NCBI RefSeq assembly: GCF_021026295.1
Contig: NZ_JAJNDA010000014.1
Span: forward strand, 62,001-126,000
Length of the DNA stretch: 64,000 nucleotides
Direction: 5' to 3'
DNA from: Actinomycetospora soli
GTDB lineage: Bacteria; Actinomycetota; Actinomycetes; Mycobacteriales; Pseudonocardiaceae
The notes under the pieces are model-generated. The model was not told where the DNA came from and searched no databases. It saw nothing but the letters and a program-made list of their open reading frames with translations. A program made the position numbers and the translations under genes. This document shows, piece after piece, positions 1 through 64,000 of this stretch (position 1 is the stretch's first letter; each line of letters opens with the position of its first letter).

Positions 1-431
1 CCGACGCGCTCGGCCTCGGGGACCGGGTCGGCTCGCTGACCCCGGGCGAGCGCGCCGACCTGCAGCTCGTGGGTGGCGGCGCGCTCGAGCAGCACCCGCG
101 GATCGACCCCTACGCGACGCTGGTCTTCCAGACGACCGCCGCCGACGTCGCGACCGTGCTCGTGGACGGCCGCGTCGTGAAGCGCGACGGCGTGCTCACC
201 GGGGTGGACCTGCCGCGGCTGACGGCCGAGGCCGACCGCGCCGCCGACGCGATCCTGGGCCGAATCCGCGACGCCGGGCGGGCGCTGCCGGGCACCCCGC
301 CCGGCGCCTTCGAGGCCCTCGAGCCCGTGGCCCGCGGCTTCCACGCCGAGGCGGTGCGGGCCGCGGCGGGAGCTCAGCCGTCCCGACGTGCCATGCGCCA
401 GGACGTCACGCCCACGCCGAGCACGACGTAG
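1..431 (+). CDS. Amidohydrolase family protein, C-terminal part (cut by window edge)
   Basis: The frame is open from base 3 with no start, so the N-terminus and the metal-binding barrel lie outside the window. What remains is the C-terminal composite-domain strand of cyclic amidohydrolases of the 8-oxoguanine/guanine/SAH deaminase type: GSLTPGERADLQLV, then DPYATLVFQTTAADVATVLVDG, then VVKRDGVL. In this superfamily that segment packs beside the TIM barrel and does not carry catalysis, so the substrate cannot be read. The last 58 bases overlap the convergent ABC permease gene. The final residues (after about FHAEAVRAAAG) look like low-information tail. Deaminase subtype is inference. Confidence 0.75.
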   Translation, partial: DALGLGDRVGSLTPGERADLQLVGGGALEQHPRIDPYATLVFQTTAADVATVLVDGRVVKRDGVLTGVDLPRLTAEADRAADAILGRIRDAGRALPGTPPGAFEALEPVARGFHAEAVRAAAGAQPSRRAMRQDVTPTPSTT

Positions 432-1201
432 ACCAGCGCCCGCAGCGTGGACGACGCCAGGCCGTCGAGCGGCAGCGGATCCCGGAGCACGTCCGTGCCG
501 GCCCCGAAGCCGCTCGTGAGCAGCAGCGGCTGCAGCCAGTCGAGCGCGGGGATCGCCCCGAGCACGCCGAACACGATCAGGCCGCCGAGCACGCACGCCA
601 GGACGACGAGCGGGTGCTCGGTGAACGTCGAGATCGCGAGCGCCACGGCCCCGACGGCGAGCAGCTGCCCGACCGTCCACGCCGCCACCAGTGCGATCCG
701 ACCGAGGGCCTCGCCGACGCCGAGGGTGGTCCCGGAGAGCGTGATCAGCGAGCCCGGCCCGCCGACCACCAGGGCGCCCGCGATCATCCCGACGACCGCG
801 ATGATCGCGACGGCGAGCACCGCCACCGTGATCACCCCGGCCGCCTTCATGACGACGAAGCGGGCCCGGCCGACCGGCGCGACCAGCAACCCGCGCAGCG
901 TGCCGGACCCCGCCTCGCCGGCCACCGCGTCCGCGGCGGCCGACGCCACCGCGAGCGGCAGCAGCAGGGTGAGGGCCAGCCCGAGGGCCGCCACGGGCAG
1001 GACGAACCCGTTGCCCGCGACCTGGGCGATCAGCCCGCGGCCGCCCCGCCCGGCCACCGCGATGCCGATCGCCACGGCCACCGGGATCAGGGCCAGCAGG
1101 CCGAGCACCACGAGGGTGCGCGGGCGCCGGAGCACCCACCGGATCTCGGCGCCGACCACGCGGCCGAGGGAGGCGTGGGTCCTCTCGAGTACGGCGGTCA
1201 C
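374..1201 (-). CDS. ABC-2 type transporter permease
   Basis: A 275-aa integral membrane protein with about six hydrophobic spans (first near residues 29-50, then 66-90, 118-145, 168-190, 200-222 and a last near 250-268). The stretch GEAGSGTLRGLLVAPVGR near residue 95-112 is typical of ABC-2 permeases in simple two-gene exporters. Its GTG start (1201) overlaps the TGA of the ATPase gene in a GTGA junction, so the two are translationally coupled and form one exporter. Substrate unknown; such pairs export drugs, peptides or lipids. It converges on, and overlaps by 58 bp, the amidohydrolase gene on the other strand. Confidence 0.85.
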   Translation of the reverse strand: MTAVLERTHASLGRVVGAEIRWVLRRPRTLVVLGLLALIPVAVAIGIAVAGRGGRGLIAQVAGNGFVLPVAALGLALTLLLPLAVASAAADAVAGEAGSGTLRGLLVAPVGRARFVVMKAAGVITVAVLAVAIIAVVGMIAGALVVGGPGSLITLSGTTLGVGEALGRIALVAAWTVGQLLAVGAVALAISTFTEHPLVVLACVLGGLIVFGVLGAIPALDWLQPLLLTSGFGAGTDVLRDPLPLDGLASSTLRALVYVVLGVGVTSWRMARRDG

Positions 1202-2154
1202 GCGTCCTCCTCGGTCAGCCGTGCGAAGAGCTCCTCGAGGTGCGCCCGGCGTCGGGACACCTCCCAGACCCCGACCCCCGCGTGCACCAGCGCGGCCACG
1301 ACCGCCGGCGGGTCGACCTCGGTCACCGCCAGGGCATCGTCGCGCCGGTAGGCCTGGAAGCCGGCGGCCCGCAGGGCCGCGAGCCCGCGGTCCGCGTCGT
1401 CGACGGTGAGGGCGAGCTCGCCGTCGGAGGCCAGCAGCGTCGCGAGCTCGCCCGACACCAGCAGCGACCCCTTCGCGAGCACCGCCACGTGGGTGCACAC
1501 GGCCTCGACCTCCGCGAGCAGGTGCGAGGACAGCAGCACCGTGGTGCCCGCCTCGTGCAGCTCGGCGATCACGCGTCGGACGTCCCGCGTGCCGGCCGGG
1601 TCGAGCCCGTTCGTCGGCTCGTCGAGCACGACCAGCCGTCGCGGCACGAGCAGCGCCGCGGCCAGCCCGAGGCGCTGCTTCATGCCCAATGAGTAGCCCC
1701 GGTAGCGACGCCGGGCGGCGTCGGTGAGCCCGACCCGCTCCAGCGCCGCGTCGACCGGGACCCGGAGGTCGCCGTCCAGCCGCGGCTCGCACGCCGCGGC
1801 GCGGAGCAGGTTGTCCCGCCCCGACAGGAACGGGTGGAAGCCCGGGCCCTCGACGAGCGCCCCGACGTCGGGCAGGGCCCGCTCGAGCTGCGTGCCGTCG
1901 TGCCCGAGCAGCTCGACCCGGCCCGCCGTCGGCGGGGTCAGGCCGAGCAGCATCCGGATCAGCGTCGTCTTGCCCGAGCCGTTCGGGCCGAGGAGTCCGA
2001 CGACCGCGCCCGCCGGCAGGTCGAGGTCGACGCCGTCGACCGCGGTGACCGACCCGTAGGTCTTGCGGAGGTCCCGCAGCCGGGCGGCGGGCTCGCTGCC
2101 CGTTCCCGACGACGGGTCGGTGCGGGTCTGCAGGGCCTCCTCGGTCACGCTCAT
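1198..2154 (-). CDS. ABC transporter ATP-binding protein
   Basis: A 318-aa cytoplasmic ATPase. Walker A GPNGSGKT is at residues 56-63, the signature-like YSLGMKQ at 154-160, Walker B with VVLDEPTNGLDP at 175-186, and the H-loop SSH at about 209-211. YSLGMKQRL is the usual form of the LSGGQ motif in the ABC-2/drug-exporter (CcmA, NatA-like) subfamily. About 100 residues follow the nucleotide-binding domain, as in DrrA/NatA-type proteins. First gene of a two-gene unit with the overlapping permease. Exported substrate not predictable. Confidence 0.93.
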   Translation of the reverse strand: MSVTEEALQTRTDPSSGTGSEPAARLRDLRKTYGSVTAVDGVDLDLPAGAVVGLLGPNGSGKTTLIRMLLGLTPPTAGRVELLGHDGTQLERALPDVGALVEGPGFHPFLSGRDNLLRAAACEPRLDGDLRVPVDAALERVGLTDAARRRYRGYSLGMKQRLGLAAALLVPRRLVVLDEPTNGLDPAGTRDVRRVIAELHEAGTTVLLSSHLLAEVEAVCTHVAVLAKGSLLVSGELATLLASDGELALTVDDADRGLAALRAAGFQAYRRDDALAVTEVDPPAVVAALVHAGVGVWEVSRRRAHLEELFARLTEEDA

Positions 2155-2182
2155 GTCCCTACTCCCCGTCGCTCCGCTCGCC

Positions 2183-3235
2183 TCACCGGGTACCCAGGGC
2201 CTCGGCCACGACCGGCTCCGGCACCGCGCCGACGGCCACGCGCCCGTCGTCGGTGACGATGGCCGTCCCGACCGCGGTCGTGATCGCCCGGCCGTTGCCC
2301 CACGGCCCGCTGACCGGGGTGCCGAGCGCGTTCAGGTCGGGCGCACCCTCGGGACGCTGCTGGTCACCCTGCTGCTGGTCACCCTGCTGCTGGGCCGGTC
2401 GCTGCAGCACGAGGACGCGGTCCCAGCCGTCGCCGACCGTGCGGGTGCCCTCCGGGGGGCCCTGGCGCTGCGGGCCGTCCTGGCCGCGGGCCGGGGCGTC
2501 CTTCACGGTCGTGCCGGGCGGCGGGGTGAAGGTGAACAACGACGGGTCCTGCGGGCCGAAGGTGACGTCGTCGAACCCGATCTGCAGCGCCGGCGTCGCC
2601 GAGCCGGTCGCGAGGACCGTGAGCTGCAGCGGGATGCGCTTCTCGGCGTCGACCGCGACGCGGACCTCGCGCAGCATCGTGCGCTCGGTGGGCTGCGGGG
2701 TGAGGACCAGCGTGTAGGCGGGCCGTCCGGCGACCTCGGCGGTGCCGTCGACGGCGACCTGACTCGTCTTCCGCAGCTCGCCGATGATCTGCGCGGACGC
2801 GCCGGCCGGGTCGGTCTGCGGGTCCTTCTGCTCCGGCGCGCCGCCCGTCGAGCGGGTCGCGGTGCGGTCGGTCGCGTCGTAGGCCCAGCGCGTGGTGCCG
2901 TCGGAGACCAGCGTCTTCTCGCCGTCACCGGAGGGCAGGGCGACCCGGCCCCTCCCGTCACCGCCGGACCACACGCGGGCGGACTGCTCGCCGTTGCCGA
3001 GCTGCGGCGCGCCCGGCAGCGCCGGCAGGCCGAGCTCGTTGTCGATCCCGACGGTGCCGTTGAACGGCCCCGGCTGCGCGGTCATCACCGACGCGACCAG
3101 GTCCTCGGGACTGACCGGCGGGAGCTGCGGCTGGGCCGCCGCCGTCCCGCCGATCCCGATCACCCCGGCGACGACGGCGCCGGCCGCCACCACCGCTCCT
3201 GCTGCCCCGAACCATCTGCGCCTCATGGGAACCAT
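2183..3235 (-). CDS. LolA-like secreted/lipid-anchored protein
   Basis: A 350-aa protein beginning with a basic stretch (MRRRW) and an Ala/Val/Gly-rich hydrophobic segment to about residue 35, read as a Sec signal or anchor. The mature part has the actinobacterial LolA-like/MucB-like fold signature: LVASVMTAQPGPFNGTVGIDNELGLP, DGTTRWAYDATDRTATR-type strand, AEVAGRPAYTLVL, and VAVDAEKRIPLQL, ending FDDVTFGPQDPSLFTFTPP. In the family this is a beta-sheet half-barrel that binds lipid or a partner factor outside the membrane. A glutamine/aspartate repeat (QQQGDQQQGDQQ) lies near residues 285-300, encoded by short tandem DNA repeats at about 2355-2398. Upstream of, and same strand as, the ABC exporter genes with a 28-bp gap; a functional link is possible but unproven. 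Confidence 0.7.
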   Translation of the reverse strand: MVPMRRRWFGAAGAVVAAGAVVAGVIGIGGTAAAQPQLPPVSPEDLVASVMTAQPGPFNGTVGIDNELGLPALPGAPQLGNGEQSARVWSGGDGRGRVALPSGDGEKTLVSDGTTRWAYDATDRTATRSTGGAPEQKDPQTDPAGASAQIIGELRKTSQVAVDGTAEVAGRPAYTLVLTPQPTERTMLREVRVAVDAEKRIPLQLTVLATGSATPALQIGFDDVTFGPQDPSLFTFTPPPGTTVKDAPARGQDGPQRQGPPEGTRTVGDGWDRVLVLQRPAQQQGDQQQGDQQRPEGAPDLNALGTPVSGPWGNGRAITTAVGTAIVTDDGRVAVGAVPEPVVAEALGTR

Positions 3236-3273
3236 CCTGCGGTCGTGGTCCTGAGACGGTCACAGCTCGGGCG

Positions 3274-3936
3274 GTGGCGGATGATCACGTCGTGACCCTG
3301 ATCGACCTCAGCCACCCCATCGAGCACGACATGGTGACCTACCCCGGCCTGCCGGGACCGCGGATCAGCGACCACATGAGCTTCGAGGACTCGCACGGCC
3401 GCTACGCCGAGGGCACCGAGTTCGCGATCGGCGCCGTGTCGATGGTCGCCAACACCGGGACCTACCTCGACACCCCGGCGCACCGGTACCGGGACGGCCA
3501 CGACCTCGCCGCGCTGCCGTTGGAGCGGTGCGCCGACCTGCCGACCGTGGTCGTGGAGGCGACCGGGGGCATCGGACCCGACCAGCTCCCGGACGAGGAC
3601 CTCACCGGCCACGCCGTCCTGCTCCGTACCGGCTGGGACCGGCACTGGCGCACCGAGCACTACGGCGACCCGTCGCACCCCTTCCTGACGGCGGACGGCG
3701 CGCGCCACCTGGTCGGGCGCGGCGCGGTGCTCGTCGGCATCGACACCGTGAACATCGACGACACGAGCGGGGACGAGCGGCCCGCCCACACGCTCCTGCT
3801 GGGCGGTGAGGTGCTCGTGCTCGAACACCTCACCGGGCTCGACCGGCTGCCGGAGCGCGGGGCGCGACTGACGGCGGCACCACCCGCCGTCGTCGGAATG
3901 GCGACGTTCCCGGTTCGGGCCTTCGCGCGGATCTGA
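3274..3936 (+). CDS. Cyclase family protein (kynurenine-formamidase-like metal hydrolase)
   Basis: A 220-aa protein of the PF04199 cyclase/KynB family: N-terminal IDLSHPIEHDMVTYPGLPGP, the metal-site region NTGTYLDTPAHR, then GHAVLLRTGWDRHW and DTVNIDDTSGDERPAH. KynB-type enzymes carry HxGTHxD; here the motif is NTGTYLDxPxH, a variant found in a separate clade, so formamidase activity is doubtful. Start GTG 3274; an in-frame GTG at 3292 is an alternative. The gene is divergent from the LolA-like gene with only 38 bp between starts. Substrate unknown. Confidence 0.8.
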   Translation: MADDHVVTLIDLSHPIEHDMVTYPGLPGPRISDHMSFEDSHGRYAEGTEFAIGAVSMVANTGTYLDTPAHRYRDGHDLAALPLERCADLPTVVVEATGGIGPDQLPDEDLTGHAVLLRTGWDRHWRTEHYGDPSHPFLTADGARHLVGRGAVLVGIDTVNIDDTSGDERPAHTLLLGGEVLVLEHLTGLDRLPERGARLTAAPPAVVGMATFPVRAFARI

Positions 3937-3971
3937 GACCGCCACAGCTCCGCGGCGCTACGGTCGCGCAC

Positions 3972-4637
3972 GTGCCCCGCGTGCTGGTCGTCGACGACGA
4001 GCCGGGGGTGCGCGCGGCGCTGGTCCGCGGGCTCGGCGCCGAGGGCATGGACGTCGTCGCCGTCGGGGACGGGCCGGCGGGGCTCGCGGAGGCGTCGACG
4101 GGCACGTTCGACGCGGTGGTCCTCGACATCATCCTGCCCGGGCTCTCCGGCTACCGGGTCCTCGAGCAGCTGCGGGCCGACGGGGTCGAGACCCCGGTGC
4201 TGCTGCTCTCCGCGAAGGACGGCGAGGTCGACCAGGCCGACGGGCTCGACCTCGGCGCCGACGGCTACGTGGTGAAGCCGTTCTCGTTCGTCGTGCTGGT
4301 CGCGCAGCTCCGGGCCCTGCTGCGGCGTCGCGCACCGTCGGTGCCGCGGGTCGTCGTCGGGGGGCTCACCGTCGAGGCCGACGCGGCGAACTGGGCGGGT
4401 GCCGAGATCGGGTTGTCCGCCCGGGAGCTCGCGGTGCTGCGGCACCTCGCGCAGCGGCCGGGCGTCACGGTGACGAAGGACGAGCTGCTCGCCGCGGTGT
4501 GGGGCGACGGGGCCGCCGCCCGCAACGTCGTCGAGGTGTACGTCGGCTACCTGCGCCGCAAGCTCGCTGCGGTCGGCGCGGACGGGCTCGTCGTCACCGA
4601 GCGCGGACGCGGGTACCGGCTCGACCCGCCGTCGTGA
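3972..4637 (+). CDS. Two-component response regulator, OmpR/PhoB family
   Basis: A 221-aa regulator with a receiver domain (residues 1-112: acidic pair D8/D9, phospho-acceptor D52 in VVLDIILPG, S80, K102 in VVKPF) and a C-terminal winged-helix DNA-binding domain (about 124-220: LSARELAVLRHLAQRPG, VEVYVGYLRRKL, VVTERGRGYRL). It overlaps the histidine kinase by a GTGA stop-start junction, so the two form a cognate pair. The arrangement resembles TcrA/MprA/PrrA-type actinobacterial systems; the signal is not evident. GTG start. Confidence 0.93.
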   Translation: MPRVLVVDDEPGVRAALVRGLGAEGMDVVAVGDGPAGLAEASTGTFDAVVLDIILPGLSGYRVLEQLRADGVETPVLLLSAKDGEVDQADGLDLGADGYVVKPFSFVVLVAQLRALLRRRAPSVPRVVVGGLTVEADAANWAGAEIGLSARELAVLRHLAQRPGVTVTKDELLAAVWGDGAAARNVVEVYVGYLRRKLAAVGADGLVVTERGRGYRLDPPS

Positions 4638-6088
4638 ACGCCCGTCCGGCTTCGAGCGAAGGGCACCCTCGGTCGAACAGACCGGGCTTTGGCGCCCTTC
4701 GCTCAGCGGCGGACGCGCCCGGTCCGGCTGGCGAGGGGCGCCCGACGACGGGTAGACCGACCGAAGGTGCCCATCGCTCAGGTCGCGGCCCCGGCGCCTG
4801 GTGGGCCCGCCGCACGCTGCGGACCCGGATCGCGCTGGTGGTCGGGGTGGTCGCGCTCGTGGTGCTCGGCGGCCTCGCGCGGCTGGGCGCGGGCCTGCTC
4901 CTGTCGGCGGTGGTCGAGGCGGGCGACGGGGAGCTGAGGGAGCGCGCGGTGGCCGCCGCGCCCGCCGTCCGGGACGGCGAGCCGCTCGCGCCGCCGCTGC
5001 GGGTGACCGACGTGGCGGGCGCACCCGTCGACGGGCGCGGGCCGCTGCCCCTGGCGGAGCCGGTGCTGCGGGCGCTGGCGAGCGGGGAGCCGGTGACGGT
5101 CGCGGGGCCGGGGACCGAGCCGCGCCGGTGGGTGGCCGTCCCGGTGACCCTGCCGGACGGGACGCCGCGCCTCGTTCTCGCCTCGCGCGACCTGCTCGGT
5201 GCGGCGTCCCTGCTCGGCGACGCGGCGTCGTGGTTCGTGCCCGGGGTCGTCGTCGCCGCGGTCGCGCTCGCGGGGGCGGCCTGGTTCGCGGCCGGCGCGG
5301 CGCTACGGCCGGTGACCCGCCTGCGCACGGCCGCGTCGGGCCTCGGCGAGGGGGAGCGGCTGCCCGTGCCGCCGTCGCACGACGAGGTCGCCGCGCTCGC
5401 CGAGGAACTCAACGCGCTGCTCGCCCGGCGCGACGACGCGGTGTCGACCGTCCGCCGCTTCGCCGACGACGCGGCGCACGAGCTGCGCTCGCCGATCGCG
5501 TCGGTGCGGGCGCAGGCCGACGTGGCGGTGGCGCACCCGCGGCCGGGGGAGGACACCGAGGCGTGGGCCGCGGTCGCGAAGGACGCCGAGCGACTGTCGT
5601 CACTGGTCACCGACCTGCTCGCGCTCGCCCGCGCGGACGGTGGGCGGCTGCCGACGGCGGAGCCGGTCGACCTGGGCGAGGCGGTGGCGGAGGCGGTCGC
5701 ACGGCAACCCGACGGGCCGGTGATCACGGTGTGGGCGCCCGTCGCGGCGACGGCGTCGGCGACGCCTGCCGAGGTCGGGCTGGTGCTCGACAACCTCCTC
5801 GGTAACGCCCGCCGCCACGCGCGGACGGTGGTGACGGTGTCGGTGGTGCCGGCCGGGGCGTGGGCCCGGCTGCTCGTCGACGACGACGGGCCGGGCATCC
5901 CGGAGGACGAGCGGACACGCGTGTTCGACCGGTTCACCCGCCTCGACGCCACGGGGGGCACGCCCGGCTCGGGGTTGGGGCTCGCTCTCGTCGCGCGGCT
6001 CATCGAGAGCCGGGGAGGCACCGTCCGGGCGGCCCGCTCACCCGAGGGCGGGGCGCGGATCGAGGTGCGCTGGCCGACGGGACCTTGA
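4634..6088 (+). CDS. Two-component sensor histidine kinase
   Basis: A 484-aa membrane kinase: transmembrane span at about 56-80 (IALVVGVVALVVLGGLARL), extracytoplasmic sensor segment, second span at about 195-218, HAMP-like linker, dimerisation/phosphoacceptor helix with FADDAAHELRSP (H282), N-box DNLLGNARRH, G1 DDDGPGIP and G2 GSGLGLALV. GTG 4634 overlaps the TGA of the response regulator. There is no other in-frame start before the first membrane span, so the N-terminal 50 residues include translated copies of an interspersed inverted repeat (4654-4779). That leader has no domain character and is probably a repeat-derived extension. Confidence 0.9.
   Translation: MNARPASSEGHPRSNRPGFGALRSAADAPGPAGEGRPTTGRPTEGAHRSGRGPGAWWARRTLRTRIALVVGVVALVVLGGLARLGAGLLLSAVVEAGDGELRERAVAAAPAVRDGEPLAPPLRVTDVAGAPVDGRGPLPLAEPVLRALASGEPVTVAGPGTEPRRWVAVPVTLPDGTPRLVLASRDLLGAASLLGDAASWFVPGVVVAAVALAGAAWFAAGAALRPVTRLRTAASGLGEGERLPVPPSHDEVAALAEELNALLARRDDAVSTVRRFADDAAHELRSPIASVRAQADVAVAHPRPGEDTEAWAAVAKDAERLSSLVTDLLALARADGGRLPTAEPVDLGEAVAEAVARQPDGPVITVWAPVAATASATPAEVGLVLDNLLGNARRHARTVVTVSVVPAGAWARLLVDDDGPGIPEDERTRVFDRFTRLDATGGTPGSGLGLALVARLIESRGGTVRAARSPEGGARIEVRWPTGP
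4654..4779. repeat. Interspersed GAGCGAAGGGCACC-type inverted repeat (three arms)
   Basis: Arm 1 at 4654-4674 begins GAGCGAAGGGCACCCTCGG; arm 2 at 4691-4704 is its inverted partner (GGCGCCCTTCGCTC, one mismatch); arm 3 at 4759-4779 is another inverted copy reading, on the minus strand, GAGCGATGGGCACCTTCGG. The same core forms a perfect 21-bp hairpin at 44385-44435. Here the element sits inside the translated 5' end of the histidine kinase gene, just after the response-regulator stop codon. Confidence 0.85.
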
Positions 6089-6245
6089 GGTCGTCCACCC
6101 CTCAGACGTCACCGTCGTGTCGTCCTTCCGCGGAAAGGCTGCAGCGTTCTCGGCCGCCGCAGGGACGGGTTCGTAACCGGACGGTTGACCTCGTGGACTC
6201 CGCAGTCTGGATGATCACCGACCGGGCCGACAGCGTCTTCGGTCC

Positions 6246-6308
6246 TAGGCGGTTGATCATGCCGAGCGCGACAGGGGAGATGTCGCGCTCGGCATGATCA
6301 ACCGTCTA
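6246..6308. repeat. Long near-perfect intergenic hairpin (28-bp arms, 7-nt loop)
   Basis: Left arm 6246-6273 and right arm 6281-6308 pair over 28 positions with a single mismatch (G6249 opposite T6305). The core reads CGGTTGATCATGCCGAGCG. It lies in the 259-bp gap between the histidine kinase stop (6088) and the oxidoreductase start (6348), both on the plus strand. No run of T follows, so a classical intrinsic terminator is unlikely, though GC-rich actinobacterial hairpins can terminate without it. No open frame of its own. Confidence 0.85.
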
Positions 6309-6347
6309 GCTGCTCCGGCCCGTCGACCTCGCCCTACCCTCGACCCG

Positions 6348-7265
6348 ATGAGCGCGCGGATGGACCCGGTCGGAGCGGTCCGTCGACTCGTGCCGCCCGA
6401 GCGCCTGACGAGCCGGGTCACGGCACTCGAGGACGCCTTCGTCATCGCGCACTTCGGCCTCGCGGCGCCCGAGCCGCGCCGACCCGTCGTCGTGAACGGG
6501 CTCGTCGACCGCGCGGTCGTGCTCACGCCGGACGACATCCGCGCGCTGCCGCAACGCCGGATCGAGTCGGTGCACGAGTGCTTCGGCAACCCGCTCGCGC
6601 CGGGGGAGTGGGTGCGCCGCGCGGCGAACCTGGTGTGGACCGGCGCGCGCCTGCGCGACGTGCTCGACGTGGCCGGGATCGGCGACGACGCGACGAGCCT
6701 GTGGGCCCGCGGCGCCGACCACGGCGAGTTCGGCGGCAGTTCGGCCCCGGACTACCTCAAGGACCTGCCGCTCGACGACGTCCTCGACCGCGCCCTCGTC
6801 GCGTACCGCTGCAACGACGAGCTGCTGCGCGCCGACCGCGGCGGTCCGCTGCGCCTGGTGGTGCCGGGGTACTTCGGCACGAACTCGGTGAAGTGGCTGA
6901 CCGAGCTGACGCTCGCCGACCACCGCCCCGAGCACCTGTTCACCACGCGGCTCTACCTGCGCCCCGTTCCCGACGGCAGGTCGGTGCCGGTCCGGGAGCT
7001 CGACGTCACCTCGGTGCTCACGCACGTCGAGGACGGCGTGGTCCACGGGTGGGCGTGGAGCTCGGTACCGGTGACGCGCGTGGTCGTGACGGTGGACGGC
7101 CGACCGGTCCGGGTGGAGCTCGAACCGGCCCGGGGCCGGGCCTGGCAGGGGTTCCGGGCCGTCGTCGGGACCGGCCGGACGATCACGGCGCGGGCCACGG
7201 ACGCCGTCGGTCGCACACAACCGACCTCCGGGGCGCGCAACGCGGTGCACGAGCTGCACCTGTGA
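6348..7265 (+). CDS. Molybdopterin-dependent (sulfite-oxidase-fold) oxidoreductase
   Basis: A 305-aa protein with the sulfite oxidase-like Moco domain (residues about 40-205) followed by an Ig-like Mo-co dimerisation domain (about 215-305). The molybdenum-ligand cysteine is C78 in HECFGN; the motifs YLKDLPLDDVLD, RGGPLRLVVPGYFGTNSVKWL and WAWSSVPVTRVVVTVDG are family hallmarks. No heme domain and no Tat signal is visible, so it is a cytoplasmic or unusual version of the family. ATG 6348 was chosen because upstream in-frame codons lie within the long hairpin. Substrate unknown. Confidence 0.87.
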   Translation: MSARMDPVGAVRRLVPPERLTSRVTALEDAFVIAHFGLAAPEPRRPVVVNGLVDRAVVLTPDDIRALPQRRIESVHECFGNPLAPGEWVRRAANLVWTGARLRDVLDVAGIGDDATSLWARGADHGEFGGSSAPDYLKDLPLDDVLDRALVAYRCNDELLRADRGGPLRLVVPGYFGTNSVKWLTELTLADHRPEHLFTTRLYLRPVPDGRSVPVRELDVTSVLTHVEDGVVHGWAWSSVPVTRVVVTVDGRPVRVELEPARGRAWQGFRAVVGTGRTITARATDAVGRTQPTSGARNAVHELHL

Positions 7266-7319
7266 CCCACGTCGCCGTAGGCTCCGGCGCGGAAGATCGA
7301 CTCAGCGCGGAGGTCACGG

Positions 7320-8387
7320 ATGACCGGCACCGACCGGCAGGGCTACTACTCGCACGCCCAGCAGGGTGAGCACGAGTACTTCGACCTCGGCGGGTTCGTC
7401 CTGCGGTCGGGCTACACGCTGCCCGGGGCGCAGCTGGCCTACCGCACGCACGGCACGTTGAACGCGAACAAGGACAACCTCGTCCTCTTCCCGCACATGT
7501 ACTCCGGCACGCCGTCGTCGCTCGACGACTACATCGGGCCGGGCAGGCCGGTCGACACCGAGAAGTACTTCGTCGTGTGCCCGGGGCAGCTCGGGGGTGG
7601 GATGTCGAGCTCGCCGTCGAACACCCCGCCGCCGTTCGACCGCGGGCAGTTCCCGTTCGTCTCGATCGCCGACGACGTCCTCGCGCAGTACAAGCTCGTC
7701 ACCGAGCAGTTCGGCGTCGAGCAGCTGCACGCGGTGCTCGGTTGGTCGATGGGCGCGCAGCAGACCTACGAGTGGGCGGTGCGCTTCCCCGACATGGTGC
7801 CGCGCGCGGCCGCGTTCGCGGGCACCGCGAGGACGCCGGTGCACAACCAGGTCTTCATCGACCTGCACATGGAACTGCTGAAGTCCGACCCCGCGTTCGC
7901 CGACGGCTTCTACACCGACGCCGCCGACGTGCGTCTCGGCCTCACCCGGCACGCGATCGCCTTCTCGCTCGAGGGCTTCACGCACGAGTGGTACCGCGGC
8001 GAGCACTGGCGCGGCCTCGGGTTCGCGTCGTCGAACGACTTCCGGCAGAGCTTCATCCGCGGCTACTTCGCGCCGATGGACCCGAACAACCTCGTCACGC
8101 AGGCGAACAAGTGGTGGGCCGGCGACATCTCGCCGCACGGGGGCGGCTCGCTGGAGGCCGCGCTCGGCAAGATCACCGCGCACTTCTTCGTGGTGCCGTT
8201 CGGCGGCGACAACTTCTTCCCCGTCGAGGACTGCGAGAACGAGGCCGGCCACCTGCCGCACGGCGAACTGCGGGTGGTCGACACCCCGGCCGGCCACTTC
8301 GCGATGTTCGGCCTGCGCCCGCAGGACGTGGAGCGGATCAGCAGCGTGATCGGGGAGATGCTCTCCAGCCCCGGCTACACGGTCTAG
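7320..8387 (+). CDS. MetX-like alpha/beta-hydrolase (homoserine O-acetyltransferase family)
   Basis: A 355-aa alpha/beta-hydrolase of the MetX superfamily. The nucleophile is S143 in LGWSMGAQQ, the acid region is FGGDNFFPVEDCE and the histidine is in TPAGHFAMFG. True MetX proteins have a GGSMGG nucleophile elbow, so GWSMGA suggests a hydrolase or acyltransferase of another specificity rather than methionine biosynthesis. Its TAG and the TAG of the convergent TetR gene share the palindrome CTAG (8384-8387). Confidence 0.75.
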   Translation: MTGTDRQGYYSHAQQGEHEYFDLGGFVLRSGYTLPGAQLAYRTHGTLNANKDNLVLFPHMYSGTPSSLDDYIGPGRPVDTEKYFVVCPGQLGGGMSSSPSNTPPPFDRGQFPFVSIADDVLAQYKLVTEQFGVEQLHAVLGWSMGAQQTYEWAVRFPDMVPRAAAFAGTARTPVHNQVFIDLHMELLKSDPAFADGFYTDAADVRLGLTRHAIAFSLEGFTHEWYRGEHWRGLGFASSNDFRQSFIRGYFAPMDPNNLVTQANKWWAGDISPHGGGSLEAALGKITAHFFVVPFGGDNFFPVEDCENEAGHLPHGELRVVDTPAGHFAMFGLRPQDVERISSVIGEMLSSPGYTV

Positions 8388-9100
8388 GGCTCGATCAGGG
8401 CCGCGAGCCCGTCGAGCACGCGCGCCGTCCCGAACGCCCACGCGGCGTCGGGGTGGCGCGCGCTGCGCTGCGCCTCGCCGGCCGCGGCGCCCACCCGCGT
8501 GGCCAGCGGGTACGACGACGGGTCCAGCACCTCGGCGAGGGCCGGCCCGGCCGCCGCCCACCACGCCTCGTCCCCGGCCGGATCGGAGCGCGACTCGGTG
8601 CGCGCGGCCGCCGCCACGAAGTCCAGCACGAACGTCAGCGCCGCGTCGCGGTCGACGTCCGACAGACCGCACCCGTCGAAGGCGGCGAGCTCGTGCTCGT
8701 ACTTCGCCGTCGTGCCCGGTCCCGGCACCGGTCGACCCGGGTCGACCGCGCCGACCCACGGGTGCGCCCGGAACACCGCGCGGTTGGTGTCCATCACCGC
8801 GCGCACCCGGTCCCGCCAGCCCTCCGCGCCGAACTCGCGCCGCTCCATCGTCCGGAACGCGTGGTCGACGAGCAGGTCGACGAGTTCGGCCTTCCCCGGG
8901 ACGTAGGTGTAGAGCGTCATCGGGGCGACGCCGAGATCGGCGGCGAGCGCGCGCATCGTCAGGGGCTCCAGCCCGTACGCGTCCGCGAGGCGGGTGGCCG
9001 CCCCGACGACGGCGTCCAGCGTCAGGCCGCGCGCCGGACCGCGGCGCGACGGGGCCGCCGTCCGCCAGAGCAGCGGGATCAGGCGCGCAGGATCGACCAC
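8384..9100 (-). CDS. TetR family transcriptional regulator
   Basis: A 238-aa repressor using GTG 9100 (reading VVDPARLIPLLWRT). The HTH is in LTLDAVVGAATRLADAYG followed by TMRALAADLGVAPMTLYTYV at about residues 30-75; the rest is a tetracycline-repressor-type C-terminal ligand domain (ARTESRSDPAGDEAWW, SYPLATRVG). An upstream in-frame ATG (9163) would place the start beyond the palindromic operator and inside the divergent VOC gene, so it is rejected. Likely represses itself and the VOC-GNAT-kinase-DUF3037 operon. Inducer unknown. Confidence 0.85.
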   Translation of the reverse strand: MVDPARLIPLLWRTAAPSRRGPARGLTLDAVVGAATRLADAYGLEPLTMRALAADLGVAPMTLYTYVPGKAELVDLLVDHAFRTMERREFGAEGWRDRVRAVMDTNRAVFRAHPWVGAVDPGRPVPGPGTTAKYEHELAAFDGCGLSDVDRDAALTFVLDFVAAAARTESRSDPAGDEAWWAAAGPALAEVLDPSSYPLATRVGAAAGEAQRSARHPDAAWAFGTARVLDGLAALIEP

Positions 9101-9103
9101 GTA

Positions 9104-9121
9104 GTACACCGTACTGTGTAC
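9104..9121. promoter_or_regulatory. Putative TetR operator GTACAC-N6-GTGTAC
   Basis: Perfect 6-bp inverted arms (9104-9109 and 9116-9121) around CGTACT, embedded in a locally AT-richer stretch, lying between the divergent starts of the TetR gene (9100) and the VOC gene (9132). Position and symmetry fit a TetR-family dimer site controlling both directions. Inference from position; no binding data. Confidence 0.65.
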
Positions 9122-9131
9122 GCTGTACGGG

Positions 9132-9533
9132 GTGAACGTCACCGCCACCGCCGTCAGCCTCACCGTCGCCGACCCCGCTGCCTCGGCCCGCTTCCTCGTC
9201 GACCACTACGGGTTCACCGAGGTGATGAGCGTGCCCGGCAGCGTCCACTCGCTGACGCGGGAGGACGCCGGCGTCAACGTCGTCTACCTCGCGACCGGGC
9301 TGCCGACGATGCCGCCCGAGCAGCGCGACGTGACCGCGCAGGGCCTGATCCTCGCGTTCGTCGTCGACGACCTGGAGGGCGAGCTGGCCCGGCTGCAGGG
9401 CGAGGGCGTCGAGATCACGATGCCGCTGACGGTCGAGGAGTGGGGCGAGCGCGCGTTCCAGACCCGCGACCCCAACGGCGTGGTGGTCCAGCTCGTCGAC
9501 TGGAACGGGGTGGGCGCGACAATGGACGCATGA
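9132..9533 (+). CDS. VOC/glyoxalase superfamily protein
   Basis: A 133-aa single vicinal-oxygen-chelate protein made of two beta-alpha-beta-beta-beta units: VSLTVADPAASARFLVDHYGF at the start, VNVVYLATG, a second unit ILAFVVDDLEGELARLQGEG, and the typical ending FQTRDPNGVVVQLVDW. Many such proteins are resistance proteins (bleomycin/fosfomycin type) or small dioxygenases; the substrate is not readable. First gene of a tightly packed operon (ATGA junction with the GNAT gene) facing a TetR regulator across a palindromic operator. Confidence 0.85.
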   Translation: MNVTATAVSLTVADPAASARFLVDHYGFTEVMSVPGSVHSLTREDAGVNVVYLATGLPTMPPEQRDVTAQGLILAFVVDDLEGELARLQGEGVEITMPLTVEEWGERAFQTRDPNGVVVQLVDWNGVGATMDA

Positions 9534-10033
9534 CCGTCCCGACGATCACGCTCCACGACGCCCGTCCCGACACCGAGCCCGGCCTCGGGGCGCTGCGCGG
9601 CTACGTCGGCGACGTGATCGGTCGGATGAACGGGCGCCCGGCGACGGACGAGGAGATCGACGCCTTCGTCGCCGAGAGCCCGCACGGCGGCCTGGTGCCG
9701 CCCGAGGGCGTGTTCGTGCTGGCCCTCGGTGGCGAGGACACGGTGCTCGGCTGCGCCGGGCTGCGGTTCGCCGGTCCCGGCGTGCCCGACGACGCCGCGG
9801 AGATCAAGCGGATGTGGACCGACCCGACCGCGCGCGGGCTCGGCGTCGGGAAGACCCTCCTGGCCGACCTGCTGGCGCGGGCCCGGGAGGCCGGCCGTGC
9901 GCGGGTCGTCCTCGACACCCGTGCCGACCTCGTGGAGGCGCGCACGCTCTACGAGCGGCACGGGTTCGTCGAGGTGGCGCCGTACAACGACAACCCGTAC
10001 GCCCAGGTCTGGTACGCCCTGGACCTGCGGTGA
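9530..10033 (+). CDS. GNAT family N-acetyltransferase
   Basis: A 167-aa acetyltransferase. The acetyl-CoA loop is EIKRMWTDPTARGLGVGKTLLADLL (motif A) and the C-terminal part is VLDTRADLVEARTLYERHGFVEV. Start ATG 9530 overlaps the VOC stop codon; the stop overlaps the next gene's GTG (10030). Second gene of the TetR-controlled operon. Acceptor substrate unknown; small-molecule GNATs with ARTLYERHGF are common in actinobacteria. Confidence 0.88.
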   Translation: MTVPTITLHDARPDTEPGLGALRGYVGDVIGRMNGRPATDEEIDAFVAESPHGGLVPPEGVFVLALGGEDTVLGCAGLRFAGPGVPDDAAEIKRMWTDPTARGLGVGKTLLADLLARAREAGRARVVLDTRADLVEARTLYERHGFVEVAPYNDNPYAQVWYALDLR

Positions 10034-10782
10034 GGCGGGTCGTCGCGACCCGCTACGTGACGCCGCTGCGCGAGGGCGGGTCGCTGCCCGGGTTGGTCGA
10101 GGCGGACGACCTCGGCACCTACGTCGTCAAGTTCACCGGCGCGGGGCAGGGCGTGAAGGCGCTGGTCGCGGAGGTCGTCGCGGGCGGGATCGGCCGTGCG
10201 CTCGGACTGCGGGTGCCCGAGCTCGTCGTCGTGGAACTGGACCCCGTGGTGGCGCAGTCGGAACCGGACTGGGAGGTCCAGGAGCTGCTCGCGCGCTCCG
10301 GCGGCGACAACCTCGGCATGGACTTCCTGCCGGGCGCGCTGGGGTTCGACCCGGTGGCGCACGCGGTCTCCGCAGAGGAGGCGGCGCGGATCCTGTGGTT
10401 CGACGCCTTCGTCGAGAACGTCGACCGCTCCTGGCGCAACCCCAACCTGCTGCGCTGGCACCGCGACCTCTGGTGCATCGACCACGGCGCCTGCCTGTAC
10501 TTCCACCACTCCTGGGCGCGCGCGGCCGCCGTCGTCGCGCGGCCGTACGACGCGTCCGACCACGTGCTCCGGCCCTTCACGACGGCGGGTGCGCGGGCTG
10601 CGGCGGACGCGTCGTCGTCGGCCCTGGTGACCCCCGACCTGCTCGCCGGCGTGGTCGCCGAGGTGCCCGACGACTGGCTCGTCGGAGGCTTCGACGCCGA
10701 CTTCCCGACGGCGGGTGACGCGCGGTCGGCGTACGTCGAGCACCTGCTGGCGCGCGTGGCGGAGCGGTCGTGGGCACCGTGA
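10030..10782 (+). CDS. HipA-like kinase (HipA_2 family)
   Basis: A 250-aa protein of the short HipA-related kinase family that lacks the HipA N-terminal subdomain. Seen: VVKFTGAGQGVKALVAEVVAGG (ATP-binding strand with K), catalytic-loop-like FDAFVENVDRSWRNPNLL, and the metal-binding CIDHGACLYF equivalent to DFG. GTG 10030 overlaps the GNAT stop (GTGA). It is followed, with a 13-bp overlap, by a DUF3037 gene; this kinase/DUF3037 pair recurs widely in bacteria with no assigned role. Whether it phosphorylates a protein, as HipA does with GltX, is not known. Confidence 0.82.
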   Translation: MRRVVATRYVTPLREGGSLPGLVEADDLGTYVVKFTGAGQGVKALVAEVVAGGIGRALGLRVPELVVVELDPVVAQSEPDWEVQELLARSGGDNLGMDFLPGALGFDPVAHAVSAEEAARILWFDAFVENVDRSWRNPNLLRWHRDLWCIDHGACLYFHHSWARAAAVVARPYDASDHVLRPFTTAGARAAADASSSALVTPDLLAGVVAEVPDDWLVGGFDADFPTAGDARSAYVEHLLARVAERSWAP

Positions 10783-11141
10783 ACACGTACGAGTGGGCGC
10801 CGTTGCGCGTCGTGCCGCGCGTCGACCGGGGCGAGTGCGTCAACGTCGGCGTGCTGCTCTACTGCCGGCATGCGGTGGTGCTGACGATGCGGCTGGCCCT
10901 GGACGTCGAGCGGTTGGCGGCCCTCTTCCCGTCGCTCGACGTGGACGAGGTGGCGCTCGCCGTGGGGGCGTGGCCGCGGGTCGTGGCGGGGGAGGGCCCG
11001 GCGGGGGTGCTCTCGCCGGGCGAGCGATTCCGGTGGCTGACCGCGCCCCGGTCGACCGTCGTCCAGGCCGGGCCGGTGCACACCGGGCTGACGTCGGATC
11101 CGGAGGCCGAGGCGGACCGTCTCGTCTCGCGCCTGGTCTAG
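10770..11141 (+). CDS. DUF3037 domain-containing protein
   Basis: A 123-aa protein with the DUF3037 hallmarks YEWAPLRVVPRVDRGECVNVGVLLYC near the N-terminus and an acidic helical remainder. GTG 10770 has GGAG at 10761-10764 five bases upstream; GTG 10779 is an alternative that would give a GTGA overlap. Conserved partner of HipA_2 kinases; function unknown. Last gene of the VOC-GNAT-kinase operon. Confidence 0.85.
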   Translation: MGTVNTYEWAPLRVVPRVDRGECVNVGVLLYCRHAVVLTMRLALDVERLAALFPSLDVDEVALAVGAWPRVVAGEGPAGVLSPGERFRWLTAPRSTVVQAGPVHTGLTSDPEAEADRLVSRLV

Positions 11142-11163
11142 CTCCCCTCGCGTGGCCGGACCA

Positions 11164-11201
11164 CGTGGCAGCAAAGCGTCGTTACTGGCGTCCAGTGGCA
11201 G
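11164..11201 (+). repeat. Left copy of the CGTGGCAG...CCAGTGGCAG repeat flanking vapBC
   Basis: This 38-nt stretch (CGTGGCAGCAAAGCGTCG...) matches, in inverted orientation, 11903-11940 with two visible differences. Together they bracket the vapBC module. Unlike the right copy it has lost the local hairpin partner. Confidence 0.8.
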
Positions 11202-11225
11202 TTCCTCCACATCGACGGGCCGGGC

Positions 11226-11630
11226 TCAGGCGCTCGGCAGCAGCTCGAGTCCCTCGTGATCGGCGAAGTCCGCGAAGTCGCGGAGGTTGAACGTCGCGAG
11301 CGGGACGTCCCGGGCCAGGCAGCAGGCAGCGATCCACGTGTCGTTCGCCGGCCGCGGACGTCCGCGCAGCTGCGCGTAGGCCTGGAGTTCGCCCCAGCGG
11401 AGCGCGACGTCCCACTCGTAGGGCAGCACGATCAGGTACGCCAGGAAAGCGCTCATCTCGGCGCGTCGCCGTGAGCCCCATCGTCGCGCCAGGGTCCACT
11501 TCGTGAGTTCCCCGAGCGTCACGAAGGTGATGGCCGGGCGACGGACCTCCAGGACTGTCCGGAGAGCCGCGGCCGGTCGCCGGCGGAACAGGGTCGACGC
11601 CGCGTCCGTGTCGAGGACGACGAGGCTCAC
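11226..11630 (-). CDS. vapC: PIN-domain toxin VapC
   Basis: A 134-aa PIN ribonuclease. The acidic metal-binding residues are D7 (VVLDTD), E41 (TLGELTKW), D97 (ANDTWIAA) and D118 (FNLRDF), the complete PIN set. GTG 11630 overlaps the antitoxin stop codon (GTGA), the usual antitoxin-first organisation. VapC toxins cleave tRNA or rRNA; the target here is unknown. The module lies between inverted repeats. Confidence 0.9.
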   Translation of the reverse strand: MSLVVLDTDAASTLFRRRPAAALRTVLEVRRPAITFVTLGELTKWTLARRWGSRRRAEMSAFLAYLIVLPYEWDVALRWGELQAYAQLRGRPRPANDTWIAACCLARDVPLATFNLRDFADFADHEGLELLPSA

Positions 11631-11809
11631 GACCGGCGGCGCGACTCATGGAGATCTGCGAGGAACTCGGCGTACTCCTCGTCCGAGGAGAACGGGTCCT
11701 CCCACGGGAGGTCGTCGAGTGGAGGGAGCGGCTTCACCCCCTGCCGGCGAATCAGCTCCTCGGTCGGAACGTGGTCGTCGCGGTGCTCCGGCCTCGACGT
11801 GGTGGACAT
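11627..11809 (-). CDS. vapB: VapB-type antitoxin
   Basis: A 60-aa acidic protein starting MSTTSRPEH and ending FLADLHESRRRS. ATG 11809 is chosen because GAGGAGGTGATC lies directly upstream on the minus strand. The body PLPPLDDLPWEDPFSSDEEYAEFL is the toxin-wrapping tail. No clear ribbon-helix-helix or AbrB domain is seen, so DNA binding may be weak or by another protein. Pairing with the overlapping vapC gives the call. Confidence 0.8.
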   Translation of the reverse strand: MSTTSRPEHRDDHVPTEELIRRQGVKPLPPLDDLPWEDPFSSDEEYAEFLADLHESRRRS

Positions 11810-11883
11810 GGCGATCACCTCCTCGGCCACGAGGATGGCACGCGCGTCTTCGGTCCGGTGCCCGTTTCCGAGCCCTCGCCACA

Positions 11884-11940
11884 GTGGCAGAAAGCGTCGT
11901 TGCTGCCACTGGACGCCAGCAACGACGCTTTCCTGCCACG
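11884..11940. repeat. Right copy of vapBC-flanking repeat with its own hairpin
   Basis: Arms 11884-11905 (GTGGCAGAAAGCGTCGTTGC...) and 11918-11939 form a 22-23 bp near-perfect hairpin with one bulged base. The 38 nt at 11903-11940 are the inverted match of 11164-11201. It lies between the vapB start and the stop of the peptidase gene, so it may also act as a transcription stop for the latter. Confidence 0.85.
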
Positions 11941-11951
11941 AGGGGGTGTGG

Positions 11952-14036
11952 TCAGCCCACCACGCGCCGGCAGAACTCGAGGACCAGCGCCCACTGGAAG
12001 GCCCGCTGCGCGTTGTCGGCCGCGCCGCCGTGGCCGCCCTCGACGTTCTCGTAGTACTCCACGGGGTGCCCGTACTCCCGCAGGCGCGCGACGAACTTGC
12101 GGGCGTGGCCGGGGTGGACGCGGTCGTCGCGGGTCGAGGTCGTGACCAGGATCGACGGGTACGTCGCGTCCTTCGACAGGTGCTGGTACGGCGAGTACTG
12201 CGAGATGAACGCCCAGTCGTCGGGGTCGTCCGGCTCCCCGTACTCGGCCTGCCACGACGCGCCCGCGAGCAGCAGGTGGAAGCGCCGCATGTCCAGCAGC
12301 GGCACCATCACCACGACCGCCCCGAACAGCTCCGGGTACCGCGTGATCATCACGCCCATGAGCAGACCGCCGTTGGACCCGCCGTGGATGGCGAGCCGAT
12401 CCGGCGTCGTGATCCCGCGGTCGACGAGGTCGCGCGCGACCGCCGCGAAGTCCTCGTACGCCCGGTGTCGGTGCTCGCGCAGCGCCGAGGTGTGCCACTC
12501 CGGCCCGTACTCGCCGCCGCCGCGGATGTTCGCGACGACGTACGTCCCGCCCTGCGAGATCCACCCCCGCCCCATCACGCCGGAGTACGACGGGGTCAGC
12601 GAGATCTCGAAGCCGCCGTACCCGGTCATGAGGACGGGCCCCGAGTCGGCGGACTCCTTGCCGACGACGAAGTAGGGCACCCTCGTGCCGTCGTCGCTCG
12701 TCGCGAAGAACTGCTGGACGGTGACGCCGGTGGTGTCCCAGAACGACGGTGCCGACCGCAGCGTCTCGAGCGGCGCGTCCTCCTCCGCCGACGCCCCGAG
12801 CACCGTCCGCGCGAACGTCGAGGGCCGGGTGAAGCCGTCGGTGTCGAGGAAGATCTCGTCGGACTCGTCGGGGTCGGTCCCGACGACCGCGACCTCGGCG
12901 AACGCCTCGCCGGTCGGCAGCTCGCGACGGGACCAGTCGCCCGCGGCCCACTGCTCGGGGCCGGCCGGTGGGGTGAGCACCTCGAGGCGGGTCGCGACGT
13001 CCTCGAGCACGGTGAGGATCAGGTAGCTCTTCGTCCACGACCAGCCCGACAGCGACCGCGACGCCGTCGGCGAGAACAGCACTGTGTGCTCGCGGGACCC
13101 GGTCAGGAACGCCTCGGCGTCGAACGCGAGCAGCGTGCCGGCGCCGTACTCGGTGCCCTCGACCGTCCACGGCGACCGCGTCCGCACGAGCAGCCAGGCC
13201 CGGTCGATGTCGGTGTCCGCGTCGGCCGGCGCCTCGATCAACACCAGCGACCCGTCGTCGCGGACCACGAACTCCTCGACGGTGTGGAAGTCGGGGCTGC
13301 GGCCGACCATCTCGCGCTCGAACCCGCGCGTGCGGTCCTTGCCGGCGAACGCCGACACGTCGGTCTCCTGCGCCTCGAAGACGACGGGCGCCTCGGTCAC
13401 CGCGGTGCCGCGCGACCAGCGCCGCATCACCCGCGGGTAGCCCGACGTCGTCATCGAGCCGGGACCGAGGTCGGTCCCGACGAACACGGTGTCGTCGTCG
13501 ATCCACGACACGCGGCTCTTGGCCTCGGGCAGCGTGAAGCCGCCCTCGTCCGCCGTCAGGAAGCGCTTCGCCTCGAGGTCGAACTCGCGGACCACCGTCG
13601 CGTCGGCGCCGCCGCGCGAGAGCTGGACGAGGGCGCGCGTGTAGTCCGGCCAGCGCGCGGCGGCGCCGGCCCAGACCCAGTTCTCGTCCTCGTCACGGGC
13701 GAGGGCGTCGACGTCGAGGAGCAGCTCCCACGTCGGGTCGCCGGTGCGGTAGTCGTCGAGGGTGGTGCGGCGCCAGAGCCCGCGGGGGTGCTCGGCGTCC
13801 TGCCAGAAGTTGTAGAGGCGCTCCCCCCGACGACGGGTGTAGGGGATGCGGTCGTCGGAGTCGAGGACCGCGCGCAGCCCGTCCCGCAGCTCGGTGAACC
13901 GCTCGGTGTCGGTCAGCCGGCCCAGGCTCTCGCCGTTGCGCTCGCGGACCCAGCTCAGGGCCTCGTCCCCGGTGACGTCCTCGAGCCAGAGGTACGGGTC
14001 GTCGGTCTCGGGGGCGCGCGCGTCGGAGGAGGTCAC
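11952..14036 (-). CDS. Prolyl oligopeptidase family serine peptidase (S9A)
   Basis: A 694-aa enzyme with the PREPL architecture: N-terminal segment DDPYLWLEDVTGDEALSWV, a seven-bladed beta-propeller (about 75-400) and an alpha/beta-hydrolase domain. Catalytic S554 is in HGGSNGGLL, the aspartate is in STRDDRVHPGHA and H669 is in VEGGHGG. Also typical are TGYGGFEISLTPSY and NIRGGGEYGPEWH. No signal peptide, so probably cytosolic; cleaves proline-containing or other oligopeptides. Start GTG 14036, the only candidate before DDPYLWLE. Confidence 0.93.
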   Translation of the reverse strand: MTSSDARAPETDDPYLWLEDVTGDEALSWVRERNGESLGRLTDTERFTELRDGLRAVLDSDDRIPYTRRRGERLYNFWQDAEHPRGLWRRTTLDDYRTGDPTWELLLDVDALARDEDENWVWAGAAARWPDYTRALVQLSRGGADATVVREFDLEAKRFLTADEGGFTLPEAKSRVSWIDDDTVFVGTDLGPGSMTTSGYPRVMRRWSRGTAVTEAPVVFEAQETDVSAFAGKDRTRGFEREMVGRSPDFHTVEEFVVRDDGSLVLIEAPADADTDIDRAWLLVRTRSPWTVEGTEYGAGTLLAFDAEAFLTGSREHTVLFSPTASRSLSGWSWTKSYLILTVLEDVATRLEVLTPPAGPEQWAAGDWSRRELPTGEAFAEVAVVGTDPDESDEIFLDTDGFTRPSTFARTVLGASAEEDAPLETLRSAPSFWDTTGVTVQQFFATSDDGTRVPYFVVGKESADSGPVLMTGYGGFEISLTPSYSGVMGRGWISQGGTYVVANIRGGGEYGPEWHTSALREHRHRAYEDFAAVARDLVDRGITTPDRLAIHGGSNGGLLMGVMITRYPELFGAVVVMVPLLDMRRFHLLLAGASWQAEYGEPDDPDDWAFISQYSPYQHLSKDATYPSILVTTSTRDDRVHPGHARKFVARLREYGHPVEYYENVEGGHGGAADNAQRAFQWALVLEFCRRVVG

Positions 14037-14118
14037 GGTCCCAGTCTGCCGATCGGGAGCGGATCATGCTTCCGGCGCACCGACGCACGCACGCCTCTCG
14101 CGGGAATCCGCCCCTCGT

Positions 14119-14180
14119 CCTGTCGTCGTGCATCACCGCGACAGGAGCGGCGGCTGCGGACGGCAGACCGCGACGACAGG
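14119..14180. repeat. CCTGTCGTCG inverted repeat in intergenic gap
   Basis: CCTGTCGTCG at 14119-14128 is inverted at 14171-14180, with a second internal CGCGACAGG at 14137-14145 that can pair with the left arm instead. The motif resembles the CCTTGTCGCGG units at 24.4-24.7 kb. It occupies the 146-bp gap between two minus-strand genes. Confidence 0.6.
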
Positions 14181-14182
14181 GG

Positions 14183-15283
14183 TCAGACGGCCGGACCCCG
14201 CACCGATCCGGCGTCGGGACGGGCTCCCGTGCGCAGCAGCGAGCGCCACTCCGAGGGGCTCCACGCGGCGGGCTCGGTCGAGGCGAGGAACTCCCGCAGC
14301 ACCGCGACGAACCGGCGCGGGTCTGTGTGGAACGGGAAGTGCCCGGCCCGCTGGAACACCTCGAGCCGGCTGCCCGGCATCGCCTCGTGCGCGGTGCGCC
14401 CGTGTTCGACCGGGACCACCATGTCGTCCGCGCCCCACACGAGCAGCGTCGGCATGCCCGCCGTCAGGTAGCAGCGGTCGAGCATAGTGACCACCTGCCC
14501 GCGCCAGTCGACGACCGCGCGCAGCGTGCGCAGGAAGGCCGAGCGGCTGGTGGCGTCGGGCAGGGCGTCGACGAGGCGCACGAGGTCCTCGGCGTCGCGG
14601 CCGAGGCCGGTGTCGAGCTGCTGGAGGAAGCGCAGCACCACCTCCGTCTGGAACCGGACCCCGGGCCAGCCCAGCACGGGCAGCAGGAGGTCGGCGAACG
14701 GCAGGGAGGCGGCGCGCAGGGCGGGGGTGACCGCGCGGGCCACGCCACCGGCGCCGACGAGCACGAGCCGCTCGGTGCGCTCGGGGTACTGGTAGGCGAA
14801 CTGCATCGCGACCCCGCCGCCGAGCGAGTGGCCGACCAGCGTGGCGCGGTCGACGTCGAGGACCGACAGCAGATCCCGCATCCCGTTGGCGTAGGCGCCG
14901 ATCGAGTAGTCACCGCGGGGCTTGTCGGAGCCGCCGTGGCCGAGCAGGTCGGGGGCGATCACGGTGTGGTCGCGCGCGAGGTCGTCGAGGACGGGGCCCC
15001 AGGTCGAGGAGTCGTCGCCGATCCCGTGGATCAGCAGCAGGACCGGACCGGAGCCCGCCGTCCGGAAGGCCCGGCGGTAGCCGTGGACCACGCGGTACTG
15101 CAGGGCCCACCGCTCCCCGGCGACCCGGCGTGCGACCGGACCGGGGGACGGTGGGGCGCTCCCGCCCGCGAACAGGCCCAGCACGCGCTCCTCCTCGTCG
15201 TCATCGGGGACGATCGAGGGTAGGAGCGCCGTGTGACGATCACGTTGCGGTCTCGTCGGCCGCGTCGGAGGGCTCGTCGTCAT
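14183..15283 (-). CDS. Alpha/beta-hydrolase family protein
   Basis: A 366-aa hydrolase with HGIGDDSSTW oxyanion region (about 86-95), nucleophile S153 in VGHSLGGG, VWGADDMVVP (acid) and AGHFPFH (histidine). The N-terminal 50 residues are low-complexity and not part of the fold. The start overlaps the PadR gene end by 44 bp on the same strand, implying coupled expression. The closest general type is esterase/haloalkane-dehalogenase-like; substrate unknown. Confidence 0.85.
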   Translation of the reverse strand: MTTSPPTRPTRPQRDRHTALLPSIVPDDDEEERVLGLFAGGSAPPSPGPVARRVAGERWALQYRVVHGYRRAFRTAGSGPVLLLIHGIGDDSSTWGPVLDDLARDHTVIAPDLLGHGGSDKPRGDYSIGAYANGMRDLLSVLDVDRATLVGHSLGGGVAMQFAYQYPERTERLVLVGAGGVARAVTPALRAASLPFADLLLPVLGWPGVRFQTEVVLRFLQQLDTGLGRDAEDLVRLVDALPDATSRSAFLRTLRAVVDWRGQVVTMLDRCYLTAGMPTLLVWGADDMVVPVEHGRTAHEAMPGSRLEVFQRAGHFPFHTDPRRFVAVLREFLASTEPAAWSPSEWRSLLRTGARPDAGSVRGPAV

Positions 15284-15977
15284 TCGCGGGGGAGACCTCG
15301 GCCAGCAGCAGGTAGAGCCGCCGCCGGGCCTCGTCGAGGACCTTCGTCGCCTCGGTCACCTGCTCGGGCGTCCCGACCGAGGCGACCTGGGCGACCGCTC
15401 CGGCCAACCCGCGACCCGCGGTGCGCAGGTCGCCGAACCCGTCCTGGGCGCCGGCCTCGACCTGGGACCACACCGCGTCCAGCTCCTCGGCGTGCTCGGA
15501 GACGTACGTGCGGCCGGCGTCGGTGAGGTGCACGAGCGTGCGTCCCTCCGACTTCTCGGTGTGCACCAGGCCCTCGTCGGCCAGCTGCGAGACGGTCGGG
15601 TAGACCGAGCCCGGGCTGGGCTTCCACGAGCCGCCCGAACGCTCGGCGATCTCCTGGATGATCTGGTAGCCGTGGCGCGACTCCTCGCGCAGCAGGGCGA
15701 GGATCGCGAGGCGGACGTCGCCACGCGAGCGCCGACCGCGTCCGTGCGGGCCGCCGTGCCCGTGCCGGCCGTGCTCGGCGCCGTCGGGGCGCTCGAACGG
15801 TCCGCCGCGGCCGCGACCGCCGCGTCCCCGCGGGCCGCCGGGGCCGAAGGGCGGCCCGAAGTCCATGCCGAAGGGGCCTCCACCCCGACGACGGGCGAAC
15901 CCGCGCGGCTCGCCGTGTCCGGGGCCGCGGTGGCCCCGCTTCTGCGCCCACTCCGGGCGCTCGTTGATGTCGAACAT
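15240..15977 (-). CDS. PadR family transcriptional regulator with His/Gly-rich N-terminus
   Basis: A 245-aa regulator: residues 1-80 are rich in Gly, His, Arg (RGRGGRGRGG, HGRHGHGGPHGRG), then a PadR winged helix (VRLAILALLREESRHGYQII, GSWKPSPGSVYPTVSQLADEG, GRTLVHLTDAGR) and a C-terminal helical dimerisation part. ATG 15977 is preferred over 15998 because GAGAGGA lies 12 bases upstream. The histidine-rich leader could bind metal. It probably represses its own operon with the hydrolase through the CGATATATCG palindrome upstream. Confidence 0.88.
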   Translation of the reverse strand: MFDINERPEWAQKRGHRGPGHGEPRGFARRRGGGPFGMDFGPPFGPGGPRGRGGRGRGGPFERPDGAEHGRHGHGGPHGRGRRSRGDVRLAILALLREESRHGYQIIQEIAERSGGSWKPSPGSVYPTVSQLADEGLVHTEKSEGRTLVHLTDAGRTYVSEHAEELDAVWSQVEAGAQDGFGDLRTAGRGLAGAVAQVASVGTPEQVTEATKVLDEARRRLYLLLAEVSPANDDEPSDAADETAT

Positions 15978-16026
15978 GTCGTCCGGTCCTCTCGTCATGT
16001 ATCGCCGACTGTCGACGATGGCTCAA

Positions 16027-16036
16027 CGATATATCG
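16027..16036. promoter_or_regulatory. Putative PadR operator CGATATATCG
   Basis: A perfect 10-bp palindrome, strikingly AT-rich for this genome, 50 bp upstream of the PadR start codon. AT-centred GATATATC-type palindromes are common PadR sites in actinobacteria. Assignment is by position and composition only. Confidence 0.55.
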
Positions 16037-16060
16037 GTACGGGCCGCGTGCGCAAGCGCA

Positions 16061-16102
16061 GGGTGAGCACTCATGGTCGCTGTAGACCGTGAGTGCTCAC
16101 CC
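16061..16102. terminator. Intergenic hairpin GGGTGAGCACTCA / TGAGTGCTCACCC
   Basis: Perfect 13-bp arms (16061-16073 and 16090-16102) extended by GGTC/GACC (16075-16078/16085-16088) around a 6-nt loop. It lies just downstream of the DUF6295 stop codon (16112, minus strand) and upstream of the PadR promoter, so a role as a transcription terminator for the dienelactone-hydrolase operon is plausible. No T-run follows. Confidence 0.6.
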
Positions 16103-16111
16103 GCGAAGCAC

Positions 16112-16363
16112 CTAGTGGTGCGCAGCCCGCTCCACGGTGACCTCGAGCGCTGCGAGCAGGTCGCGGGCCGACTCGAGCGAGAGCTCCACCGCGACCCGCG
16201 AACCCGGCTCGCGGCCCAGGAAGTCGATGTTCACCGTGTGGGCGTCCGGGGCGTGGACGGGGTGGTCGTAGTAGACCGTCGCCTCGTTCATCGGCTGCCA
16301 GCCGTCACGGGTCTTGCCGCTCGACCGCGCGAGCGCGACCTTCTCCGTCGAGTAGGTGCACAC
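16112..16363 (-). CDS. DUF6295 family protein
   Basis: An 83-aa protein starting VCTYSTEKVALARSSGK and containing NEATVYYDHPVHAPDAHTVNIDFL and VAVELSLESARDLLAAL, which I recognise as the actinobacterial DUF6295 family of unknown function. Its GTG start lies 2 bp after the stop codon of the dienelactone hydrolase, so the pair is probably translationally coupled. The conserved Cys at position 2 and the YYDHPVH histidines could bind metal or substrate; this is inference. Confidence 0.8.
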   Translation of the reverse strand: MCTYSTEKVALARSSGKTRDGWQPMNEATVYYDHPVHAPDAHTVNIDFLGREPGSRVAVELSLESARDLLAALEVTVERAAHH

Positions 16364-16365
16364 GG

Positions 16366-17121
16366 TCAGCTCCCCAGGTGCCGCGCGAGGAAGGCGGTGA
16401 TCCGCTGCCAGCCGTCGACGGCGGCCTCGGGGCGGTACGACGGCCGGTCCACGGAGAAGAACGCGTGCCCCGCGCCGTCGTAGCGGTGGAACTCGTAGGT
16501 CTTGCCCGCCTCCTGCAGGAGCCGCTCCAGCTCGTCGACGTGGTCCGGCGCCGGGTGCGCGTCGTCGTTGCCGAACAGGCCGAGCAGCGGGGCGTCGACC
16601 TGTGCGATGCGCTCCGGGAACGGGTTCACCTGCAGTGGGAAACCCTCGGGGGCGGGCTCGATGACCAGCGCGCCGTAGCAGTCGATCGCGGCCTGGACGC
16701 CGACGTCGATCGCGGAGATCACCGCCTGCCGTCCACCCGAGCAGAAGCCGATCGTCCCGACCTTCCCGGTCGCGGTCGGCAGGCTCCGCAGCCACGCGGC
16801 CGCGCCGCGGGCGTCCCCGACGAAGCGCTCGTCCGGCACCCCACCCTGGGCGCGGGCCGTCGCGGCGGCGTCGTCGGGCTCGGCGTCGGGGGCCTCGCGG
16901 GTGTAGAGGTTCGGGCAGATCGCCGAGTACCCCATGGTCGCGAAGCGGCGGGTGATCTCCTTGGACTCCCGGTCGTAGCCGGGCATGTGGTGGACGACGA
17001 TCATGCCGGGGTGCGGGCCGGGGTCCATCGGACGGGCGGTGTAGGCCTCGATGAGGTCGTCACCGTGACCGCGGATGCCGATCGTCTCCGCGAGGGTCGC
17101 GTCGTAGCGCATGCGCAGCAT
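16366..17121 (-). CDS. Dienelactone hydrolase family protein
   Basis: A 251-aa alpha/beta-hydrolase with the cysteine nucleophile typical of DLH: GFCSGGR. Also seen: VVHHMPGYDRESKEITRRFA at the N-terminus, FGNDDAHPAPDHVDEL (acid) and GAGHAFF (histidine). Start ATG 17121 (MLRMRYDAT) has GGGA about 10 bases upstream; the upstream extension is proline-rich and unlike the family. Acts on lactone or ester substrates in the cytoplasm; coupled to DUF6295. Confidence 0.85.
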   Translation of the reverse strand: MLRMRYDATLAETIGIRGHGDDLIEAYTARPMDPGPHPGMIVVHHMPGYDRESKEITRRFATMGYSAICPNLYTREAPDAEPDDAAATARAQGGVPDERFVGDARGAAAWLRSLPTATGKVGTIGFCSGGRQAVISAIDVGVQAAIDCYGALVIEPAPEGFPLQVNPFPERIAQVDAPLLGLFGNDDAHPAPDHVDELERLLQEAGKTYEFHRYDGAGHAFFSVDRPSYRPEAAVDGWQRITAFLARHLGS

Positions 17122-17170
17122 CCGAGCACGTCCCGACGGCGGGTGCACTCCCGCTGCCGGGAACGTCCCG

Positions 17171-17710
17171 CTATCGCCGGTAGCGCGCGGGCCCGTCGTC
17201 GTACAGGTCCCCACCGTGCAGGTCGTTGACGACGAGGGCCGGGAAGTTCTCGATCGTCAGCTTCCGCACCGCCTCGGCGCCCAGGTCCTCGTAGGCGACG
17301 ATCTCGGCCGAGGTGATGCACTGCGAGAGCAGCGCCGCCGTGCCCTCGATGGCGCCGAAGTAGACGCAGCCGTGCTCGAGCATCGACGTCTTCACCTCGG
17401 CGTTGCGCCGTCCCTTGCCGATCATCGCGGCGAGCCCCCGCTCGACCAGCGCGGGGGAGTAGGCGTCGCACCGGCTCGCCGTCGTCGGGCCCGCGCTGCC
17501 GATGACGTGCCCGGGGCGGGCCGGGGTGGGGCCGACGAAGTAGATCGTGGCGCCGGAGACGTCGAACGGCAGCTCCTCGCCGGCGTCGATCGCCTCGAGG
17601 AACCGCGCGTGCGCGGCGTCGCGGGCGGTGTAGACGGTGCCGTTCAGGGTGACCGAGTCGCCGGCGTGCAGCGCGGCCGCGTCGGTCAGGGGCAGCTGCA
17701 GGTCCGTCAC
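17171..17710 (-). CDS. Fumarate hydratase class I / L(+)-tartrate dehydratase-type, beta subunit
   Basis: A 179-aa protein equal to the C-terminal domain of class I fumarases: VTLNGTVYTARDAAHARF, ATIYFVGPTPARPGHVIGSAGPTTASRCDAYSP, MIGKGRRN and GAIEGTAALLS. Its GTG (17710) overlaps the stop of the alpha subunit gene (GTGA). Together the two subunits make an oxygen-sensitive [4Fe-4S] hydro-lyase. Fumarase or tartrate dehydratase cannot be separated from sequence here. Confidence 0.88.
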   Translation of the reverse strand: MTDLQLPLTDAAALHAGDSVTLNGTVYTARDAAHARFLEAIDAGEELPFDVSGATIYFVGPTPARPGHVIGSAGPTTASRCDAYSPALVERGLAAMIGKGRRNAEVKTSMLEHGCVYFGAIEGTAALLSQCITSAEIVAYEDLGAEAVRKLTIENFPALVVNDLHGGDLYDDGPARYRR

Positions 17711-18561
17711 AGGGTCACGCTCCGCACCCGGTGGGAGTGGCAGTCCAGGTTGATCGCGACCGGGAACGCCGCGATGTGCGTCGGGTAGGCCTCGACGTGC
17801 ACCGCCACCGTGGTGACGGTGCCGCCGAACCCGGCCGGCCCGATGCCGGTCGCGTTGATCGCGTCGACCAGCTCGGCCTCGAGGTCGGCGAGCTTCGGGT
17901 CGGGCGAGCGCGAGCCGGTCGGGTTGCGGGTGAGCGCCCGCTTGGCGAGCACCGCGGCCCGGTCGAACGTGCCGCCCATCCCGATCCCGACCGTCACCGG
18001 CGGGCTCGCGCTCGGGCCCGCCTTCTCGATCGTCTCGACGACGAAGCGCTTCATCCCCTCGACGCCCGCCGCGGGGGTGAGCATCGTCAGCGCGCTCATG
18101 TTGTCGCAGCCCGCGCCCTTGACCAGCAGCGTCAGCTCGATTCCCGACCCGGGCACGAGGTCGTAGTGCACCATCGCCGGGGTGTTGTCGCCGGTGTTCA
18201 CGCGGTCGACGGGGGAGCGCACGAGCGACGCGCGCAGGTAGCCGTCGGAGTACCCCTCGGCCACCCCGCGGTCGATCGCCTCGGCGAGCGAGCCGCCGGT
18301 GAAGTGGACGTCCTGCCCGATCGTCAGGAACACCACCGCGTAGCCCGTGTCCTGGCAGAAGGCGATCTGCTCGGCGGCCGACACCCGCGCGTTCTCCAGC
18401 AGCCGGTCGAACACCTCGCGTCCGATCGGCGACTCCTCGGCGTCCCGCCCGCGCTCGAGCGCGGCGACGTGGTCCTCGCGCAGCTCGTGGTTGGCCTCGA
18501 CGCACAGCTTCCGGACGACGGCCTCGACCTCGGCGACGTCGACCGTGCGCAACTCGCTCAC
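17707..18561 (-). CDS. Fumarate hydratase class I-type, alpha subunit
   Basis: A 284-aa subunit with the three iron-sulfur cysteine regions of class I fumarases: IAFCQDTGYAVVF, VKGAGCDNMSALTML and INLDCHSHR. Start GTG 18561 (VSELRTVDVAEVEAVVRKL) fits the family; the upstream in-frame extension overlaps an inverted repeat. Translationally coupled to the beta subunit gene. The reaction is reversible hydration of fumarate to malate (or a related dicarboxylate). Confidence 0.88.
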   Translation of the reverse strand: MSELRTVDVAEVEAVVRKLCVEANHELREDHVAALERGRDAEESPIGREVFDRLLENARVSAAEQIAFCQDTGYAVVFLTIGQDVHFTGGSLAEAIDRGVAEGYSDGYLRASLVRSPVDRVNTGDNTPAMVHYDLVPGSGIELTLLVKGAGCDNMSALTMLTPAAGVEGMKRFVVETIEKAGPSASPPVTVGIGMGGTFDRAAVLAKRALTRNPTGSRSPDPKLADLEAELVDAINATGIGPAGFGGTVTTVAVHVEAYPTHIAAFPVAINLDCHSHRVRSVTL

Positions 18562-18606
18562 GCGGACGACCTCACCACAGCGGTCCCCCGCCCGCACCAT
18601 GTCGAC

Positions 18607-18684
18607 CATGATCACGGCGGCGGGACGGCCATGGCTGCCGCGGAGATCGACATCAGCCACGACGGCCCCACCGACGTGATCATG
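18607..18684. repeat. CATGATCACG inverted repeat
   Basis: CATGATCACG (18607-18616) and CGTGATCATG (18675-18684) are perfect 10-bp inverted arms, 58 bp apart, with similarity continuing outward and inward (CGG-GGG). The right arm overlaps the last codons of the convergently placed TetR gene end region; both neighbours are on the minus strand. Confidence 0.55.
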
Positions 18685-19276
18685 ACGGCGAGGCGAAGGT
18701 CGCGACCTGGGCCGCGAAGGCGTCCAGCACCGTCCGGGCCGCGTCCGAGTCCCGGTCGACGAGCCAGGCGATCGTCACCCCGTCGGTCACGACGACGAGC
18801 ATCCGCGCGAGCTGCGCCACCGGCACCGACCACGTCACCCCGCACGCGTCGGCGAGCGACGACAGCGTCGCCGCCGCCGTCCGGTGGTACGCCTCGTACT
18901 GCCGCTGCGCGACCCCGGCCAGCGACGGCTCGTGCAGCGCGTGGTGGGTCAGCCCGGTGAGCACGACCTCCCGCTCCGGCGCCGCCTCGACCGTCGCCCA
19001 CCACTGGCGCAGCGTCTCCCGCAGCGACGGTCCGAGACCCCCGACGATGTGCACGCCGTCGGCCTGGGCGTCGCGCAGCGCGGACACCGTGACCTCGGTG
19101 AGCTCGACGAACAGCTCCTCCTTGGACGCGAAGCAGTAGTGGAACGCCGCCACCGGGGCGCCCGCCTCGGCGCAGATCCGGCGGGTGGTCGCGGCCGCGA
19201 AGCCCTCGGCGCCGATCACCCGGAACGCCGCCTCGACCAGCTGGCGTCGTCGGTCGGACGCCGACACCCGTGCCAC
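18680..19276 (-). CDS. TetR family transcriptional regulator
   Basis: A 198-aa repressor: HTH in RRICAEAGAPVAAFHYCFASK with the usual TetR N-terminal helix VEAAFRVIGAEGFAAATT. The C-terminal domain contains VVLTGLTHHALHEP and MLVVVTDGVTIAWLVDRD. GTG 19276 has a G-rich stretch (GGGGGG) upstream; TTG 19300 is an alternative. Divergent from the APC transporter operon across a GGACA-AC-TGTCC palindrome, so it probably controls uptake and use of the transported compound. Confidence 0.85.
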   Translation of the reverse strand: MARVSASDRRRQLVEAAFRVIGAEGFAAATTRRICAEAGAPVAAFHYCFASKEELFVELTEVTVSALRDAQADGVHIVGGLGPSLRETLRQWWATVEAAPEREVVLTGLTHHALHEPSLAGVAQRQYEAYHRTAAATLSSLADACGVTWSVPVAQLARMLVVVTDGVTIAWLVDRDSDAARTVLDAFAAQVATFASPS

Positions 19277-19294
19277 GCGGAACCCCCCGAACTT

Positions 19295-19306
19295 GGACAA
19301 CTGTCC
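19295..19306. promoter_or_regulatory. Putative TetR operator GGACAACTGTCC
   Basis: Perfect 5-bp arms around AC, extended as TTGGACAACTGTCCCA, lying between the TetR start (19276) and the APC transporter start (19350). A TTGACT element follows at 19313. Position and symmetry fit autoregulation and control of the divergent operon. Confidence 0.55.
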
Positions 19307-19349
19307 CAGACGCTTGACTCAGTATGACCCACGTCGCACGCTGAGTCCC

Positions 19350-20816
19350 GTGGAGGCCGGATACGCGAGTGCGTTCCCGCGGGTGCTGCGACGGTTCGCG
19401 CTGTTCGCGATCGCGTTCTCCGTCGTCTCGATCACCACCGGGATCTTCGTCAACTACGCCTACGGGCTCACCACGCTCGGCCCGGCCGCGGTGTGGCTGT
19501 GGCCGGTGGCGGCCGCCGGGCAGCTCCTCGTGGTCCTGGTGCTCGCGGAGCTCGCCGCACACATGCCGCTGGCGGGGGCGAACTACCAGTGGTCGGCGCG
19601 GCTGGTGAACACCGGCTTCGGCTACACGGTGGGCGCGCTGGGCCTGCTCTACTCCGCGGTCGGACTGCCCGGGATCGCGCTCGTGGGGCTCGCCCCGCTG
19701 GCCGCGACCGTGCTCGGGCTCGACGCCGCCGACCCGCTGACGCTGCTGGTGATCGCCGTCGTGGCGCTGCTCCTCGCGTACGCGGTGAACATCGTGCGCG
19801 TCCAGCTCGCGGCCCGCGTGAACAACCTGGCGGTGTTCGCCGAGATCGCCGGCACTGTCGTGCTCTCGGTCCTGCTGCTGGTCCTCTGGGCCACCCACCG
19901 CGGCACCACGCCCGACGGCGGGCACGGGCTCGCCTTCCTCGCCGTCACGAACCCGGGGACCCCGCTCGCCGACGGCATCGTCGGCGGCGCGCTCATCGGC
20001 ATCTTCACGCTCGTCGGGTTCGAGGCTGCGGCGGACATGGCCGAGGAGGCCGTCGACGCCCGACGCACCGTGCCGCGGGCGATGATCGTCGCCGCGCTCG
20101 TCTCCGGGGTGCTCGGGTGGGTCGCGCTGATCGGCTTCACGGTCGCGATCCCCGACCTCGGCGCCGTCGAGGCATCGCCGGTCCCGCTCGCGGCGATCGC
20201 GACGTACTGGCTCGGCCCGGTGCTCACCGACGTGTTCCTGGTGGTCGTCGTGTTCTCGATGTTCGCCCTGCTCGTGGTGGCCGCGGCGTCGAACTCCCGG
20301 CTGATCTTCGCGATGGCCCGCGACGGGCTGCTCCCGGCCTCCCGTGCCCTGAGCCGGGTGAACGCGGCGACGGCGACGCCGGTGTTCGCGCTGGTCGTGA
20401 GTCTCGTGCTCTGCCTGGCGCTGCTGGGCTACGGGACGCTCGACGGCGCGGCCTTCACCATCCTGGTCGGGGCCACGGCGCTCGTGCCGTACCTCATCTA
20501 CCTGCTCACCCTCGGCGGTTACCTCGCGCGGCGGAAGCGTCTTCGTGGCATCGACGGAGCCGGGCGGGCTCCGTTCACCTTGGGTCGCGCGGCGCTGCCG
20601 GTGGCCGGGCTCGCGATGCTGTGGCTCGTCGTCGTGGTGGCGGCGCTGACCCTGCCCGAGGCCTTCCGGGCCGCCGACCACGTGGTGCTGGGCGGGCTCG
20701 CCCTCACCGGGCTCTGGTACGTGGCGGTGCTGCGGCGCCGCCTGCGCGACGGGACCGCGGGGCTGCCCGGCCCCGACCCGTCGTCGGGAAAGGAGAGGTC
20801 CCTTGACCTGGCGTAA
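19350..20816 (+). CDS. APC superfamily amino-acid/amine permease
   Basis: A 488-aa membrane protein with about 12 hydrophobic spans. APC hallmarks: AFSVVSITTGIFVNYAYGL in TM1, PLAGANYQWSARLVNTGFGYTVG, TLVGFEAAADMAEEAVDARRTVPRAM after TM6, and SNSRLIFAMARDGLLPASRAL. The pattern is closest to the eukaryote-like amino-acid/choline transporter (ACT/UGA4) branch. GTG 19350 chosen because it directly precedes the first span. Begins an operon with a lactone oxidase and a D-threonine-aldolase-like enzyme. Confidence 0.87.
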   Translation: MEAGYASAFPRVLRRFALFAIAFSVVSITTGIFVNYAYGLTTLGPAAVWLWPVAAAGQLLVVLVLAELAAHMPLAGANYQWSARLVNTGFGYTVGALGLLYSAVGLPGIALVGLAPLAATVLGLDAADPLTLLVIAVVALLLAYAVNIVRVQLAARVNNLAVFAEIAGTVVLSVLLLVLWATHRGTTPDGGHGLAFLAVTNPGTPLADGIVGGALIGIFTLVGFEAAADMAEEAVDARRTVPRAMIVAALVSGVLGWVALIGFTVAIPDLGAVEASPVPLAAIATYWLGPVLTDVFLVVVVFSMFALLVVAAASNSRLIFAMARDGLLPASRALSRVNAATATPVFALVVSLVLCLALLGYGTLDGAAFTILVGATALVPYLIYLLTLGGYLARRKRLRGIDGAGRAPFTLGRAALPVAGLAMLWLVVVVAALTLPEAFRAADHVVLGGLALTGLWYVAVLRRRLRDGTAGLPGPDPSSGKERSLDLA

Positions 20817-22092
20817 CTGGGCCGGGAACCAGCGCACGACCCCCACGCGACGCGTGGTCGCGCGCACCACCCAGGACGTGGTGACGGCGGTGAAGGAGGC
20901 CGCGCGCGACGGGGTCCGCGTGAAGGCGACGGGCTCCGGCCACTCGTTCACCGGGATCGGCGCGCCGGACGGCATCGCGCTCGCGGTTCCGTCGCAGGGG
21001 GTCCCGGAGGTGCACGGGATGCTCGCGACGGTGCCCGCGGGGATGACGATCCGGGCGGTGAACGCGGCGCTGTGGGAGCAGGGCCTCGCGCTGCCGAACC
21101 TGGGCGACATCGACGCGCAGACGATCGCGGGTGCGGTCGCCACCGGGACGCACGGCACCGGCGCGGGCCACACCGGGATCGCGGCCCGCATCCGCGCGCT
21201 GGCGCTGGTGCTCGCGGACGGGACGGTCCTGTCCTGCTCCGCCACGGAGCACCCGGAGATCTTCCACCACGCGCGGGTGGGGCTCGGCGCGCTGGGGATC
21301 GTCACCGCGGTGACGCTCGAGTGCGTCCCGGCGTTCACGCTGCACGCCACGGAGGCGGCGCGACCGCTGGCCGAGGTGCTGGAGGGGTTCGACGAGCTCG
21401 CGGCGCAGCACGACCACGTCGAGTTCTACTGGTTCCCGCACACCGAGGTCGCCGCCACGAAGATCAACGACCGGACGACGGCCACCGGGCCGACCCGGTC
21501 GCGGGTCGGCGCCTGGGTGGGCGACGAGCTGCGCGGCAACGGCGCGTTCGAGCTGGTGTGCCGGGCCGGCGCGGCCGTGCCGTCCGCGGTGCCGGCGCTG
21601 AACCGCGTCATGGCCGGGCAGATGGCCAACGCCGAGTACGTCGACCGCTCCTACCGCGTGTTCACGAGCCCGCGACGGGTGCGGTTCCTGGAGATGGAGT
21701 ACGCGGTGCCGCGGGCGGCCCTCGGTGAGGCCTTCGCCGGGCTCCGCGCGGCGGCGGAGCGGCACGGGGCCGACGTGACGTTCCCGGTCGAGGTGCGGGT
21801 GGCGGCGGCGGACGACGTCCCGCTGTCCACGGCGTCGGGCCGGGACTCCGCCTATCTCGCGGTCCACGTGCACCACACCCGACCGCACGAGGCGTACTTC
21901 GGCGCGGTGGAGTCGGTGATGACGGCCCTCGACGGCCGCCCGCACTGGGGGAAGCTGCACACCCGGGCCGCGGCGCAGCTCGCCGCGTCGTACCCGGAGT
22001 TCGGCGACTTCGTGGCCCTGCGCGACCGCCTCGACCCGGAGCGCCGCTTCGGCAACGCCCACCTGGAGAGGATCCTCGGTGCAGCTGGCTGA
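20803..22092 (+). CDS. FAD-binding D-arabinono-1,4-lactone oxidase family protein
   Basis: A 429-aa VAO/PCMH-fold flavoenzyme: VKATGSGHSFTGIGAPDG (FAD pyrophosphate region), GDIDAQTIAGAVATGTHGTG, HARVGLGALGIVTAVTLECVP, and the ALO C-terminus HVEFYWFPHT ... HWGKLHTR ... FVALRDRLDPERRFGNAHLERIL. The HWGK motif is the ALO/GULO signature. Start is TTG 20803 with a strong AAGGAGAGG upstream; it overlaps the transporter end by 14 bp. It oxidises aldono-lactones or related sugars; the exact substrate is open. Confidence 0.9.
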   Translation: MTWRNWAGNQRTTPTRRVVARTTQDVVTAVKEAARDGVRVKATGSGHSFTGIGAPDGIALAVPSQGVPEVHGMLATVPAGMTIRAVNAALWEQGLALPNLGDIDAQTIAGAVATGTHGTGAGHTGIAARIRALALVLADGTVLSCSATEHPEIFHHARVGLGALGIVTAVTLECVPAFTLHATEAARPLAEVLEGFDELAAQHDHVEFYWFPHTEVAATKINDRTTATGPTRSRVGAWVGDELRGNGAFELVCRAGAAVPSAVPALNRVMAGQMANAEYVDRSYRVFTSPRRVRFLEMEYAVPRAALGEAFAGLRAAAERHGADVTFPVEVRVAAADDVPLSTASGRDSAYLAVHVHHTRPHEAYFGAVESVMTALDGRPHWGKLHTRAAAQLAASYPEFGDFVALRDRLDPERRFGNAHLERILGAAG

Positions 22093-23080
22093 CCTCACGA
22101 CCCCGGCGCTCGTCGTCGACGCAGCGGCCCTCGAGTCCAACCTCGCCGCGATGGCCGCGCGGTGGCCGGGGGAGACGCTGCGCCCGCACGTGAAGGCGCA
22201 CAAGACGACCGCGCTGGCCGCCCGTCAGGCCGCCCACGGCGCCGTCGGGTTCACCTGCGCGACGATCCGCGAGGTCGAGGGCATGGCCGCGGCCGGTCTC
22301 GGCCAGGACCTGCTGCTCGCCAACGAGGTCCTCGACACCCGTCGCCTCGGCCGGCTCGATGCGCGGGTGACGGTCGCGGTCGACTCCCCGGAGACGGTGG
22401 ACGCGGCCGCGGCGGGCGGGGTGCGCGAGGTTCTGGTCGACGTCAACGTCGGGATGCCGCGCTGCGGGTGCCGTCCCGAGGAGGCCGGGGCGCTGGCCGA
22501 CCGGGCGCGGGCCGCCGGGCTGACCGTCCGCGGGGTGATGGGCTACGAGGGGCACCTGCAGGCCTGGCCGGACGCCGACGAGCGGGCGAGGCTCACGACG
22601 ACCGCGATGGAGCTCCTGCTCGCCGCGCACCGCGACGTCGGCGGCGACGTGATCTCCGGCGGGGGCACGGGTACCGCCGCGTGCAACCCGTACGTGACGG
22701 AGATGCAGGCCGGCTCGTACGCGCTCATGGACTCCGCCTACGCCGCGGCCGGCGTCGGTCACGCCCAGGCGCTGCACGTGCTCGGGACGGTGGTGCACGT
22801 GTCGGTCGCGCGTCCGGACATGCCCGCGTACGCCGTCGCCGACGTCGGGCTCAAGGCGCTGGGCATGGACCACGGCAACCCGACGATCCCCGGCGCGCAG
22901 GTCTGGTTCTGCTCCGACGAGCACGTGACGTTCGCCGCCGACGACCCCGTGCGGGTGGGTGACCGCGTCCTCGTGATCCCCGCGCACGTCGACCCGACGG
23001 TGGCCTACCACGAGCGGATGCACGTCGTCCGCGACGAGGAGGTCCTCGAGACCTGGTCGGTGGATCTGCGGGGCTGGTAG
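22079..23080 (+). CDS. D-threonine aldolase-like PLP enzyme (alanine-racemase N-terminal fold)
   Basis: A 333-aa fold-type III PLP enzyme. The Schiff-base lysine is in LRPHVKAHKT; VDVNVGMPRCGC and GYEGHLQAW are typical of the D-threonine aldolase/D-serine dehydratase family. The metal site HxD appears near the C-terminus in VIPAHVDPTVAYHE. Cleaves or dehydrates D-hydroxy amino acids with PLP and a divalent metal. GTG start 22079 overlaps the oxidase gene by 14 bp, third gene of the APC operon. Confidence 0.87.
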   Translation: MQLADLTTPALVVDAAALESNLAAMAARWPGETLRPHVKAHKTTALAARQAAHGAVGFTCATIREVEGMAAAGLGQDLLLANEVLDTRRLGRLDARVTVAVDSPETVDAAAAGGVREVLVDVNVGMPRCGCRPEEAGALADRARAAGLTVRGVMGYEGHLQAWPDADERARLTTTAMELLLAAHRDVGGDVISGGGTGTAACNPYVTEMQAGSYALMDSAYAAAGVGHAQALHVLGTVVHVSVARPDMPAYAVADVGLKALGMDHGNPTIPGAQVWFCSDEHVTFAADDPVRVGDRVLVIPAHVDPTVAYHERMHVVRDEEVLETWSVDLRGW

Positions 23081-23174
23081 GGGTTAGTCCTCCCCCCGTC
23101 ATCGGGTACGGCAGGCCGGCAAGCAGCTGAGTCGGCCGTCCGCACCCGTGGCGGCCAGGAGGAGGAACGACCTG

Positions 23175-24302
23175 ATGGACCTGTCGCGCACGCGGGAACT
23201 CTTCGAGCGGCCGGGGCCGTTCGCGACGGTCTACCTGGAGGCGACGAACCCCGGCGAGAACGCGGCCAAGCAGACCGAGCTGCGCTGGCGTGGACTGGCG
23301 GACTCGCTCACCGAGCAGGGCGCCGACGACAAGACGGTCGCCGCGCTGGGCGAGGTCTTCGGCGAGAACCGGGGCGGCGAGCTCGACGCCTACGGCCGCG
23401 TCGTCGTGGCAGCTGGCGGCGAGGTGCTCCTCGACGAGGCCGTCGAGGGCGTCGACCGCTCCGGGGACGTGGCGACCTGGTCCCCGCTGCCCGAGCTGGG
23501 CTCGTACTTCCGGTCGCAGTCCGGCAGCGTCCGCGTGGTGCTCGCGGTGGTCGACCAGACCGGGGGCGACGTCTACCAGGTGGTCGCGTCGAATGTCGAG
23601 GGCGCCCGGGAGGTGTCCGAGGAGACGATCCGCGGGTCCGCCGTCGAGTCCGTGCACAAGCCGCGCGAGGGCGGGAACGCCCACAAGCAGCGCCAGCGCC
23701 GCCACGCCGAGGCGAGCTACCAGAACGGCGCCGACGTGGTGAAGGGCATCCAGTCGGCCGTGAAGTCGTTCCGGCCGGAGATCATCGTGCTGGCGGGCGA
23801 GGTCAGCGGCCGCGAGGTCGTGCGCAGCGAGATGCCCAAGGACCTCGTCGAGCTCACCCGTGAGATCGACGCGGGCAGCCGGGCGGCGGGCGCGAGCGAG
23901 GACGCCCTCGAGGACGCCCTGCTCACCCAGGCGGGCCTCGCGGCCACCGAGAAGGAGACCGCCGTCCGCGAGCGGTTCCACGAGGCCAAGGGGCACAACA
24001 ACGCCGCCGAGGGCCTCGAGGCCGTGCTCGAGGCCGCCCGCAACGGTGCGGTGGACACGCTGCTGCTCGTCGACGGCACCCACGTCGAGGGCGACCTGTG
24101 GACCGGGTCCACCCCGGAGGCCATCTCCACCGAGCGCGACCGCGCCGCGTCGCTCACCGACGGCGAGGTCGTGCAGCGGCCGGCCGAGCAGGTGCTGCTG
24201 CGCACCACCGGCGCGCTCGGCGGCTCGGTCGCCGTGCTCGGGGCCGGCACCGAGCTGGTGGACAACGTCGGCGCCCTGCTGCGCTTCCCGGTCGGCGGCT
24301 GA
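23175..24302 (+). CDS. Bacterial eRF1-like domain protein (Rv2629 family)
   Basis: A 375-aa protein resembling the actinobacterial Rv2629/Vms1-type archaeo-eukaryotic release-factor homologues: ATVYLEATNPGENAAKQTELRWR, VVLAVVDQTGGDVYQVV, a central basic loop KPREGGNAHKQRQRRHAEASYQNGA, FRPEIIVLAGEVSGREVVRSEMPKDL and GAVDTLLLVDG. Family members are stress/dormancy-linked and proposed to act on stalled ribosomes. ATG 23175 follows GGAGGAACGACCTG, a clear ribosome-binding site. Confidence 0.8.
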   Translation: MDLSRTRELFERPGPFATVYLEATNPGENAAKQTELRWRGLADSLTEQGADDKTVAALGEVFGENRGGELDAYGRVVVAAGGEVLLDEAVEGVDRSGDVATWSPLPELGSYFRSQSGSVRVVLAVVDQTGGDVYQVVASNVEGAREVSEETIRGSAVESVHKPREGGNAHKQRQRRHAEASYQNGADVVKGIQSAVKSFRPEIIVLAGEVSGREVVRSEMPKDLVELTREIDAGSRAAGASEDALEDALLTQAGLAATEKETAVRERFHEAKGHNNAAEGLEAVLEAARNGAVDTLLLVDGTHVEGDLWTGSTPEAISTERDRAASLTDGEVVQRPAEQVLLRTTGALGGSVAVLGAGTELVDNVGALLRFPVGG

Positions 24303-24377
24303 CCGCGAGCCGGTCCGCCCCGGCCCGAGCACTCGGCACCTTGGCGGAGCGGCGCTTCAGCCAGCCCGTGCCGTTCC

Positions 24378-24474
24378 GACCTTGTCGCGGGCTTCTGTCG
24401 CCGTCGCCTGGCCTTGTCGCGGTGATTCGCCACGACAAGGTGGCGGGTTGGCGTCGGTTCGCCGCGACAAGGTT
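24378..24474. repeat. CCTTGTCGCGG composite repeat, unit A
   Basis: A 97-bp unit: CCTTGTCGCGG (24380-24390), CCTTGTCGCGG (24412-24422), then inverted CCACGACAAGG (24430-24440) and CCGCGACAAGG (24462-24472). The four motifs form nested hairpins. A second, roughly 87% identical direct copy is at 24565-24662. It lies in the 372-bp gap between convergent genes; no gene is seen in this gap. Confidence 0.85.
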
Positions 24475-24564
24475 GCGAGCGGGGGGCGGGCTCGGCATTC
24501 AGGGCCCGCGCCCTTCTCGCCCCGGCCCGCTTCGGCTCCGGGTTCGTACCCGTCGCCCCCGCCG

Positions 24565-24662
24565 GACCTTGTCGCGGGCTCCTGTCGCCCCCGCCTGGCC
24601 TTGTCGCGGCGAGTCACCACGACAAGGTGGCCGGCCGGCGTCGGTTCCCCGCGACAAGGCCG
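24565..24662. repeat. CCTTGTCGCGG composite repeat, unit B
   Basis: Direct copy of unit A, offset by 187 bp, with the same order of two CCTTGTCGCGG motifs and two inverted copies. Paired changes keep most of the stems, which suggests selection on structure or a mobile origin. It ends a few bases before the stop of sthA (minus strand, 24675), so it may also stop transcription from both sides. Confidence 0.85.
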
Positions 24663-24674
24663 CGAAGAGGGGGC

Positions 24675-26087
24675 TCAGCCGAACGCCTGCAGCGCGCGAA
24701 TCTTGTTCGTCGCGTCGAGGGCAGCGACCTTGTAGGCCTCGGAGAGCGTCGGGTAGTTCAGGACCGCGTCGACCAGGTAGTCCACGGTGCCGCCGCAGCC
24801 CATGATCGCCTGGCCGACGTGCACGAGCTCCGTGGCGGACGTGCCGAACACGTGCACGCCGAGCAGCGCGTGGCTCTCGGGGTGGACGAGCAGCTTGAGC
24901 ATCCCGTAGTCGTCGCCGACGATCTGCCCGCGGGCGAGCTCCCGGTACCGGGCGATGCCGACCTCGTAGGGGACCGACCGCTCCGTCAGCTCCGCCTCGG
25001 TGGCGCCGCAGTACGACACCTCGGGGATCGTGTAGATCCCGTACGGCGCCAGGGCGGCGTCCGCGTGGCCCGTCGGCTCGTCGAACGCGTGGTAGGCCGC
25101 GAGGCGGCCCTGCTCCATCGAGGTCGCGGCGAGCGCGGGGAACCCGATGACGTCGCCGACGGCGTAGATGTGCGGCACCGACGTCCGGTAGTGCTCGTCG
25201 ACGGTGAGCCGCCCCCGCGCGTCCGCCGCGAGCCCGGCCTTCTCGACGGCGAGCTCGTCGGTCACCCCCTGCCGGCCGGCGGAGTACATGACGGTCTCGG
25301 CCGCGATCTTCTTGCCGCTGACGAGCGTGGTGACGGTGCCCCGCTCGGACACGCTCACGCCCGACACCTCCTCGCCGAACCGGAAGGTGACGGCGAGGTC
25401 GCGCAGGTGGAACTTCAGCGACTCGACGACCTCGGCGTCGCAGAACTCGAGCATCGCGGGGCGGCGCTCGACGACGGTGACGCGCGTGCCGAGCGCGGCG
25501 AACATCGAGGCGTACTCGATGCCGATCACCCCGGCGCCGACGACGACCATGCTCGCCGGGATCGCCTCCATCGCGAGGATGCCGTCGGAGTCGACCACCC
25601 GCCGGTCGTCGAACTCGACCGTCGACGGGCGCGCCGGCCTCGTGCCGGTCGCGACCACGATCTTGTCGGCGGTGACCGTCTGGTGCTCGCCGCGGCGCTC
25701 GCCGAGCACCTCGACGGCGTGCTCGTCGAGGAAGCGGGCGGCGCCGGGGAGCAGGTCGACCCGGTTGCGCTGCAGCTGCGCCCGGATCACCTCGACCTCG
25801 CGGCCGATCACGTAGTGGGTGCGGGCGAGGAGGTCCTGGACGGTGATGTCCTGCTTGACCCGGTAGCTCTCGCCGTAGAGTCCGCGCATGGCGTAGCCGG
25901 TCAGGTAGAGCACGGCCTCGCGCAGCGTCTTGGACGGGATGGTCCCGGTCTGGGTGCAGACGCCGCCGACCATGCCGCGCCGTTCCACCGCCGCGACCCG
26001 CTTCCCGAGCTTCGCCGCGGCGATGGCCGCCTTCTGCCCGCCCGGGCCGGAGCCGATGACCAGCAGGTCGTAGTCGTGGGTCGCCAC
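24675..26087 (-). CDS. sthA: Si-specific NAD(P)(+) transhydrogenase (soluble)
   Basis: A 470-aa flavoprotein disulfide reductase-fold enzyme. FAD motif GSGPGG at 12-17; NAD motif [41 protein letters not shown]-terminal dimerisation domain. The redox-active CxxxxC of lipoamide dehydrogenase is broken ([17 protein letters not shown]44 with T49), exactly the SthA signature. Balances NADPH and NADH in the cytoplasm. In mycobacteria sthA lies close to sigB and ideR, as here. Confidence 0.95.
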
Positions 26088-26215
26088 GTCGCGACTGTGA
26101 CCGGTGGCCCGGGCGGGGGCAAGCGCCTGCGCGTGACGGGTCGGTGAACCGGCATCGGCTGCTCCGATCGGGTGGAGCGTGGATCCGGCGGGACCCGGCG
26201 CGGGTCAGTGCCCGT

Positions 26216-27328
26216 GTGAGCACCCGGAAGAAGTCCCGCAACCGTCGACCCGTCCGATCCCGCCGTCCGCGGCGCGCTCCCGACGAGCGCGTGGTGGTGT
26301 CGATCTCCGACCCGGCGGACCTCGTCGCCTCCGTCCCACCGCTGTTCGGGTTCACCCCCGAGGAGTCCCTGGTCGTCCTCGGCCTGCACGGCCCGGAGCG
26401 CAGCCGCCGCCTCGGGGCCTCGCTGCGCATCGACCTCGGCCACGCGCCGGAGGACGACGCCGTCCTCGCCGACGCGGCGCGCGAGCGCCTGGCACCGACC
26501 GGCCCGGACGCGGTCGTCGTCCTGGTCGTGTCGGCCGCCCCACCCGGATCCGACGGGCGCCCGCCCGGCGCCGGACTCGTCGACGCGGTCACCGACGCGT
26601 TCGCCGGGGTCCGGGTGCCGGTCATCGGCGCCACGTGGACCGAGCGGATCGCCGCCGGCGCGCCCTGGCGCTGCTTCGAACGCTGCGACTGCTCCGGCAC
26701 GCTGCCCGACCCGGCCGGCACCCGCACGGCCGCCGAGACCACCGCGCTCGGCCGCATCACCTACGGCTCGCGTGACGAGATGGCGGCCTCGCTCGCGCCC
26801 GACCGGGGTGCCGGCTCCCGACGTCGTCGGGACCTCGTCGACGACGCGCACGAGGCCGCGCTGCTCGACCGCGAGCTCGCCGGGTCGGCCGCCGCCCGGC
26901 GCGACCTGGACGCGGTGCGCCGGGCGGTCGCGGAGGTCGGGGCCGGGACCGCGCCGACGGAGGAGGAGATCGCCCGCCTCGCGGTGGCGCTGTGCGACCC
27001 GCGCGTGCGCGACATCTGCCTCGGGTTCGCCGCGGGCTGCGACGACACCGTCGACCCGGCGGCGGCCGAGGAGCTGTGGCGGATCCTGGTCCGGGCGGTG
27101 CCCGAGCCGGAGGTCGCCGAGCCCGCGACGCTGCTCGCGTTCGCCTCGCTCGACCACGGCGGCGGGGCCACCCTCACGACGGCGCTGGAGCGGGCGCACC
27201 GCGCCGACCCCGGACACCGGCTGAGCGGGCTCCTCACGACGATGCTCGCCGCCGGCCAGACCCCGGAGACGGCCCGGCGGATGGTGGAGCGGGCCGTGGC
27301 GGAGACGAGCCGGCAGCTGGCCGGGTGA
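26216..27328 (+). CDS. DUF4192 domain-containing protein
   Basis: A 370-aa protein with the DUF4192 opening ISDPADLVASVPPLFGFTPEESLVVLGLHG and the late segments FAAGCDDTVDPAAAEELWRILVRAVPEPEVAEPATLLAFASL and RADPGHRLSGLLTTMLAAGQTPE. This family is confined largely to actinobacteria and has no known function. GTG 26216 chosen; GTG 26144 would add a basic 24-residue extension. The N-terminus is very basic (TRKKSRNRRPVRSRRPRR), perhaps nucleic-acid binding. Confidence 0.85.
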   Translation: MSTRKKSRNRRPVRSRRPRRAPDERVVVSISDPADLVASVPPLFGFTPEESLVVLGLHGPERSRRLGASLRIDLGHAPEDDAVLADAARERLAPTGPDAVVVLVVSAAPPGSDGRPPGAGLVDAVTDAFAGVRVPVIGATWTERIAAGAPWRCFERCDCSGTLPDPAGTRTAAETTALGRITYGSRDEMAASLAPDRGAGSRRRRDLVDDAHEAALLDRELAGSAAARRDLDAVRRAVAEVGAGTAPTEEEIARLAVALCDPRVRDICLGFAAGCDDTVDPAAAEELWRILVRAVPEPEVAEPATLLAFASLDHGGGATLTTALERAHRADPGHRLSGLLTTMLAAGQTPETARRMVERAVAETSRQLAG

Positions 27329-27356
27329 GCCGGCCGAGCCGGTCGAGCCGGGGGAC

Positions 27357-28037
27357 TCAGCGCAGCGCGTCGAGGGCGGCCGGGACGTCGGCCGGCGCGT
27401 CGACGACGGCGGCCGCCCCCGCGCCGAGCAGCTCCGCGCGCCCGCCGAAGCCCCAGCTCACGCCGACGCAGGGCAGGCCGTGGGCACGGGCGCCGTCGAC
27501 GTCGTGGTGGCGGTCGCCGACCAGCGCGACCACCGGCCCGTCGTGCGCGGCGAGGGCGAGCCCGACGACGGCCGCCTTGCCCTCGACGCTGCCGTCGAAC
27601 TCGGCGCCGAACACCCCGCCGGCGAGGTACTTCTCCAGCCCGACGTGGCTGATCACCTCGTGCGCGAAGGGGCGGGGCTTGCTCGTGGTCACGGCGAGGC
27701 GGTCACCGCGGGCCACGAGGTCGGCGAGCAGGTCGGGGACGCCGTCGTACACGGTGACCTCACGCATCAGCCCGCCGCCGTAGACCTCGCGGTAGATCGC
27801 CATCATCGCGTCGGCCGTGGCGGCGTCGACGCCGAGGACGTCGCGGAACGCCTGCGGGAACGGCGGGCCGATGAGGGCGCGCAGCTGCTCGTCGTCGGGC
27901 TCGGCGATCCCGACGCCCGCGGCCGCGCGCCGCACCGACGCGCGGATGCCGGGACCGGAGTCGACGAGGGTGCCGTCGAGGTCGAAGCAGATCAGGGGCG
28001 AGCGCAGCGACGGGGAGTGGCCCAGGGGTGTGCTCAT
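27357..28037 (-). CDS. HAD-family hydrolase, phosphoglycolate phosphatase-like
   Basis: A 226-aa HAD subfamily IA phosphatase: motif [15 protein letters not shown], motif [12 protein letters not shown], motif III lysine in [10 protein letters not shown], motif [17 protein letters not shown], with the helical cap [18 protein letters not shown] (Gph/Pgp-like). Magnesium-dependent cytosolic phosphatase; the substrate could be 2-phosphoglycolate or a sugar phosphate. ATG 28037 overlaps the galE stop (ATGA). Confidence 0.88.
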
Positions 28038-29002
28038 GCGGTCACCCGGCTCCGCGCGAAGGCCCAGGCGTCGGCGACGATGCCGTCGAGATCGCCGCGG
28101 GTGGGGGTCCAGCCCAGGCGCTCGTGGGCGCGGGCGGCGGAGGCGACGAGGACGGCGGGGTCGCCCGCGCGGCGCGGGGCCACCGCGGCGGGGATCGGGT
28201 GCCCGGTCACCCGGCGGCACGCCTCGATCACCTCGAGCACCGAGAACCCGGTGCCGTTGCCGAGGTTGCAGACCAGGTGCTCGCCGGGCGGGGCGGCGTC
28301 GAGGGCGCGCAGGTGGGCGTCGGCGAGGTCGTCGACGTGGATGTAGTCGCGCACGCAGGTGCCGTCGGGCGTGGGCCAGTCGTCGCCGTAGATCGCCACC
28401 TGCTCGCGCGTGCCGGCCGCGACCTGCAGCACGAGCGGGATGAGGTGGGTCTCGGTGGTGTGCCGCTCGCCCTGCGCCCCGTGGGCGCCCGCGACGTTGA
28501 AGTACCGCAGCGACACCGCGCCCAGCTCCCGGCCGGACGCGGCCGCGTAGGAGGCGATGGCGTGGTCGATCGCGAGCTTGGTGGCGCCGTACGGGTTGGT
28601 CGGCCGGGTGGGGGAGTCCTCGGTGATCGGCGTGGTCTCCGGCTCGCCGTAGGTGGCGGCGGTGGAGGAGAACACGAGGCGCGGCACCCGGTGCGCGCGG
28701 ATCGCGTCGAGCAGGGCGACGGAGGTGACGACGTTGCCGTGCCAGTACTTCGCCGGGTCCGCCACCGACTCGCCGACCAGCGAGCGGGCGGCGAAGTGCA
28801 GGACGCCGTCGAAGCCGCCGGCGAGGACGTCGGCGGCCGCCGCGGCCACGTCGCCCTCCACGAACGCGGCACCTGCGGGGACGGCGTCGCGGTGCCCGGT
28901 GGAGAGGTCGTCCAGGACGGTGACGTCGTGGCCCGCGTCGAGCAGGTGCGCGGTGCACACGCTCCCGACGTACCCGGCGCCCCCGGTGACGAGCAGCTTC
29001 AT
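28034..29002 (-). CDS. galE: UDP-glucose 4-epimerase
   Basis: A 322-aa extended SDR enzyme: NAD motif GGAGYVGS (7-14), catalytic FSSTAATYG and YxxxK (Y138, K142), LRYFNVAGA, and the UDP-sugar-binding [17 protein letters not shown]. Interconverts UDP-glucose and UDP-galactose for cell-wall glycans. Lies 50 bp downstream of ideR on the same strand and overlaps the HAD phosphatase gene by 4 bp. The dtxR/ideR-galE order is conserved in corynebacteria. Confidence 0.93.
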
Positions 29003-29051
29003 GGTCCCCGAGTCTGACCTACGGTCCTGTGCCCCCGATGAGGGGCGGGCC

Positions 29052-29765
29052 TCAGACCGCGCGGACCAGCACCGCGTGCGCGACCAGCGGGTCGACCTCG
29101 GACTGCCGCCCCCCGGAGCCGACGTTCACGGCGTCGCCGAAGCGCGGGATGCCGACGACGTCGACGTCGCTGCCCGGCAGGACGCCCGCGGCCTTGAGCC
29201 CGGCCATCAGCGGCTCGTTGAGCTGGACGTGCTCGGCGATCCGGCGGATGACGACCTTGCCGCCGCCCGCCCGGGCGAACTCGTCGAGGCGGACCAGGCC
29301 GGCCTCGTCGGGCGTGGGCGTGCGGGTGGGCAGCTCGGTGCCGTCGCCGCGCAGCTCCTCGAGGCCGGGGATCGGGTTGCCGTAGGGCGACACGGCGGGC
29401 TCGCCGAGCAGCGCGAACACCTTGCGCTCCACGGCCTCGCTCATCACGTGCTCCCAGCGGCAGGCCTCGGTGTGGACGTGCTCCCACTCCAGCCCGATGA
29501 CGTTGACCAGCAGGAGCTCCGCGAGCCGGTGCTTGCGCATCACGGAGACGGCCTTGCCGCGGCCCTCGGGGGTCAGCTCGAGATGGCGATCCCCGGCGAC
29601 GTGCACGAGACCGTCGCGCTCCATCCGGGCGACCGTCTGACTGACGGTGGGCCCGCTCTGCTCGAGGCGTTCGGCGATGCGCGCGCGCAGCGGCACCACA
29701 CCCTCCTCCTCGAGCTCGTAGATGGTGCGCAGGTACATCTCCGTGGTGTCGATGAGGTCGTTCAT
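29052..29765 (-). CDS. ideR: Iron-dependent transcriptional repressor, DtxR/IdeR
   Basis: A 237-aa regulator starting [24 protein letters not shown]-terminal winged helix ([20 protein letters not shown]), dimerisation/metal domain and C-terminal SH3-like domain ([14 protein letters not shown]). All primary metal ligands (M10, C102, E105, H106) and ancillary ligands (H79, E83, H98) occupy the IdeR positions. Fe(II)-dependent repressor of siderophore and iron-uptake genes and activator of storage genes. Divergent from the sulfurtransferase gene with 58 bp between starts. Confidence 0.95.
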
Positions 29766-29823
29766 CCCCACCCCTTCCGTCCTGATCACGATCCTACCGA
29801 GAAGGACACGGCACGATGGACCC

Positions 29824-30744
29824 GTGCCGAACCAGCAGGGGCCGCTCGTCAGTGCCGCCGACCTCCTCGCCGAGCTGGCCGGGGGCCCGGCCGGGACCGA
29901 CGGCCGCCCGATCGTGCTCGACGTCCGCTGGCGCCTGACGCCGCCGCCGAAGAAGCGCACGCGTCGCCGCCCCGACCCGGTCGGCGAGCCGGACTTCGAC
30001 GCGGGCCACGTGCCCGGCGCGGTGTTCGTCGACGTCGACTCCGAGCTCGCCGGCCCGCCCGGGCCCGCGGGCCGGCACCCCCTGCCCGATCCGGACGACC
30101 TGCAGACCACGCTGCGCCGCGCGAGCATCGCCGCCACGAGCTCGGTGGTCGTCTACGACGCCGTCGGCGCGGGCGACGGGATGGCCGCCGCGCGGGCCTG
30201 GTGGGTGCTGCGCTGGGCGGGGCTCGCGCCGGGGCGGGTGCGGGTCCTCGACGGCGGGTTCGGGGCGTGGACCGCGGCGGGCGGCGAGTCCTCGACCGTG
30301 TCCGGCGGGGTGCGCAGGCAGGGCGACGTCGACGTCGCCGGCGGCGCCATGCCGGTGCTCACCGCCGAGTCCGCGGGCGCGCTCGCGCAGGACGGCGTCC
30401 TGCTCGACGCCCGCGCCGCCGAGCGGTACCGCGGCGAGACCGAGCCGATCGACCCGGTCGCCGGGCACATCCCGGGCGCGGTCAACCTGCCGGTCGGGCA
30501 GGTGCTGGCCGAGGACGGGCGCTGGCGGCCGGCGGCCGAGCTCGCGGAGCTGCTCGGGCGGGCCGGGCTCGGGGACGGCGCCGGGGCGGGGTCCGGGGCG
30601 TACTGCGGGTCCGGGGTGAGCGCGGCGATGCTCGTCCTGGCGGCCGAGATCGCGGGGGTCCGCCCGCCGGAGGACCCGGTGGCGCTCTACGTCGGCTCGT
30701 GGTCGAACTGGGTCGCGGGCAAGCGGCCGGTGGAGACGGGCTGA
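29824..30744 (+). CDS. Thiosulfate/3-mercaptopyruvate sulfurtransferase (two-domain rhodanese)
   Basis: A 306-aa protein of two rhodanese domains. The N-terminal one (IVLDVRWRL ... GHVPGAVFVDVDSELAG ... VVYDAVGAGDGMAAARAWWVLRWAG) is inactive; the C-terminal one carries the catalytic cysteine in AYCGSGVSA, followed by VALYVGSWSNWV. Resembles SseA/CysA2-type proteins. Start GTG 29824 with GAGAAGGA upstream. Transfers sulfane sulfur to thiophilic acceptors such as cyanide or thioredoxin. Confidence 0.9.
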   Translation: MPNQQGPLVSAADLLAELAGGPAGTDGRPIVLDVRWRLTPPPKKRTRRRPDPVGEPDFDAGHVPGAVFVDVDSELAGPPGPAGRHPLPDPDDLQTTLRRASIAATSSVVVYDAVGAGDGMAAARAWWVLRWAGLAPGRVRVLDGGFGAWTAAGGESSTVSGGVRRQGDVDVAGGAMPVLTAESAGALAQDGVLLDARAAERYRGETEPIDPVAGHIPGAVNLPVGQVLAEDGRWRPAAELAELLGRAGLGDGAGAGSGAYCGSGVSAAMLVLAAEIAGVRPPEDPVALYVGSWSNWVAGKRPVETG

Positions 30745-30802
30745 GGCCGTCCCGGACGGTCGAACTCCGCTCCGCTGCGTCTCCCTCGGTAGCGTGCGCG
30801 CC

Positions 30803-31969
30803 ATGCGCGCCACGGTGGTCTGGGACGAGGCCCTCCTCGCCTACAAGCTGTCGAACGACCATCCGCTGCACCCGGTCCGACTGGACCTGACGATGCGGCT
30901 GGCCCGCAGCCTGGGGGTGCTCGAGGGCGTCGAGCCGCTGATCCCGACCCCGGCGCCCGACGCGGAGCTGGAGCGGGTCCACGTCGCCTCCTACCTGGAC
31001 GCGGTGCGGCGCGCGCCGAGCACCGGCGACGACCCGGCACACCAGCTCGGCACCACCGACAACCCGATCTTCGAGGGGATGCACGACGCGTCGGCGCTGG
31101 TGGCGGGCGGCTCGATCGCCGCCGCCCGGGCGATCGCCGAGGGACGCGCGGACCGGGCGGTGAACCTCTCCGGTGGCCTGCACCACGCGATGCGCGACCA
31201 CGCGTGGGGGTTCTGCGTCTACAACGACTGCGCGATCGCGATCAGCTGGCTGCTCGACCACGGCTACACCCGCATCGCCTACCTCGACACCGACGTGCAC
31301 CACGGCGACGGGGTGCAGGCCGCGTTCCTCGACGACCCGCGGGTGATGACGATCTCGGTGCACCAGCACCCCCGCACGCTGTGGCCGGGCACCGGCTTCG
31401 CCTCGGAGCTCGGCGAGGGCGCCGCCGCGGGCACCGCGATCAACCTGCCGCTCCCGCCGGGGACGCGGGACCAGGCGTGGCTGCGGGCCTTCCACGCCGT
31501 CGTGCCCGGCCTGCTGCGGGCCTTCGAGCCGCAGATCCTCGTCACGCAGTGCGGCGCGGACACCCACCACGAGGACCCGTTGGCCGAGCTGTCGCTCACC
31601 GTCGACGGGCACCGCGCGATCTACCGGGCCTGCCGCGACCTCGCCGCCGAGTACGCCGGCGGCAAGTGGCTCGCCCTCGGCGGCGGGGGCTACAACCTCT
31701 TCCGCGGCGTCCCGCGGTCCTGGACCCACCTGCTCGCGACGGTGCTCGACCGCGACGTCGACCCGGACCGCACCATCCCGGCGGAATGGACGTCACACGC
31801 CGCCACGCTGACGAACCGGCCGTTGCCCACCACGATGACGGAGGAGGCCCCGACGGACTGGACGCCGTGGGGCGGCTACACCGAGATCGACGTCGATCGC
31901 TTCGTCCTGGAGACCCGCCGCGCGGTGTTCCCGCTGCACGGACTCGAACCGCAGAACGTCCTGGACTGA
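30803..31969 (+). CDS. acuC: Acetoin utilization-type protein deacetylase AcuC
   Basis: A 388-aa class II-like histone-deacetylase-family enzyme: SNDHPLHPVRLDLTM, NLSGGLHHAMRDHAWGFCVYND (catalytic HH), YLDTDVHHGDGVQAAF (zinc ligands D, H), VTQCGADTHHEDPLAEL and LGGGGYN. ATG 30803 chosen; GTG 30794 is in frame upstream. Removes acyl groups from lysine, classically reactivating acetyl-CoA synthetase. It lies directly (4-bp gap) before the acetyltransferase gene, so writer and eraser are co-transcribed. Confidence 0.92.
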   Translation: MRATVVWDEALLAYKLSNDHPLHPVRLDLTMRLARSLGVLEGVEPLIPTPAPDAELERVHVASYLDAVRRAPSTGDDPAHQLGTTDNPIFEGMHDASALVAGGSIAAARAIAEGRADRAVNLSGGLHHAMRDHAWGFCVYNDCAIAISWLLDHGYTRIAYLDTDVHHGDGVQAAFLDDPRVMTISVHQHPRTLWPGTGFASELGEGAAAGTAINLPLPPGTRDQAWLRAFHAVVPGLLRAFEPQILVTQCGADTHHEDPLAELSLTVDGHRAIYRACRDLAAEYAGGKWLALGGGGYNLFRGVPRSWTHLLATVLDRDVDPDRTIPAEWTSHAATLTNRPLPTTMTEEAPTDWTPWGGYTEIDVDRFVLETRRAVFPLHGLEPQNVLD

Positions 31970-31973
31970 ACCC

Positions 31974-34712
31974 ATGAGCTCATCCCCGGCCTGGTCGACC
32001 ACCGAGGTCTCGAGCCTCGACGCGGCGACCACCCCGGTCGCGGCCGTCCCCGACGCGCCCTACCCCCGGCAGTGGGAGGCCGACGTGGTGGCCGCCGACG
32101 GCGCCACCGCACACCTGCGGCCCATCACACCCGACGACGCCGACGCCGTGGTCGCCTTCCACGCCCGGCTCTCCGAGCGGACCCGCTACTACCGCTACTT
32201 CAGCCCCTACCCCACGATCCCGCCGCGCGACCTCAAGCGCTTCGTCGAGGTCGACCACCACGACTCGGTGGCCCTCGTGCTGTGGCTCGGTGATGAGATC
32301 ATCGCCATCGGGCGCTACGTGCGCCTCGGGGCGGACGACCCGTCGGCCGAGGTCGCGTTCGTGGTCCGCGACGACCACCAGGGCCGTGGGCTCGGCTCGA
32401 TCCTGCTGGAGCACCTGGCGGCCGCGGCGGAGGAGGTGGGCATCAGCCGGTTCGTCGCCGAGGTGCTCTCCGAGAACCGCGCGATGGTGCACACCTTCCG
32501 CCAGGCCGGCTACGACGTGACCCGCTCGCTGGACGGCTCGACGCTGCACCTCGAGTTCGACGTGGCCGCGACCGACCGCTCCACCGAGGTGCGGCGCTCC
32601 CGCGAGCAGGCCGCCGAGGCCCGGTCGGTGGCGAACGTGCTCACGCCGCGCTCGGTCGCCGTGGTCGGCGCGTCCGCCGACGAGCGCAAGCTCGGCCACG
32701 TCGTGCTGCGCAACCTGCTGCTCGGCGGGTTCACCGGCCCCGTCTACCCGGTCAACCCGGAGGCGCGCTCGGTGCGCGGCGTCCGGGCCTACCCGACCGT
32801 CACCGACATCCCCGACGACGTCGACCTCGCGGTCCTCGCCGTGCCTCCGGAGGAGGTCCCGGGAGTGGTCGACGGCTGCCTCGAGAAGGGGGTCCGGGCC
32901 CTCGTCGTCGTGACGTCGGGCTTCGGCGAGGCGGGGGAGGAGGGCATCGCCCGGCAGCGCGAGCTGGTGACCGACGCCCGCTCGCGCGGCATGCGCGTCG
33001 TCGGGCCGAGCGCGCTCGGCGTGGTGAACCTCGACCCCGCCGTGCGGCTCAACGCCTCGCTCGCCCCGACCCTGCCCCCGCCGGGACGGGTCGGGTTCTT
33101 CTGCCAGTCCGGGGCCCTCGGCATCCAGATCCTCGCGGCCGCCGCGCAGCGCAGGCTCGGGCTCTCGACGTTCGTCTCGGCGGGCAACCGCGCCGACCTG
33201 TCGGGCAACGACCTCATGCAGTACTGGGACACCGACCCGACGACCGACGTCGTCCTGCTCTACCTCGAGAGCTTCGGCAACCCGCGCAAGTTCGCCCGCG
33301 TCGCCCGCCGGCTGGCCCGCCGCAAGCCCGTCGTGGCGGTCGCCTCCGGGCGGCACGCGACGCCCGGTCTCGCGGCCAGCACGTCGCCGCTGGAGGAGGC
33401 GTCGGTCGCGGCCGTGTTCGACCAGTCCGGCGTCATCCGCGTCAGCTCGGTCGACGAGCTGTTCGACGTGGCCCTGCTGGTGGCCAACCAGCCGCTGCCG
33501 CGGGGCCCGCGCATCGGCGTCGTCGGGAACTCGAGCGCCCTCGGGGTGCTGGCCTCCGACGTCGCGCTCGCCCACGGCATGTACCTGGCCTTCCCGCCCG
33601 TGGACGTCGGGTCGATGGCCGACCCCGCCGAGCTCGCCGACGCCGCCCTGCAGGCCCTCGAGGACGACCGGTGCGACGCGCTGGTGATCGTGTTCTCGCC
33701 GCCGGTGGCCACCGACGGCGCCGAGCACGCCGACGCCCTGGCCGAGGTGGTCACGAGCGCCGACAAGCCGGTGACGACGACCTTCCTGGCCTCGTCCGGG
33801 GTCCCCGAGCACCTGGTGGTGCCCTCCGAGCTCGGGGGCTCCGCGGTGCCCGCCCGCGGCAGCGTCCCCTCCTACCCGTCCCCGGAGCGCGCGGTGATCG
33901 CGCTGGCCCGGGTGGTGCGCTACACGCAGTGGCTGGAGCGTCCGGTCGGCGACTTCGTGGTCCCGCCCGGGTGCGACCTCACCGCCGCCCGCGCCTTCGT
34001 CGACGACCTCGGGCCGATCTCGACCGCGCTCGTGCTCGACGACGACCAGACCGCGGAGCTGCTGCGCCGGGTGGGCATCCACATCGCCCCGTTCCGGCGC
34101 GCGCGCACACGCGACGAGGCGGTCGAGGCCGCCGCGGCGCTGCGGGAGCAGGGCGGCGGGGAGGTCGTGGTCAAGACGGTGGTCCGCACCTGGCGGCACC
34201 GCTCCGACCTCGCCGGTGTGCGCACGGGGCTGTCCGACGACGAGTCGGTCGCGTACGCCTACCAGCAGCTGACCGACCTGTCCGGGTCGCCCGAGGTCGA
34301 CGTGCAGGTCCAGGTGCCGCCGGGGATGCCGGTGGTGGTGGAACTGCGCGACGACCCGTCGTTCGGCTCGCTGGTGTCCTTCGGGCTCGCCGGGGTGGTC
34401 ACCGAGCTGCTCGGCGACCGCGCCTACCGCGCCACGCCGCTCTCCACGATGGACGCCCACACGCTGGTCCGCGCCCCGCGGGCGGCCCCGATGCTCGACG
34501 GCTACCGCGGGGCACGGCCGATGGACCTCGCCGCGCTCGAGGACCTGCTGCTGCGCGTCGGCCAGCTCGCCGACCACGTGCCGGAGCTGCGCTCGCTGGT
34601 GCTCGACCCCGTCCTGGTGGCCGAACGGGGAGTGCACCCGACGTCCATGCGTGCCGTGCTCGGGCCGCCACCCGGGCCCCGGGACGACGGGCCGCGCCGA
34701 CTCGGCGCGTGA
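31974..34712 (+). CDS. Bifunctional GNAT / NDP-forming acyl-CoA synthetase-like protein lysine acetyltransferase (Pat-like)
   Basis: A 912-aa protein: N-terminal GNAT (about 40-205; acetyl-CoA loop QGRGLG at 136-141), CoA-binding domain (about 225-330; VVGASADERKLGHVVLRNLL), succinyl-CoA-ligase-like domain and a C-terminal ATP-grasp-like part. In active ADP-forming synthetases a phospho-histidine sits in SHTG; here that site reads A-S-T-S-P (T470 at the histidine position), so ligase activity is probably lost, as in Salmonella Pat. GNAT-first order is typical of actinobacteria. The likely substrate is K610 of the acs product 4.3 kb downstream. Confidence 0.88.
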   Translation: MSSSPAWSTTEVSSLDAATTPVAAVPDAPYPRQWEADVVAADGATAHLRPITPDDADAVVAFHARLSERTRYYRYFSPYPTIPPRDLKRFVEVDHHDSVALVLWLGDEIIAIGRYVRLGADDPSAEVAFVVRDDHQGRGLGSILLEHLAAAAEEVGISRFVAEVLSENRAMVHTFRQAGYDVTRSLDGSTLHLEFDVAATDRSTEVRRSREQAAEARSVANVLTPRSVAVVGASADERKLGHVVLRNLLLGGFTGPVYPVNPEARSVRGVRAYPTVTDIPDDVDLAVLAVPPEEVPGVVDGCLEKGVRALVVVTSGFGEAGEEGIARQRELVTDARSRGMRVVGPSALGVVNLDPAVRLNASLAPTLPPPGRVGFFCQSGALGIQILAAAAQRRLGLSTFVSAGNRADLSGNDLMQYWDTDPTTDVVLLYLESFGNPRKFARVARRLARRKPVVAVASGRHATPGLAASTSPLEEASVAAVFDQSGVIRVSSVDELFDVALLVANQPLPRGPRIGVVGNSSALGVLASDVALAHGMYLAFPPVDVGSMADPAELADAALQALEDDRCDALVIVFSPPVATDGAEHADALAEVVTSADKPVTTTFLASSGVPEHLVVPSELGGSAVPARGSVPSYPSPERAVIALARVVRYTQWLERPVGDFVVPPGCDLTAARAFVDDLGPISTALVLDDDQTAELLRRVGIHIAPFRRARTRDEAVEAAAALREQGGGEVVVKTVVRTWRHRSDLAGVRTGLSDDESVAYAYQQLTDLSGSPEVDVQVQVPPGMPVVVELRDDPSFGSLVSFGLAGVVTELLGDRAYRATPLSTMDAHTLVRAPRAAPMLDGYRGARPMDLAALEDLLLRVGQLADHVPELRSLVLDPVLVAERGVHPTSMRAVLGPPPGPRDDGPRRLGA

Positions 34713-34768
34713 CCCGTGCGGGTGAGGCACCCGGTGCCCGGGAGGCGCGTGGGGGACGATCGCCGGCG

Positions 34769-35245
34769 ATGCGCGCCCTGCCGATGATCGTGTTGCTCGC
34801 CGTGACGTTGGTGCTCACCGCCGGGTGCGGCGGCGGCTCCGCGCCGTCCGGGGACCCGTCGCCGGCCACGGTGCCCACCGGCGCCCCGCCGGGCGGGACG
34901 TCGACCCCGCCGGTGCCGGTCGACCCGCTCGTGGCCGCACCGCCACCGGGCGGCACCGCGCTCGACCCCGCGCGGGTCACGACGACGGGGCTGCCCGCCG
35001 GCTTCCCCACGCTGGTCTGGACCACCGGGCCGCGCACCCTCGGGGTCTACGGCCGGGCGGGAGGGTGCACCGAGGCGACGGCGGCGATCGCCGCGCAGAC
35101 GGCCGAGGAGGTGACGGTGCGGATCACGCAGACGTCGACCTCGACCGGGCCGTGCACCCGGGAGCTGCGCTACCCCGCGTTCGACCTGCCGCTGGACGCG
35201 GACCTCGGTCAGCGCCGGGTCGTGCTCACCGGCGAGACACGCTGA
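34769..35245 (+). CDS. Putative lipoprotein
   Basis: A 158-aa protein with signal peptide MRALPMIVLLAVTLVLTAGC (lipobox LTAGC, lipidated C20) and a Pro/Ser/Gly/Thr-rich spacer to about residue 65. The mature domain has two cysteines (GRAGGCTEATAA and STGPCTRELRYPAFDLPL) likely forming a disulfide, ending in beta strands. I do not recognise a family. Start ATG 34769. Lies between the acetyltransferase and the sigma factor, with a strong hairpin just downstream. Confidence 0.75.
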   Translation: MRALPMIVLLAVTLVLTAGCGGGSAPSGDPSPATVPTGAPPGGTSTPPVPVDPLVAAPPPGGTALDPARVTTTGLPAGFPTLVWTTGPRTLGVYGRAGGCTEATAAIAAQTAEEVTVRITQTSTSTGPCTRELRYPAFDLPLDADLGQRRVVLTGETR

Positions 35246-35258
35246 GGGAGCCGAGGAA

Positions 35259-35283
35259 CCGGGACGGCCCCCGGCCGTCCCGG
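35259..35283 (+). terminator. Strong hairpin after lipoprotein gene
   Basis: CCGGGACGGC (35259-35268), loop CCCCG, GCCGTCCCGG (35274-35283): a perfect 10-bp GC stem 14 bases after the lipoprotein stop codon. No T-run, as is usual in such genomes. Confidence 0.75.
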
Positions 35284-35506
35284 CCCCTCGTCGCGGGTGA
35301 CCGGGCTGCGGTCACCGTGTCGGTGGCCGGGAGCGGTACCGCCGTCCCGGCGTGCATCGCGTCACACGCGCTGCGTCCAGAGGAGCATGCGCCCGCCCGC
35401 TCGGAGGGGTCAAGCGGCCGAGAGAGCGGGTCGTCCGGGCCGGGACGACTCGATTCCGGAGCAGCGCGTCACCACGAGAGCGGTTGCGCGACGACGAACG
35501 GCCGGG
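35284..35506. other. Gene-free spacer between convergent lipoprotein and sigma-factor genes
   Basis: The 310-bp gap 35246-35555 holds one hairpin at each end and nothing coding between them that I can support. I see no promoter, RNA gene or repeat in the middle part. Confidence 0.6.
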
Positions 35507-35528
35507 CCGGACCCCGTCGGGGGTCCGG
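35507..35528 (-). terminator. Strong hairpin after sigma-factor gene
   Basis: CCGGACCCC (35507-35515), loop GTCG, GGGGTCCGG (35520-35528): perfect 9-bp stem 28 bases beyond the sigma-factor stop codon on the minus strand. Confidence 0.75.
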
Positions 35529-35555
35529 CACCGGCCGTCGGTGTCGCGCTGGGTG

Positions 35556-36629
35556 TCAGCTCGCGGCGTAGGCCTTGAGCCGCCGGGCCCGGTCGCCCTC
35601 GCGCAGCTTGGACATGACCTCGCGCTCGATCTGGCGGACGCGCTCCCGGGAGAGCCCGAAGCGCTTGCCGATCTGGTCGAGCGTGCGGGGCTGGCCGTCG
35701 TCGAGGCCGTAGCGCAGCCGGATCACGTTCTGCTCGCGCTCGTCGAGCGTGGCGATGACCCGCCGCATGTCGTCGTGCAGGAGGCCGGAGATCACCGTGG
35801 ACTCGGCGTCGGTGGCCTCGGCGTCCTCGATGAAGTCCCCGAGCGGAGCCTCCTCCTCGGAGCCGACCGGCATGTCGAGGCTCACCGGGTCGCGGCTGTG
35901 GTCGAGCAGGTCGGCGACCTTCTCGACGGCCAGCCCGGACTCCTCGGCCAGCTCCTCGTTCGTGGCCTCACGCCCGAGGGTCTGGTGCAGGTCGCGCTTG
36001 ATGCGGGCCAGCTTGTTGACCTGCTCGACCAGGTGGACGGGCAGGCGGATCGTGCGGGCCTGATCGGCCATGCCGCGGGTGATGGCCTGGCGGATCCACC
36101 ACGTCGCGTAGGTCGAGAACTTGAAGCCCTTGGCGTAGTCGAACTTCTCCACGGCCCGGATCAGGCCGAGGTTGCCCTCCTGGATGAGGTCGAGGAGCGG
36201 CATCCCGCGGCCGGTGTAGCGCTTGGCCAGCGAGACCACGAGCCGCAGGTTCGCCTCGAGCAGGTGCGCGCGGGCCCGACGACCGTCGCGCGCGACCATC
36301 CGCAGGTCCTTGGCCCGCTCCGCGTCGATCTCGGCGCCCGCGACCTCGAGCAGGTGCGCGGCGAAGACGCCGGCCTCGATGCGCTTGGCCAGCTCCACCT
36401 CGTCGGCGGCCGTCAGCAGGGCGGTCTTTCCGATACCGTTGAGGTAGACACGGACGAGATCGGCGGCCGGGCTCTGGGCGTCCAGGTCGCTCTGGATCTC
36501 GGCCTCGGTCTGCAACGCGGTGGTCTCGGTGCTCTCGGAGGTCTCGGCGCCGTCGGGGGTCGACTCGGGCAGGACGGCCTCAGCAGGTACGTCGCTGCGA
36601 GACGTCCGCGGGGCGAGTGTCGCCGTCAT
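35556..36629 (-). CDS. sigB: RNA polymerase sigma factor SigB (primary-like, group 2)
   Basis: A 357-aa sigma-70 factor: region 1.2 [31 protein letters not shown], region 2 [43 protein letters not shown]... with [10 protein letters not shown], region 3 [19 protein letters not shown], region 4 [17 protein letters not shown] and [10 protein letters not shown]. The short N-terminus (no long region 1.1) and length match SigB rather than SigA/HrdB. ATG 36629 is preceded by AGGGAGGATTCC. In mycobacteria sigB adjoins ideR; here six kilobases separate them. Confidence 0.92.
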
Positions 36630-36794
36630 GGAATCCTCCCTGCGCGGCGTGGGTCTGGCGCGCCGCGTCACATGGTCGAACGCGCGGTGGCGCGCGATCG
36701 TTCCCGCGCACCCGGCTCGCGTCGGGATAGCCGCTTGTGACGGTGCTGACGCGTGCTTCCGGTCATTCCGGGACAACCGGTCGGGCGGGATCGG

Positions 36795-37229
36795 TCAGAC
36801 CTCGACCAGCACGGTGAAAGGTCCGTCGTTGACGGATGCCACCGCCATGTCCGCGCCGAACCTCCCGGTGGCCACCGTCGCGCCCCGCGCCCGCAGCGCG
36901 TCGACCACGGCCCCGACGACCCGCTCCGCCTCCTCGCCCGGCGCGGCCGCCGACCACGAGGGTCGCCGACCCCGGCGCGTCTCGCCGTAGAGCGTGAACT
37001 GACTCACCACGAGCAGTCCGGCGCCGGTGTCCGCGCAGCTCTGCTCGCCGTCGAGGATCCGCAGCTCGTGCAGCTTCCGGGCCATCGTCGTCACCGGCTC
37101 GTCCCCGCGGGCGGGGTCGTCGCGGTGCACCCCGAGCAGCACGAGCAGCCCGGGCCCGTCGAGGGCGCCGACCACCTCGCCGGCCACGGTGACCGAGGCC
37201 TCGGTCACCCGGGCGACGACGGCCCTCAC
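36795..37229 (-). CDS. dtd: D-aminoacyl-tRNA deacylase
   Basis: A 144-aa DTD-fold protein: [31 protein letters not shown], the catalytic SQFTLYG motif and the cross-subunit motif written [11 protein letters not shown] (canonical NxGPVT). Removes D-amino acids mischarged on tRNA. It overlaps the upstream methyltransferase gene by 4 bp (GTGA) on the minus strand. Confidence 0.93.
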
Positions 37230-38752
37230 ACCCCGTCCCGCGGCACCAGCAGGCCGTGCAGGAACAGGTCCCGGACGACGGGCAGGGCGGCCGCGGTGAG
37301 CTCCTCGGCGTCCCGGCCGTGGGCGACGGCGAGCAGCCCGAGCAGGTCGGCCAGGGGCAGGTGGCCCCGGCAGCCGGCGAGCAGGGACTCACCGAGCTCG
37401 TCGAGGTCGTGGCGCCACTGCGGGCCGTCGAGCCGCACGAGCGTGCCCCCGATCCGTCGCCAGCCCTCGTCGGACCCGGTGTAGCCGCGCTCCAGGGCCG
37501 TCGTGGGCGGGGCGACGAGCGGCTCGTCGCGCAGGTCGTGCGTGCGCAGCCACGCCACCCGGTCCAGCCACGCCTCGATCTCCGGCCCGAGCGGGTCGCC
37601 GATCGCCTGGCGCATGTCCTCGAACACCACCGTGCCCGGGACGTCGGGGCCGTCGGTCCGACGCACCGTGACGAACCCGAAGCCGATCCCCACCACGTCG
37701 TGCGCGGCGAAGAAGTCCAGCCACTCCGCGCTGCGCGCCCGGCCGGCGGGGGAGGCCGGGTCGACGCCGGCGTCGCGCAGCCACGTGCCGACGTGCAGCG
37801 CCGGGTCGGCCACGTCGCGCTGCACCACCCAGGCGTCCAGCCCGCCCGGCGCGGCCGCCGCGGTCGCGTCCTCGATCCAGCGCCGTGGCCGGGTCGTCCA
37901 GCCGGTGCCGGGCTCCGCGGCCTCCAGGTCGGCGCCGGTGATCAGCCAGGACGCGAGCAGCTGGCCGACCCCACCCGGCGTCAGGAAGCCCGGGAGCGTG
38001 GACACCAGGAGGGCGGAGGCGCCGTCGCCGCCGAGCCCGGAGTCGCGGTAGACGTGCTCGACCGCGGGCGGGCCGGGCACGAACGGCGGGTTGCAGACGA
38101 CCTGGTCGAACCGGCGGCCCTCGACCGGCTCCCACCAGGGGCCGGTGCGCACCTCGACGTCGACGCCGGAGATCGCGAACGTCGCGCGGGCGAGGGTGTT
38201 CGCGCGGTCGGAGACGTCGGTCGCGGTCAGGGAGCCCGCGTGGCCCGACGCGTGCAGGGTCTGCACGCCGCAGCCGGCGCCGAGGTCGAGCAGGGTGGCC
38301 ACCGGCCGCCGCACGGTCGCCCGGGCGAGCGACAGGGAGGCCGCCCCGGCGCCGAGCACGTGCTCGGTCGCCTTGCCGTCGCCGACGTCGAGGTCCGAGA
38401 TCACCCACCAGGAGCCGTGCTCGTCGGCGTGGGGGCGCAGATCCAGCCCGGCGGCGACCCCGTCCGGCGTCCGGCGGAGCAGCTCGGTGTCGACCAGCTC
38501 GTCCACGGCGACCGGGGCGACGGCCGCGGCGGCCTCGTCGTCCGTGACCGGCTCGCCGAGCAGGAACAGGCGCACCAGGGTACGGAAGGACCCGGCGTCG
38601 GGAAGGGAGCGGCGGGCGGGCTCCGGCTCGCCGCGGTCGAGGGCGGCCCCGGCCTCGGCGCCGAGCGCCTCCGCCACGCCCTCGACGGTGAAGCCGGCCG
38701 CGCGGAACACCGGGGCGAGCCGCGCGGCGACGGCGGGCAGTCGATCGATCAC
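37226..38752 (-). CDS. Class I SAM-dependent methyltransferase (HemK/PrmC-like, NPPF motif)
   Basis: A 508-aa protein. Residues 1-150 form an N-terminal helical/winged domain ([19 protein letters not shown]), then a Rossmann methyltransferase: [22 protein letters not shown] (SAM loop) and [14 protein letters not shown] (NPPF catalytic motif for N-methylation of Gln, Asn or adenine). The C-terminal 200 residues hold further helical segments ([27 protein letters not shown]). Methylated target not known; such long versions are typical of actinobacteria. Coupled to dtd. Confidence 0.87.
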
Positions 38753-38793
38753 GGCGGACAGTCTGGCGTCCGGATCGGTACACCGGCCGCGGC

Positions 38794-38804
38794 GTCACTG
38801 TGAC
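38794..38804. promoter_or_regulatory. GTCACTGTGAC palindrome upstream of acs
   Basis: An 11-bp perfect palindrome about 160 bp upstream of the acs start and just beyond the start of the divergent methyltransferase gene. The TGTGA/TCACA-like half-sites resemble CRP/GlxR sites, which regulate acs in several actinobacteria, but the spacing is shorter than the CRP consensus. Low-confidence regulatory candidate. Confidence 0.3.
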
Positions 38805-38964
38805 GGGTTGCACTCCGGCTCGACGGGGAACACGCCGTCCGGACGAAGGGGACCTTGGCACGTCGATCGTGGCAGGGTTGCCCCACCGGGTCGGCGTCGT
38901 GACGCTGCGCACAGGGTCATGCCCGCCCGGCCAGTGGATAGAGCGAGGAACCGGAGGCCAGCGG

Positions 38965-40905
<1,941 letters not shown>

Positions 40906-40914
40906 GTCTCCGCC

Positions 40915-40953
40915 GACAGGGGCCCGGTGCGACGTCCGCACCGGGCCCCTGTC
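40915..40953. terminator. Bidirectional terminator hairpin between acs and plsC-like gene
   Basis: A perfect 17-bp stem (GACAGGGGCCCGGTGCG, 40915-40931; complement 40937-40953) with loop ACGTC, ten bases after the acs stop codon and six bases before the stop of the convergent acyltransferase gene. Serves both genes. Confidence 0.85.
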
Positions 40954-40958
40954 GTCGT

Positions 40959-41882
40959 TCAGGAGGTGGGAGGCGCCTCGCCCCGCAGGGTCGCCAACTC
41001 CTCCGTGACCCGGGACATGATCCGGTCGGTCGCCTCGCGCAGGGCGCTGCCGCGCTTCTGCTTCCCGACGAGGTCGGCGAGGTCCACCGGCTCGCCGGCG
41101 AGGACGCGCAGGGTGGCGCGGGGGACGAGGGTCCCGGCCTTCGCCTGCGGCGGCAGCAGGTGGTTCGACCCCCACTGGCCGACCGGGACCACCGGGGCGC
41201 CGGTCTCCAGCGCCATGCGCGCGATCCCGGTGTGGGCCTTCTGCGGCCAGCCGTCGGACTCGTCGGGGAAGCCGCCCTCCGGGTAGACCACGACGCACTC
41301 GCCGCGGTTCACGGCGTCGACCGCCGCCCGGTAGGCCTCGATGCCCGAGGCCTTCCGGTCCACCGGGATGTGCCTGCCGCCGCGCAGCGGTGCGCCCACG
41401 ACCCGCATGCCCCACAGCTCCTTCATCGCGAGGAAGCGCGGGATGCGGCCCTGCGCCATGCAGTAGGCGACGAGCACGATCGGGTCCACGTGCGAGAGGT
41501 GGTTGACCGCGAGCAGCACGCCGCCCTGCGGCGGCACGTGGCGCCCGCCCCGGAAGTCCCACCGCGCGACGGCCATGAGCACCGGCCACAGCAGGTCGAT
41601 CGCGAAGCCGTACCAGAACCCGCGGTCGCGCCGCGCGTAGAGCACCCAGATCGCGAGCTTGCGCCACAGCCGCATCGGGCGTCCCGGCGGTCGCCGGTCG
41701 TGGCCCTGCGCGATGCGCCGCACCGTCGGGTGCGGGCGGGGCTGCTCGGCGTGCTGCGGGGCCTCCGGGGCGTTCCCGACGGCAGGTGCGGCCGCCGGTT
41801 CCGGCGGCGGGGCGGCCAGCGGGGACGGGCCCTCGTCGGGCAGGGGAGGCTGCGGCGCCTGGGAGGACATGCCCCGGATCAT
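40959..41882 (-). CDS. 1-acyl-sn-glycerol-3-phosphate acyltransferase family protein (PlsC-like)
   Basis: A 307-aa membrane-associated acyltransferase. Proline-rich N-terminus (about 5-70), hydrophobic span near 80-105 (FAIDLLWPVLMAVARW), HX4D motif NHLSHVD, VVGAPLRGGRHIPVDR, YPEGGFPDE and VVPVGQWGSN. Acylates lysophosphatidate in membrane-lipid synthesis. ATG 41882 follows GGAGGACAGGCC. Divergent from the cyclopropane synthase operon, so a lipid-related locus. Confidence 0.88.
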   Translation of the reverse strand: MIRGMSSQAPQPPLPDEGPSPLAAPPPEPAAAPAVGNAPEAPQHAEQPRPHPTVRRIAQGHDRRPPGRPMRLWRKLAIWVLYARRDRGFWYGFAIDLLWPVLMAVARWDFRGGRHVPPQGGVLLAVNHLSHVDPIVLVAYCMAQGRIPRFLAMKELWGMRVVGAPLRGGRHIPVDRKASGIEAYRAAVDAVNRGECVVVYPEGGFPDESDGWPQKAHTGIARMALETGAPVVPVGQWGSNHLLPPQAKAGTLVPRATLRVLAGEPVDLADLVGKQKRGSALREATDRIMSRVTEELATLRGEAPPTS

Positions 41883-41991
41883 GGCCTGTCCTCCGCCGTA
41901 CCCGCATGAGTAGTTCTCCGCGCCGCCCGAACCGGGCGGGCGTCCGGCGCGATGATCCTGCCGAGGTCGGACGAACGGTGTGGGAGGACGG

Positions 41992-43338
41992 ATGGCAGGC
42001 GCAGCAGCACGGGTGGTCCGCGCGGCGAGCAGGTTCGTGGACGGGGCGCTCCCCGTGCGCATCCGCGCGTGGGACGGCAGCGAGGCGGGGGCGAGCCGCG
42101 CGTCCGGTGCCCCCGTCGTCGTCCTGGCGCACCGCCGGGCCCTGCGGCGCCTGCTGTGGCAGCCGGGCGAGATGGGCCTGGCCCACGCGTACGTCTCGGG
42201 CGACCTCGACGTCGAGGGCGACCTGCAGGAGGGCCTCACCGCGATCTGGGGCCTCGTCCGCGACGGCGCGGTGCGGCCCCGCCGGCCCGGCGTCACCGAG
42301 CTCCCCGCCGTCCTCGCGGGGGCGGCGACGCTCGGGCTGCTCGGTCCGCGGCCCGCGGCGCCGCCCGAGGCGATCCGGCTCCCGCGGTTCGCGAAGCTGC
42401 ACTCCCAGCTGCGCGACCGGGCGGTGATCCACCACCACTACGACGCCGGCAACGACTTCTACGAGCTCATCCTCGACCGGAACATGGCGTACTCGTCGGG
42501 GTACTGGACCGACCTCGCCGCGCCGCTCACCGCGGAGAACCTCGTCGCCGCGCAGGACGCCAAGCTCGACATGATCTGCCGCAAGCTCGGGCTCGGTCCG
42601 GGCTCCACCCTGCTCGACGTGGGCTGCGGCTGGGGCTCCCTGCCCATCCACGCCGCGAAGCACTTCGGCGCCCACGTGCGGGGCGTGACCATCGCGACCG
42701 AGCAGCGCGACCACATCAACCAGCGGATCCGGGCCGAGGGCCTGGCCGACAAGGTGCAGGTCGACCTGATCGACTACCGCGACGTGCCCACCCAGATCGA
42801 GGAGTACGGCGCGTTCGACGCGGTCTCGAGCATCGAGATGGGCGAGCACGTCGGCGACGGGAACTACCCGACGTTCGCCTCGATCCTGTTCGGCGCGGTG
42901 CGCCCCGGTGGGCGCGCGCTCGTGCAGCAGATGTCCCGCCGTCCCGGCGACCACCCCGGCGGCGGGCCGTTCATCGAGACCTACGTGACCCCGGACATGG
43001 TGATGCGCCCCGTCGGGGACACGCTCACGCTGCTCCAGCGGGCCGGCCTCGAGGTGCGCGACGTCCACGTCATGCGGGAGCACTACGTGCCGACCTGCCG
43101 CGCCTGGATCGCCACGCTCGAGGCGAACTGGGACCGCGCGGTGGAGCTGGCGGGGGAGCGGGGCGCCCGGATGTGGCGGCTCTACCTCGTGGGCGCCGCG
43201 CTCGCGTTCGAGGAGAACCGGATGGGCGTCGACCAGATCCTGCTGGCCCGCCCGACGGCGACCGGACGCTCGGGGATGCCCGCGACGCGCGCCACGTTCG
43301 AACCGTCGGCGCAGAACGTGGGTACTCCCGCGTCATGA
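41992..43338 (+). CDS. Cyclopropane-fatty-acyl-phospholipid synthase family methyltransferase
   Basis: A 448-aa enzyme: N-terminal lipid-interaction domain (LLWQPGEMGLAHAYVSGDLDVEGDL), then HHHYDAGNDFYELILDRNMAYSSGYW, SAM motif LLDVGCGWGS, VTIATEQRD and SIEMGEHVG. Methylates the double bond of unsaturated phospholipid acyl chains to give cyclopropane or methyl-branched chains. ATG 41992 has GGGAGGA upstream. Overlaps the DUF1295 gene (ATGA). See also the FAD/DUF1365 pair at 48.1-50.1 kb. Confidence 0.92.
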   Translation: MAGAAARVVRAASRFVDGALPVRIRAWDGSEAGASRASGAPVVVLAHRRALRRLLWQPGEMGLAHAYVSGDLDVEGDLQEGLTAIWGLVRDGAVRPRRPGVTELPAVLAGAATLGLLGPRPAAPPEAIRLPRFAKLHSQLRDRAVIHHHYDAGNDFYELILDRNMAYSSGYWTDLAAPLTAENLVAAQDAKLDMICRKLGLGPGSTLLDVGCGWGSLPIHAAKHFGAHVRGVTIATEQRDHINQRIRAEGLADKVQVDLIDYRDVPTQIEEYGAFDAVSSIEMGEHVGDGNYPTFASILFGAVRPGGRALVQQMSRRPGDHPGGGPFIETYVTPDMVMRPVGDTLTLLQRAGLEVRDVHVMREHYVPTCRAWIATLEANWDRAVELAGERGARMWRLYLVGAALAFEENRMGVDQILLARPTATGRSGMPATRATFEPSAQNVGTPAS

Positions 43339-44159
43339 GCTTCGACTGGGCGGCCGCCGGCATCCTGCTGGCGGTCGCGGTCGGCGTCGTCGTCGTGACC
43401 TTCGCGGTGACGCTGCTGGTGGCACGCGCGGTGGGGAAGCACTCGGTCGTCGACGTGACGTGGGGGCTGGGGTTCGCCCTCGTCGCCGTGTCCGCGTACG
43501 TGACGTCGGGCCTGCTCGGGGTCGGGAACGACACGGTGCGGCTCGTGGCCCTGCTGCTGCCGGTGATCTGGGGCCTGCGGCTCGCGATCTACATCGGGTG
43601 GCGCAACCACGGGAAGGGCGAGGACCCGCGCTACACGGAGATGCTCGGGGAGGGGCACGCGCCGGGCGCGACGACGTGGACCGTCGTCCGCAAGGTCTAC
43701 CTCACCCAGGCCTGCGTGCAGCTCGTGGTCGTGCTGCCCGTGCTCGCGGCGATGGTGCGCGCCTCGACGGTCCCCGTGCTGCTGGTCCTCGGCGCGCTCG
43801 TCTGGCTCGTCGGGTTCTTCTTCGAGTCGGTCGGCGACGCCCAGCTCGCGCGGTTCAAGGCGAACCCGGAGAACCGGGGCCGCATCCTCGACTCGGGACT
43901 CTGGCGCTACACGCGGCACCCGAACTACTTCGGCGACTTCTGCGTCTGGTGGGGCATCTTCCTGGTGGCGGTCGGACACCCGGCGGGGCTCGTCACCGTC
44001 GTCGGGCCGCTGCTGATGAGCTATCTGCTCGTCAACGTGACCGGCAAGGAGCTGACGGAGAAGGGGATGTCCGACCGGCCCGGATACGCCGAGTACGTCG
44101 AGCGCACCAGCGGGTTCTTCCCGCTGCCGCCCGGTTCCGCCCCCGCCCGCGCGACCTGA
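43335..44159 (+). CDS. DUF1295 domain-containing membrane protein
   Basis: A 274-aa protein with about seven hydrophobic spans and the DUF1295/steroid-5-alpha-reductase-like signature: VDVTWGLGFALVAV, WRNHGKGEDPRYTEM, and SGLWRYTRHPNYFGDFCVWWGIFLV near residue 185-210, then GKELTEKGMSDRPGYAEYVERTS. Family members are commonly next to cyclopropane synthases and are thought to reduce or methylate lipid intermediates. Coupled to the upstream methyltransferase. Confidence 0.9.
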   Translation: MSFDWAAAGILLAVAVGVVVVTFAVTLLVARAVGKHSVVDVTWGLGFALVAVSAYVTSGLLGVGNDTVRLVALLLPVIWGLRLAIYIGWRNHGKGEDPRYTEMLGEGHAPGATTWTVVRKVYLTQACVQLVVVLPVLAAMVRASTVPVLLVLGALVWLVGFFFESVGDAQLARFKANPENRGRILDSGLWRYTRHPNYFGDFCVWWGIFLVAVGHPAGLVTVVGPLLMSYLLVNVTGKELTEKGMSDRPGYAEYVERTSGFFPLPPGSAPARAT

Positions 44160-44169
44160 GGAGTCACCC

Positions 44170-44369
44170 GTGACCTTGCTCCCCGACGCCCTCGTCGAGC
44201 TGCTGCGCCGCCCGGCGCCGTGCTCCATCGCCACGCTCATGACCGACGGTTCGCCGCAGACTCGCAGCGCTACCTCGGCCGGCCCTACCCGGTCTTCTCC
44301 GGCAACCCCGACGAGACGCGGGTGATCCTGCGGATCGCCGCGGACTCGATCCACGCGCCGATGGGCTGA
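44170..44369 (+). pseudogene. Decayed PPOX-class F420-dependent oxidoreductase (internal deletion, frameshift)
   Basis: 44170-44262 encodes a recognisable N-terminus (LLPDALVELLRRPAPCSIATLMTDGSPQ) and 44259-44369, in another frame, the C-terminus (DSQRYLGRPYPVFSG ... TRVILRIAADSIHAPMG). In intact F420-dependent PPOX proteins of about 130-140 aa, some 70 residues containing the flavin and substrate region separate these parts. Here they are fused out of frame, so the gene is dead. It follows the DUF1295 stop codon directly and precedes the 21-bp hairpin. Confidence 0.8.
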
Positions 44370-44384
44370 ACCCGGCCCCGGAAC

Positions 44385-44435
44385 GAGCGAAGGGCACCTC
44401 CGGTCGATCTACGTGACCGGAGGTGCCCTTCGCTC
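44385..44435. repeat. Perfect 21-bp hairpin with GAGCGAAGGGCACC core
   Basis: Arms 44385-44405 and 44415-44435 pair at all 21 positions around a 9-nt loop. The outer core GAGCGAAGGGCACC is shared with the repeat at 4654-4779. It separates the PPOX pseudogene from the convergent peroxiredoxin gene and may serve as a bidirectional terminator. Confidence 0.9.
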
Positions 44436-44446
44436 GGAACGACGGC

Positions 44447-44908
44447 TCAGTTCTCGCGGCGCTTGCGCAGCACGGCGAGCGCGGAGTCGGCGTGCTCGTC
44501 GAACTTCATCTCGCCGGTGATCACCTCGAGCACGGTGCGGTCGGTGTCGATCACGAAGGTCCTGCGCTTGATCGGCAGCACCGGCAGCCACGAGCGCTTC
44601 GCGTCGAACTGCTTCGCGACCTCGCCCTTCGGGTCCGAGAGCAGCGGGTAGTCGAACGAGTTCGCCTGCGAGAACGTGTGCTGCTTCTCCACCGAGTCGG
44701 CGCTGATCCCGACGCGCTGCGCCCCGACCTCGGCGAACTCCTGCGCGAGGTCCCGGAAGTGGCAGCTCTCCTGCGTGCAGCCGCCGGAGCTCGCGAGCGG
44801 GTAGAAGAACAGGACCACGGGCCCGTTCGTCAGCAGCTCCGACAGGGTGCGGGTGGCCCCGCTGTCGTCGGCGAGCGAGAAGTCGGGCGCGGTGTCTCCG
44901 GCCTTCAT
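44447..44908 (-). CDS. Thioredoxin-dependent peroxiredoxin, BCP/PrxQ type
   Basis: A 153-aa peroxiredoxin: MKAGDTAPDFSLADDSGATRTL, VVLFFYPLASSGGCTQESCHFRD with peroxidatic C44 and resolving C49 five residues apart (PrxQ arrangement), VGISADSVEKQHTFSQANSFDYPLLSD, and RRTFVIDTDRTVLEVI. Reduces hydroperoxides using thioredoxin in the cytoplasm. ATG 44908. Confidence 0.92.
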   Translation of the reverse strand: MKAGDTAPDFSLADDSGATRTLSELLTNGPVVLFFYPLASSGGCTQESCHFRDLAQEFAEVGAQRVGISADSVEKQHTFSQANSFDYPLLSDPKGEVAKQFDAKRSWLPVLPIKRRTFVIDTDRTVLEVITGEMKFDEHADSALAVLRKRREN

Positions 44909-44989
44909 GGGGGAGTGTCCTTTCGCGGACGGCAGGTGTCGGTCCGATCTTCGCGTGGGCGCCCGGCTCGGTTCGGCACGACGCACCTG

Positions 44990-45016
44990 TTGATAGTCGA
45001 TAGATAGAGCGCGATA
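44990..45016. promoter_or_regulatory. GATA-repeat stretch upstream of the DUF2975/XRE pair
   Basis: TTGATAGTCGATAGATAG (44990-45007) followed by CGATAC contains four GATA steps and is the most AT-rich promoter stretch nearby. It lies 9-35 bp upstream of the DUF2975 start. Repeated half-sites suit autoregulation by the small XRE protein of the pair. Confidence 0.4.
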
Positions 45017-45024
45017 CTCGACCG

Positions 45025-45504
45025 ATGTCGCTCGATCGTCGTGTGGTGGCCCTGCTCCGGGCGATGCTCGTCGCCCTGTTCGCGCTCCTGCTCGTGCTCC
45101 AGACGTTCTCGCTCCCGGGCGAGTTCGCCCATCTCGCGGCCGAGGAGCCGTCCGCGGCGCCGTGGCGGTGGCCCCTCACGGCGCTGGCGGTGTTCTGGGT
45201 GCTGTGCCTGCAGGTCGTCGTCGTGAGCACCTGGCGCCTGCTCGGGCTCGTCCGCGACGACCGGATCTTCCGCCCGGCCTCGCTCCCGTGGGTCGACGCG
45301 ATGATCGTCGCGGTCGCCGCCGGGTGGGTGGTGCTGCTCGGGGTGGGCGGCGTGGCGGTGTGGCGCGGCGACGACCCGGGCGACGCGCTCGCGTTCCTCG
45401 TGGTCCTGCTCCTCGGCGCGGTCGTCGGGCTGCTGCTGGTCGTCATGCGCGGGCTGCTGCGCGACGCGACCGTCCTGCGGGCCGACCTCGAGGCGGTCAT
45501 CTGA
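45025..45504 (+). CDS. DUF2975 membrane protein
   Basis: A 159-aa protein with four hydrophobic spans (about 10-28, 45-66, 95-118, 128-148), the DUF2975 pattern. FRPASLPWVDAMIVAVAAGW is the conserved loop-plus-TM3 region. Members occur in operons with a small XRE/YozG-type HTH gene, as here (TGATG junction at 45502-45506); function unknown. Confidence 0.82.
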   Translation: MSLDRRVVALLRAMLVALFALLLVLQTFSLPGEFAHLAAEEPSAAPWRWPLTALAVFWVLCLQVVVVSTWRLLGLVRDDRIFRPASLPWVDAMIVAVAAGWVVLLGVGGVAVWRGDDPGDALAFLVVLLLGAVVGLLLVVMRGLLRDATVLRADLEAVI

Positions 45505-45740
45505 TGGCGATCGTCGTGCGCATCGACGTGGAACTGGCCCGGCGCAAGATGAGCGTCGGGGAGTTCGCCGAGCGGGTCGGGCTCACGCCGGCGAACGTCG
45601 CGGTGCTCAAGAACGGCCGGGCGAAGGCGGTGCGGTTCTCGACGCTGGAGGCGATGTGCCGCGTCCTGGAGTGCCAGCCCGGCGACCTGCTGGAGTTCGT
45701 CGACGAGGAGTCGATCGCCGATCAGCCCGCGCGGCGGTAG
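45504..45740 (+). CDS. XRE/YozG-like helix-turn-helix regulator
   Basis: A 78-aa HTH_26-type protein: VVRIDVELARRKMSVGEFAERVGLTPANVAVLKNGRAKAVRFSTLEAMCRVLECQPGDLLEF. The ILKNGKAKAIRFSTL-like motif defines the YozG family that pairs with DUF2975 membrane proteins. It probably represses its own operon. The stop overlaps the convergent NrtR gene end by 19 bp. Confidence 0.9.
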   Translation: MAIVVRIDVELARRKMSVGEFAERVGLTPANVAVLKNGRAKAVRFSTLEAMCRVLECQPGDLLEFVDEESIADQPARR

Positions 45741-46354
45741 AGCCGCGCCGGCTTCCCGACGGTGCCCGTGCGGACCCCGCCGGTCGGTTCCAGGTCGGCG
45801 AGCACGTGGCGGCGGAAGGTGTCCTTCGGCAGCGGGGCGCCCAGCACGGCCTCGTGCAGCCCCTGCAGCTCGGCGAGCGTGAACGCGGCGCCGAGCAGCC
45901 CGGCCGGGTCGGGGTCGCGCCGGTACCGCGCCCGCACGTGCTCCGCCGCCGCGGCGACCATCGCGTCGTGGTCGAACGTCAGGCGCGGCCGGCGGTCGAC
46001 GGCGACCAGGCCGACGTCGTCGTCGAGCACGTCGCGCGGCACCAGGTCGACGTGGGCGATCGCGAGGACGCGCCCGCGGTCGTCCCGGTCGGGATCGTCG
46101 AACACGCGCAGCTGCTCGGGGGACCGGCCGGTGACGCCGATGTGCTCCCGCAGCGCCCGCAGGGCGGCCGCGGCCAGGGTCTCGTCGATCCGGACGAACG
46201 TGCCGGGCAAGGCGAGCTCGCCCGCGGCGTGGCCCGCGCGGCGGTGCACGGCGACCTGCAGGGCCCCGTCGACGACGGTCAGCAGGGCCACGTCCACGGC
46301 GACCGACGGGTGCGGGTAGTCCGCGAGGCTTCGTCCGGTCTCGTCGCGCCACAC
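45722..46354 (-). CDS. nrtR: NrtR-type Nudix-related transcriptional regulator
   Basis: A 210-aa protein with a Nudix-fold N-domain (VAVDVALLTVVDGALQVAVHRR, LPGTFVRIDETLAAAALRALREHIG) whose Nudix box has lost the REUxEExGU glutamates, so it binds but likely does not cleave. The C-terminal winged helix PLPKDTFRRHVLADLEPTG ... GKPARLYRR is the NrtR DNA-binding signature. Known NrtR proteins bind ADP-ribose and repress NAD-metabolism and ADP-ribosylglycohydrolase genes. Two operators lie between it and the divergent glycohydrolase gene. Confidence 0.88.
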   Translation of the reverse strand: MWRDETGRSLADYPHPSVAVDVALLTVVDGALQVAVHRRAGHAAGELALPGTFVRIDETLAAAALRALREHIGVTGRSPEQLRVFDDPDRDDRGRVLAIAHVDLVPRDVLDDDVGLVAVDRRPRLTFDHDAMVAAAAEHVRARYRRDPDPAGLLGAAFTLAELQGLHEAVLGAPLPKDTFRRHVLADLEPTGGVRTGTVGKPARLYRRAG

Positions 46355-46364
46355 GCCGCCCAGG

Positions 46365-46406
46365 TTAGCGCAATTCTGCGCTATGGTTGGCGCAGAAGTG
46401 AGCTAA
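46365..46406. promoter_or_regulatory. Two tandem NrtR operators (TTAGCGCA-N4-TGCGCTAA type)
   Basis: Site 1, 46365-46384: TTAGCGCA ATTC TGCGCTAT. Site 2, 46387-46406: TTGGCGCA GAAG TGAGCTAA. Both are 20 bp with 8-bp arms and a 4-nt spacer; their centres are 22 bp apart, about two helical turns, so dimers would bind the same face. They occupy the whole 64-bp gap between divergent nrtR and the glycohydrolase gene, leaving the ribosome-binding site GGGAGG beyond them. Confidence 0.75.
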
Positions 46407-46418
46407 TAGGGAGGCGAC

Positions 46419-47354
46419 ATGTCGCTGGAGCAGCACGTGGACCGGGTGATCGGCACGCTGCAGGGCGGGGCGATCGGCGACGCGCTCGGCGTGCCGTACG
46501 AGTACGGCTCGCGCCGCCTCGACGGCGAGCCGGCGATGGTGGGCGGCGGGCTCGGGCACTACGCGCCCGGGCAGTGGAGCGACGACACCGAGATGGCGGC
46601 GGTCATCGCACGGGTCGCCGCGACCAGGGCCGACCTGCGCACCGAGGAGGCCCTCGACGCGATCGCCGACGGCTTCGTCGACTGGTACCGCGGCGGGCCC
46701 GCCGACGTGGGCTCCCAGACGGCGACCGTGCTGAGCGCGCAGGAGCCGGGTCCCGGCTCGGCGGCGCGGCTGCGGGCGGCGGCGACGGCGGTGCACCGGC
46801 GGACGGGCCGCAGCGGGGGCAACGGGTCGCTGATGCGGACGGGGCCGGTCGCCCTCGCCCACCTCGGGGACCGCGACGCGATCACGACCGCGGCGCGCGC
46901 GGTCAGCGAGCTCACCCACCACGACCCGCAGGCCGGCGACGCCTGCGTCCTCTGGTGCCTCGCGATCGACCACGCGATCGCCACCGGCCGCGCCGACGCG
47001 CGGGTCGGCCTCTCCCACCTGCCCGACGACGAGGCGCGGCGCTGGGACGCGCTGCTCGACGCGGCCGAGGCGTCCGGGCCGGGCGCCTTCGCGGGCACCA
47101 ACGGCTGGGTGGTCGCGGCGCTGCAGGGGGCGTGGGCGGCGGTGGCCGGCGCGGCCGACGCCGAGGCCGGTCTGGTCGCGGCGGTGCGCGGCGGCGGGGA
47201 CACGGACACGGTCGCGGCGATCGCCGGGGCCCTGCTCGGGGCCGCGTCCGGGGCCTCCGCGTTCCGCGCGGAGTGGCGCGACCGGGTGCACGGCTGGCCC
47301 GGCCTGCGCGCCTCCGACCTCGCCGACCTGGCCACGGCGGCCACCCGGCCGTGA
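46419..47354 (+). CDS. ADP-ribosylglycohydrolase family protein
   Basis: A 311-aa DraG/ARH-fold enzyme: GTLQGGAIGDALGVPYEYGS, WSDDTEMA (metal ligands), GNGSLMRTGPVAL, LTHHDPQAGDACVLWC and RGGGDTDTVAAIAGALLGA (second metal motif). A di-magnesium enzyme cleaving ADP-ribose from proteins or small ADP-ribosides. ATG 46419 follows GGGAGG. Control by adjacent NrtR ties it to ADP-ribose/NAD levels. Confidence 0.93.
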   Translation: MSLEQHVDRVIGTLQGGAIGDALGVPYEYGSRRLDGEPAMVGGGLGHYAPGQWSDDTEMAAVIARVAATRADLRTEEALDAIADGFVDWYRGGPADVGSQTATVLSAQEPGPGSAARLRAAATAVHRRTGRSGGNGSLMRTGPVALAHLGDRDAITTAARAVSELTHHDPQAGDACVLWCLAIDHAIATGRADARVGLSHLPDDEARRWDALLDAAEASGPGAFAGTNGWVVAALQGAWAAVAGAADAEAGLVAAVRGGGDTDTVAAIAGALLGAASGASAFRAEWRDRVHGWPGLRASDLADLATAATRP

Positions 47355-47410
47355 CCAGGACCTCCCGACCGGCACCGACCTGACGTCGGGAACGCACCGA
47401 AGATGGGGAC

Positions 47411-48118
47411 GTGACCCTTCCTCGCCTCGAAGCCGCGTCCCCGCCCGGGGACGGCAGCGCCGGTGTCGTCCTCGTGCTGCACGGCGGACGTCCCGACGGG
47501 CACCAGGGCGCCGGCGGGTTCCTGCTCTCGCACGTGCGGATGGTGCCGTTCGGGCAGGCCGTCGCGAAGGCCGGCGCCCGACGCGGGGTGGCGACCGATC
47601 TGCTGCGGTACCGGGTGCGGGGCTGGAACGCGCCCGATCTCGACCCGGTGGTCGACGCCCGCTGGGCCCTCGACGAGCTCCGGCGTCGGCACTCCGACGA
47701 CGTGCGGGTCGTGCTGGTCGGGCACTCGATGGGCGCCCGGGCGGCGCTGCGGGTGGGGGACGACCCGAACGTCGTCGGGATCGCGGCCCTGGCGCCGTGG
47801 ATCGAGCGGAACGAGCCGTGGGAGCACCTGCGCGGACGGACGCTGCTCGTGGCGCACGGCGACCGGGAGCGGATGACCGACCCGCGTGCGTCGCTGTGGT
47901 TCGCCCGGCAGGTGTCGACGATCTCCGACCGGGTGGCCCGGTTCGACGTGCACGGCGACGGCCACGCCATGCTGCGCCGCGCGGGGGAGTGGCACCGGCT
48001 GACCGCCCGCTTCGCACTCGCGGCGCTTGGGCTCGAACCGTTCGAACCCGCCGTCGCGAACGCGATGGCGGTCGGTGCCCCCGAGGGGCTGTCCGTCCCG
48101 CTGACCGCCGGAGCCTGA
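47411..48118 (+). CDS. Alpha/beta-hydrolase (dienelactone-hydrolase-like)
   Basis: A 235-aa hydrolase: VVLVLHGGRPDGHQG (oxyanion), nucleophile in VVLVGHSMGARAALR, ALAPWIERNEP, LLVAHGDRERMTDP (acid) and VHGDGHAMLRR (histidine). Serine nucleophile, unlike the cysteine DLH at 16.4 kb. GTG start 47411. Ten bases before the FAD oxidoreductase gene, so probably in its operon. Substrate unknown; an ester or lipid role fits the neighbours. Confidence 0.82.
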   Translation: MTLPRLEAASPPGDGSAGVVLVLHGGRPDGHQGAGGFLLSHVRMVPFGQAVAKAGARRGVATDLLRYRVRGWNAPDLDPVVDARWALDELRRRHSDDVRVVLVGHSMGARAALRVGDDPNVVGIAALAPWIERNEPWEHLRGRTLLVAHGDRERMTDPRASLWFARQVSTISDRVARFDVHGDGHAMLRRAGEWHRLTARFALAALGLEPFEPAVANAMAVGAPEGLSVPLTAGA

Positions 48119-48128
48119 GGAGTCGCCC

Positions 48129-49373
48129 GTGTCCCGTGACCGTGTCGCCGTGATCGGGGCCGGGGTGTCCGGCCTGACGGCCGCCTACGTCCTGCAGCGG
48201 GCCCACGACGTCACGCTCTTCGAGGCCGAGTCCCGGCTCGGCGGGCACGCGCACACCCACGACCTGCCGACCGTCAGCGTCGACTCGGGCTTCATCGTCC
48301 ACAACCACGCGACCTACCCGAACCTCATCCGGCTGTTCGGCGAGCTCGGCGTCGCCACGCAGGACTCCGAGATGTCGATGAGCGTGCGCGACGAGTCGAC
48401 CGGGCTCGAGTACGCCGGGGCCCGCGGGGCGGCCGGACTGTTCGCCCAGAGGCGGAACCTCGCGAACCCGCGCCACCTCGCGATGCTCGCCGAGGTGCTG
48501 CGCTTCCATCGCGCCGCCCGCCGGGTGCTCGCGGGGCACACCGACCTGGACGACGAGGTCACGCTCGGCGAGTTCCTGCGCCGGCACCGCTTCTCGCGCT
48601 ACTTCGTGGACACGTTCGCGGTGCCGGTGGTGTCGGCGGTGTGGTCCTCGGGCGCGGAGCTGTCGATGCAGTACCCGGCGCGCTACCTGTTCGCCTTCCT
48701 GGCGAACCACGGGCTGCTCTCCGTGGGCGGCTCGCACCAATGGAAGACCGTGGTCGGCGGGTCGGCGCGCTACGTGGAGAAGGCCGCGAAGGGGCTGTCG
48801 GCGGTCGAGGTGTCGACGCCGGTGCGTGCCGTGGCGCGGGTCGGGGAGGGCTTCGAGGTCCGTGACGACGCGGACGTGGCCCACGCGTTCGACCGGGTCG
48901 TGATCGCCACGCACGCGCCGACCGCCCTGTCGATGCTGGCCGCGCCGACCGCGGACGAGACCGCCGTGCTGGGTGCCTTCGAGTACTCGGCCAACGAGAC
49001 GTGGCTGCACACCGACACCTCGATCCTCCCGACCGCCCCGGATGCGCGGGCGTCGTGGAACCTGCTGCGGGTGCCCGGCGACGACCGCGTGCTGGTCAGC
49101 TACGACATGACGCGCCTGATGCGGCTCGACACCCCCGAGACCTACGTCGTCACCCTCAACGCGACCGACCGGGTCGACCCGTCGACGGTGATCGCGCGGA
49201 TGGACTACGAGCACCCCGCCTACACGCCCGCGTCGGTGGCGGCGCAGAAGCGGCTGCCCGGGCTGAACGACGGCCGGATCGCCTTCGCCGGGGCCTACCA
49301 CGGCTGGGGCTTCCACGAGGACGGCTGTGCCTCGGGGGTGCGGGCCGCCGCCTCGCTCGGGGTGACGTGGTGA
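48129..49373 (+). CDS. FAD-dependent amine-oxidase-like oxidoreductase
   Basis: A 414-aa flavoprotein: GAGVSGLTAAYVLQRAHDVTLFEAESRLGGHAHTHDL (FAD-binding GxGxxG and GGHA), SGFIVHNHATYPNLIRLF, STPVRAVARV, RVVIATHAPTALSML and the C-terminal FAD loop FAGAYHGWGFHEDGCASGVRAA. This subfamily is the usual neighbour of DUF1365 and cyclopropane synthases and is linked in other bacteria to modified fatty acids. Stop overlaps the DUF1365 start (GTGA). Confidence 0.9.
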   Translation: MSRDRVAVIGAGVSGLTAAYVLQRAHDVTLFEAESRLGGHAHTHDLPTVSVDSGFIVHNHATYPNLIRLFGELGVATQDSEMSMSVRDESTGLEYAGARGAAGLFAQRRNLANPRHLAMLAEVLRFHRAARRVLAGHTDLDDEVTLGEFLRRHRFSRYFVDTFAVPVVSAVWSSGAELSMQYPARYLFAFLANHGLLSVGGSHQWKTVVGGSARYVEKAAKGLSAVEVSTPVRAVARVGEGFEVRDDADVAHAFDRVVIATHAPTALSMLAAPTADETAVLGAFEYSANETWLHTDTSILPTAPDARASWNLLRVPGDDRVLVSYDMTRLMRLDTPETYVVTLNATDRVDPSTVIARMDYEHPAYTPASVAAQKRLPGLNDGRIAFAGAYHGWGFHEDGCASGVRAAASLGVTW

Positions 49374-50104
49374 CGTCCCTCTACGACGTCCTGGTGGAGC
49401 ACCGGCGGTCGCAGACGCTGCAGGACGCCTTCACCCACCGCATGTACCTGTGGCTGGTCGACCTGGACGATCTGCCGTCGTACCCGGGCGTGTCCTTCCG
49501 AGGCGCCGACCACCTCGGCGACCCCGACCGCTCCATCCGCGAGAACCTCGACGCGTTCCTCGCCGCGCAGGGCCGCGAGCGCCCGGCGCGGGTGCTGATG
49601 CTCGCCCACCCGCGGACGTTCGGGTACGTGTTCAACCCGATCTCGTTGTACTGGGCGTACGCGGCGACGGGGGAGCTGTCCGCGGTCGTCGCCGAGGTCC
49701 ACAACACCTACGGCGGCCGGCACCACTACCTGCTCGACGTGGACGGGGCCGGCCGCGCGCGGGTGGACAAGGACTTCTACGTCTCGCCGTTCTTCCCGGT
49801 CGACGGGGAGTACCGGATGAAGGTGCCGGAGCCGGGCGGGACGCTGGCGGCCACCGTGGTGCTGCGGCGGTCGGCGCCCGAGGGCGGGCTCGCGACGGCG
49901 TTCGTCGCGACGATGCGGGGGACCCGCCGTCCGGCCACCCGCCGGGCGGTGCTCCGCGCCGTGCTGCGGCACCCGTTCGTCACGCACCGGGTCTCGCTCG
50001 CCATCCGTCGTCGCGGGATCGCGCTGTACCTGCGCGGGCTGCCCGTCGTGACCCGCACGGCCGCGGACGTCGACCGCGGGCTGGGTCAGCTCGAGCGGGT
50101 CTGA
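49370..50104 (+). CDS. DUF1365 domain-containing protein
   Basis: A 244-aa protein: LVEHRRSQTLQDAFTHRMYLWLVDLDDLP, MLAHPRTFGYVFNPISLYWAYA, AEVHNTYGGRHHYLL and KDFYVSPFFPVDGEYRM, the complete DUF1365 signature. Function not established; nearly always beside the FAD amine oxidase and a CFA-type methyltransferase. GTG 49370 is coupled to the oxidase gene. The CFA synthase itself lies at 42-43 kb. Confidence 0.92.
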   Translation: MTSLYDVLVEHRRSQTLQDAFTHRMYLWLVDLDDLPSYPGVSFRGADHLGDPDRSIRENLDAFLAAQGRERPARVLMLAHPRTFGYVFNPISLYWAYAATGELSAVVAEVHNTYGGRHHYLLDVDGAGRARVDKDFYVSPFFPVDGEYRMKVPEPGGTLAATVVLRRSAPEGGLATAFVATMRGTRRPATRRAVLRAVLRHPFVTHRVSLAIRRRGIALYLRGLPVVTRTAADVDRGLGQLERV

Positions 50105-50128
50105 ACCCTTCCCGACGGCGGGTGGTGC

Positions 50129-50194
50129 GCGTCGCGCACACAGTCGTGCCGGTGGCCACGCTGGTCCCGGGGAGACTTGGGCGTCGCGCACACA
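50129..50194 (+). repeat. Direct repeat GCGTCGCGCACACA in intergenic gap
   Basis: Two identical 14-mers at 50129-50142 and 50181-50194, 52 bp apart, in the 318-bp gap 50105-50422 downstream of DUF1365. No open frame in the gap has a plausible start and family. The rest of the gap carries only the palindrome at 50273-50291. Confidence 0.6.
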
Positions 50195-50272
50195 CACCGG
50201 GATGCGGGGCGGCGTGCCGACGATCGATCGTGGTGCGGGACGTGGCGGCGGCGATGTCAGCCGTGTGCCACC

Positions 50273-50291
50273 GCTGACGTCGGACGTCAGC
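50273..50291. promoter_or_regulatory. Perfect palindrome GCTGACGTC-G-GACGTCAGC
   Basis: A 19-bp sequence with perfect 9-bp arms and one central base, 132 bp upstream of the GNAT start. A third related half (GATGTCAGC) occurs at 50253-50261. The symmetry suits a dimeric regulator; no regulator gene adjoins. Confidence 0.5.
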
Positions 50292-50422
50292 AGGTCGCCA
50301 CACCGCTGGCTCCCGCCGACCGCGCGTGGCCGCCCCCGCTCCCGGCGGCGCGGGGACCACGGGCCCCGCCCGGCACGACCCGACGGTGTCCGCGACCCGA
50401 CGGCGGGCGCACACTGCGGGAC

Positions 50423-50950
50423 GTGACCAGTGCCCCGCTCACGATCCGTCCCGCCGTCGCCGAGGACGTCGACGCCCTGCTCGACCTCGTCCACGCCGCC
50501 TACCGGGGGGTGGGCGGACAGGTCGGCTGGACCACCGAGGCCGAGCTGATCGACGGCCCGCGCACCACCCGCGACCTGCTCGCCGCCGACGTCGCCGACC
50601 CGTCGATCCACCTCATGATCGCCGGGGACCACGACGGGTGCTGCGCCGTGACCCACCGTGCCGGCGAGGAGACCGCCGTGTTCGGGATGTTCGCGGTGCG
50701 CCCGGGGATGCAGGGGAGCGGGCTGGGCAAGGCCCTGCAGGCGGCGGCCGAGCAGTACGCGCGCACCGCGGGGGCCACGACGATGGAGCTGCACGTCATC
50801 GACCGGCGCTCCGACCTCATCGCCTGGTACGAGCGGCGCGGGTACGTGCGCACGGAGGAGACCAAGCCGTTCCCGTACGGCGAGCCCGGCGTCGGCTTCC
50901 CGCGCGGCGACGACTTCCGGTTCGCCGTGCTGCGCAAGCCCCTAGGCTGA
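50423..50950 (+). CDS. GNAT family N-acetyltransferase
   Basis: A 175-aa acetyltransferase: PAVAEDVDALLDLVHAAYRG, VFGMFAVRPGMQGSGLGKALQAAAEQYA (acetyl-CoA loop GSGLGK) and MELHVIDRRSDLIAWYERRGYVRTEETKPFP. The ending GFPRGDDFRFAVLRKPL is common in actinobacterial GNATs. GTG 50423. Six bp upstream of the HhH-GPD gene, same strand. Substrate unknown. Confidence 0.87.
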   Translation: MTSAPLTIRPAVAEDVDALLDLVHAAYRGVGGQVGWTTEAELIDGPRTTRDLLAADVADPSIHLMIAGDHDGCCAVTHRAGEETAVFGMFAVRPGMQGSGLGKALQAAAEQYARTAGATTMELHVIDRRSDLIAWYERRGYVRTEETKPFPYGEPGVGFPRGDDFRFAVLRKPLG

Positions 50951-50955
50951 GCGCC

Positions 50956-51543
50956 GTGGCACCGCAGCTGACCCTCGCCCAGGACCCGGAGGCCGACGAG
51001 GTCCTCTCGCAGAACCCGCTCGCGCTGCTCATCGGGATGGTGCTCGACCAGCAGTTCCCGATGGAACGCGCGTTCGCCGGACCGGCGCTGCTGACCGACC
51101 GGATCGGCGAGATCACCGCCGAGAAGATCGCGGACTACGACCACGACGCGCTCGTCGCGGCGTTCACCGGCCCGCCCGCGCTGCACCGGTACCCGAGGTC
51201 GATGGCCGAGCGGGTCCAGGCGGTGTGCCGGGCCATCGTCGAGGACTACGGCGGCGACGTCACCCGGATCTGGACCGAGGCCGCCGACGGGCGCGACGTC
51301 TTCCGACGCCTCAACGCCCTCCCCGGCTGGGGGAAGATGAAGGCGCAGATCTTCACGGCGCTGCTCGGCAAGCAGCTCGGGCTCGACGCCGAGGGCTGGC
51401 GCGAGGCGGCCGGGAGCTACGGCGACGAGGGCTCGCGGCGCTCGATCGCCGACGTCGTCGACCAGACCACGCTCGCCGAGGTGCGCGACTTCAAGCAGGC
51501 CCAGAAGAAGGCCGCCAAGGAGAAGGCCGCCGCGCAGGACTGA
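50956..51543 (+). CDS. HhH-GPD-type base-excision DNA repair protein
   Basis: A 195-aa protein of the actinobacterial uncharacterised HhH-GPD family: LLIGMVLDQQFPMERAFAGP, helix-hairpin-helix-like NALPGWGKMKAQIFTALLGKQLGL, and C-terminal lysine-rich QAQKKAAKEKAAAQD. The helical core is related to endonuclease III/AlkA folds; glycosylase activity is inferred, and no Fe-S cysteines are present. GTG 50956. Its stop is 6 bp before the TetR operator of the next locus. Confidence 0.85.
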   Translation: MAPQLTLAQDPEADEVLSQNPLALLIGMVLDQQFPMERAFAGPALLTDRIGEITAEKIADYDHDALVAAFTGPPALHRYPRSMAERVQAVCRAIVEDYGGDVTRIWTEAADGRDVFRRLNALPGWGKMKAQIFTALLGKQLGLDAEGWREAAGSYGDEGSRRSIADVVDQTTLAEVRDFKQAQKKAAKEKAAAQD

Positions 51544-51549
51544 GCACAA

Positions 51550-51571
51550 GTTGACACCAAGTCGTGTCAAC
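51550..51571. promoter_or_regulatory. Putative TetR operator GTTGACAC-N6-GTGTCAAC
   Basis: Perfect 8-bp inverted arms around CAAGTC, 7 bp upstream of the small ORF at 51579. The same layout (TTGACAC-N6-GTGTC) occurs at 54281-54298 upstream of the TetR gene, so one repressor likely controls both promoters. Confidence 0.75.
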
Positions 51572-51578
51572 TACGAGC

Positions 51579-51728
51579 ATGCCCGTCGTGGCGTGCTGCG
51601 TGGCTCTGGGTCTGGTGGTCGCGGTCGTCCGTGACGTCCTGCATCGGCTGGTCCCGGGCACGGCGCCCGTGCAGGTCGGCTTCGCCCCGCCGGCCCGGCG
51701 TCCGGCGCCGTCCGAGGGGGCCCGATGA
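51579..51728 (+). CDS. Small membrane protein (49 aa)
   Basis: ATG 51579 opens a 50-codon frame: a hydrophobic N-terminal half (MPVVACCVALGLVVAVV) likely spanning the membrane, then a basic/proline tail ending PSEGAR. Its TGA overlaps the ATG of the LDI-like gene (ATGA at 51725-51728), which indicates coupling. It sits right after the operator. Two adjacent cysteines (C6, C7) are in the hydrophobic part. Family not recognised. Confidence 0.6.
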   Translation: MPVVACCVALGLVVAVVRDVLHRLVPGTAPVQVGFAPPARRPAPSEGAR

Positions 51729-53641
51729 GCACCGCGACCGGCCGCACCACGACGGTCCTGCTGCCCGAGGTCCCCGCGTTCGCGCCCGTCACCGCCCGCC
51801 GGATGCGCCGCGCGCTCGCCGTGTACGGCGTGGTCTGGCTCGTCGGGTCTCTGCCGGGCTGGGTCGGCGCCGGGCCGGTCGTGACGACGCTCGGGCTGGG
51901 GCTCGTCGTGCCCGGTGGCGGGTTCGTGGCGACCGGCTCGCCGGTGCTCGCCGCGGTCGCGGCGGCGGCGTTCGTGGTGTCGCTGCTGGTCTGGTGGTAC
52001 GCGGGCCCGGTCGTCCTGCCGCCGCTGGTCTGGCTCCTGGCGGCGGGTGTCGCGCCGCTCGCGTCCGCGGGCGGCGTCGAGCCGTGGGCGCCGGTCGCGG
52101 TCCCGGCGGCGGTCGTCGTCGCGCCGGCGCTCGCCTTCGTCGTCCACCGGGTGCGGCACGCCGGGCAGCGCCGCCGTGGGCGGGCGATCAACGCCGAGCT
52201 CGCGCGCGTCCGGTTCGCGGTCGGGGGCCCTCCGGACCTCACGAGCGCGCTCCCCGTCGCCGAGAGCTCCCCGGAGGACCTCGCGCACCTGCGGTACTCC
52301 CTCGACGTCGCCCTCCAGCCGGTCGACGGCTTCGACGGGCTCGTGGTGCTCGAGCAGTACCGCGAGGGCGCGCTGCGCTACCAGCTGACGGCGCTCGGCG
52401 ACGGCATCGCGATGTCGCAGTACACCCGCACCCCGGCGTTCTCCGGCTACGTCGCCGAGGCCCAGCGCAACGCGATCGAGAAGATGCTGCTGCGCAGGGT
52501 CTGGGGCTACTGGCGCACCGAGAACCTGTGGGGCAACCTCTCGACGAACCGCGACCCGTTCGACACCGACGAGAACATCATGCTCACCGGGTGGCACGGG
52601 ACGATGGTGGGCCTCTACGAGCTGCTCAACGACGACCGCTACTCGCGGCCGGGCGCCCTGACCTACCGCTGGTCCGACGACGAGGCCTACGCGCACGACT
52701 TCCCCGCGCTCGCCCGTCAGCTGCACGGCGGGATGTCCCGCTCGGACTACGCCCTGATCCCGTGCGAGCCGAACTGGATCTACACGGTCTGCAACGCCTT
52801 CGGGATCACCGCGCTGCTCGCGCACGACCGGGCGCGCGGCACGGCGTTGTTCGAGGACGTCCGGGACCGGCTGCACCACGCCTACGAGCACGAGTTCCTG
52901 CGCCCGGACGGGCGGATCGTCGGCGTCCGGGCCCGGCACCTCGGCCTGTCGTGGAACTTCTGGGCGGGCGCGGCCGTCGCGCTCAACACCACCTACTGGC
53001 TCCACCCCGCGTTCCCCGACCTGGCCCAGCGCACCTGGTGGCTGCTGCGCCGCACCGGGCTCGCGCTGCGGGACGGACGACCGCAGCTGCCGCCCCGCCT
53101 GGTCAACCGCCTCGACCCGGGCTACTACACGCTGGGCCGGGACACGTTCGGCCAGGTCGCGATCACGATGGCCGCGCGGGAGATCGGTGACGAGGAGATG
53201 GCGGACGCGGCCGCGACGCTGCTCGCCGAGCGGGAGGGCGTCGAGGAGAGCCACGGCGCCCGGCGGATCGCGGGCGTCTCCCCGATGGTGAACTTCTACG
53301 CCGTCCTCGGACGCTTCGGGCGTCCGCACGGGCTGCGGGACCTGGTCGGCCACGGCGCGGTCCCGGCGGCCTGGCGGACCGGACCACGCCTGGCCGGGGC
53401 GGCGTATCCCGAGGTCCTCGTGGCCCGGGCGCTCACCGACGGCGACGCGCTCGACCTGGTGCTGCGGCCGGGCGCCGGACCCGTGCGCACCACGCTCGCC
53501 GTCGACCGGCTCGTGCCCGGCCGGTGCTACGCCGTCTCCGGGGCGGCCGCGGGGGAGGTCGTCGCGGACGACGCGGGCCGCGCACACGTCGAGGTCGATC
53601 TCGGTGACCGGCGCGAGGTGCGCCTCCACCCGCGGGCGTGA
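51725..53641 (+). CDS. Membrane protein with linalool dehydratase/isomerase (LDI)-like domain
   Basis: A 638-aa protein: four or five hydrophobic spans at about 30-140, then an alpha/alpha-barrel catalytic-type domain. RRVWGYWRTENLWGN, DENIMLTGWHGTMVGLYELLNDDRYS and IPCEPNWIYTVCNAFG align by eye with linalool dehydratase/isomerase (LinD) of Castellaniella; C347 and C356 keep the nine-residue spacing of the LinD active-site cysteine pair, while the LinD histidine region is shifted by one (H291). LinD is soluble/periplasmic without the membrane part. Likely hydrates, dehydrates or isomerises an isoprenoid, but activity is inference. Operon of the small ORF; TetR gene follows convergently. Confidence 0.75.
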   Translation: MSTATGRTTTVLLPEVPAFAPVTARRMRRALAVYGVVWLVGSLPGWVGAGPVVTTLGLGLVVPGGGFVATGSPVLAAVAAAAFVVSLLVWWYAGPVVLPPLVWLLAAGVAPLASAGGVEPWAPVAVPAAVVVAPALAFVVHRVRHAGQRRRGRAINAELARVRFAVGGPPDLTSALPVAESSPEDLAHLRYSLDVALQPVDGFDGLVVLEQYREGALRYQLTALGDGIAMSQYTRTPAFSGYVAEAQRNAIEKMLLRRVWGYWRTENLWGNLSTNRDPFDTDENIMLTGWHGTMVGLYELLNDDRYSRPGALTYRWSDDEAYAHDFPALARQLHGGMSRSDYALIPCEPNWIYTVCNAFGITALLAHDRARGTALFEDVRDRLHHAYEHEFLRPDGRIVGVRARHLGLSWNFWAGAAVALNTTYWLHPAFPDLAQRTWWLLRRTGLALRDGRPQLPPRLVNRLDPGYYTLGRDTFGQVAITMAAREIGDEEMADAAATLLAEREGVEESHGARRIAGVSPMVNFYAVLGRFGRPHGLRDLVGHGAVPAAWRTGPRLAGAAYPEVLVARALTDGDALDLVLRPGAGPVRTTLAVDRLVPGRCYAVSGAAAGEVVADDAGRAHVEVDLGDRREVRLHPRA

Positions 53642-53648
53642 GGTCCGG

Positions 53649-54269
53649 TCAGCGTCGCGGACGCAGCGGCGCGCAGGCCGCGATGCCGACGGCCGCGAGG
53701 TGGGACACGAGGGCCTCGTCGGCGATCGGCAGGTCGTGCAGCGCCCGCCGGTCGACCACCTCGGTCACCCCGGCCACGAGCGTCAGCAGGGTGACGGCGG
53801 GGTCCTGCCCGCTGGCCGGATCGGCCGCGAGCTCGCCGGACAGGGCGGCCACGAACTCGTCGATCACCCCGTGCCGCCGCGACCGCAGCGTCGCGTGGGC
53901 GGGCGCCTCGGCCCACAGACGCGCCCAGCCGCGGTCCGCCGCGAGGGCGGTGAGCACGGACCGCACGACGACGCGGATGCGGTCCTCGAGCTCCGGCGGC
54001 GCGTCGGCGAGGGCGGTCCGCAGTGCGGTGCGCAGTGCGGCCGTGGCGTCGTCGAACACCGCGACGAGCAGGGCGTCGAGCCCGGAGAAGCTCTCGTAGA
54101 AGTAGCGCTTGGTCAGCTCCGCCCGGGTGCACACGCCGTCGACCGACAGGCCCGTCGAGCCCTGCTCGGCGATCAGCCCCCGCGTCGCGTCCAGGAGCCG
54201 CGTCCGGCGCGCGGCCGTGCGTTCGGCCGCGCTCACCCCGCGATGCGGTCGTGTCACACCCGGTGCCAT
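53649..54269 (-). CDS. TetR family transcriptional regulator of the LDI/MpaB locus
   Basis: A 206-aa repressor: TRLLDATRGLIAEQGSTGLSVDGVCTRAELTKRYFYESFSG (TetR HTH), VRSVLTALAADRGWARLWAEAPAHA and a helical C-terminus. Start taken at ATG 54269 (MAPGVTRPHRG); a GTG at 54287 lies inside the operator, and GTG 54236 is a further alternative. It lies between the two genes it probably controls and beside one of the two matching operators. Confidence 0.85.
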   Translation of the reverse strand: MAPGVTRPHRGVSAAERTAARRTRLLDATRGLIAEQGSTGLSVDGVCTRAELTKRYFYESFSGLDALLVAVFDDATAALRTALRTALADAPPELEDRIRVVVRSVLTALAADRGWARLWAEAPAHATLRSRRHGVIDEFVAALSGELAADPASGQDPAVTLLTLVAGVTEVVDRRALHDLPIADEALVSHLAAVGIAACAPLRPRR

Positions 54270-54280
54270 CGGGAGCCATC

Positions 54281-54298
54281 TTGACACGGCTCCGTGTC
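54281..54298. promoter_or_regulatory. Putative TetR operator TTGACAC-N6-GTGTC
   Basis: TTGACAC GGCTCC GTGTC at 54281-54298, also readable as GACACGG-CT-CCGTGTC with perfect 7-bp arms. Same half-site and spacing as 51550-51571. A further half-site TGACACG lies at 54318. It sits between the divergent TetR and MpaB-type genes. Confidence 0.75.
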
Positions 54299-54352
54299 CG
54301 GAGCAGGGTGCAAAGCTGACACGAAACCGTTCCTACTTTGTGCGGAGGCGGC

Positions 54353-55213
54353 ATGCGTTGGGTCCTGGGCGCGACGGAGCGCCACCGGCTCACCACGCTC
54401 GACCCGGAGCGCGACCACACCGAGATCGCGCGGACGAGCCTGGAGACCCTGCACGGACACCGGGCGCTCGTGCTGGCGATGTTCACGGTGTCGTTCATGA
54501 AGCAGGTCGCCGTCCCGACCATGGGCCGCATCCTGTGGCGGCGGGGCACCGGCGACATCATCACGGACACCGCGGGTCGCAACGACGACACCATCGTCTT
54601 CTTCGGCCGCTTCCTCGAGCACGGCCCGGACTCCCCGGAGGGCATCCGGTGGATCGAGCGGCTCAACGCGATCCACGCGCACTTCCCGATCCGGGACGAG
54701 GACTCGCTCTACACCCTCGGCACGCTCGCCCTCGACCCCGAGCAGATCGCGGCCGGCCTCGGGGCCCGCCCCTTCACCCGGGTCGAGCTCGAGGGACAGT
54801 GGCGGTTCTGGCGGGCGGTGGCCGTCCGGCAGCACCTGCGGGACATCCCGGGCAGCCGGGAGGAGCTCCGCACGTGGATGCACCGGTACGAGGAGCAGGA
54901 GTTCGCGCCGAGCGAGGCCGGACGGGCGGTGGCGGACGCGCTCGTGGAGGACTTCTCGCGCCGGGTCCTGCCGGCGCCGCTGCGTCCCTTCGGGCCGGAG
55001 GTCCTGGCGGCGATCTCCCCGGAGAACCTCCGGGTCACGCACGGGCTGCCCCGACCCCGGCCGGCCGTCACCGCCGCCGTGCGGGCGGTCGGGCGGGCCT
55101 ACCTCGACGGGGTCGCCGTGCGGCCGGTCCCGCGCGACCGCTCACTGGTCACCCTGTTCGACCGCCGCGGCGGCGCCTCCGGCCCCGACCGGCTCGGGTA
55201 CCGCAGCGTCTGA
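54353..55213 (+). CDS. Oxygenase MpaB/Lcp-type (DUF2236) family protein
   Basis: A 286-aa mainly helical protein of the MpaB/rubber-oxygenase superfamily: TLHGHRALVLAMFTVSFMKQVAVPTMGRILWRRGTGDI, RNDDTIVFFGRFLEHG, ERLNAIHAHFPIRDEDSLYTLGTLALDP and EGQWRFWRAVAVRQHLRDIP. The family includes fungal MpaB (cleaves a farnesyl chain) and Lcp (cleaves polyisoprene), both heme-dependent; H in NAIHAHFPI is a candidate ligand. ATG 54353 follows GGAGG. Divergent from its TetR regulator. Confidence 0.75.
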   Translation: MRWVLGATERHRLTTLDPERDHTEIARTSLETLHGHRALVLAMFTVSFMKQVAVPTMGRILWRRGTGDIITDTAGRNDDTIVFFGRFLEHGPDSPEGIRWIERLNAIHAHFPIRDEDSLYTLGTLALDPEQIAAGLGARPFTRVELEGQWRFWRAVAVRQHLRDIPGSREELRTWMHRYEEQEFAPSEAGRAVADALVEDFSRRVLPAPLRPFGPEVLAAISPENLRVTHGLPRPRPAVTAAVRAVGRAYLDGVAVRPVPRDRSLVTLFDRRGGASGPDRLGYRSV

Positions 55214-57120
55214 CCCGGGTCCGGGGCGGCCCGTCGTCGTGCGGTGGGATGGCGGGCATGCGCACCGTCCTCGTCGTCGGCATCGGAGCCGGCTCGCCCG
55301 GCCACCTCACGCTCGACGCCGTCGAGGCGCTCGCGTCGGTGGACGTCGTCCTGCTGCTGCACAAGCGCGGCGCCGCGGACGAGCTGACCGACGCGCGCAC
55401 CGCGCTCGCCGAGCGCTTCGCCCCGCAGGCGCGGATCGTCCGTCGGCAGGACGCGCACCGCGAGCGCGGCACGACCGAGGAGGGCCGCTACCTGCAGACG
55501 ACGCAGGAGTGGCGCGACGAGCGCCTCGCGCTCTACGAGGAGCTGATCGCCGGCGAGGTCCCCGACGGCGGGTCGGTCGCCCTGCTGGCCTGGGGGGACC
55601 CGGGCATCTACGACGGGACCGTCGACACCGTGGAGCGGATCGTCGAGCGCGGGAACGTCGACGTCGCGTGGACGGTGATCCCGGGGATCAGTGCCCCGGC
55701 GGCCCTGACCGCGGCGCACCGGGTGACGATGACCCGGACGGGACGACCCGCCGTCGTGACCCCCGCCCGGCAGGTCATCGCCGGCACCCCGGCCGAGCGT
55801 GCCGACCTCGTCGTCATGCTCGACGGGGCCGACCAGCACGGGGTCGACGCCCTGCCCGACGAGGCGACCGTCTACTGGGGCGCCTACCTGGGCACGCCCG
55901 ACGAGACGCTGATCGGCGGGCGCCTCGGCGACGTGCGGGACGAGATCCTGTCGACCCGGGCCGAGCTGCGGGAGCGCAAGGGCTGGATCATGGACACCTA
56001 CCTGGTCCGACGGGACTGAGACACTCCCCGTCGCCGCCGCTCGCCCCGCTCGCAGGCCCTGCTCCCAGCGCTCCTCCACCCGGCCGAACCGCCAGGTGGC
56101 GAGGGCGGCCGCCCAGGCGAGGACGAAGAGCCCGACGATCCAGAACCCGACGTCGTCGAGGGGCAGGGCAGCGAGCCGGGCGAGCGGTCCGTCGGTGATG
56201 CCGAGCTGGTCGACGACGATCGAGTTCAGCTCGATCAGGCCGACGACCAGCGCGACCACGACCGACAGCGACGTGATCGTGATGTTGTAGAAGACCTTGC
56301 GCACCGGGCGCATGAAGGCCCAGCCGTAGGCGAAGCACATGAACGCGCCGTCGAGCGCGTCGAAGAGGCTCATGCCCGCGGCGAAGAGGACCGGCAGGAC
56401 GAGCACGGCCCACCAGGGCAGGGTCGCGGCCGCGGCGCCGCCCGCGAGGACGAGCAGCGAGACCTCGGTGGCGGTGTCGAAACCGAGCCCGAAGAGCACG
56501 CCCACCGGGTACATGTGGCCGGGCCGGCGCACCGCCCGCGTCACGCGGCCGAGGACGCGGTTCATGAAGCCGCGCTCGTCGAGGTGGCGCTCGAGCTCGG
56601 CCTCGTCGTAGTCGCCGTGGCGCATCCGCCGGAAGATCCGCACGATCCCGACCAGGACCACGAGGTTGATCACGCCGATCAGGATCAGGAAGACGCCGCT
56701 CACGGCGGTGCCGACCAGGCCGCCGACGACCTTCAGCGGGGAGTCGTCGTCGCCGATCTGGCCGGCGACGGCGCGCACGCCGAGTCCGAGCAGCAGGACG
56801 AGGACGAACACGATCGTCGAGTGGCCGAGGGAGAACCAGAACCCGACCGTCAAGGGCCGGGGCCGGCTCCCGTCCTCGCCCCGATCGGCCAGCAGCGCGC
56901 GGGTCGTGTTGTCGATCGCCGCGATGTGGTCGGCGTCGAAGGCGTGCCGCACGCCGAGGAGGTAGGCGGTCAGGCCCACCCCGAGGCCGAACACGCCCGC
57001 GTCGCCGAGGGCGTACCGGTTCGGCGCGATCACGATGGCGAGGACGCCCCAGCCGACGACGTGGAGCAGCAGCACGAACCCGGTCATCCCGGCGACGGAA
57101 CGCTTCTCCGGCCACGACAT
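55099..57120 (-). CDS. HoxN/NixA-type nickel/cobalt transporter with abnormal antisense read-through tail
   Basis: The first 360 residues (57120 to about 56040) are a complete NiCoT permease: signature RHAFDADHIAAIDNTTR in TM2, GLGFDTATE, AGMSLFDALDGAFM, about eight spans, ending WRFGRVEERWEQGL where homologues stop. In this frame no stop occurs until 55099, adding some 310 residues opposite cobF; they are low-complexity Arg/Ala/Gly antisense sequence with no domain. Frame-alternative stops lie near 55988, so a small indel may have removed the normal end. Imports Co2+/Ni2+; Co2+ is favoured by the cobF neighbour. Confidence 0.8.
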   Translation of the reverse strand: MSWPEKRSVAGMTGFVLLLHVVGWGVLAIVIAPNRYALGDAGVFGLGVGLTAYLLGVRHAFDADHIAAIDNTTRALLADRGEDGSRPRPLTVGFWFSLGHSTIVFVLVLLLGLGVRAVAGQIGDDDSPLKVVGGLVGTAVSGVFLILIGVINLVVLVGIVRIFRRMRHGDYDEAELERHLDERGFMNRVLGRVTRAVRRPGHMYPVGVLFGLGFDTATEVSLLVLAGGAAAATLPWWAVLVLPVLFAAGMSLFDALDGAFMCFAYGWAFMRPVRKVFYNITITSLSVVVALVVGLIELNSIVVDQLGITDGPLARLAALPLDDVGFWIVGLFVLAWAAALATWRFGRVEERWEQGLRAGRAAATGSVSVPSDQVGVHDPALALPQLGPGRQDLVPHVAEAPADQRLVGRAQVGAPVDGRLVGQGVDPVLVGPVEHDDEVGTLGRGAGDDLPGGGHDGGSSRPGHRHPVRRGQGRRGTDPRDHRPRDVDVPALDDPLHGVDGPVVDARVPPGQQGDRPAVGDLAGDQLLVEREALVAPLLRRLQVAALLGRAALAVRVLPTDDPRLRGEALGERGARVGQLVRGAALVQQQDDVHRRERLDGVEREVAGRAGSDADDEDGAHARHPTARRRAAPDPGQTLRYPSRSGPEAPPRRSNRVTSERSRGTGRTATPSR
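55258..56019 (+). CDS. cobF: Precorrin-6A synthase (deacetylating)
   Basis: A 253-aa SAM methyltransferase of the tetrapyrrole methylase fold: VVGIGAGSPGHLTLDAVEAL, DVVLLLHKRG, LLAWGDPGIYDGTVDTVERIV, TVIPGISAPAALTAAHRVTMTRTG and RKGWIMDTYLVRRD. CobF performs the C-1 methylation with release of acetate in aerobic cobalamin synthesis. ATG 55258 taken (ATG 55249 also possible). No other cob genes are in the window. The stop overlaps the antisense tail of the NiCoT gene. Confidence 0.9.
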   Translation: MRTVLVVGIGAGSPGHLTLDAVEALASVDVVLLLHKRGAADELTDARTALAERFAPQARIVRRQDAHRERGTTEEGRYLQTTQEWRDERLALYEELIAGEVPDGGSVALLAWGDPGIYDGTVDTVERIVERGNVDVAWTVIPGISAPAALTAAHRVTMTRTGRPAVVTPARQVIAGTPAERADLVVMLDGADQHGVDALPDEATVYWGAYLGTPDETLIGGRLGDVRDEILSTRAELRERKGWIMDTYLVRRD

Positions 57121-57302
57121 CGCGAAGCGACGGGCGTGGGCGGGCGCGGTGGCGGTCACGGGACGGGAGGGTCGCCCGGTCGGGTCGCAGATGCAAGACG
57201 ACTGCAGGTGGGCATGTCCGGCAATGACGCCCGGTGGGCGTCGGTGTCCGGAAATCCGCGGCCGCATCACCCGGTCGGCCCCTGCCCGACGGGCCAGTGA
57301 CG

Positions 57303-58037
57303 TCAGCTGCCGAGATCGCGGGCCGAGCGTGCGCCCTGCGCCCGCAACCAGGCGACGAGGTCGTCGGCGCCCTCCTCCCGGGCGGCGTCGAGGGGCGTGC
57401 CGTCGGACCACGGCGGCACGTGGTCGGGGTCGGCGCCGGCGGCGAGGAGCAGTTCCGCGGTACTGCGGCGTCCGCCGTGGCAGGCGCCCCAGAGCGCGGC
57501 GCCGATCTCGTCGCCCGTCGCGCCGGCCGCGAGGGCGGCGTGGACCCGGTCGTCGAGGCCGAGCGTGGCGGCGTCGATCAGCGTCGTCGTCGCGCCGCGC
57601 TCGAGGAGGCGTCGGGCGGCCGCCCACTGCGCGAACCCCCGCGCGTCCGCGATCGGGGAGCCGCCGCCCAGGACGGCGCCGGGCGCCTCGATGTCCGCTC
57701 CCGCGTCGAGCAGCGCGTCGAGGGCCTCGACGTCGTCGCAGCTCGCGGCCCAGTGCAGCGGGGTCTCCTCGTGCGGGCCGGCGAAGCGGGCGTCGACGTC
57801 GGCACCGTGCTCGACGAGCAGCGCGATCGTCGCGGCGACCCGGGGGTGGTGTCCGGGCCAGTCGGTGGCCACGTGCAGGAGGGTGCGCGACGTCGGCTGC
57901 GGCGTCGACGCCTCGATCCGGTCCGCGGCGAGCCCGGGGTGCTCCTCCAGCAGCCGCCGGAGCGCGGTCAGGTCGCCGCGCCGCACGGCCTCGGTCGCCG
58001 CGACCGCGACCGGGTCGCCGGCGGGGATCGTCGTCAC
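57303..58037 (-). CDS. Ankyrin-repeat protein
   Basis: A 244-aa protein with about five ankyrin-like repeats: DLTALRRLLEEHPGLAADR, TLLHVATDWPGHHPRVAATIALLVEHGADVDAR, TPLHWAASCDDVEALDALLDAGADIEAP and TAELLLAAGADPDHVPPWSDGTPLDAAREEGADDLVAWL. No catalytic domain and no signal peptide; a cytoplasmic protein-binding scaffold by family knowledge. Partner unknown. Between NiCoT and the peptide-type ABC genes, own transcript likely. Confidence 0.88.
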   Translation of the reverse strand: MTTIPAGDPVAVAATEAVRRGDLTALRRLLEEHPGLAADRIEASTPQPTSRTLLHVATDWPGHHPRVAATIALLVEHGADVDARFAGPHEETPLHWAASCDDVEALDALLDAGADIEAPGAVLGGGSPIADARGFAQWAAARRLLERGATTTLIDAATLGLDDRVHAALAAGATGDEIGAALWGACHGGRRSTAELLLAAGADPDHVPPWSDGTPLDAAREEGADDLVAWLRAQGARSARDLGS

Positions 58038-58109
58038 GCGGGCAGCGTCCCACGGGCGGGGGCGGGCCGATCACCAATACTTCACCACCTGCTGAGATGA
58101 TCCTCGATC

Positions 58110-59606
58110 GTGAGAGCCCTCGCGCCGGTCGTCGTCGTCCTCGCCCTCCTGCTGTCCGCCTGCGGCGGGTCGCCCGCCGGGGAGGGCGGGACGGCCGTCG
58201 CCCTGCAGTTCCCGCCGCGCGCGGGCTACGCCTTCGACGCCGACGACGGCGGGTTGCTGACGAAGCTCGGGGTCGCCGAGCCGCTCGTGGCGCTCGACCC
58301 GCGCGGGAACCCGGTGCCGGGCCTCGCGACCTCCTGGGCCCAGGACGGCACCACGTGGCGGTTCGCGCTGCGCGAGGGCGTGCGGTTCCACGACGGTGCC
58401 GCACTCGACGCGAACGCCGTGGTCACGGCCCTGACCTACGTGCTCGGCCGCCCCGCCCCGCCGCGGGCGATCACCGACATCGGCCTGCAGGTCGCGGCCG
58501 ACGGACCGATGACCGTCCGCGCCACCACGACCGCGCCCGACCCGGTCCTGCCCCTGCGGCTGAGCTCGGGGTCCACCTCGATCCTCTCGCCGGCGGCCTA
58601 CCGGGGCGGCGGGCAGCCGTCGCCGGTGAACACGGCGACCGGGCCGCTGCGCATGACCGAGGCCCGCGGCACCGAGGGCGCGACGCTGGAGCGGTTCGAC
58701 GGCTACTGGGGCGAGCGGGCGCGCTCCGCGCGCGTCGACGTCCGGTACGTGGGCGATCCGCAGACCCGCGAGCTGGCCCTGCGCTCGGGCGACGTCGGGT
58801 ACACCGAGGGCCTGCCGGAGACCTCCCGGGCCGGGCTCCGGGCCGACCCGTCGGTGACCTTCAGCGAGTTCCCGTCGGCGCGCACGATCCTGCTGCAGCT
58901 CAACCAGTCCGCGGCGCCCTTCGCCGACGTGCGCGTGCGGCGCGCGGTGACCGCCGCGCTCGACCGGAACGTCCTCGCGCAGGCCCTCGGCGGGGCCGCC
59001 GCGCCGGCGTCCGACCTGTTCGGGCCCGCCGTGCCCTACGGGTCGACGCAGGCCCCGCCGCCCGCCGACGTGCCGGCGGCCCGCGCCCTGCTCGCCGAGG
59101 CCGGGCACGGCCCGCAGAACCCGCTGCGCGTGCGCCTCTGGACCTTCCCCAATCGCCCGGAGCTGCCGGTCCTCGCCCAGGCGATCGCCGCGCAGTTGCA
59201 GGCTGCGGGCATCACCACCGACATCACGGTGGGGGAGTACGACGCGCAGGAGCCCGAGGTCCTCGCGGGTCGCTATGACATGTTCCTGAACTCGCGCAGC
59301 TACCTGTCCGACTACCCGGACGCCGCGAGCACGCTGACCTCGGACTACACCTCCGGCGGCGCCTACGCGATCGACCGGTACCGCTCGCCCGCCTTCGACG
59401 CCCTGATGGCGCAGCTGGGCGCCGTGACCGACACGGACGCGCGGGCGCGCATCTACCGACAGGCGGCGGCGATGCTGGTCACCGACGCCGTGGGCGTGCC
59501 GATCGTCCACCCGCGCAACACCGCCGTGGAGAAGGGCGTGACCGGCTTCGTCGCCGACCCGCTGGACCTCCGGCCCGTGCTCCCGGCCCTCGCCCCGGCC
59601 GGGTGA
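58110..59606 (+). CDS. ABC transporter substrate-binding lipoprotein (family 5, peptide/nickel type)
   Basis: A 498-aa SBP: signal MRALAPVVVVLALLLSAC with lipobox LLSAC (C18), LGVAEPLVALDPRGNPVPGLATSWAQDGTTWRFALREGVRFHDG, SPAAYRG, NTATGPLRMTEARG, LALRSGDVGYTEGLPETSRAGL and RAVTAALDRNVLAQAL. Family 5 proteins bind oligopeptides, nickel chelates or opines. Located upstream of two coupled permeases; the nickel/cobalt permease 1 kb away makes a metal-chelate ligand worth testing. GTG start. Confidence 0.9.
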   Translation: MRALAPVVVVLALLLSACGGSPAGEGGTAVALQFPPRAGYAFDADDGGLLTKLGVAEPLVALDPRGNPVPGLATSWAQDGTTWRFALREGVRFHDGAALDANAVVTALTYVLGRPAPPRAITDIGLQVAADGPMTVRATTTAPDPVLPLRLSSGSTSILSPAAYRGGGQPSPVNTATGPLRMTEARGTEGATLERFDGYWGERARSARVDVRYVGDPQTRELALRSGDVGYTEGLPETSRAGLRADPSVTFSEFPSARTILLQLNQSAAPFADVRVRRAVTAALDRNVLAQALGGAAAPASDLFGPAVPYGSTQAPPPADVPAARALLAEAGHGPQNPLRVRLWTFPNRPELPVLAQAIAAQLQAAGITTDITVGEYDAQEPEVLAGRYDMFLNSRSYLSDYPDAASTLTSDYTSGGAYAIDRYRSPAFDALMAQLGAVTDTDARARIYRQAAAMLVTDAVGVPIVHPRNTAVEKGVTGFVADPLDLRPVLPALAPAG

Positions 59607-60562
59607 CCGGACTCCTCCCGGTGGCTCACCCCGTCGCGGCGCTCGCCCTGAGGCGCCTGGCGCTCGTCCCGCCGGTCCTGCTCGTCGCGTCGGCGGTCGT
59701 GTTCTGCCTGCCGCGGCTGCTCGGCGGGAACGTCACGCGCTCGGTGATCCGGTCGCGCAGTCTCGCCTCGGCGCCCGACCCGGCCGCCGAGGCGCGGCTG
59801 GCCGCCGAGCTCGGCCTGGACCGGCCGCTGCGCGAGCAGTACCTCGCCTGGCTCGCCGGGGCGCTGCGCGGCGACCTCGGGCGGTCCTTCACGACGAGGG
59901 CGCCGGTCGCGCCGGACGTCCTCGGCGCGACCGGGGTCTCGGGGGTGCTCGCGCTGCTCGCGCTGGCGGTGGCCCTGGCCGTCGGTCTCCCGGCCGGGGT
60001 GCTGGCGGCCGACCGGCCGGGGCGGGTCGTCGACCGGGCCGTCGACCGGGTCGGCGCGGTCGCGCTCGCGGTCCCCGAGTTCGTGGTGGGGCCGGCCCTC
60101 GTGCTGGTGGTCGCGGTGTGGGCCGGGTGGTTGCCCGCGCTCGGCTGGGGCACGGCGGACCGCGCGGTGCTGCCCGTGCTGACGCTCGCGCTCTTCCCGG
60201 CCGCGCTCGCCGCCCGCCTGGTCCGCGCCGAGACGCGGGTCGCCCTGGCGCACCCGTCGACCGCGACCGCGGTGGCCAAGGGACTGTCCCGACGACGGGT
60301 GCTCGGGGTCCACGTGCTCCCGCGCTCGCTGACCGCGGTGCTGGCCGAGGCCGGGCCGTTCCTGACCGGCACGCTCGGCGGGGCCGTGGTGGTCGAGGTC
60401 GTGTTCGACGTCCCCGGGCTCGGCCGGACGCTCGCGGAGGCCATCGGCTCGCGGGACCTGCCGACGATCCAGGCGGGGCTCGTCGTCGTGCTCGCCGTGG
60501 CGATGCTCCTGACCCTCGCGACCGAGCTCGCGGGCCGGGCGCTGGACCCGAGGTCGCGGTGA
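59603..60562 (+). CDS. ABC transporter permease, DppB/NikB type
   Basis: A 319-aa permease with six spans: N-terminal ALRRLALVPPVLLVASAVVFCLPRLLGG, LAAELGLDRPLREQYLAWLAGALRGDLGRSF (DppB family), and the EAA loop region ATAVAKGLSRRRVLGVHVLPRSL. GTG 59603 overlaps the SBP stop (GTGA); its own stop overlaps the second permease (GTGA). Confidence 0.92.
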   Translation: MTGLLPVAHPVAALALRRLALVPPVLLVASAVVFCLPRLLGGNVTRSVIRSRSLASAPDPAAEARLAAELGLDRPLREQYLAWLAGALRGDLGRSFTTRAPVAPDVLGATGVSGVLALLALAVALAVGLPAGVLAADRPGRVVDRAVDRVGAVALAVPEFVVGPALVLVVAVWAGWLPALGWGTADRAVLPVLTLALFPAALAARLVRAETRVALAHPSTATAVAKGLSRRRVLGVHVLPRSLTAVLAEAGPFLTGTLGGAVVVEVVFDVPGLGRTLAEAIGSRDLPTIQAGLVVVLAVAMLLTLATELAGRALDPRSR

Positions 60563-61332
60563 GGGTCCTGCTCGTCGTCGTGGTCGCGGCGCTCGGTGTG
60601 GTCGAGTGGCCCACGGACGCGACGGACGTCGCGAACCGGCTCGACCCGCCGTCGGGACGGCACCTGCTGGGGACCGACCAGCTGGGCCGGGACGTGCTGG
60701 CGCGGGTGCTGGGCGGCATCCGGTGGACGGTCGGGCTCGGGTTCGGCGCGGCCGTCGTCAGCCTCGTGATCGGGGTCGGGGTCGGGCTGCTGACGGGGTG
60801 GCTGGACGGGACGCGGGCGCGGATCGTGGGGACGCTCGTGCAGTCGGTGGTCGACCTCGTCGTCGCCGTGCCGACGCTGCTGGTGGGGCTGGTCGTGGCG
60901 GCGCTCCTCGGGCCGGGGCTGACGCCCGCGGTGCTCGCGCTCGTGGTCCTGGGGTGGGCGCCGTTCGCGCGGCTGGCGCACCGGCTCACCGTCGCGGCGC
61001 GGGCCGAGGGCTGGGTGCTGGCGGCACGCTCGCTCGGGGCCGGACCGACGTGGATCCTGCGGGTGCACGTGCTGCCCGCGATCGCCGAGCCGCTCCGCGC
61101 GGCGTTCACCGCCCGCTTCGTGGGCGCGATGCTGACGCTCGCGGGCCTGTCGTTCCTGGGGCTGGGGGTGCAGCCGCCGACCCCGGAGTGGGGCGCCATG
61201 CTCGCCGAGGGGCGGACGGCCGTGTTCTCGGCGCCGTGGCTCGTGGTGGCGCCGGCCGGGGCGTTGGTGCTGGTGGCCGGACTGGTCAGCCGACCTCGCC
61301 GCGTCGTCGGGCCCGGATCAGCCGGGCGATGA
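60559..61332 (+). CDS. ABC transporter permease, DppC/NikC type
   Basis: A 257-aa permease: RLDPPSGRHLLGTDQLGRDVLARVLGG is the DppC-family entry motif and RAEGWVLAARSLGAGPTWILRVHVLPAI is the EAA loop contacting an ATPase; LSFLGLGVQPPTPEWGAML is near the end. The N-terminus is shorter than usual. No ATP-binding subunit follows; the gene runs into a remnant of another permease on the opposite strand, so the ATPases are lost or encoded elsewhere. Confidence 0.92.
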   Translation: MRVLLVVVVAALGVVEWPTDATDVANRLDPPSGRHLLGTDQLGRDVLARVLGGIRWTVGLGFGAAVVSLVIGVGVGLLTGWLDGTRARIVGTLVQSVVDLVVAVPTLLVGLVVAALLGPGLTPAVLALVVLGWAPFARLAHRLTVAARAEGWVLAARSLGAGPTWILRVHVLPAIAEPLRAAFTARFVGAMLTLAGLSFLGLGVQPPTPEWGAMLAEGRTAVFSAPWLVVAPAGALVLVAGLVSRPRRVVGPGSAGR

Positions 61333-61393
61333 GCAGCGGCGCCCCGGAGACCGCCGTGACCACCCCGACCGGCCACACCGGCACCGGCCGAGC
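61286..61393 (-). pseudogene. Remnant of a FecCD-type iron-siderophore ABC permease C-terminus
   Basis: Read on the minus strand, 61393 down to the TGA at 61286-61288 gives ARPVPVWPVGVVTAVSGAPLLIARLIRARRRGEVG, matching the conserved PVGVVTALVGAPFF-like end of FecCD permeases. Upstream sequence does not continue the family and no start exists. It overlaps the last 47 bp of the NikC-type permease in opposite orientation, suggesting a breakpoint where the ABC cluster replaced most of a siderophore-uptake gene. Confidence 0.5.
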
Positions 61394-61472
61394 CGGGCCG
61401 TGACCGGCCGGACGAAACACGGCGTCATCCGGACGCAGCCATCGGGAAACACGCGCTTGCCAGGGTCGACGC

Positions 61473-62300
61473 GTGCCCGAACTCCCCGTCGCCGACGCCC
61501 ACCGCCATCTCGGCGTGCTGCCCTCCTACCCGTTCTACGGCGGCCCGCCCGTCAATCCGGACATCGGCGCGCGGGAGACGATCGACCAGCTGCGCGAGGA
61601 CCTCGACGCGGAGGGGACCGAGCTCGCCGTCGTCATCCCGAACTACGGCGTGCCCGACCCCGGTCCGTCGTTCGCGCTGAACGAGCTCGTGCTCGAGGCG
61701 GCGGCCAAGGACGACCGCCTCCGGGCCGGTATCTGGGCCTCGCCCCGCCCGCAGGACGCGGCCGAGACCGCGAAGGCGCTCGAGCTGGCCGCCGAGGACC
61801 CGGTCCGTGTCATCAAGATCAGTTTCCTGCTCGGCGGGTCCGCGACGGACCCGGCGTGCAGTCCGCAGCTCGACGCGATCTTCGAGACCGCCCGGCGCCA
61901 CGACCGCGTGGTCCACGTCCACACCTCGCCCGGTGCGGCCTCCGACATCGACCAGGTCGGCGAGCTGGTCGAGCGCTACGCCGACGACGTGAAGCTGCAC
62001 CTGGTGCACCTCGGCGGCGGGATGAGTGGCCACATCAAGCTGGTCGGCGGCCGGTTCTTCGAGTGGATCGCGGCCGGCAAGCAGGTCTACACCGACACCA
62101 GCTGGGCCATCGGGTTCGCCCCGCGGTGGCTCGCCGCCGAGATCGAGCGCCGGGGGACCGGGCACGACCGCGTGCTGTTCGCGAGCGACGAGCCCTGGGG
62201 CGACCGGATCGGCGAGCTGGTGCGCCTGCAGGCCGCCATGGGCGACGGCGAGCTGGGCCGGCTCACGCTCGCGGAGAACGCGCGGGCGCTCTACGCGTGA
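61473..62300 (+). CDS. Amidohydrolase family protein (PF04909-like)
   Basis: A 275-aa TIM-barrel hydrolase: VADAHRHLGVLPSYPF (metal-binding HxH), VIKISFLLGG, HDRVVHVHTSPGA, LHLVHLGGGMSGH, TSWAIGFAPRWLA and LFASDEPWGD (acid ligand). ACMSD/4-oxalomesaconate-hydratase-like metal site; decarboxylase or hydrolase not decidable. GTG start 61473. Standalone gene. Confidence 0.83.
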   Translation: MPELPVADAHRHLGVLPSYPFYGGPPVNPDIGARETIDQLREDLDAEGTELAVVIPNYGVPDPGPSFALNELVLEAAAKDDRLRAGIWASPRPQDAAETAKALELAAEDPVRVIKISFLLGGSATDPACSPQLDAIFETARRHDRVVHVHTSPGAASDIDQVGELVERYADDVKLHLVHLGGGMSGHIKLVGGRFFEWIAAGKQVYTDTSWAIGFAPRWLAAEIERRGTGHDRVLFASDEPWGDRIGELVRLQAAMGDGELGRLTLAENARALYA

Positions 62301-62313
62301 CGGGGAGAGGCCG

Positions 62314-62994
62314 TCAGGCCGCGTCCTGCCGGCGGGCGTCCTCGGGGAGACGCTCCCGGCCGTCGGGGGCGCGCGACGGCGGCCGGTCCGCCGCCGGACG
62401 CGGAGCGGGAGCGGGCCGGCGGCCCAGGTGGAGCGCCAGCACGAACCCCACGACGACGAGGCCGTGCGCGAGGATGCGGGCGGGCTCGACCCGGCCGGCG
62501 AGCAGGTCGACGGCGCTGAGCGTGCCGAGCACGAGGATGAACGCCCCGAGCACCGGCAGCAGCCCCGCGACGTGCCGGACCCACCGCGCGCCCGCGAGGA
62601 AGGCGACCCCGAGGGCGAGGTTCCACGCCGCGGACTCGTGGCCCATGTGCGCCACGTCCGCACCGAGCATGGCGGCGTCCCCGTGTCCGGTGGTGCCGGT
62701 CAGCGCGAGGACCCCGAGGACCAGCTGCGCGACCCCGACCGCCGCGAGACCGACCCGGGCCGCCCACGGGCCGACGCGGCGGCGGGGTGCGGCCGGGAGC
62801 ACGAGCGCGACGAGGTCGGGTCCCGGGTCGGCGGGGGCGGTACGTGCCGAGCGCGTGACCACGACGGCGCCCTCCCGCCAGGCCCGGCACCCGGGGCAGG
62901 TCCCGAGGTGGGCCTCGACGGCGGCGCGGCCGTCGGCGTCGCTCTCGCCGTCGAGGTCGGCCGAGATCTCCTCGCGGCAGTCCTCGCAGGTCAT
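62314..62994 (-). CDS. Anti-sigma factor with ZAS zinc domain
   Basis: A 226-aa membrane protein: N-terminal zinc-binding MTCEDCREEISADLDGESDADGRAAVEAHLGTCPGCRAW (HxxxCxxC), then about four hydrophobic spans (VGLAAVGVAQLVLGVLAL, WNLALGVAFLAGARW, VAGLLPVLGAFILVLGTL, ILAHGLVVVGFVLALHL) and a cytoplasmic Pro/Arg tail. ATG 62994 overlaps the sigma-factor stop (ATGA), the standard ECF/anti-sigma coupling. Confidence 0.88.
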   Translation of the reverse strand: MTCEDCREEISADLDGESDADGRAAVEAHLGTCPGCRAWREGAVVVTRSARTAPADPGPDLVALVLPAAPRRRVGPWAARVGLAAVGVAQLVLGVLALTGTTGHGDAAMLGADVAHMGHESAAWNLALGVAFLAGARWVRHVAGLLPVLGAFILVLGTLSAVDLLAGRVEPARILAHGLVVVGFVLALHLGRRPAPAPRPAADRPPSRAPDGRERLPEDARRQDAA

Positions 62995-63560
62995 CCCCGG
63001 GTCTCCCGCACGGCGGCGCCCGGCGCCGCGCCGAGCGCCTCGACGAGATCCGCCCGGGCCCGGGCGACGCGTGAGCGGATCGTGCCGATCGGGCAGTCGC
63101 ACACCGCTGCGGCCTCCGCGTACCCGAGGCCCACGACCTGGGTGAGGACGAAGGCCTCGCGGCGGTCGGGGTCGAGGGCGTCCACCGCGGCGCGCAGCAC
63201 CACGCCCTCGGCGACGTCGCCGTGGCGCGGCCGCCCGAGCGGTTCGTCGGCGTCGTGCAGCTCCATGGGCGTGGCGGGTCGGCGGGCGGTGCGCCGGAGG
63301 TGGTCGGCGGCGACCCGTCGGGCGATCGAGAGCAGCCAGGTCCGGGCCGGTGCCTCGCCGCGGAAGGAGGGCAGCGAGCGGAAGGCCCGCTCGTAGGTCT
63401 CCTGCGCGAGGTCCTGGGCGACGCCGCGGTCCGAGAGATGGGTCAGCAGCCGCCAGACCTGCTGCTGGGTGAGCTCGACGAAGCGCGCGGCCGCGGCCCG
63501 GTCGCCGTCCCGGGCGAGCTCGGCGGCCCGGGTCACGGCGGCGTCGTCCACGCCCCGCAC
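62991..63560 (-). CDS. ECF-subfamily RNA polymerase sigma factor
   Basis: A 189-aa sigma-70 family member: region 2 WRLLTHLSDRGVAQDLAQETYERAFRSLPSFRGEAPARTWLLSIARRVAADHLRR and region 4 VDALDPDRREAFVLTQVVGLGYAEAAAVCDCPIGTIRSRVARARADLVEAL. The sequence resembles mycobacterial SigC-type factors. GTG 63560; GTG 63551 is an alternative. Controlled by the downstream ZAS protein. Confidence 0.92.
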   Translation of the reverse strand: MRGVDDAAVTRAAELARDGDRAAAARFVELTQQQVWRLLTHLSDRGVAQDLAQETYERAFRSLPSFRGEAPARTWLLSIARRVAADHLRRTARRPATPMELHDADEPLGRPRHGDVAEGVVLRAAVDALDPDRREAFVLTQVVGLGYAEAAAVCDCPIGTIRSRVARARADLVEALGAAPGAAVRETRG

Positions 63561-63642
63561 GGTAGCCCCGTGCTCCCGGGCGACGCCGTGAGCACCCTCG
63601 CACGGTCGCCCGGGAACTCCCGGGCCGTCCCCGGCGACCCCG

Positions 63643-64000
63643 TCACATCACGAGGAGCATGACCGCCATGCCCGCGCTCATCACGAGGTGACAGCCGGCG
63701 TCCAGGCGCGGTCCGACCGCCGCACGCACGGTCGCGACCGACGGTCGGGTCGCCAGCGCGACCCGGCCCGGCCCGTCGTCGGGGACCGCCGGCGCGGGGC
63801 CGCAGCCCCCGCCGGGGACCCGCCGCACGACCCGGACCAGCCAGAACGCCAGGGCCGCCAGCGAGACGACGGCGAGGATCTCGGTCACCCCGGTGACCCA
63901 GCCGGGCGGGCCGCCCACCGCCGCCCCACCGCCGTGGTGGTGGCCCCCGGAGGCGCCGTCCGGGGCGCCCATCAGTGCGGGCATCGCCGCGACCATCCAC
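63643..64000 (-). CDS. DUF5134-type membrane protein, C-terminal part (cut by window edge)
   Basis: The minus-strand frame is open to the window edge and ends at 63643. Visible: WMVAAMPALMGAPDGASGGHHHGGG (His cluster), hydrophobic span VTEILAVVSLAALAFWLVRVV and the terminal CHLVMSAGMAVMLLVM. The methionine/histidine-rich pattern matches actinobacterial DUF5134 proteins, suspected in metal (copper) handling. Same strand as, and 82 bp upstream of, the ECF sigma gene. Confidence 0.7.
   Translation of the reverse strand, partial: WMVAAMPALMGAPDGASGGHHHGGGAAVGGPPGWVTGVTEILAVVSLAALAFWLVRVVRRVPGGGCGPAPAVPDDGPGRVALATRPSVATVRAAVGPRLDAGCHLVMSAGMAVMLLVM

What the first reader, a model, noticed from the sequence alone, without database searches (positions are those of the whole stretch)
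51550..55213. TetR-controlled LDI-like / MpaB-like locus: possible undescribed isoprenoid-modifying system
Seen: two promoters (51550-51571 and 54281-54298) carry the same TTGACAC-N6-GTGTC operator and flank a TetR gene. One drives a 49-aa membrane ORF and a 638-aa membrane protein whose C-terminal domain resembles linalool dehydratase/isomerase (CEPNWIYTVCN, cysteines nine apart). The other drives an MpaB/Lcp-like protein. Known: LinD acts on monoterpene alcohols; MpaB and Lcp cleave prenyl chains with heme. Inference: a regulated module that (de)hydrates and oxidatively cleaves an isoprenoid at the membrane.
Basis: partly seen in the sequence, partly recalled or inferred. Interest (0 to 1): 0.85.

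Follow-up and report, generated by a model that had tools for sequence, protein, structure and literature searches.

The report
Terpene-alcohol enzyme with tiny partner
A soil actinobacterium carries a switchable gene set that probably rearranges and then cuts a plant-type terpene alcohol, and beside the main enzyme sits a tiny, so far unnamed membrane protein that turns up next to most of its membrane-bound relatives.

Summary
P0001 (51725-53641) is a PF18566 protein (275.8 bits, cut-off 26.1) with the architecture of Thauera's membrane-anchored linalool isomerase LIS, so that half is not undescribed. The PF09995 protein (54353-55213) folds like the C=C-cleaving trans-anethole oxygenase. The two operators are real (2 found, 0.05 expected) and recur in relatives. 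The enzyme pair is conserved: in 17 of 80 related loci the oxygenase lies beside the LDI gene, 15 of them overlapping, and nowhere else in 951 kb of those loci.

The surprise is the "49-aa ORF": an unannotated family of small membrane proteins starting Met-X-Cys-Cys. It lies just upstream of 44 of 57 membrane-type LDI genes (window included) and just downstream of 3. In 394 genomes every match to its N-terminus, 14 places in all, lies beside an LDI gene.

Best reading: a TetR-derepressed isoprenoid-alcohol module of a membrane hydroxyl-mutase, its Cys-Cys partner and a heme alkene oxygenase. Substrate, heme, TetR binding and the partner's role are untested.

The parts
51551..51570 (+). Operator O1, perfect inverted repeat TTGACAC-N6-GTGTCAA upstream of the MxCC-LDI genes
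   Evidence: 0 mismatches; 2 sites in window vs 0.05 expected; only 3 places in the genome; similar sites at orthologous loci
51588..51728 (+). MxCC small membrane protein, 46 aa from GTG (49 aa if ATG 51579 is used), overlapping the LDI start by 4 nt
   Evidence: no Pfam family (given from 51579)
51725..53641 (+). Membrane-anchored LDI/LIS-like protein, 638 aa: N-terminal transmembrane domain, LDI domain of (alpha/alpha)6 type, C-terminal beta domain
   Evidence: PF18566 275.8 bits; model pLDDT 92.2; the 27 best Foldseek matches are LinD chains; hydropathy windows over 1.6 within residues 52-143
52763..52792 (+). Codons Cys347 to Cys356, aligned to the catalytic cysteine pair of LinD
   Evidence: phmmer/hmmsearch alignments to 5g1u/5hlr; role of the pair in LinD from PMC6600392 passages
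53649..54269 (-). TetR-family regulator, likely start ATG 54269 (GTG 54287 possible)
   Evidence: PF00440 28.5 bits; a relative lies within a few genes of LDI in 29 of 80 related loci
54281..54300 (+). Operator O2 (2 mismatches) in the TetR-MPAB divergent promoter region
   Evidence: a pair of such sites 34-35 bp apart lies at the same place in L044, L061, L066
54316..54335 (+). Possible degenerate second copy of the operator, 35 bp from O2 (4 mismatches, tentative)
   Evidence: read from the sequence; spacing resembles L044, L061, L066
54353..55213 (+). MPAB/TAO-like probable heme oxygenase, 286 aa; His108 (54674-54676) is the likely heme ligand
   Evidence: PF09995 49.7 bits; profile to 8s1j E 1.9e-29; Foldseek 8s1j TM 0.86, Lcp 0.59; His108 invariant in 18 of 18 rows

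Best explanation
The locus is an inducible isoprenoid-alcohol module. The TetR protein represses two promoters through O1 and O2 and is probably released by a terpene-like alcohol or a product of it.

Derepression makes three proteins. (1) A membrane-anchored LDI/LIS-type enzyme moves the hydroxyl of an allylic isoprenoid alcohol between tertiary and primary positions (linalool/geraniol or a longer homologue), using the Cys347/Cys356 pair. (2) The MxCC microprotein is a dedicated partner of that enzyme, at the membrane and probably through its N-terminal cysteine pair: redox upkeep, metal binding or assembly. (3) The MPAB protein is a heme-b oxygenase that cuts a C=C of the same compound to carbonyl products.

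Shown: families, folds, operator conservation, gene coupling, and the MxCC-LDI association. Inferred: substrate, heme, inducer, order of reactions and the chemistry of MxCC.

Rough confidence by step: LIS-type enzyme class 0.85; TetR-operator control 0.85; MxCC is a functional partner of LDI 0.85; C=C-cleaving heme oxygenase 0.75; acyclic isoprenoid substrate 0.6; MxCC as thiol/redox partner in particular 0.25.
For: LDI; 36% identity over residues 21-636 to a Thauera sp. Sel9 protein, whose gene directly follows carboxyl-transferase, biotin-carboxylase and enoyl-CoA-hydratase genes, the atuCFE-lis order published for T. linaloolentis (PMC4847356, passage).

MPAB; 15 of 17 pairs overlap by 4, 7 or 26 nt; 17 near, 0 elsewhere in 951,436 bases.

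Operators.

MxCC: 44 of 57 membrane-type loci upstream and 3 downstream, against about 0.008 expected per locus. In 394 genomes, 12 matches to the N-terminus with the long-form profile and 13 with the short-form profile, together 14 places in 12 genomes, all beside an LDI gene (LDI positions).

Terpene context: a Steroidobacter relative lies among AtuA, alcohol dehydrogenase, CoA-ligase and aldehyde dehydrogenase genes. The third operator in the window's genome precedes an operon with NDMA-ADH, CoA ligase, ALDH, ECH, TIGR03084 and AtuA proteins.
Against: No substrate, heme or binding data. LinD His129 aligns with Trp290 (His291 is next), so catalysis may differ from LinD. The orthologous ADH operon of a relative (G118) lacks the operator, and the genome has four AtuA genes, so the C67 link may be chance. 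63 of 80 LDI loci have no MPAB within 6 kb, so MPAB is an add-on to part of the family; in the genus, the window genome's own second copy (L042) and L045 lack it. 5 of 57 membrane-type loci show no MxCC that I can account for (L072, L124, L127, L132, L140). One of 21 retrieved MxCC relatives (P0141) has only one of the two cysteines. The genome searches scored only the best 7 or 17 candidates per genome. MxCC may be structural rather than redox.
Confidence: 0.6

Rival explanations
1. The LDI protein is a hydratase/mutase for a non-monoterpene alcohol (sterol side chain, phytol-like or another tertiary alcohol) and MPAB acts on that compound; the module is catabolic but not for linalool-type terpenes.
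For: P450-like, ADH, SCP2 and CoA-ligase genes near the third operator fit several lipophilic substrates; an LDI locus also occurs in Sterolibacteriaceae (L128); Trp290 replaces LinD His129 (alignment).
Against: The closest biochemically tested architecture is linalool isomerase; the Thauera and Steroidobacter relatives lie in atu-type clusters.
Confidence: 0.25
2. The module is biosynthetic or protective: it modifies a cell-made isoprenoid (quinone tail, carotenoid, squalene) or detoxifies terpenes without feeding catabolism.
For: I saw no catabolic operon next to the window locus (gene calls, families); LinD is discussed as a defence enzyme in PMC4791888.
Against: Patchy presence (PF18566 in 15 of 394 genomes of the class) argues against modifying a universal lipid; atu-type catabolic neighbours in L091 and L131.
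Confidence: 0.12
3. The MxCC ORF is not a protein but a leader or chance ORF between operator and LDI.
For: It is short in many loci and directly follows the operator; no strong ribosome site precedes GTG 51588 in the window.
Against: Met-X-Cys-Cys is kept from Actinomycetota to Pseudomonadota and Myxococcota (phyla); 16 of the 44 upstream forms are over 100 aa, and long forms share further conserved Asp and His residues; three lie downstream of LDI (L103, L116, L135); the L043 copy has a clear GAGGAGG.
Confidence: 0.03

Closest known systems
Linalool isomerase LIS of Thauera linaloolentis 47Lol (PMC4791888)
   Same: Size (638 vs 644 aa), N-terminal membrane helices (model helices 21-47, 73-93, 98-116, 122-159; four helices in residues 1-139 of LIS), C-terminal LDI domain; 36% identity over full length to the Thauera sp. 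Sel9 protein at an equivalent atuCFE-lis position
   Different: The window gene sits with TetR and MPAB, not in an atu cluster; MxCC is directly upstream here, but about 8 kb away in the Thauera sp. Sel9 cluster; activity unknown. The T. linaloolentis sequence itself was not fetched
Linalool dehydratase/isomerase LinD/Ldi of Castellaniella defragrans
   Same: LDI fold (27 best Foldseek hits), Cys-X8-Cys pair, Met125 equivalent (Met286)
   Different: LinD is periplasmic with a signal peptide and needs a channel-capping disulfide (C48-C101, PMC6600392 passages); P0001 has Leu256 at the second of these places, only three cysteines in all, a membrane domain and an extra C-terminal beta domain; His129 aligns with Trp290
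Trans-anethole oxygenase (8s1j) and the bacterial MpaB-family heme oxygenases
   Same: Profile E 1.9e-29, TM 0.86; conserved His at the expected place
   Different: About 20% identity; coupled to an LDI gene; substrate unknown
Latex clearing protein Lcp (5o1l)
   Same: Same superfamily, TM 0.59
   Different: Lcp chains are longer (371-375 residues); Asp79 stands where Lcp has Lys167, judged only by its offset from Arg76
Nitrile rubber oxygenase Nro1 (PMC12724181)
   Same: Actinobacterial MpaB-family protein; b-type heme indicated by its spectrum in that paper
   Different: Acts on a synthetic polymer; no LDI partner mentioned in the passages read

Membership tests
PF18566 LDI family | Profile match over curated cut-off | tested here: met
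   275.8 bits vs 26.1, profile 1-314 of 318
PF18566 LDI family | LDI fold | tested here: met
   Model pLDDT 92.2; 27 best PDB hits are LinD chains, E 2.0e-10 to 1.3e-9
PF18566 LDI family | Catalytic cysteine pair | tested here: met
   Cys347/Cys356 align with the LinD pair. The 80 loci were selected on a pattern holding both cysteines, so their conservation there is circular; the loci were not selected that way, and their rows keep both
Membrane-anchored linalool isomerase (LIS) | N-terminal transmembrane helices before the LDI domain | tested here: met
   Hydropathy windows over 1.6 within residues 52-143; GRAVY 1.14 for residues 1-145, -0.26 after; four long N-terminal helices in the model. 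No transmembrane predictor was run
Membrane-anchored linalool isomerase (LIS) | Homology over the full length, membrane part included | tested here: met
   36.2%, residues 21-636, E 3e-113 to the Thauera sp. Sel9 protein; the T. linaloolentis protein itself was not fetched
Membrane-anchored linalool isomerase (LIS) | Linalool/geraniol isomerase activity | not testable with these tools
   Needs an assay
LinD/Ldi type | Capping disulfide C48-C101 | tested here: not met
   The place of the second cysteine is Leu256; P0001 has cysteines only at 347, 356, 601. The place of C48 was not located. In 9 of 81 relatives the neighbouring column (Leu255) is Cys
LinD/Ldi type | His129 in the active site (role recalled) | tested here: not met
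   Aligned to Trp290; His291 is adjacent
MPAB_Lcp_cat (PF09995) | Profile match over curated cut-off | tested here: met
   49.7 bits vs 23
MPAB_Lcp_cat (PF09995) | Fold of the solved members and conserved His | tested here: met
   8s1j TM 0.86, 5o1l TM 0.59; His108 in 18 of 18 rows
MPAB_Lcp_cat (PF09995) | Binds heme b and cleaves alkenes | not testable with these tools
   Needs spectra and assays
TetR repressor with operator | TetR_N domain and palindromic operator at its own and target promoters | tested here: met
   conserved sites
TetR repressor with operator | Protein binds the sites | not testable with these tools
   Needs footprint or EMSA
MxCC family (proposed here) | Met-X-Cys-Cys start plus hydrophobic stretch, ORF of 35 aa or more, beside an LDI gene | tested here: met
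   Window 51588-51728; no Pfam model over cut-off (from 51579; for six longer relatives)

The most novel reading that the evidence does not exclude
Membrane-anchored LDI/LIS enzymes are two-component enzymes: the MxCC microprotein is a required subunit whose N-terminal cysteine pair keeps or completes the LDI active site, replacing the channel-capping disulfide that LinD has and these enzymes seem to lack. In part of the family the complex hands its product straight to a translationally coupled heme oxygenase that cuts the isoprenoid chain. The absence of MxCC would explain why recombinant LIS was made in the E. coli membrane but was inactive (PMC4791888).
Probability: 0.35. Interest if true: 0.87.

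Novelty: new variant of a known kind. Interest (0 to 1): 0.72.

Why it matters
LinD and LIS interconvert allylic alcohols and alkenes, which interests biocatalysis. The one membrane-type enzyme that was studied, LIS, was active from its own host but not when made in E. coli (PMC4791888). A small protein that lies beside most membrane-type genes, and whose N-terminus was matched nowhere else in the genomes searched, is a simple, testable reason. The coupled heme oxygenase suggests a way to open acyclic isoprenoids that need not use the carboxylase-based Atu route. The TetR and its rare operator (three places in 6.5 Mb) give a way to find the inducer and hence the substrate.

Tried and rejected
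Lcp/rubber cleavage: set back, because the solved relative by sequence and fold is trans-anethole oxygenase and P0002 has no hydrophobic membrane stretch; no signal-peptide test was run.

LinD as the right template: rejected in favour of LIS, since the second capping-cysteine place and His129 are not matched and P0001 has a membrane domain.

A genome-wide terpene regulon: the third operator precedes an AtuA-containing operon, but the orthologous operon in G118 has no site, and three of the five extra sites in other genomes (L166, L168, L170) had no evident link. Kept as a lead only. The two others adjoin a TetR and a P450 (L167, L169), and L169 also holds a soluble LDI and a SCO1-like gene.

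MxCC as chance: rejected by the controls. Of the 16 'far' control hits, 10 are MTCC genes of LDI loci and 2 are the copies farther off in L091 and L131, so the background is overstated.

Recurrent ADH, ALDH, CoA-ligase, hydratase and SDR clusters within 8 kb of LDI were named by inspection and have no background control; I do not count them as evidence.

Led nowhere: single-sequence contig scan, no relative confirmed; no paper with PF18566; no paper seen on actinobacterial LDI loci or on an LDI partner protein; one search listed 15 of 1,213. Searches are the basis for saying that I found neither the LDI-MPAB pair nor MxCC in print; the library holds open-licence papers only.

Papers: PMC4791888 abstract and section 4 read; PMC4847356, PMC12724181, PMC3774712, PMC6600392 and PMC12455561 passages only; others only as search listings. 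Purwani et al. 2024 seen only as a reference in PMC12724181.

Full report
WHAT IS THERE. The window lies in a 6.52 Mb actinobacterial genome; the nearest named relative of P0001 is an Actinomycetospora corticicola protein (85%). Reading left to right: operator O1 (51551-51570); a small ORF (51588-51728); the LDI gene (51725-53641); a TetR gene on the other strand (53649-54269); operator O2 (54281-54300); and the MPAB gene (54353-55213). Two sites of the palindrome with up to two mismatches are found in the window against 0.05 expected. The 18-base form occurs at three places in the whole genome, with none for the reversed control pattern.

THE LDI PROTEIN. It matches PF18566 at 275.8 bits, and LinD structures by sequence (E 8e-8; profile E 9e-24). 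AlphaFold gives mean pLDDT 92.2; the 27 best PDB matches of that model are all LinD chains. Hydropathy windows over 1.6 fall within residues 52-143, and the model has long N-terminal helices at 21-47, 73-93, 98-116 and 122-159 and a C-terminal beta domain for which the LinD chains of about 365 residues have no room. This is the plan published for linalool isomerase of Thauera: 644 aa, four helices in the first 139 residues, cytosolic LDI part (PMC4791888, section 4). A Thauera sp. Sel9 relative (L131) lies directly after a carboxyl-transferase, a biotin-carboxylase and an enoyl-CoA-hydratase gene, the atuCFE-lis order published for T. linaloolentis (PMC4847356 passage), and is 36% identical over residues 21-636. 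A Steroidobacter relative (L091) lies among biotin-carboxylase, AtuA, zinc alcohol dehydrogenase, AMP-binding CoA-ligase-type and aldehyde dehydrogenase genes. So membership in the LIS-type branch is well supported; activity is not shown.

CYSTEINES. LinD depends on four: two form a disulfide that caps the substrate channel, and two must stay reduced for catalysis (PMC6600392 passages). P0001 has only three cysteines, two of them the catalytic pair; the place of the second capping cysteine is Leu256 (the first was not located, and 9 of 81 relatives have Cys in the neighbouring column). In an alignment of 81 LDI proteins the catalytic pair is kept in 80 and 81 rows, but 80 of these loci were found with a pattern that includes both cysteines, so this count is circular. 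Rows, not so selected, keep both as well.

THE MPAB PROTEIN. PF09995 at 49.7 bits; closest solved relative trans-anethole oxygenase 8s1j (phmmer E 8e-11; profile E 1.9e-29). Model pLDDT 93.5, TM 0.86 to 8s1j and 0.59 to Lcp. His108 and Arg76 are invariant in 18 of 18 rows, 32 residues apart; the matching residues are 34 apart in Lcp and 36 in Nro1 (numbers from PMC12724181 passages). Heme is inferred.

THE PAIR IS REAL. In the best 80 of 188 GTDB loci, a P0002 relative lies within 6 kb of the LDI gene in 17. In all 17 the genes are on the same strand; 15 overlap by 4, 7 or 26 nt, and in the other two a TetR gene lies between (for L061 the TetR gene is visible). No P0002 hit lies elsewhere in 951,436 bases of those loci. 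The pair is in Pseudonocardiaceae, Nocardiaceae, Nocardioidaceae, Jatrophihabitantaceae and one Nevskiaceae (Pseudomonadota) genome; on a quick tree of 97 LDI proteins the label needs 5 changes, 4 of them forced by well-supported branches (long branches noted there). The other 63 loci have no MPAB within 6 kb, so the oxygenase is an option, not a core part. A TetR of the P0004 family lies within a few genes in 29 of the 80. Among the 20 stretches (chosen from the hits plus one operator site) MPAB adjoins LDI in five (L043, L044, L046, L052, L055).

THE OPERATOR IS CONSERVED. Sites with up to two mismatches lie near LDI in L061, L063, L065, L066, L068, L075 and L130 (7 of 80), and in L043, L044, L049 (the same site as L068), L052 and L053 of the other set; L042 and L045 have sites with three mismatches. 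Exact counts in 10 genomes: 6 have the 18-base pattern, at one to three places each, 5 of the 6 at the LDI locus; none has the reversed control. The Nocardia, Williamsia and Rhodococcus loci show no such site, so the regulator has drifted there.

THE SMALL ORF. Relatives begin Met-X-Cys-Cys followed by a hydrophobic stretch and often FAPPARRPAP. With a loose definition (start, any residue, Cys-Cys, seven of ten hydrophobic, 35 aa or more) one lies on the same strand within 1 kb upstream in 44 of 57 membrane-type loci (window included) and within 300 nt downstream in 3 more; 10 of 24 loci with short LDI matches have one upstream, and 10 others have an MTCC protein of 196-224 aa on the other strand in the same locus. 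Expected: 0.008 per locus from the rest of the same DNA, itself inflated by true members. Of the 10 membrane-type loci without a hit, two are cut off by contig ends (L089, L112), one has MLACC (L101), two carry an MGCC protein farther off (L091, L131), and five are unexplained (L072, L124, L127, L132, L140).

In 394 genomes of the class, PF18566 occurs in 15. The long-form profile gives 12 matches that start at model position 1 or 2, the short-form profile 13 (E 8.3e-6 or better); together 14 places in 12 genomes, all beside an LDI gene. Some rows of the profiles come from these very genomes (L068 and L073 in A5; the window, L074 and L078 in A4). Other matches cover only inner or C-terminal parts: with A5, six genomes without LDI (E 1.1e-8 or worse) and one stretch of G180 away from its LDI; with A4, 26 places starting at model position 4 or later (E 5.2e-5 or worse). 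Only the best 7 or 17 candidates per genome were scored. Of the 15 LDI genomes, G161, G218 and G498 gave no N-terminal match; G161 has a MACC-starting CtaG-domain protein just downstream of LDI (L059).

A search of the large protein database with the short form found 21 proteins, all unnamed or 'hypothetical', none with a Pfam domain; 20 of the 21 hold the Cys-Cys, P0141 does not. The long forms add invariant Asp146, His148 and His167 (15 rows).

A PARALLEL. The soluble LDI branch, which lacks the membrane part, has a SCO1/SenC-like Cys-X3-Cys gene within the fetched stretch in 7 of 8 loci (motif scan; L019, a fragment, lacks it; Pfam was run on one of the seven, L016). Four further soluble matches (three in G234, one in G218) were not examined. 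Two branches of LDI thus each travel with a different cysteine-pair protein. That fits a need for thiol or metal upkeep; it does not prove it.

HOW IT MOST LIKELY WORKS. A terpene-like alcohol or product lifts TetR from O1 and O2. LDI + MxCC interconvert a tertiary and a primary allylic alcohol at the membrane. MPAB cleaves a C=C of the chain, as MpaB does with a farnesyl tail (PMC12724181 passage) and TAO with anethole (PMC3774712 passages). The products feed an alcohol/aldehyde dehydrogenase and CoA-ligase route; the operon behind the third operator holds such genes, but the link is unproven: the G118 orthologue lacks the site and the genome has four AtuA genes.

NOVELTY. LIS-type membrane LDI: known since 2016. 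The coupled LDI-MPAB pair under a TetR with this operator, and the MxCC family as a frequent partner: I found neither in print (searches, open-licence papers only). The published failure to get active LIS in E. coli, full length or truncated (PMC4791888), becomes testable.

Noticed in passing
L042, about 8405-10363 (G000:C55): The genome has a second LDI gene (73% identical to P0001) with operator-like sites (three mismatches), a MACC small ORF, and TetR and DUF5134 neighbours; it carries an in-frame TAG, so it is either a pseudogene or an assembly error.
   Followed up: partly
L010, L011, L012, L013, L014, L016, L169: A soluble LDI branch without the membrane domain has a SCO1/SenC-like Cys-X3-Cys gene within the fetched stretch in 7 of 8 loci examined.
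   Followed up: partly
L041:877-9118 (G000:C67): The third genomic copy of the operator lies 264 bp upstream of an operon with SCP2, NDMA-dependent ADH, CoA ligase, ALDH, enoyl-CoA hydratase, TIGR03084 and AtuA proteins; two P450-like genes and a small ferredoxin-like gene (by inspection) lie alongside.
   Followed up: partly
L167:6219-8201 and L169:7965-12653: In two Pseudonocardia genomes the same operator also lies beside a P0004-like TetR and a 407-aa P450 (Pfam run on L169 only); in L169 a soluble LDI and a SCO1-like gene follow.
   Followed up: partly
L042, L044, L063, L123, L059: DUF5134 proteins adjoin LDI or TetR genes in L042, L044, L063 and L123; a CtaG-domain protein that itself starts MACC lies downstream of LDI in L059. 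A link to copper or heme assembly is possible.
   Followed up: no
window 42013-44159 and 48129-50104: Cyclopropane-fatty-acid-synthase-type (CMAS) gene with DUF1295, and an FAD amine-oxidase-type gene with DUF1365 nearby; looks like a fatty-acid modification set, not studied further.
   Followed up: no
window 55249-56019: Precorrin-6A synthase CobF (TIGR02434, 249.4 bits, cut-off 195.8) directly follows MPAB on the same strand; it is not among the neighbour clusters of five or more loci.
   Followed up: partly
P0141: A 49-aa protein 96% identical to the window's small ORF has AGC instead of ACC at the start of the motif; single small contig, meaning unknown.
   Followed up: no
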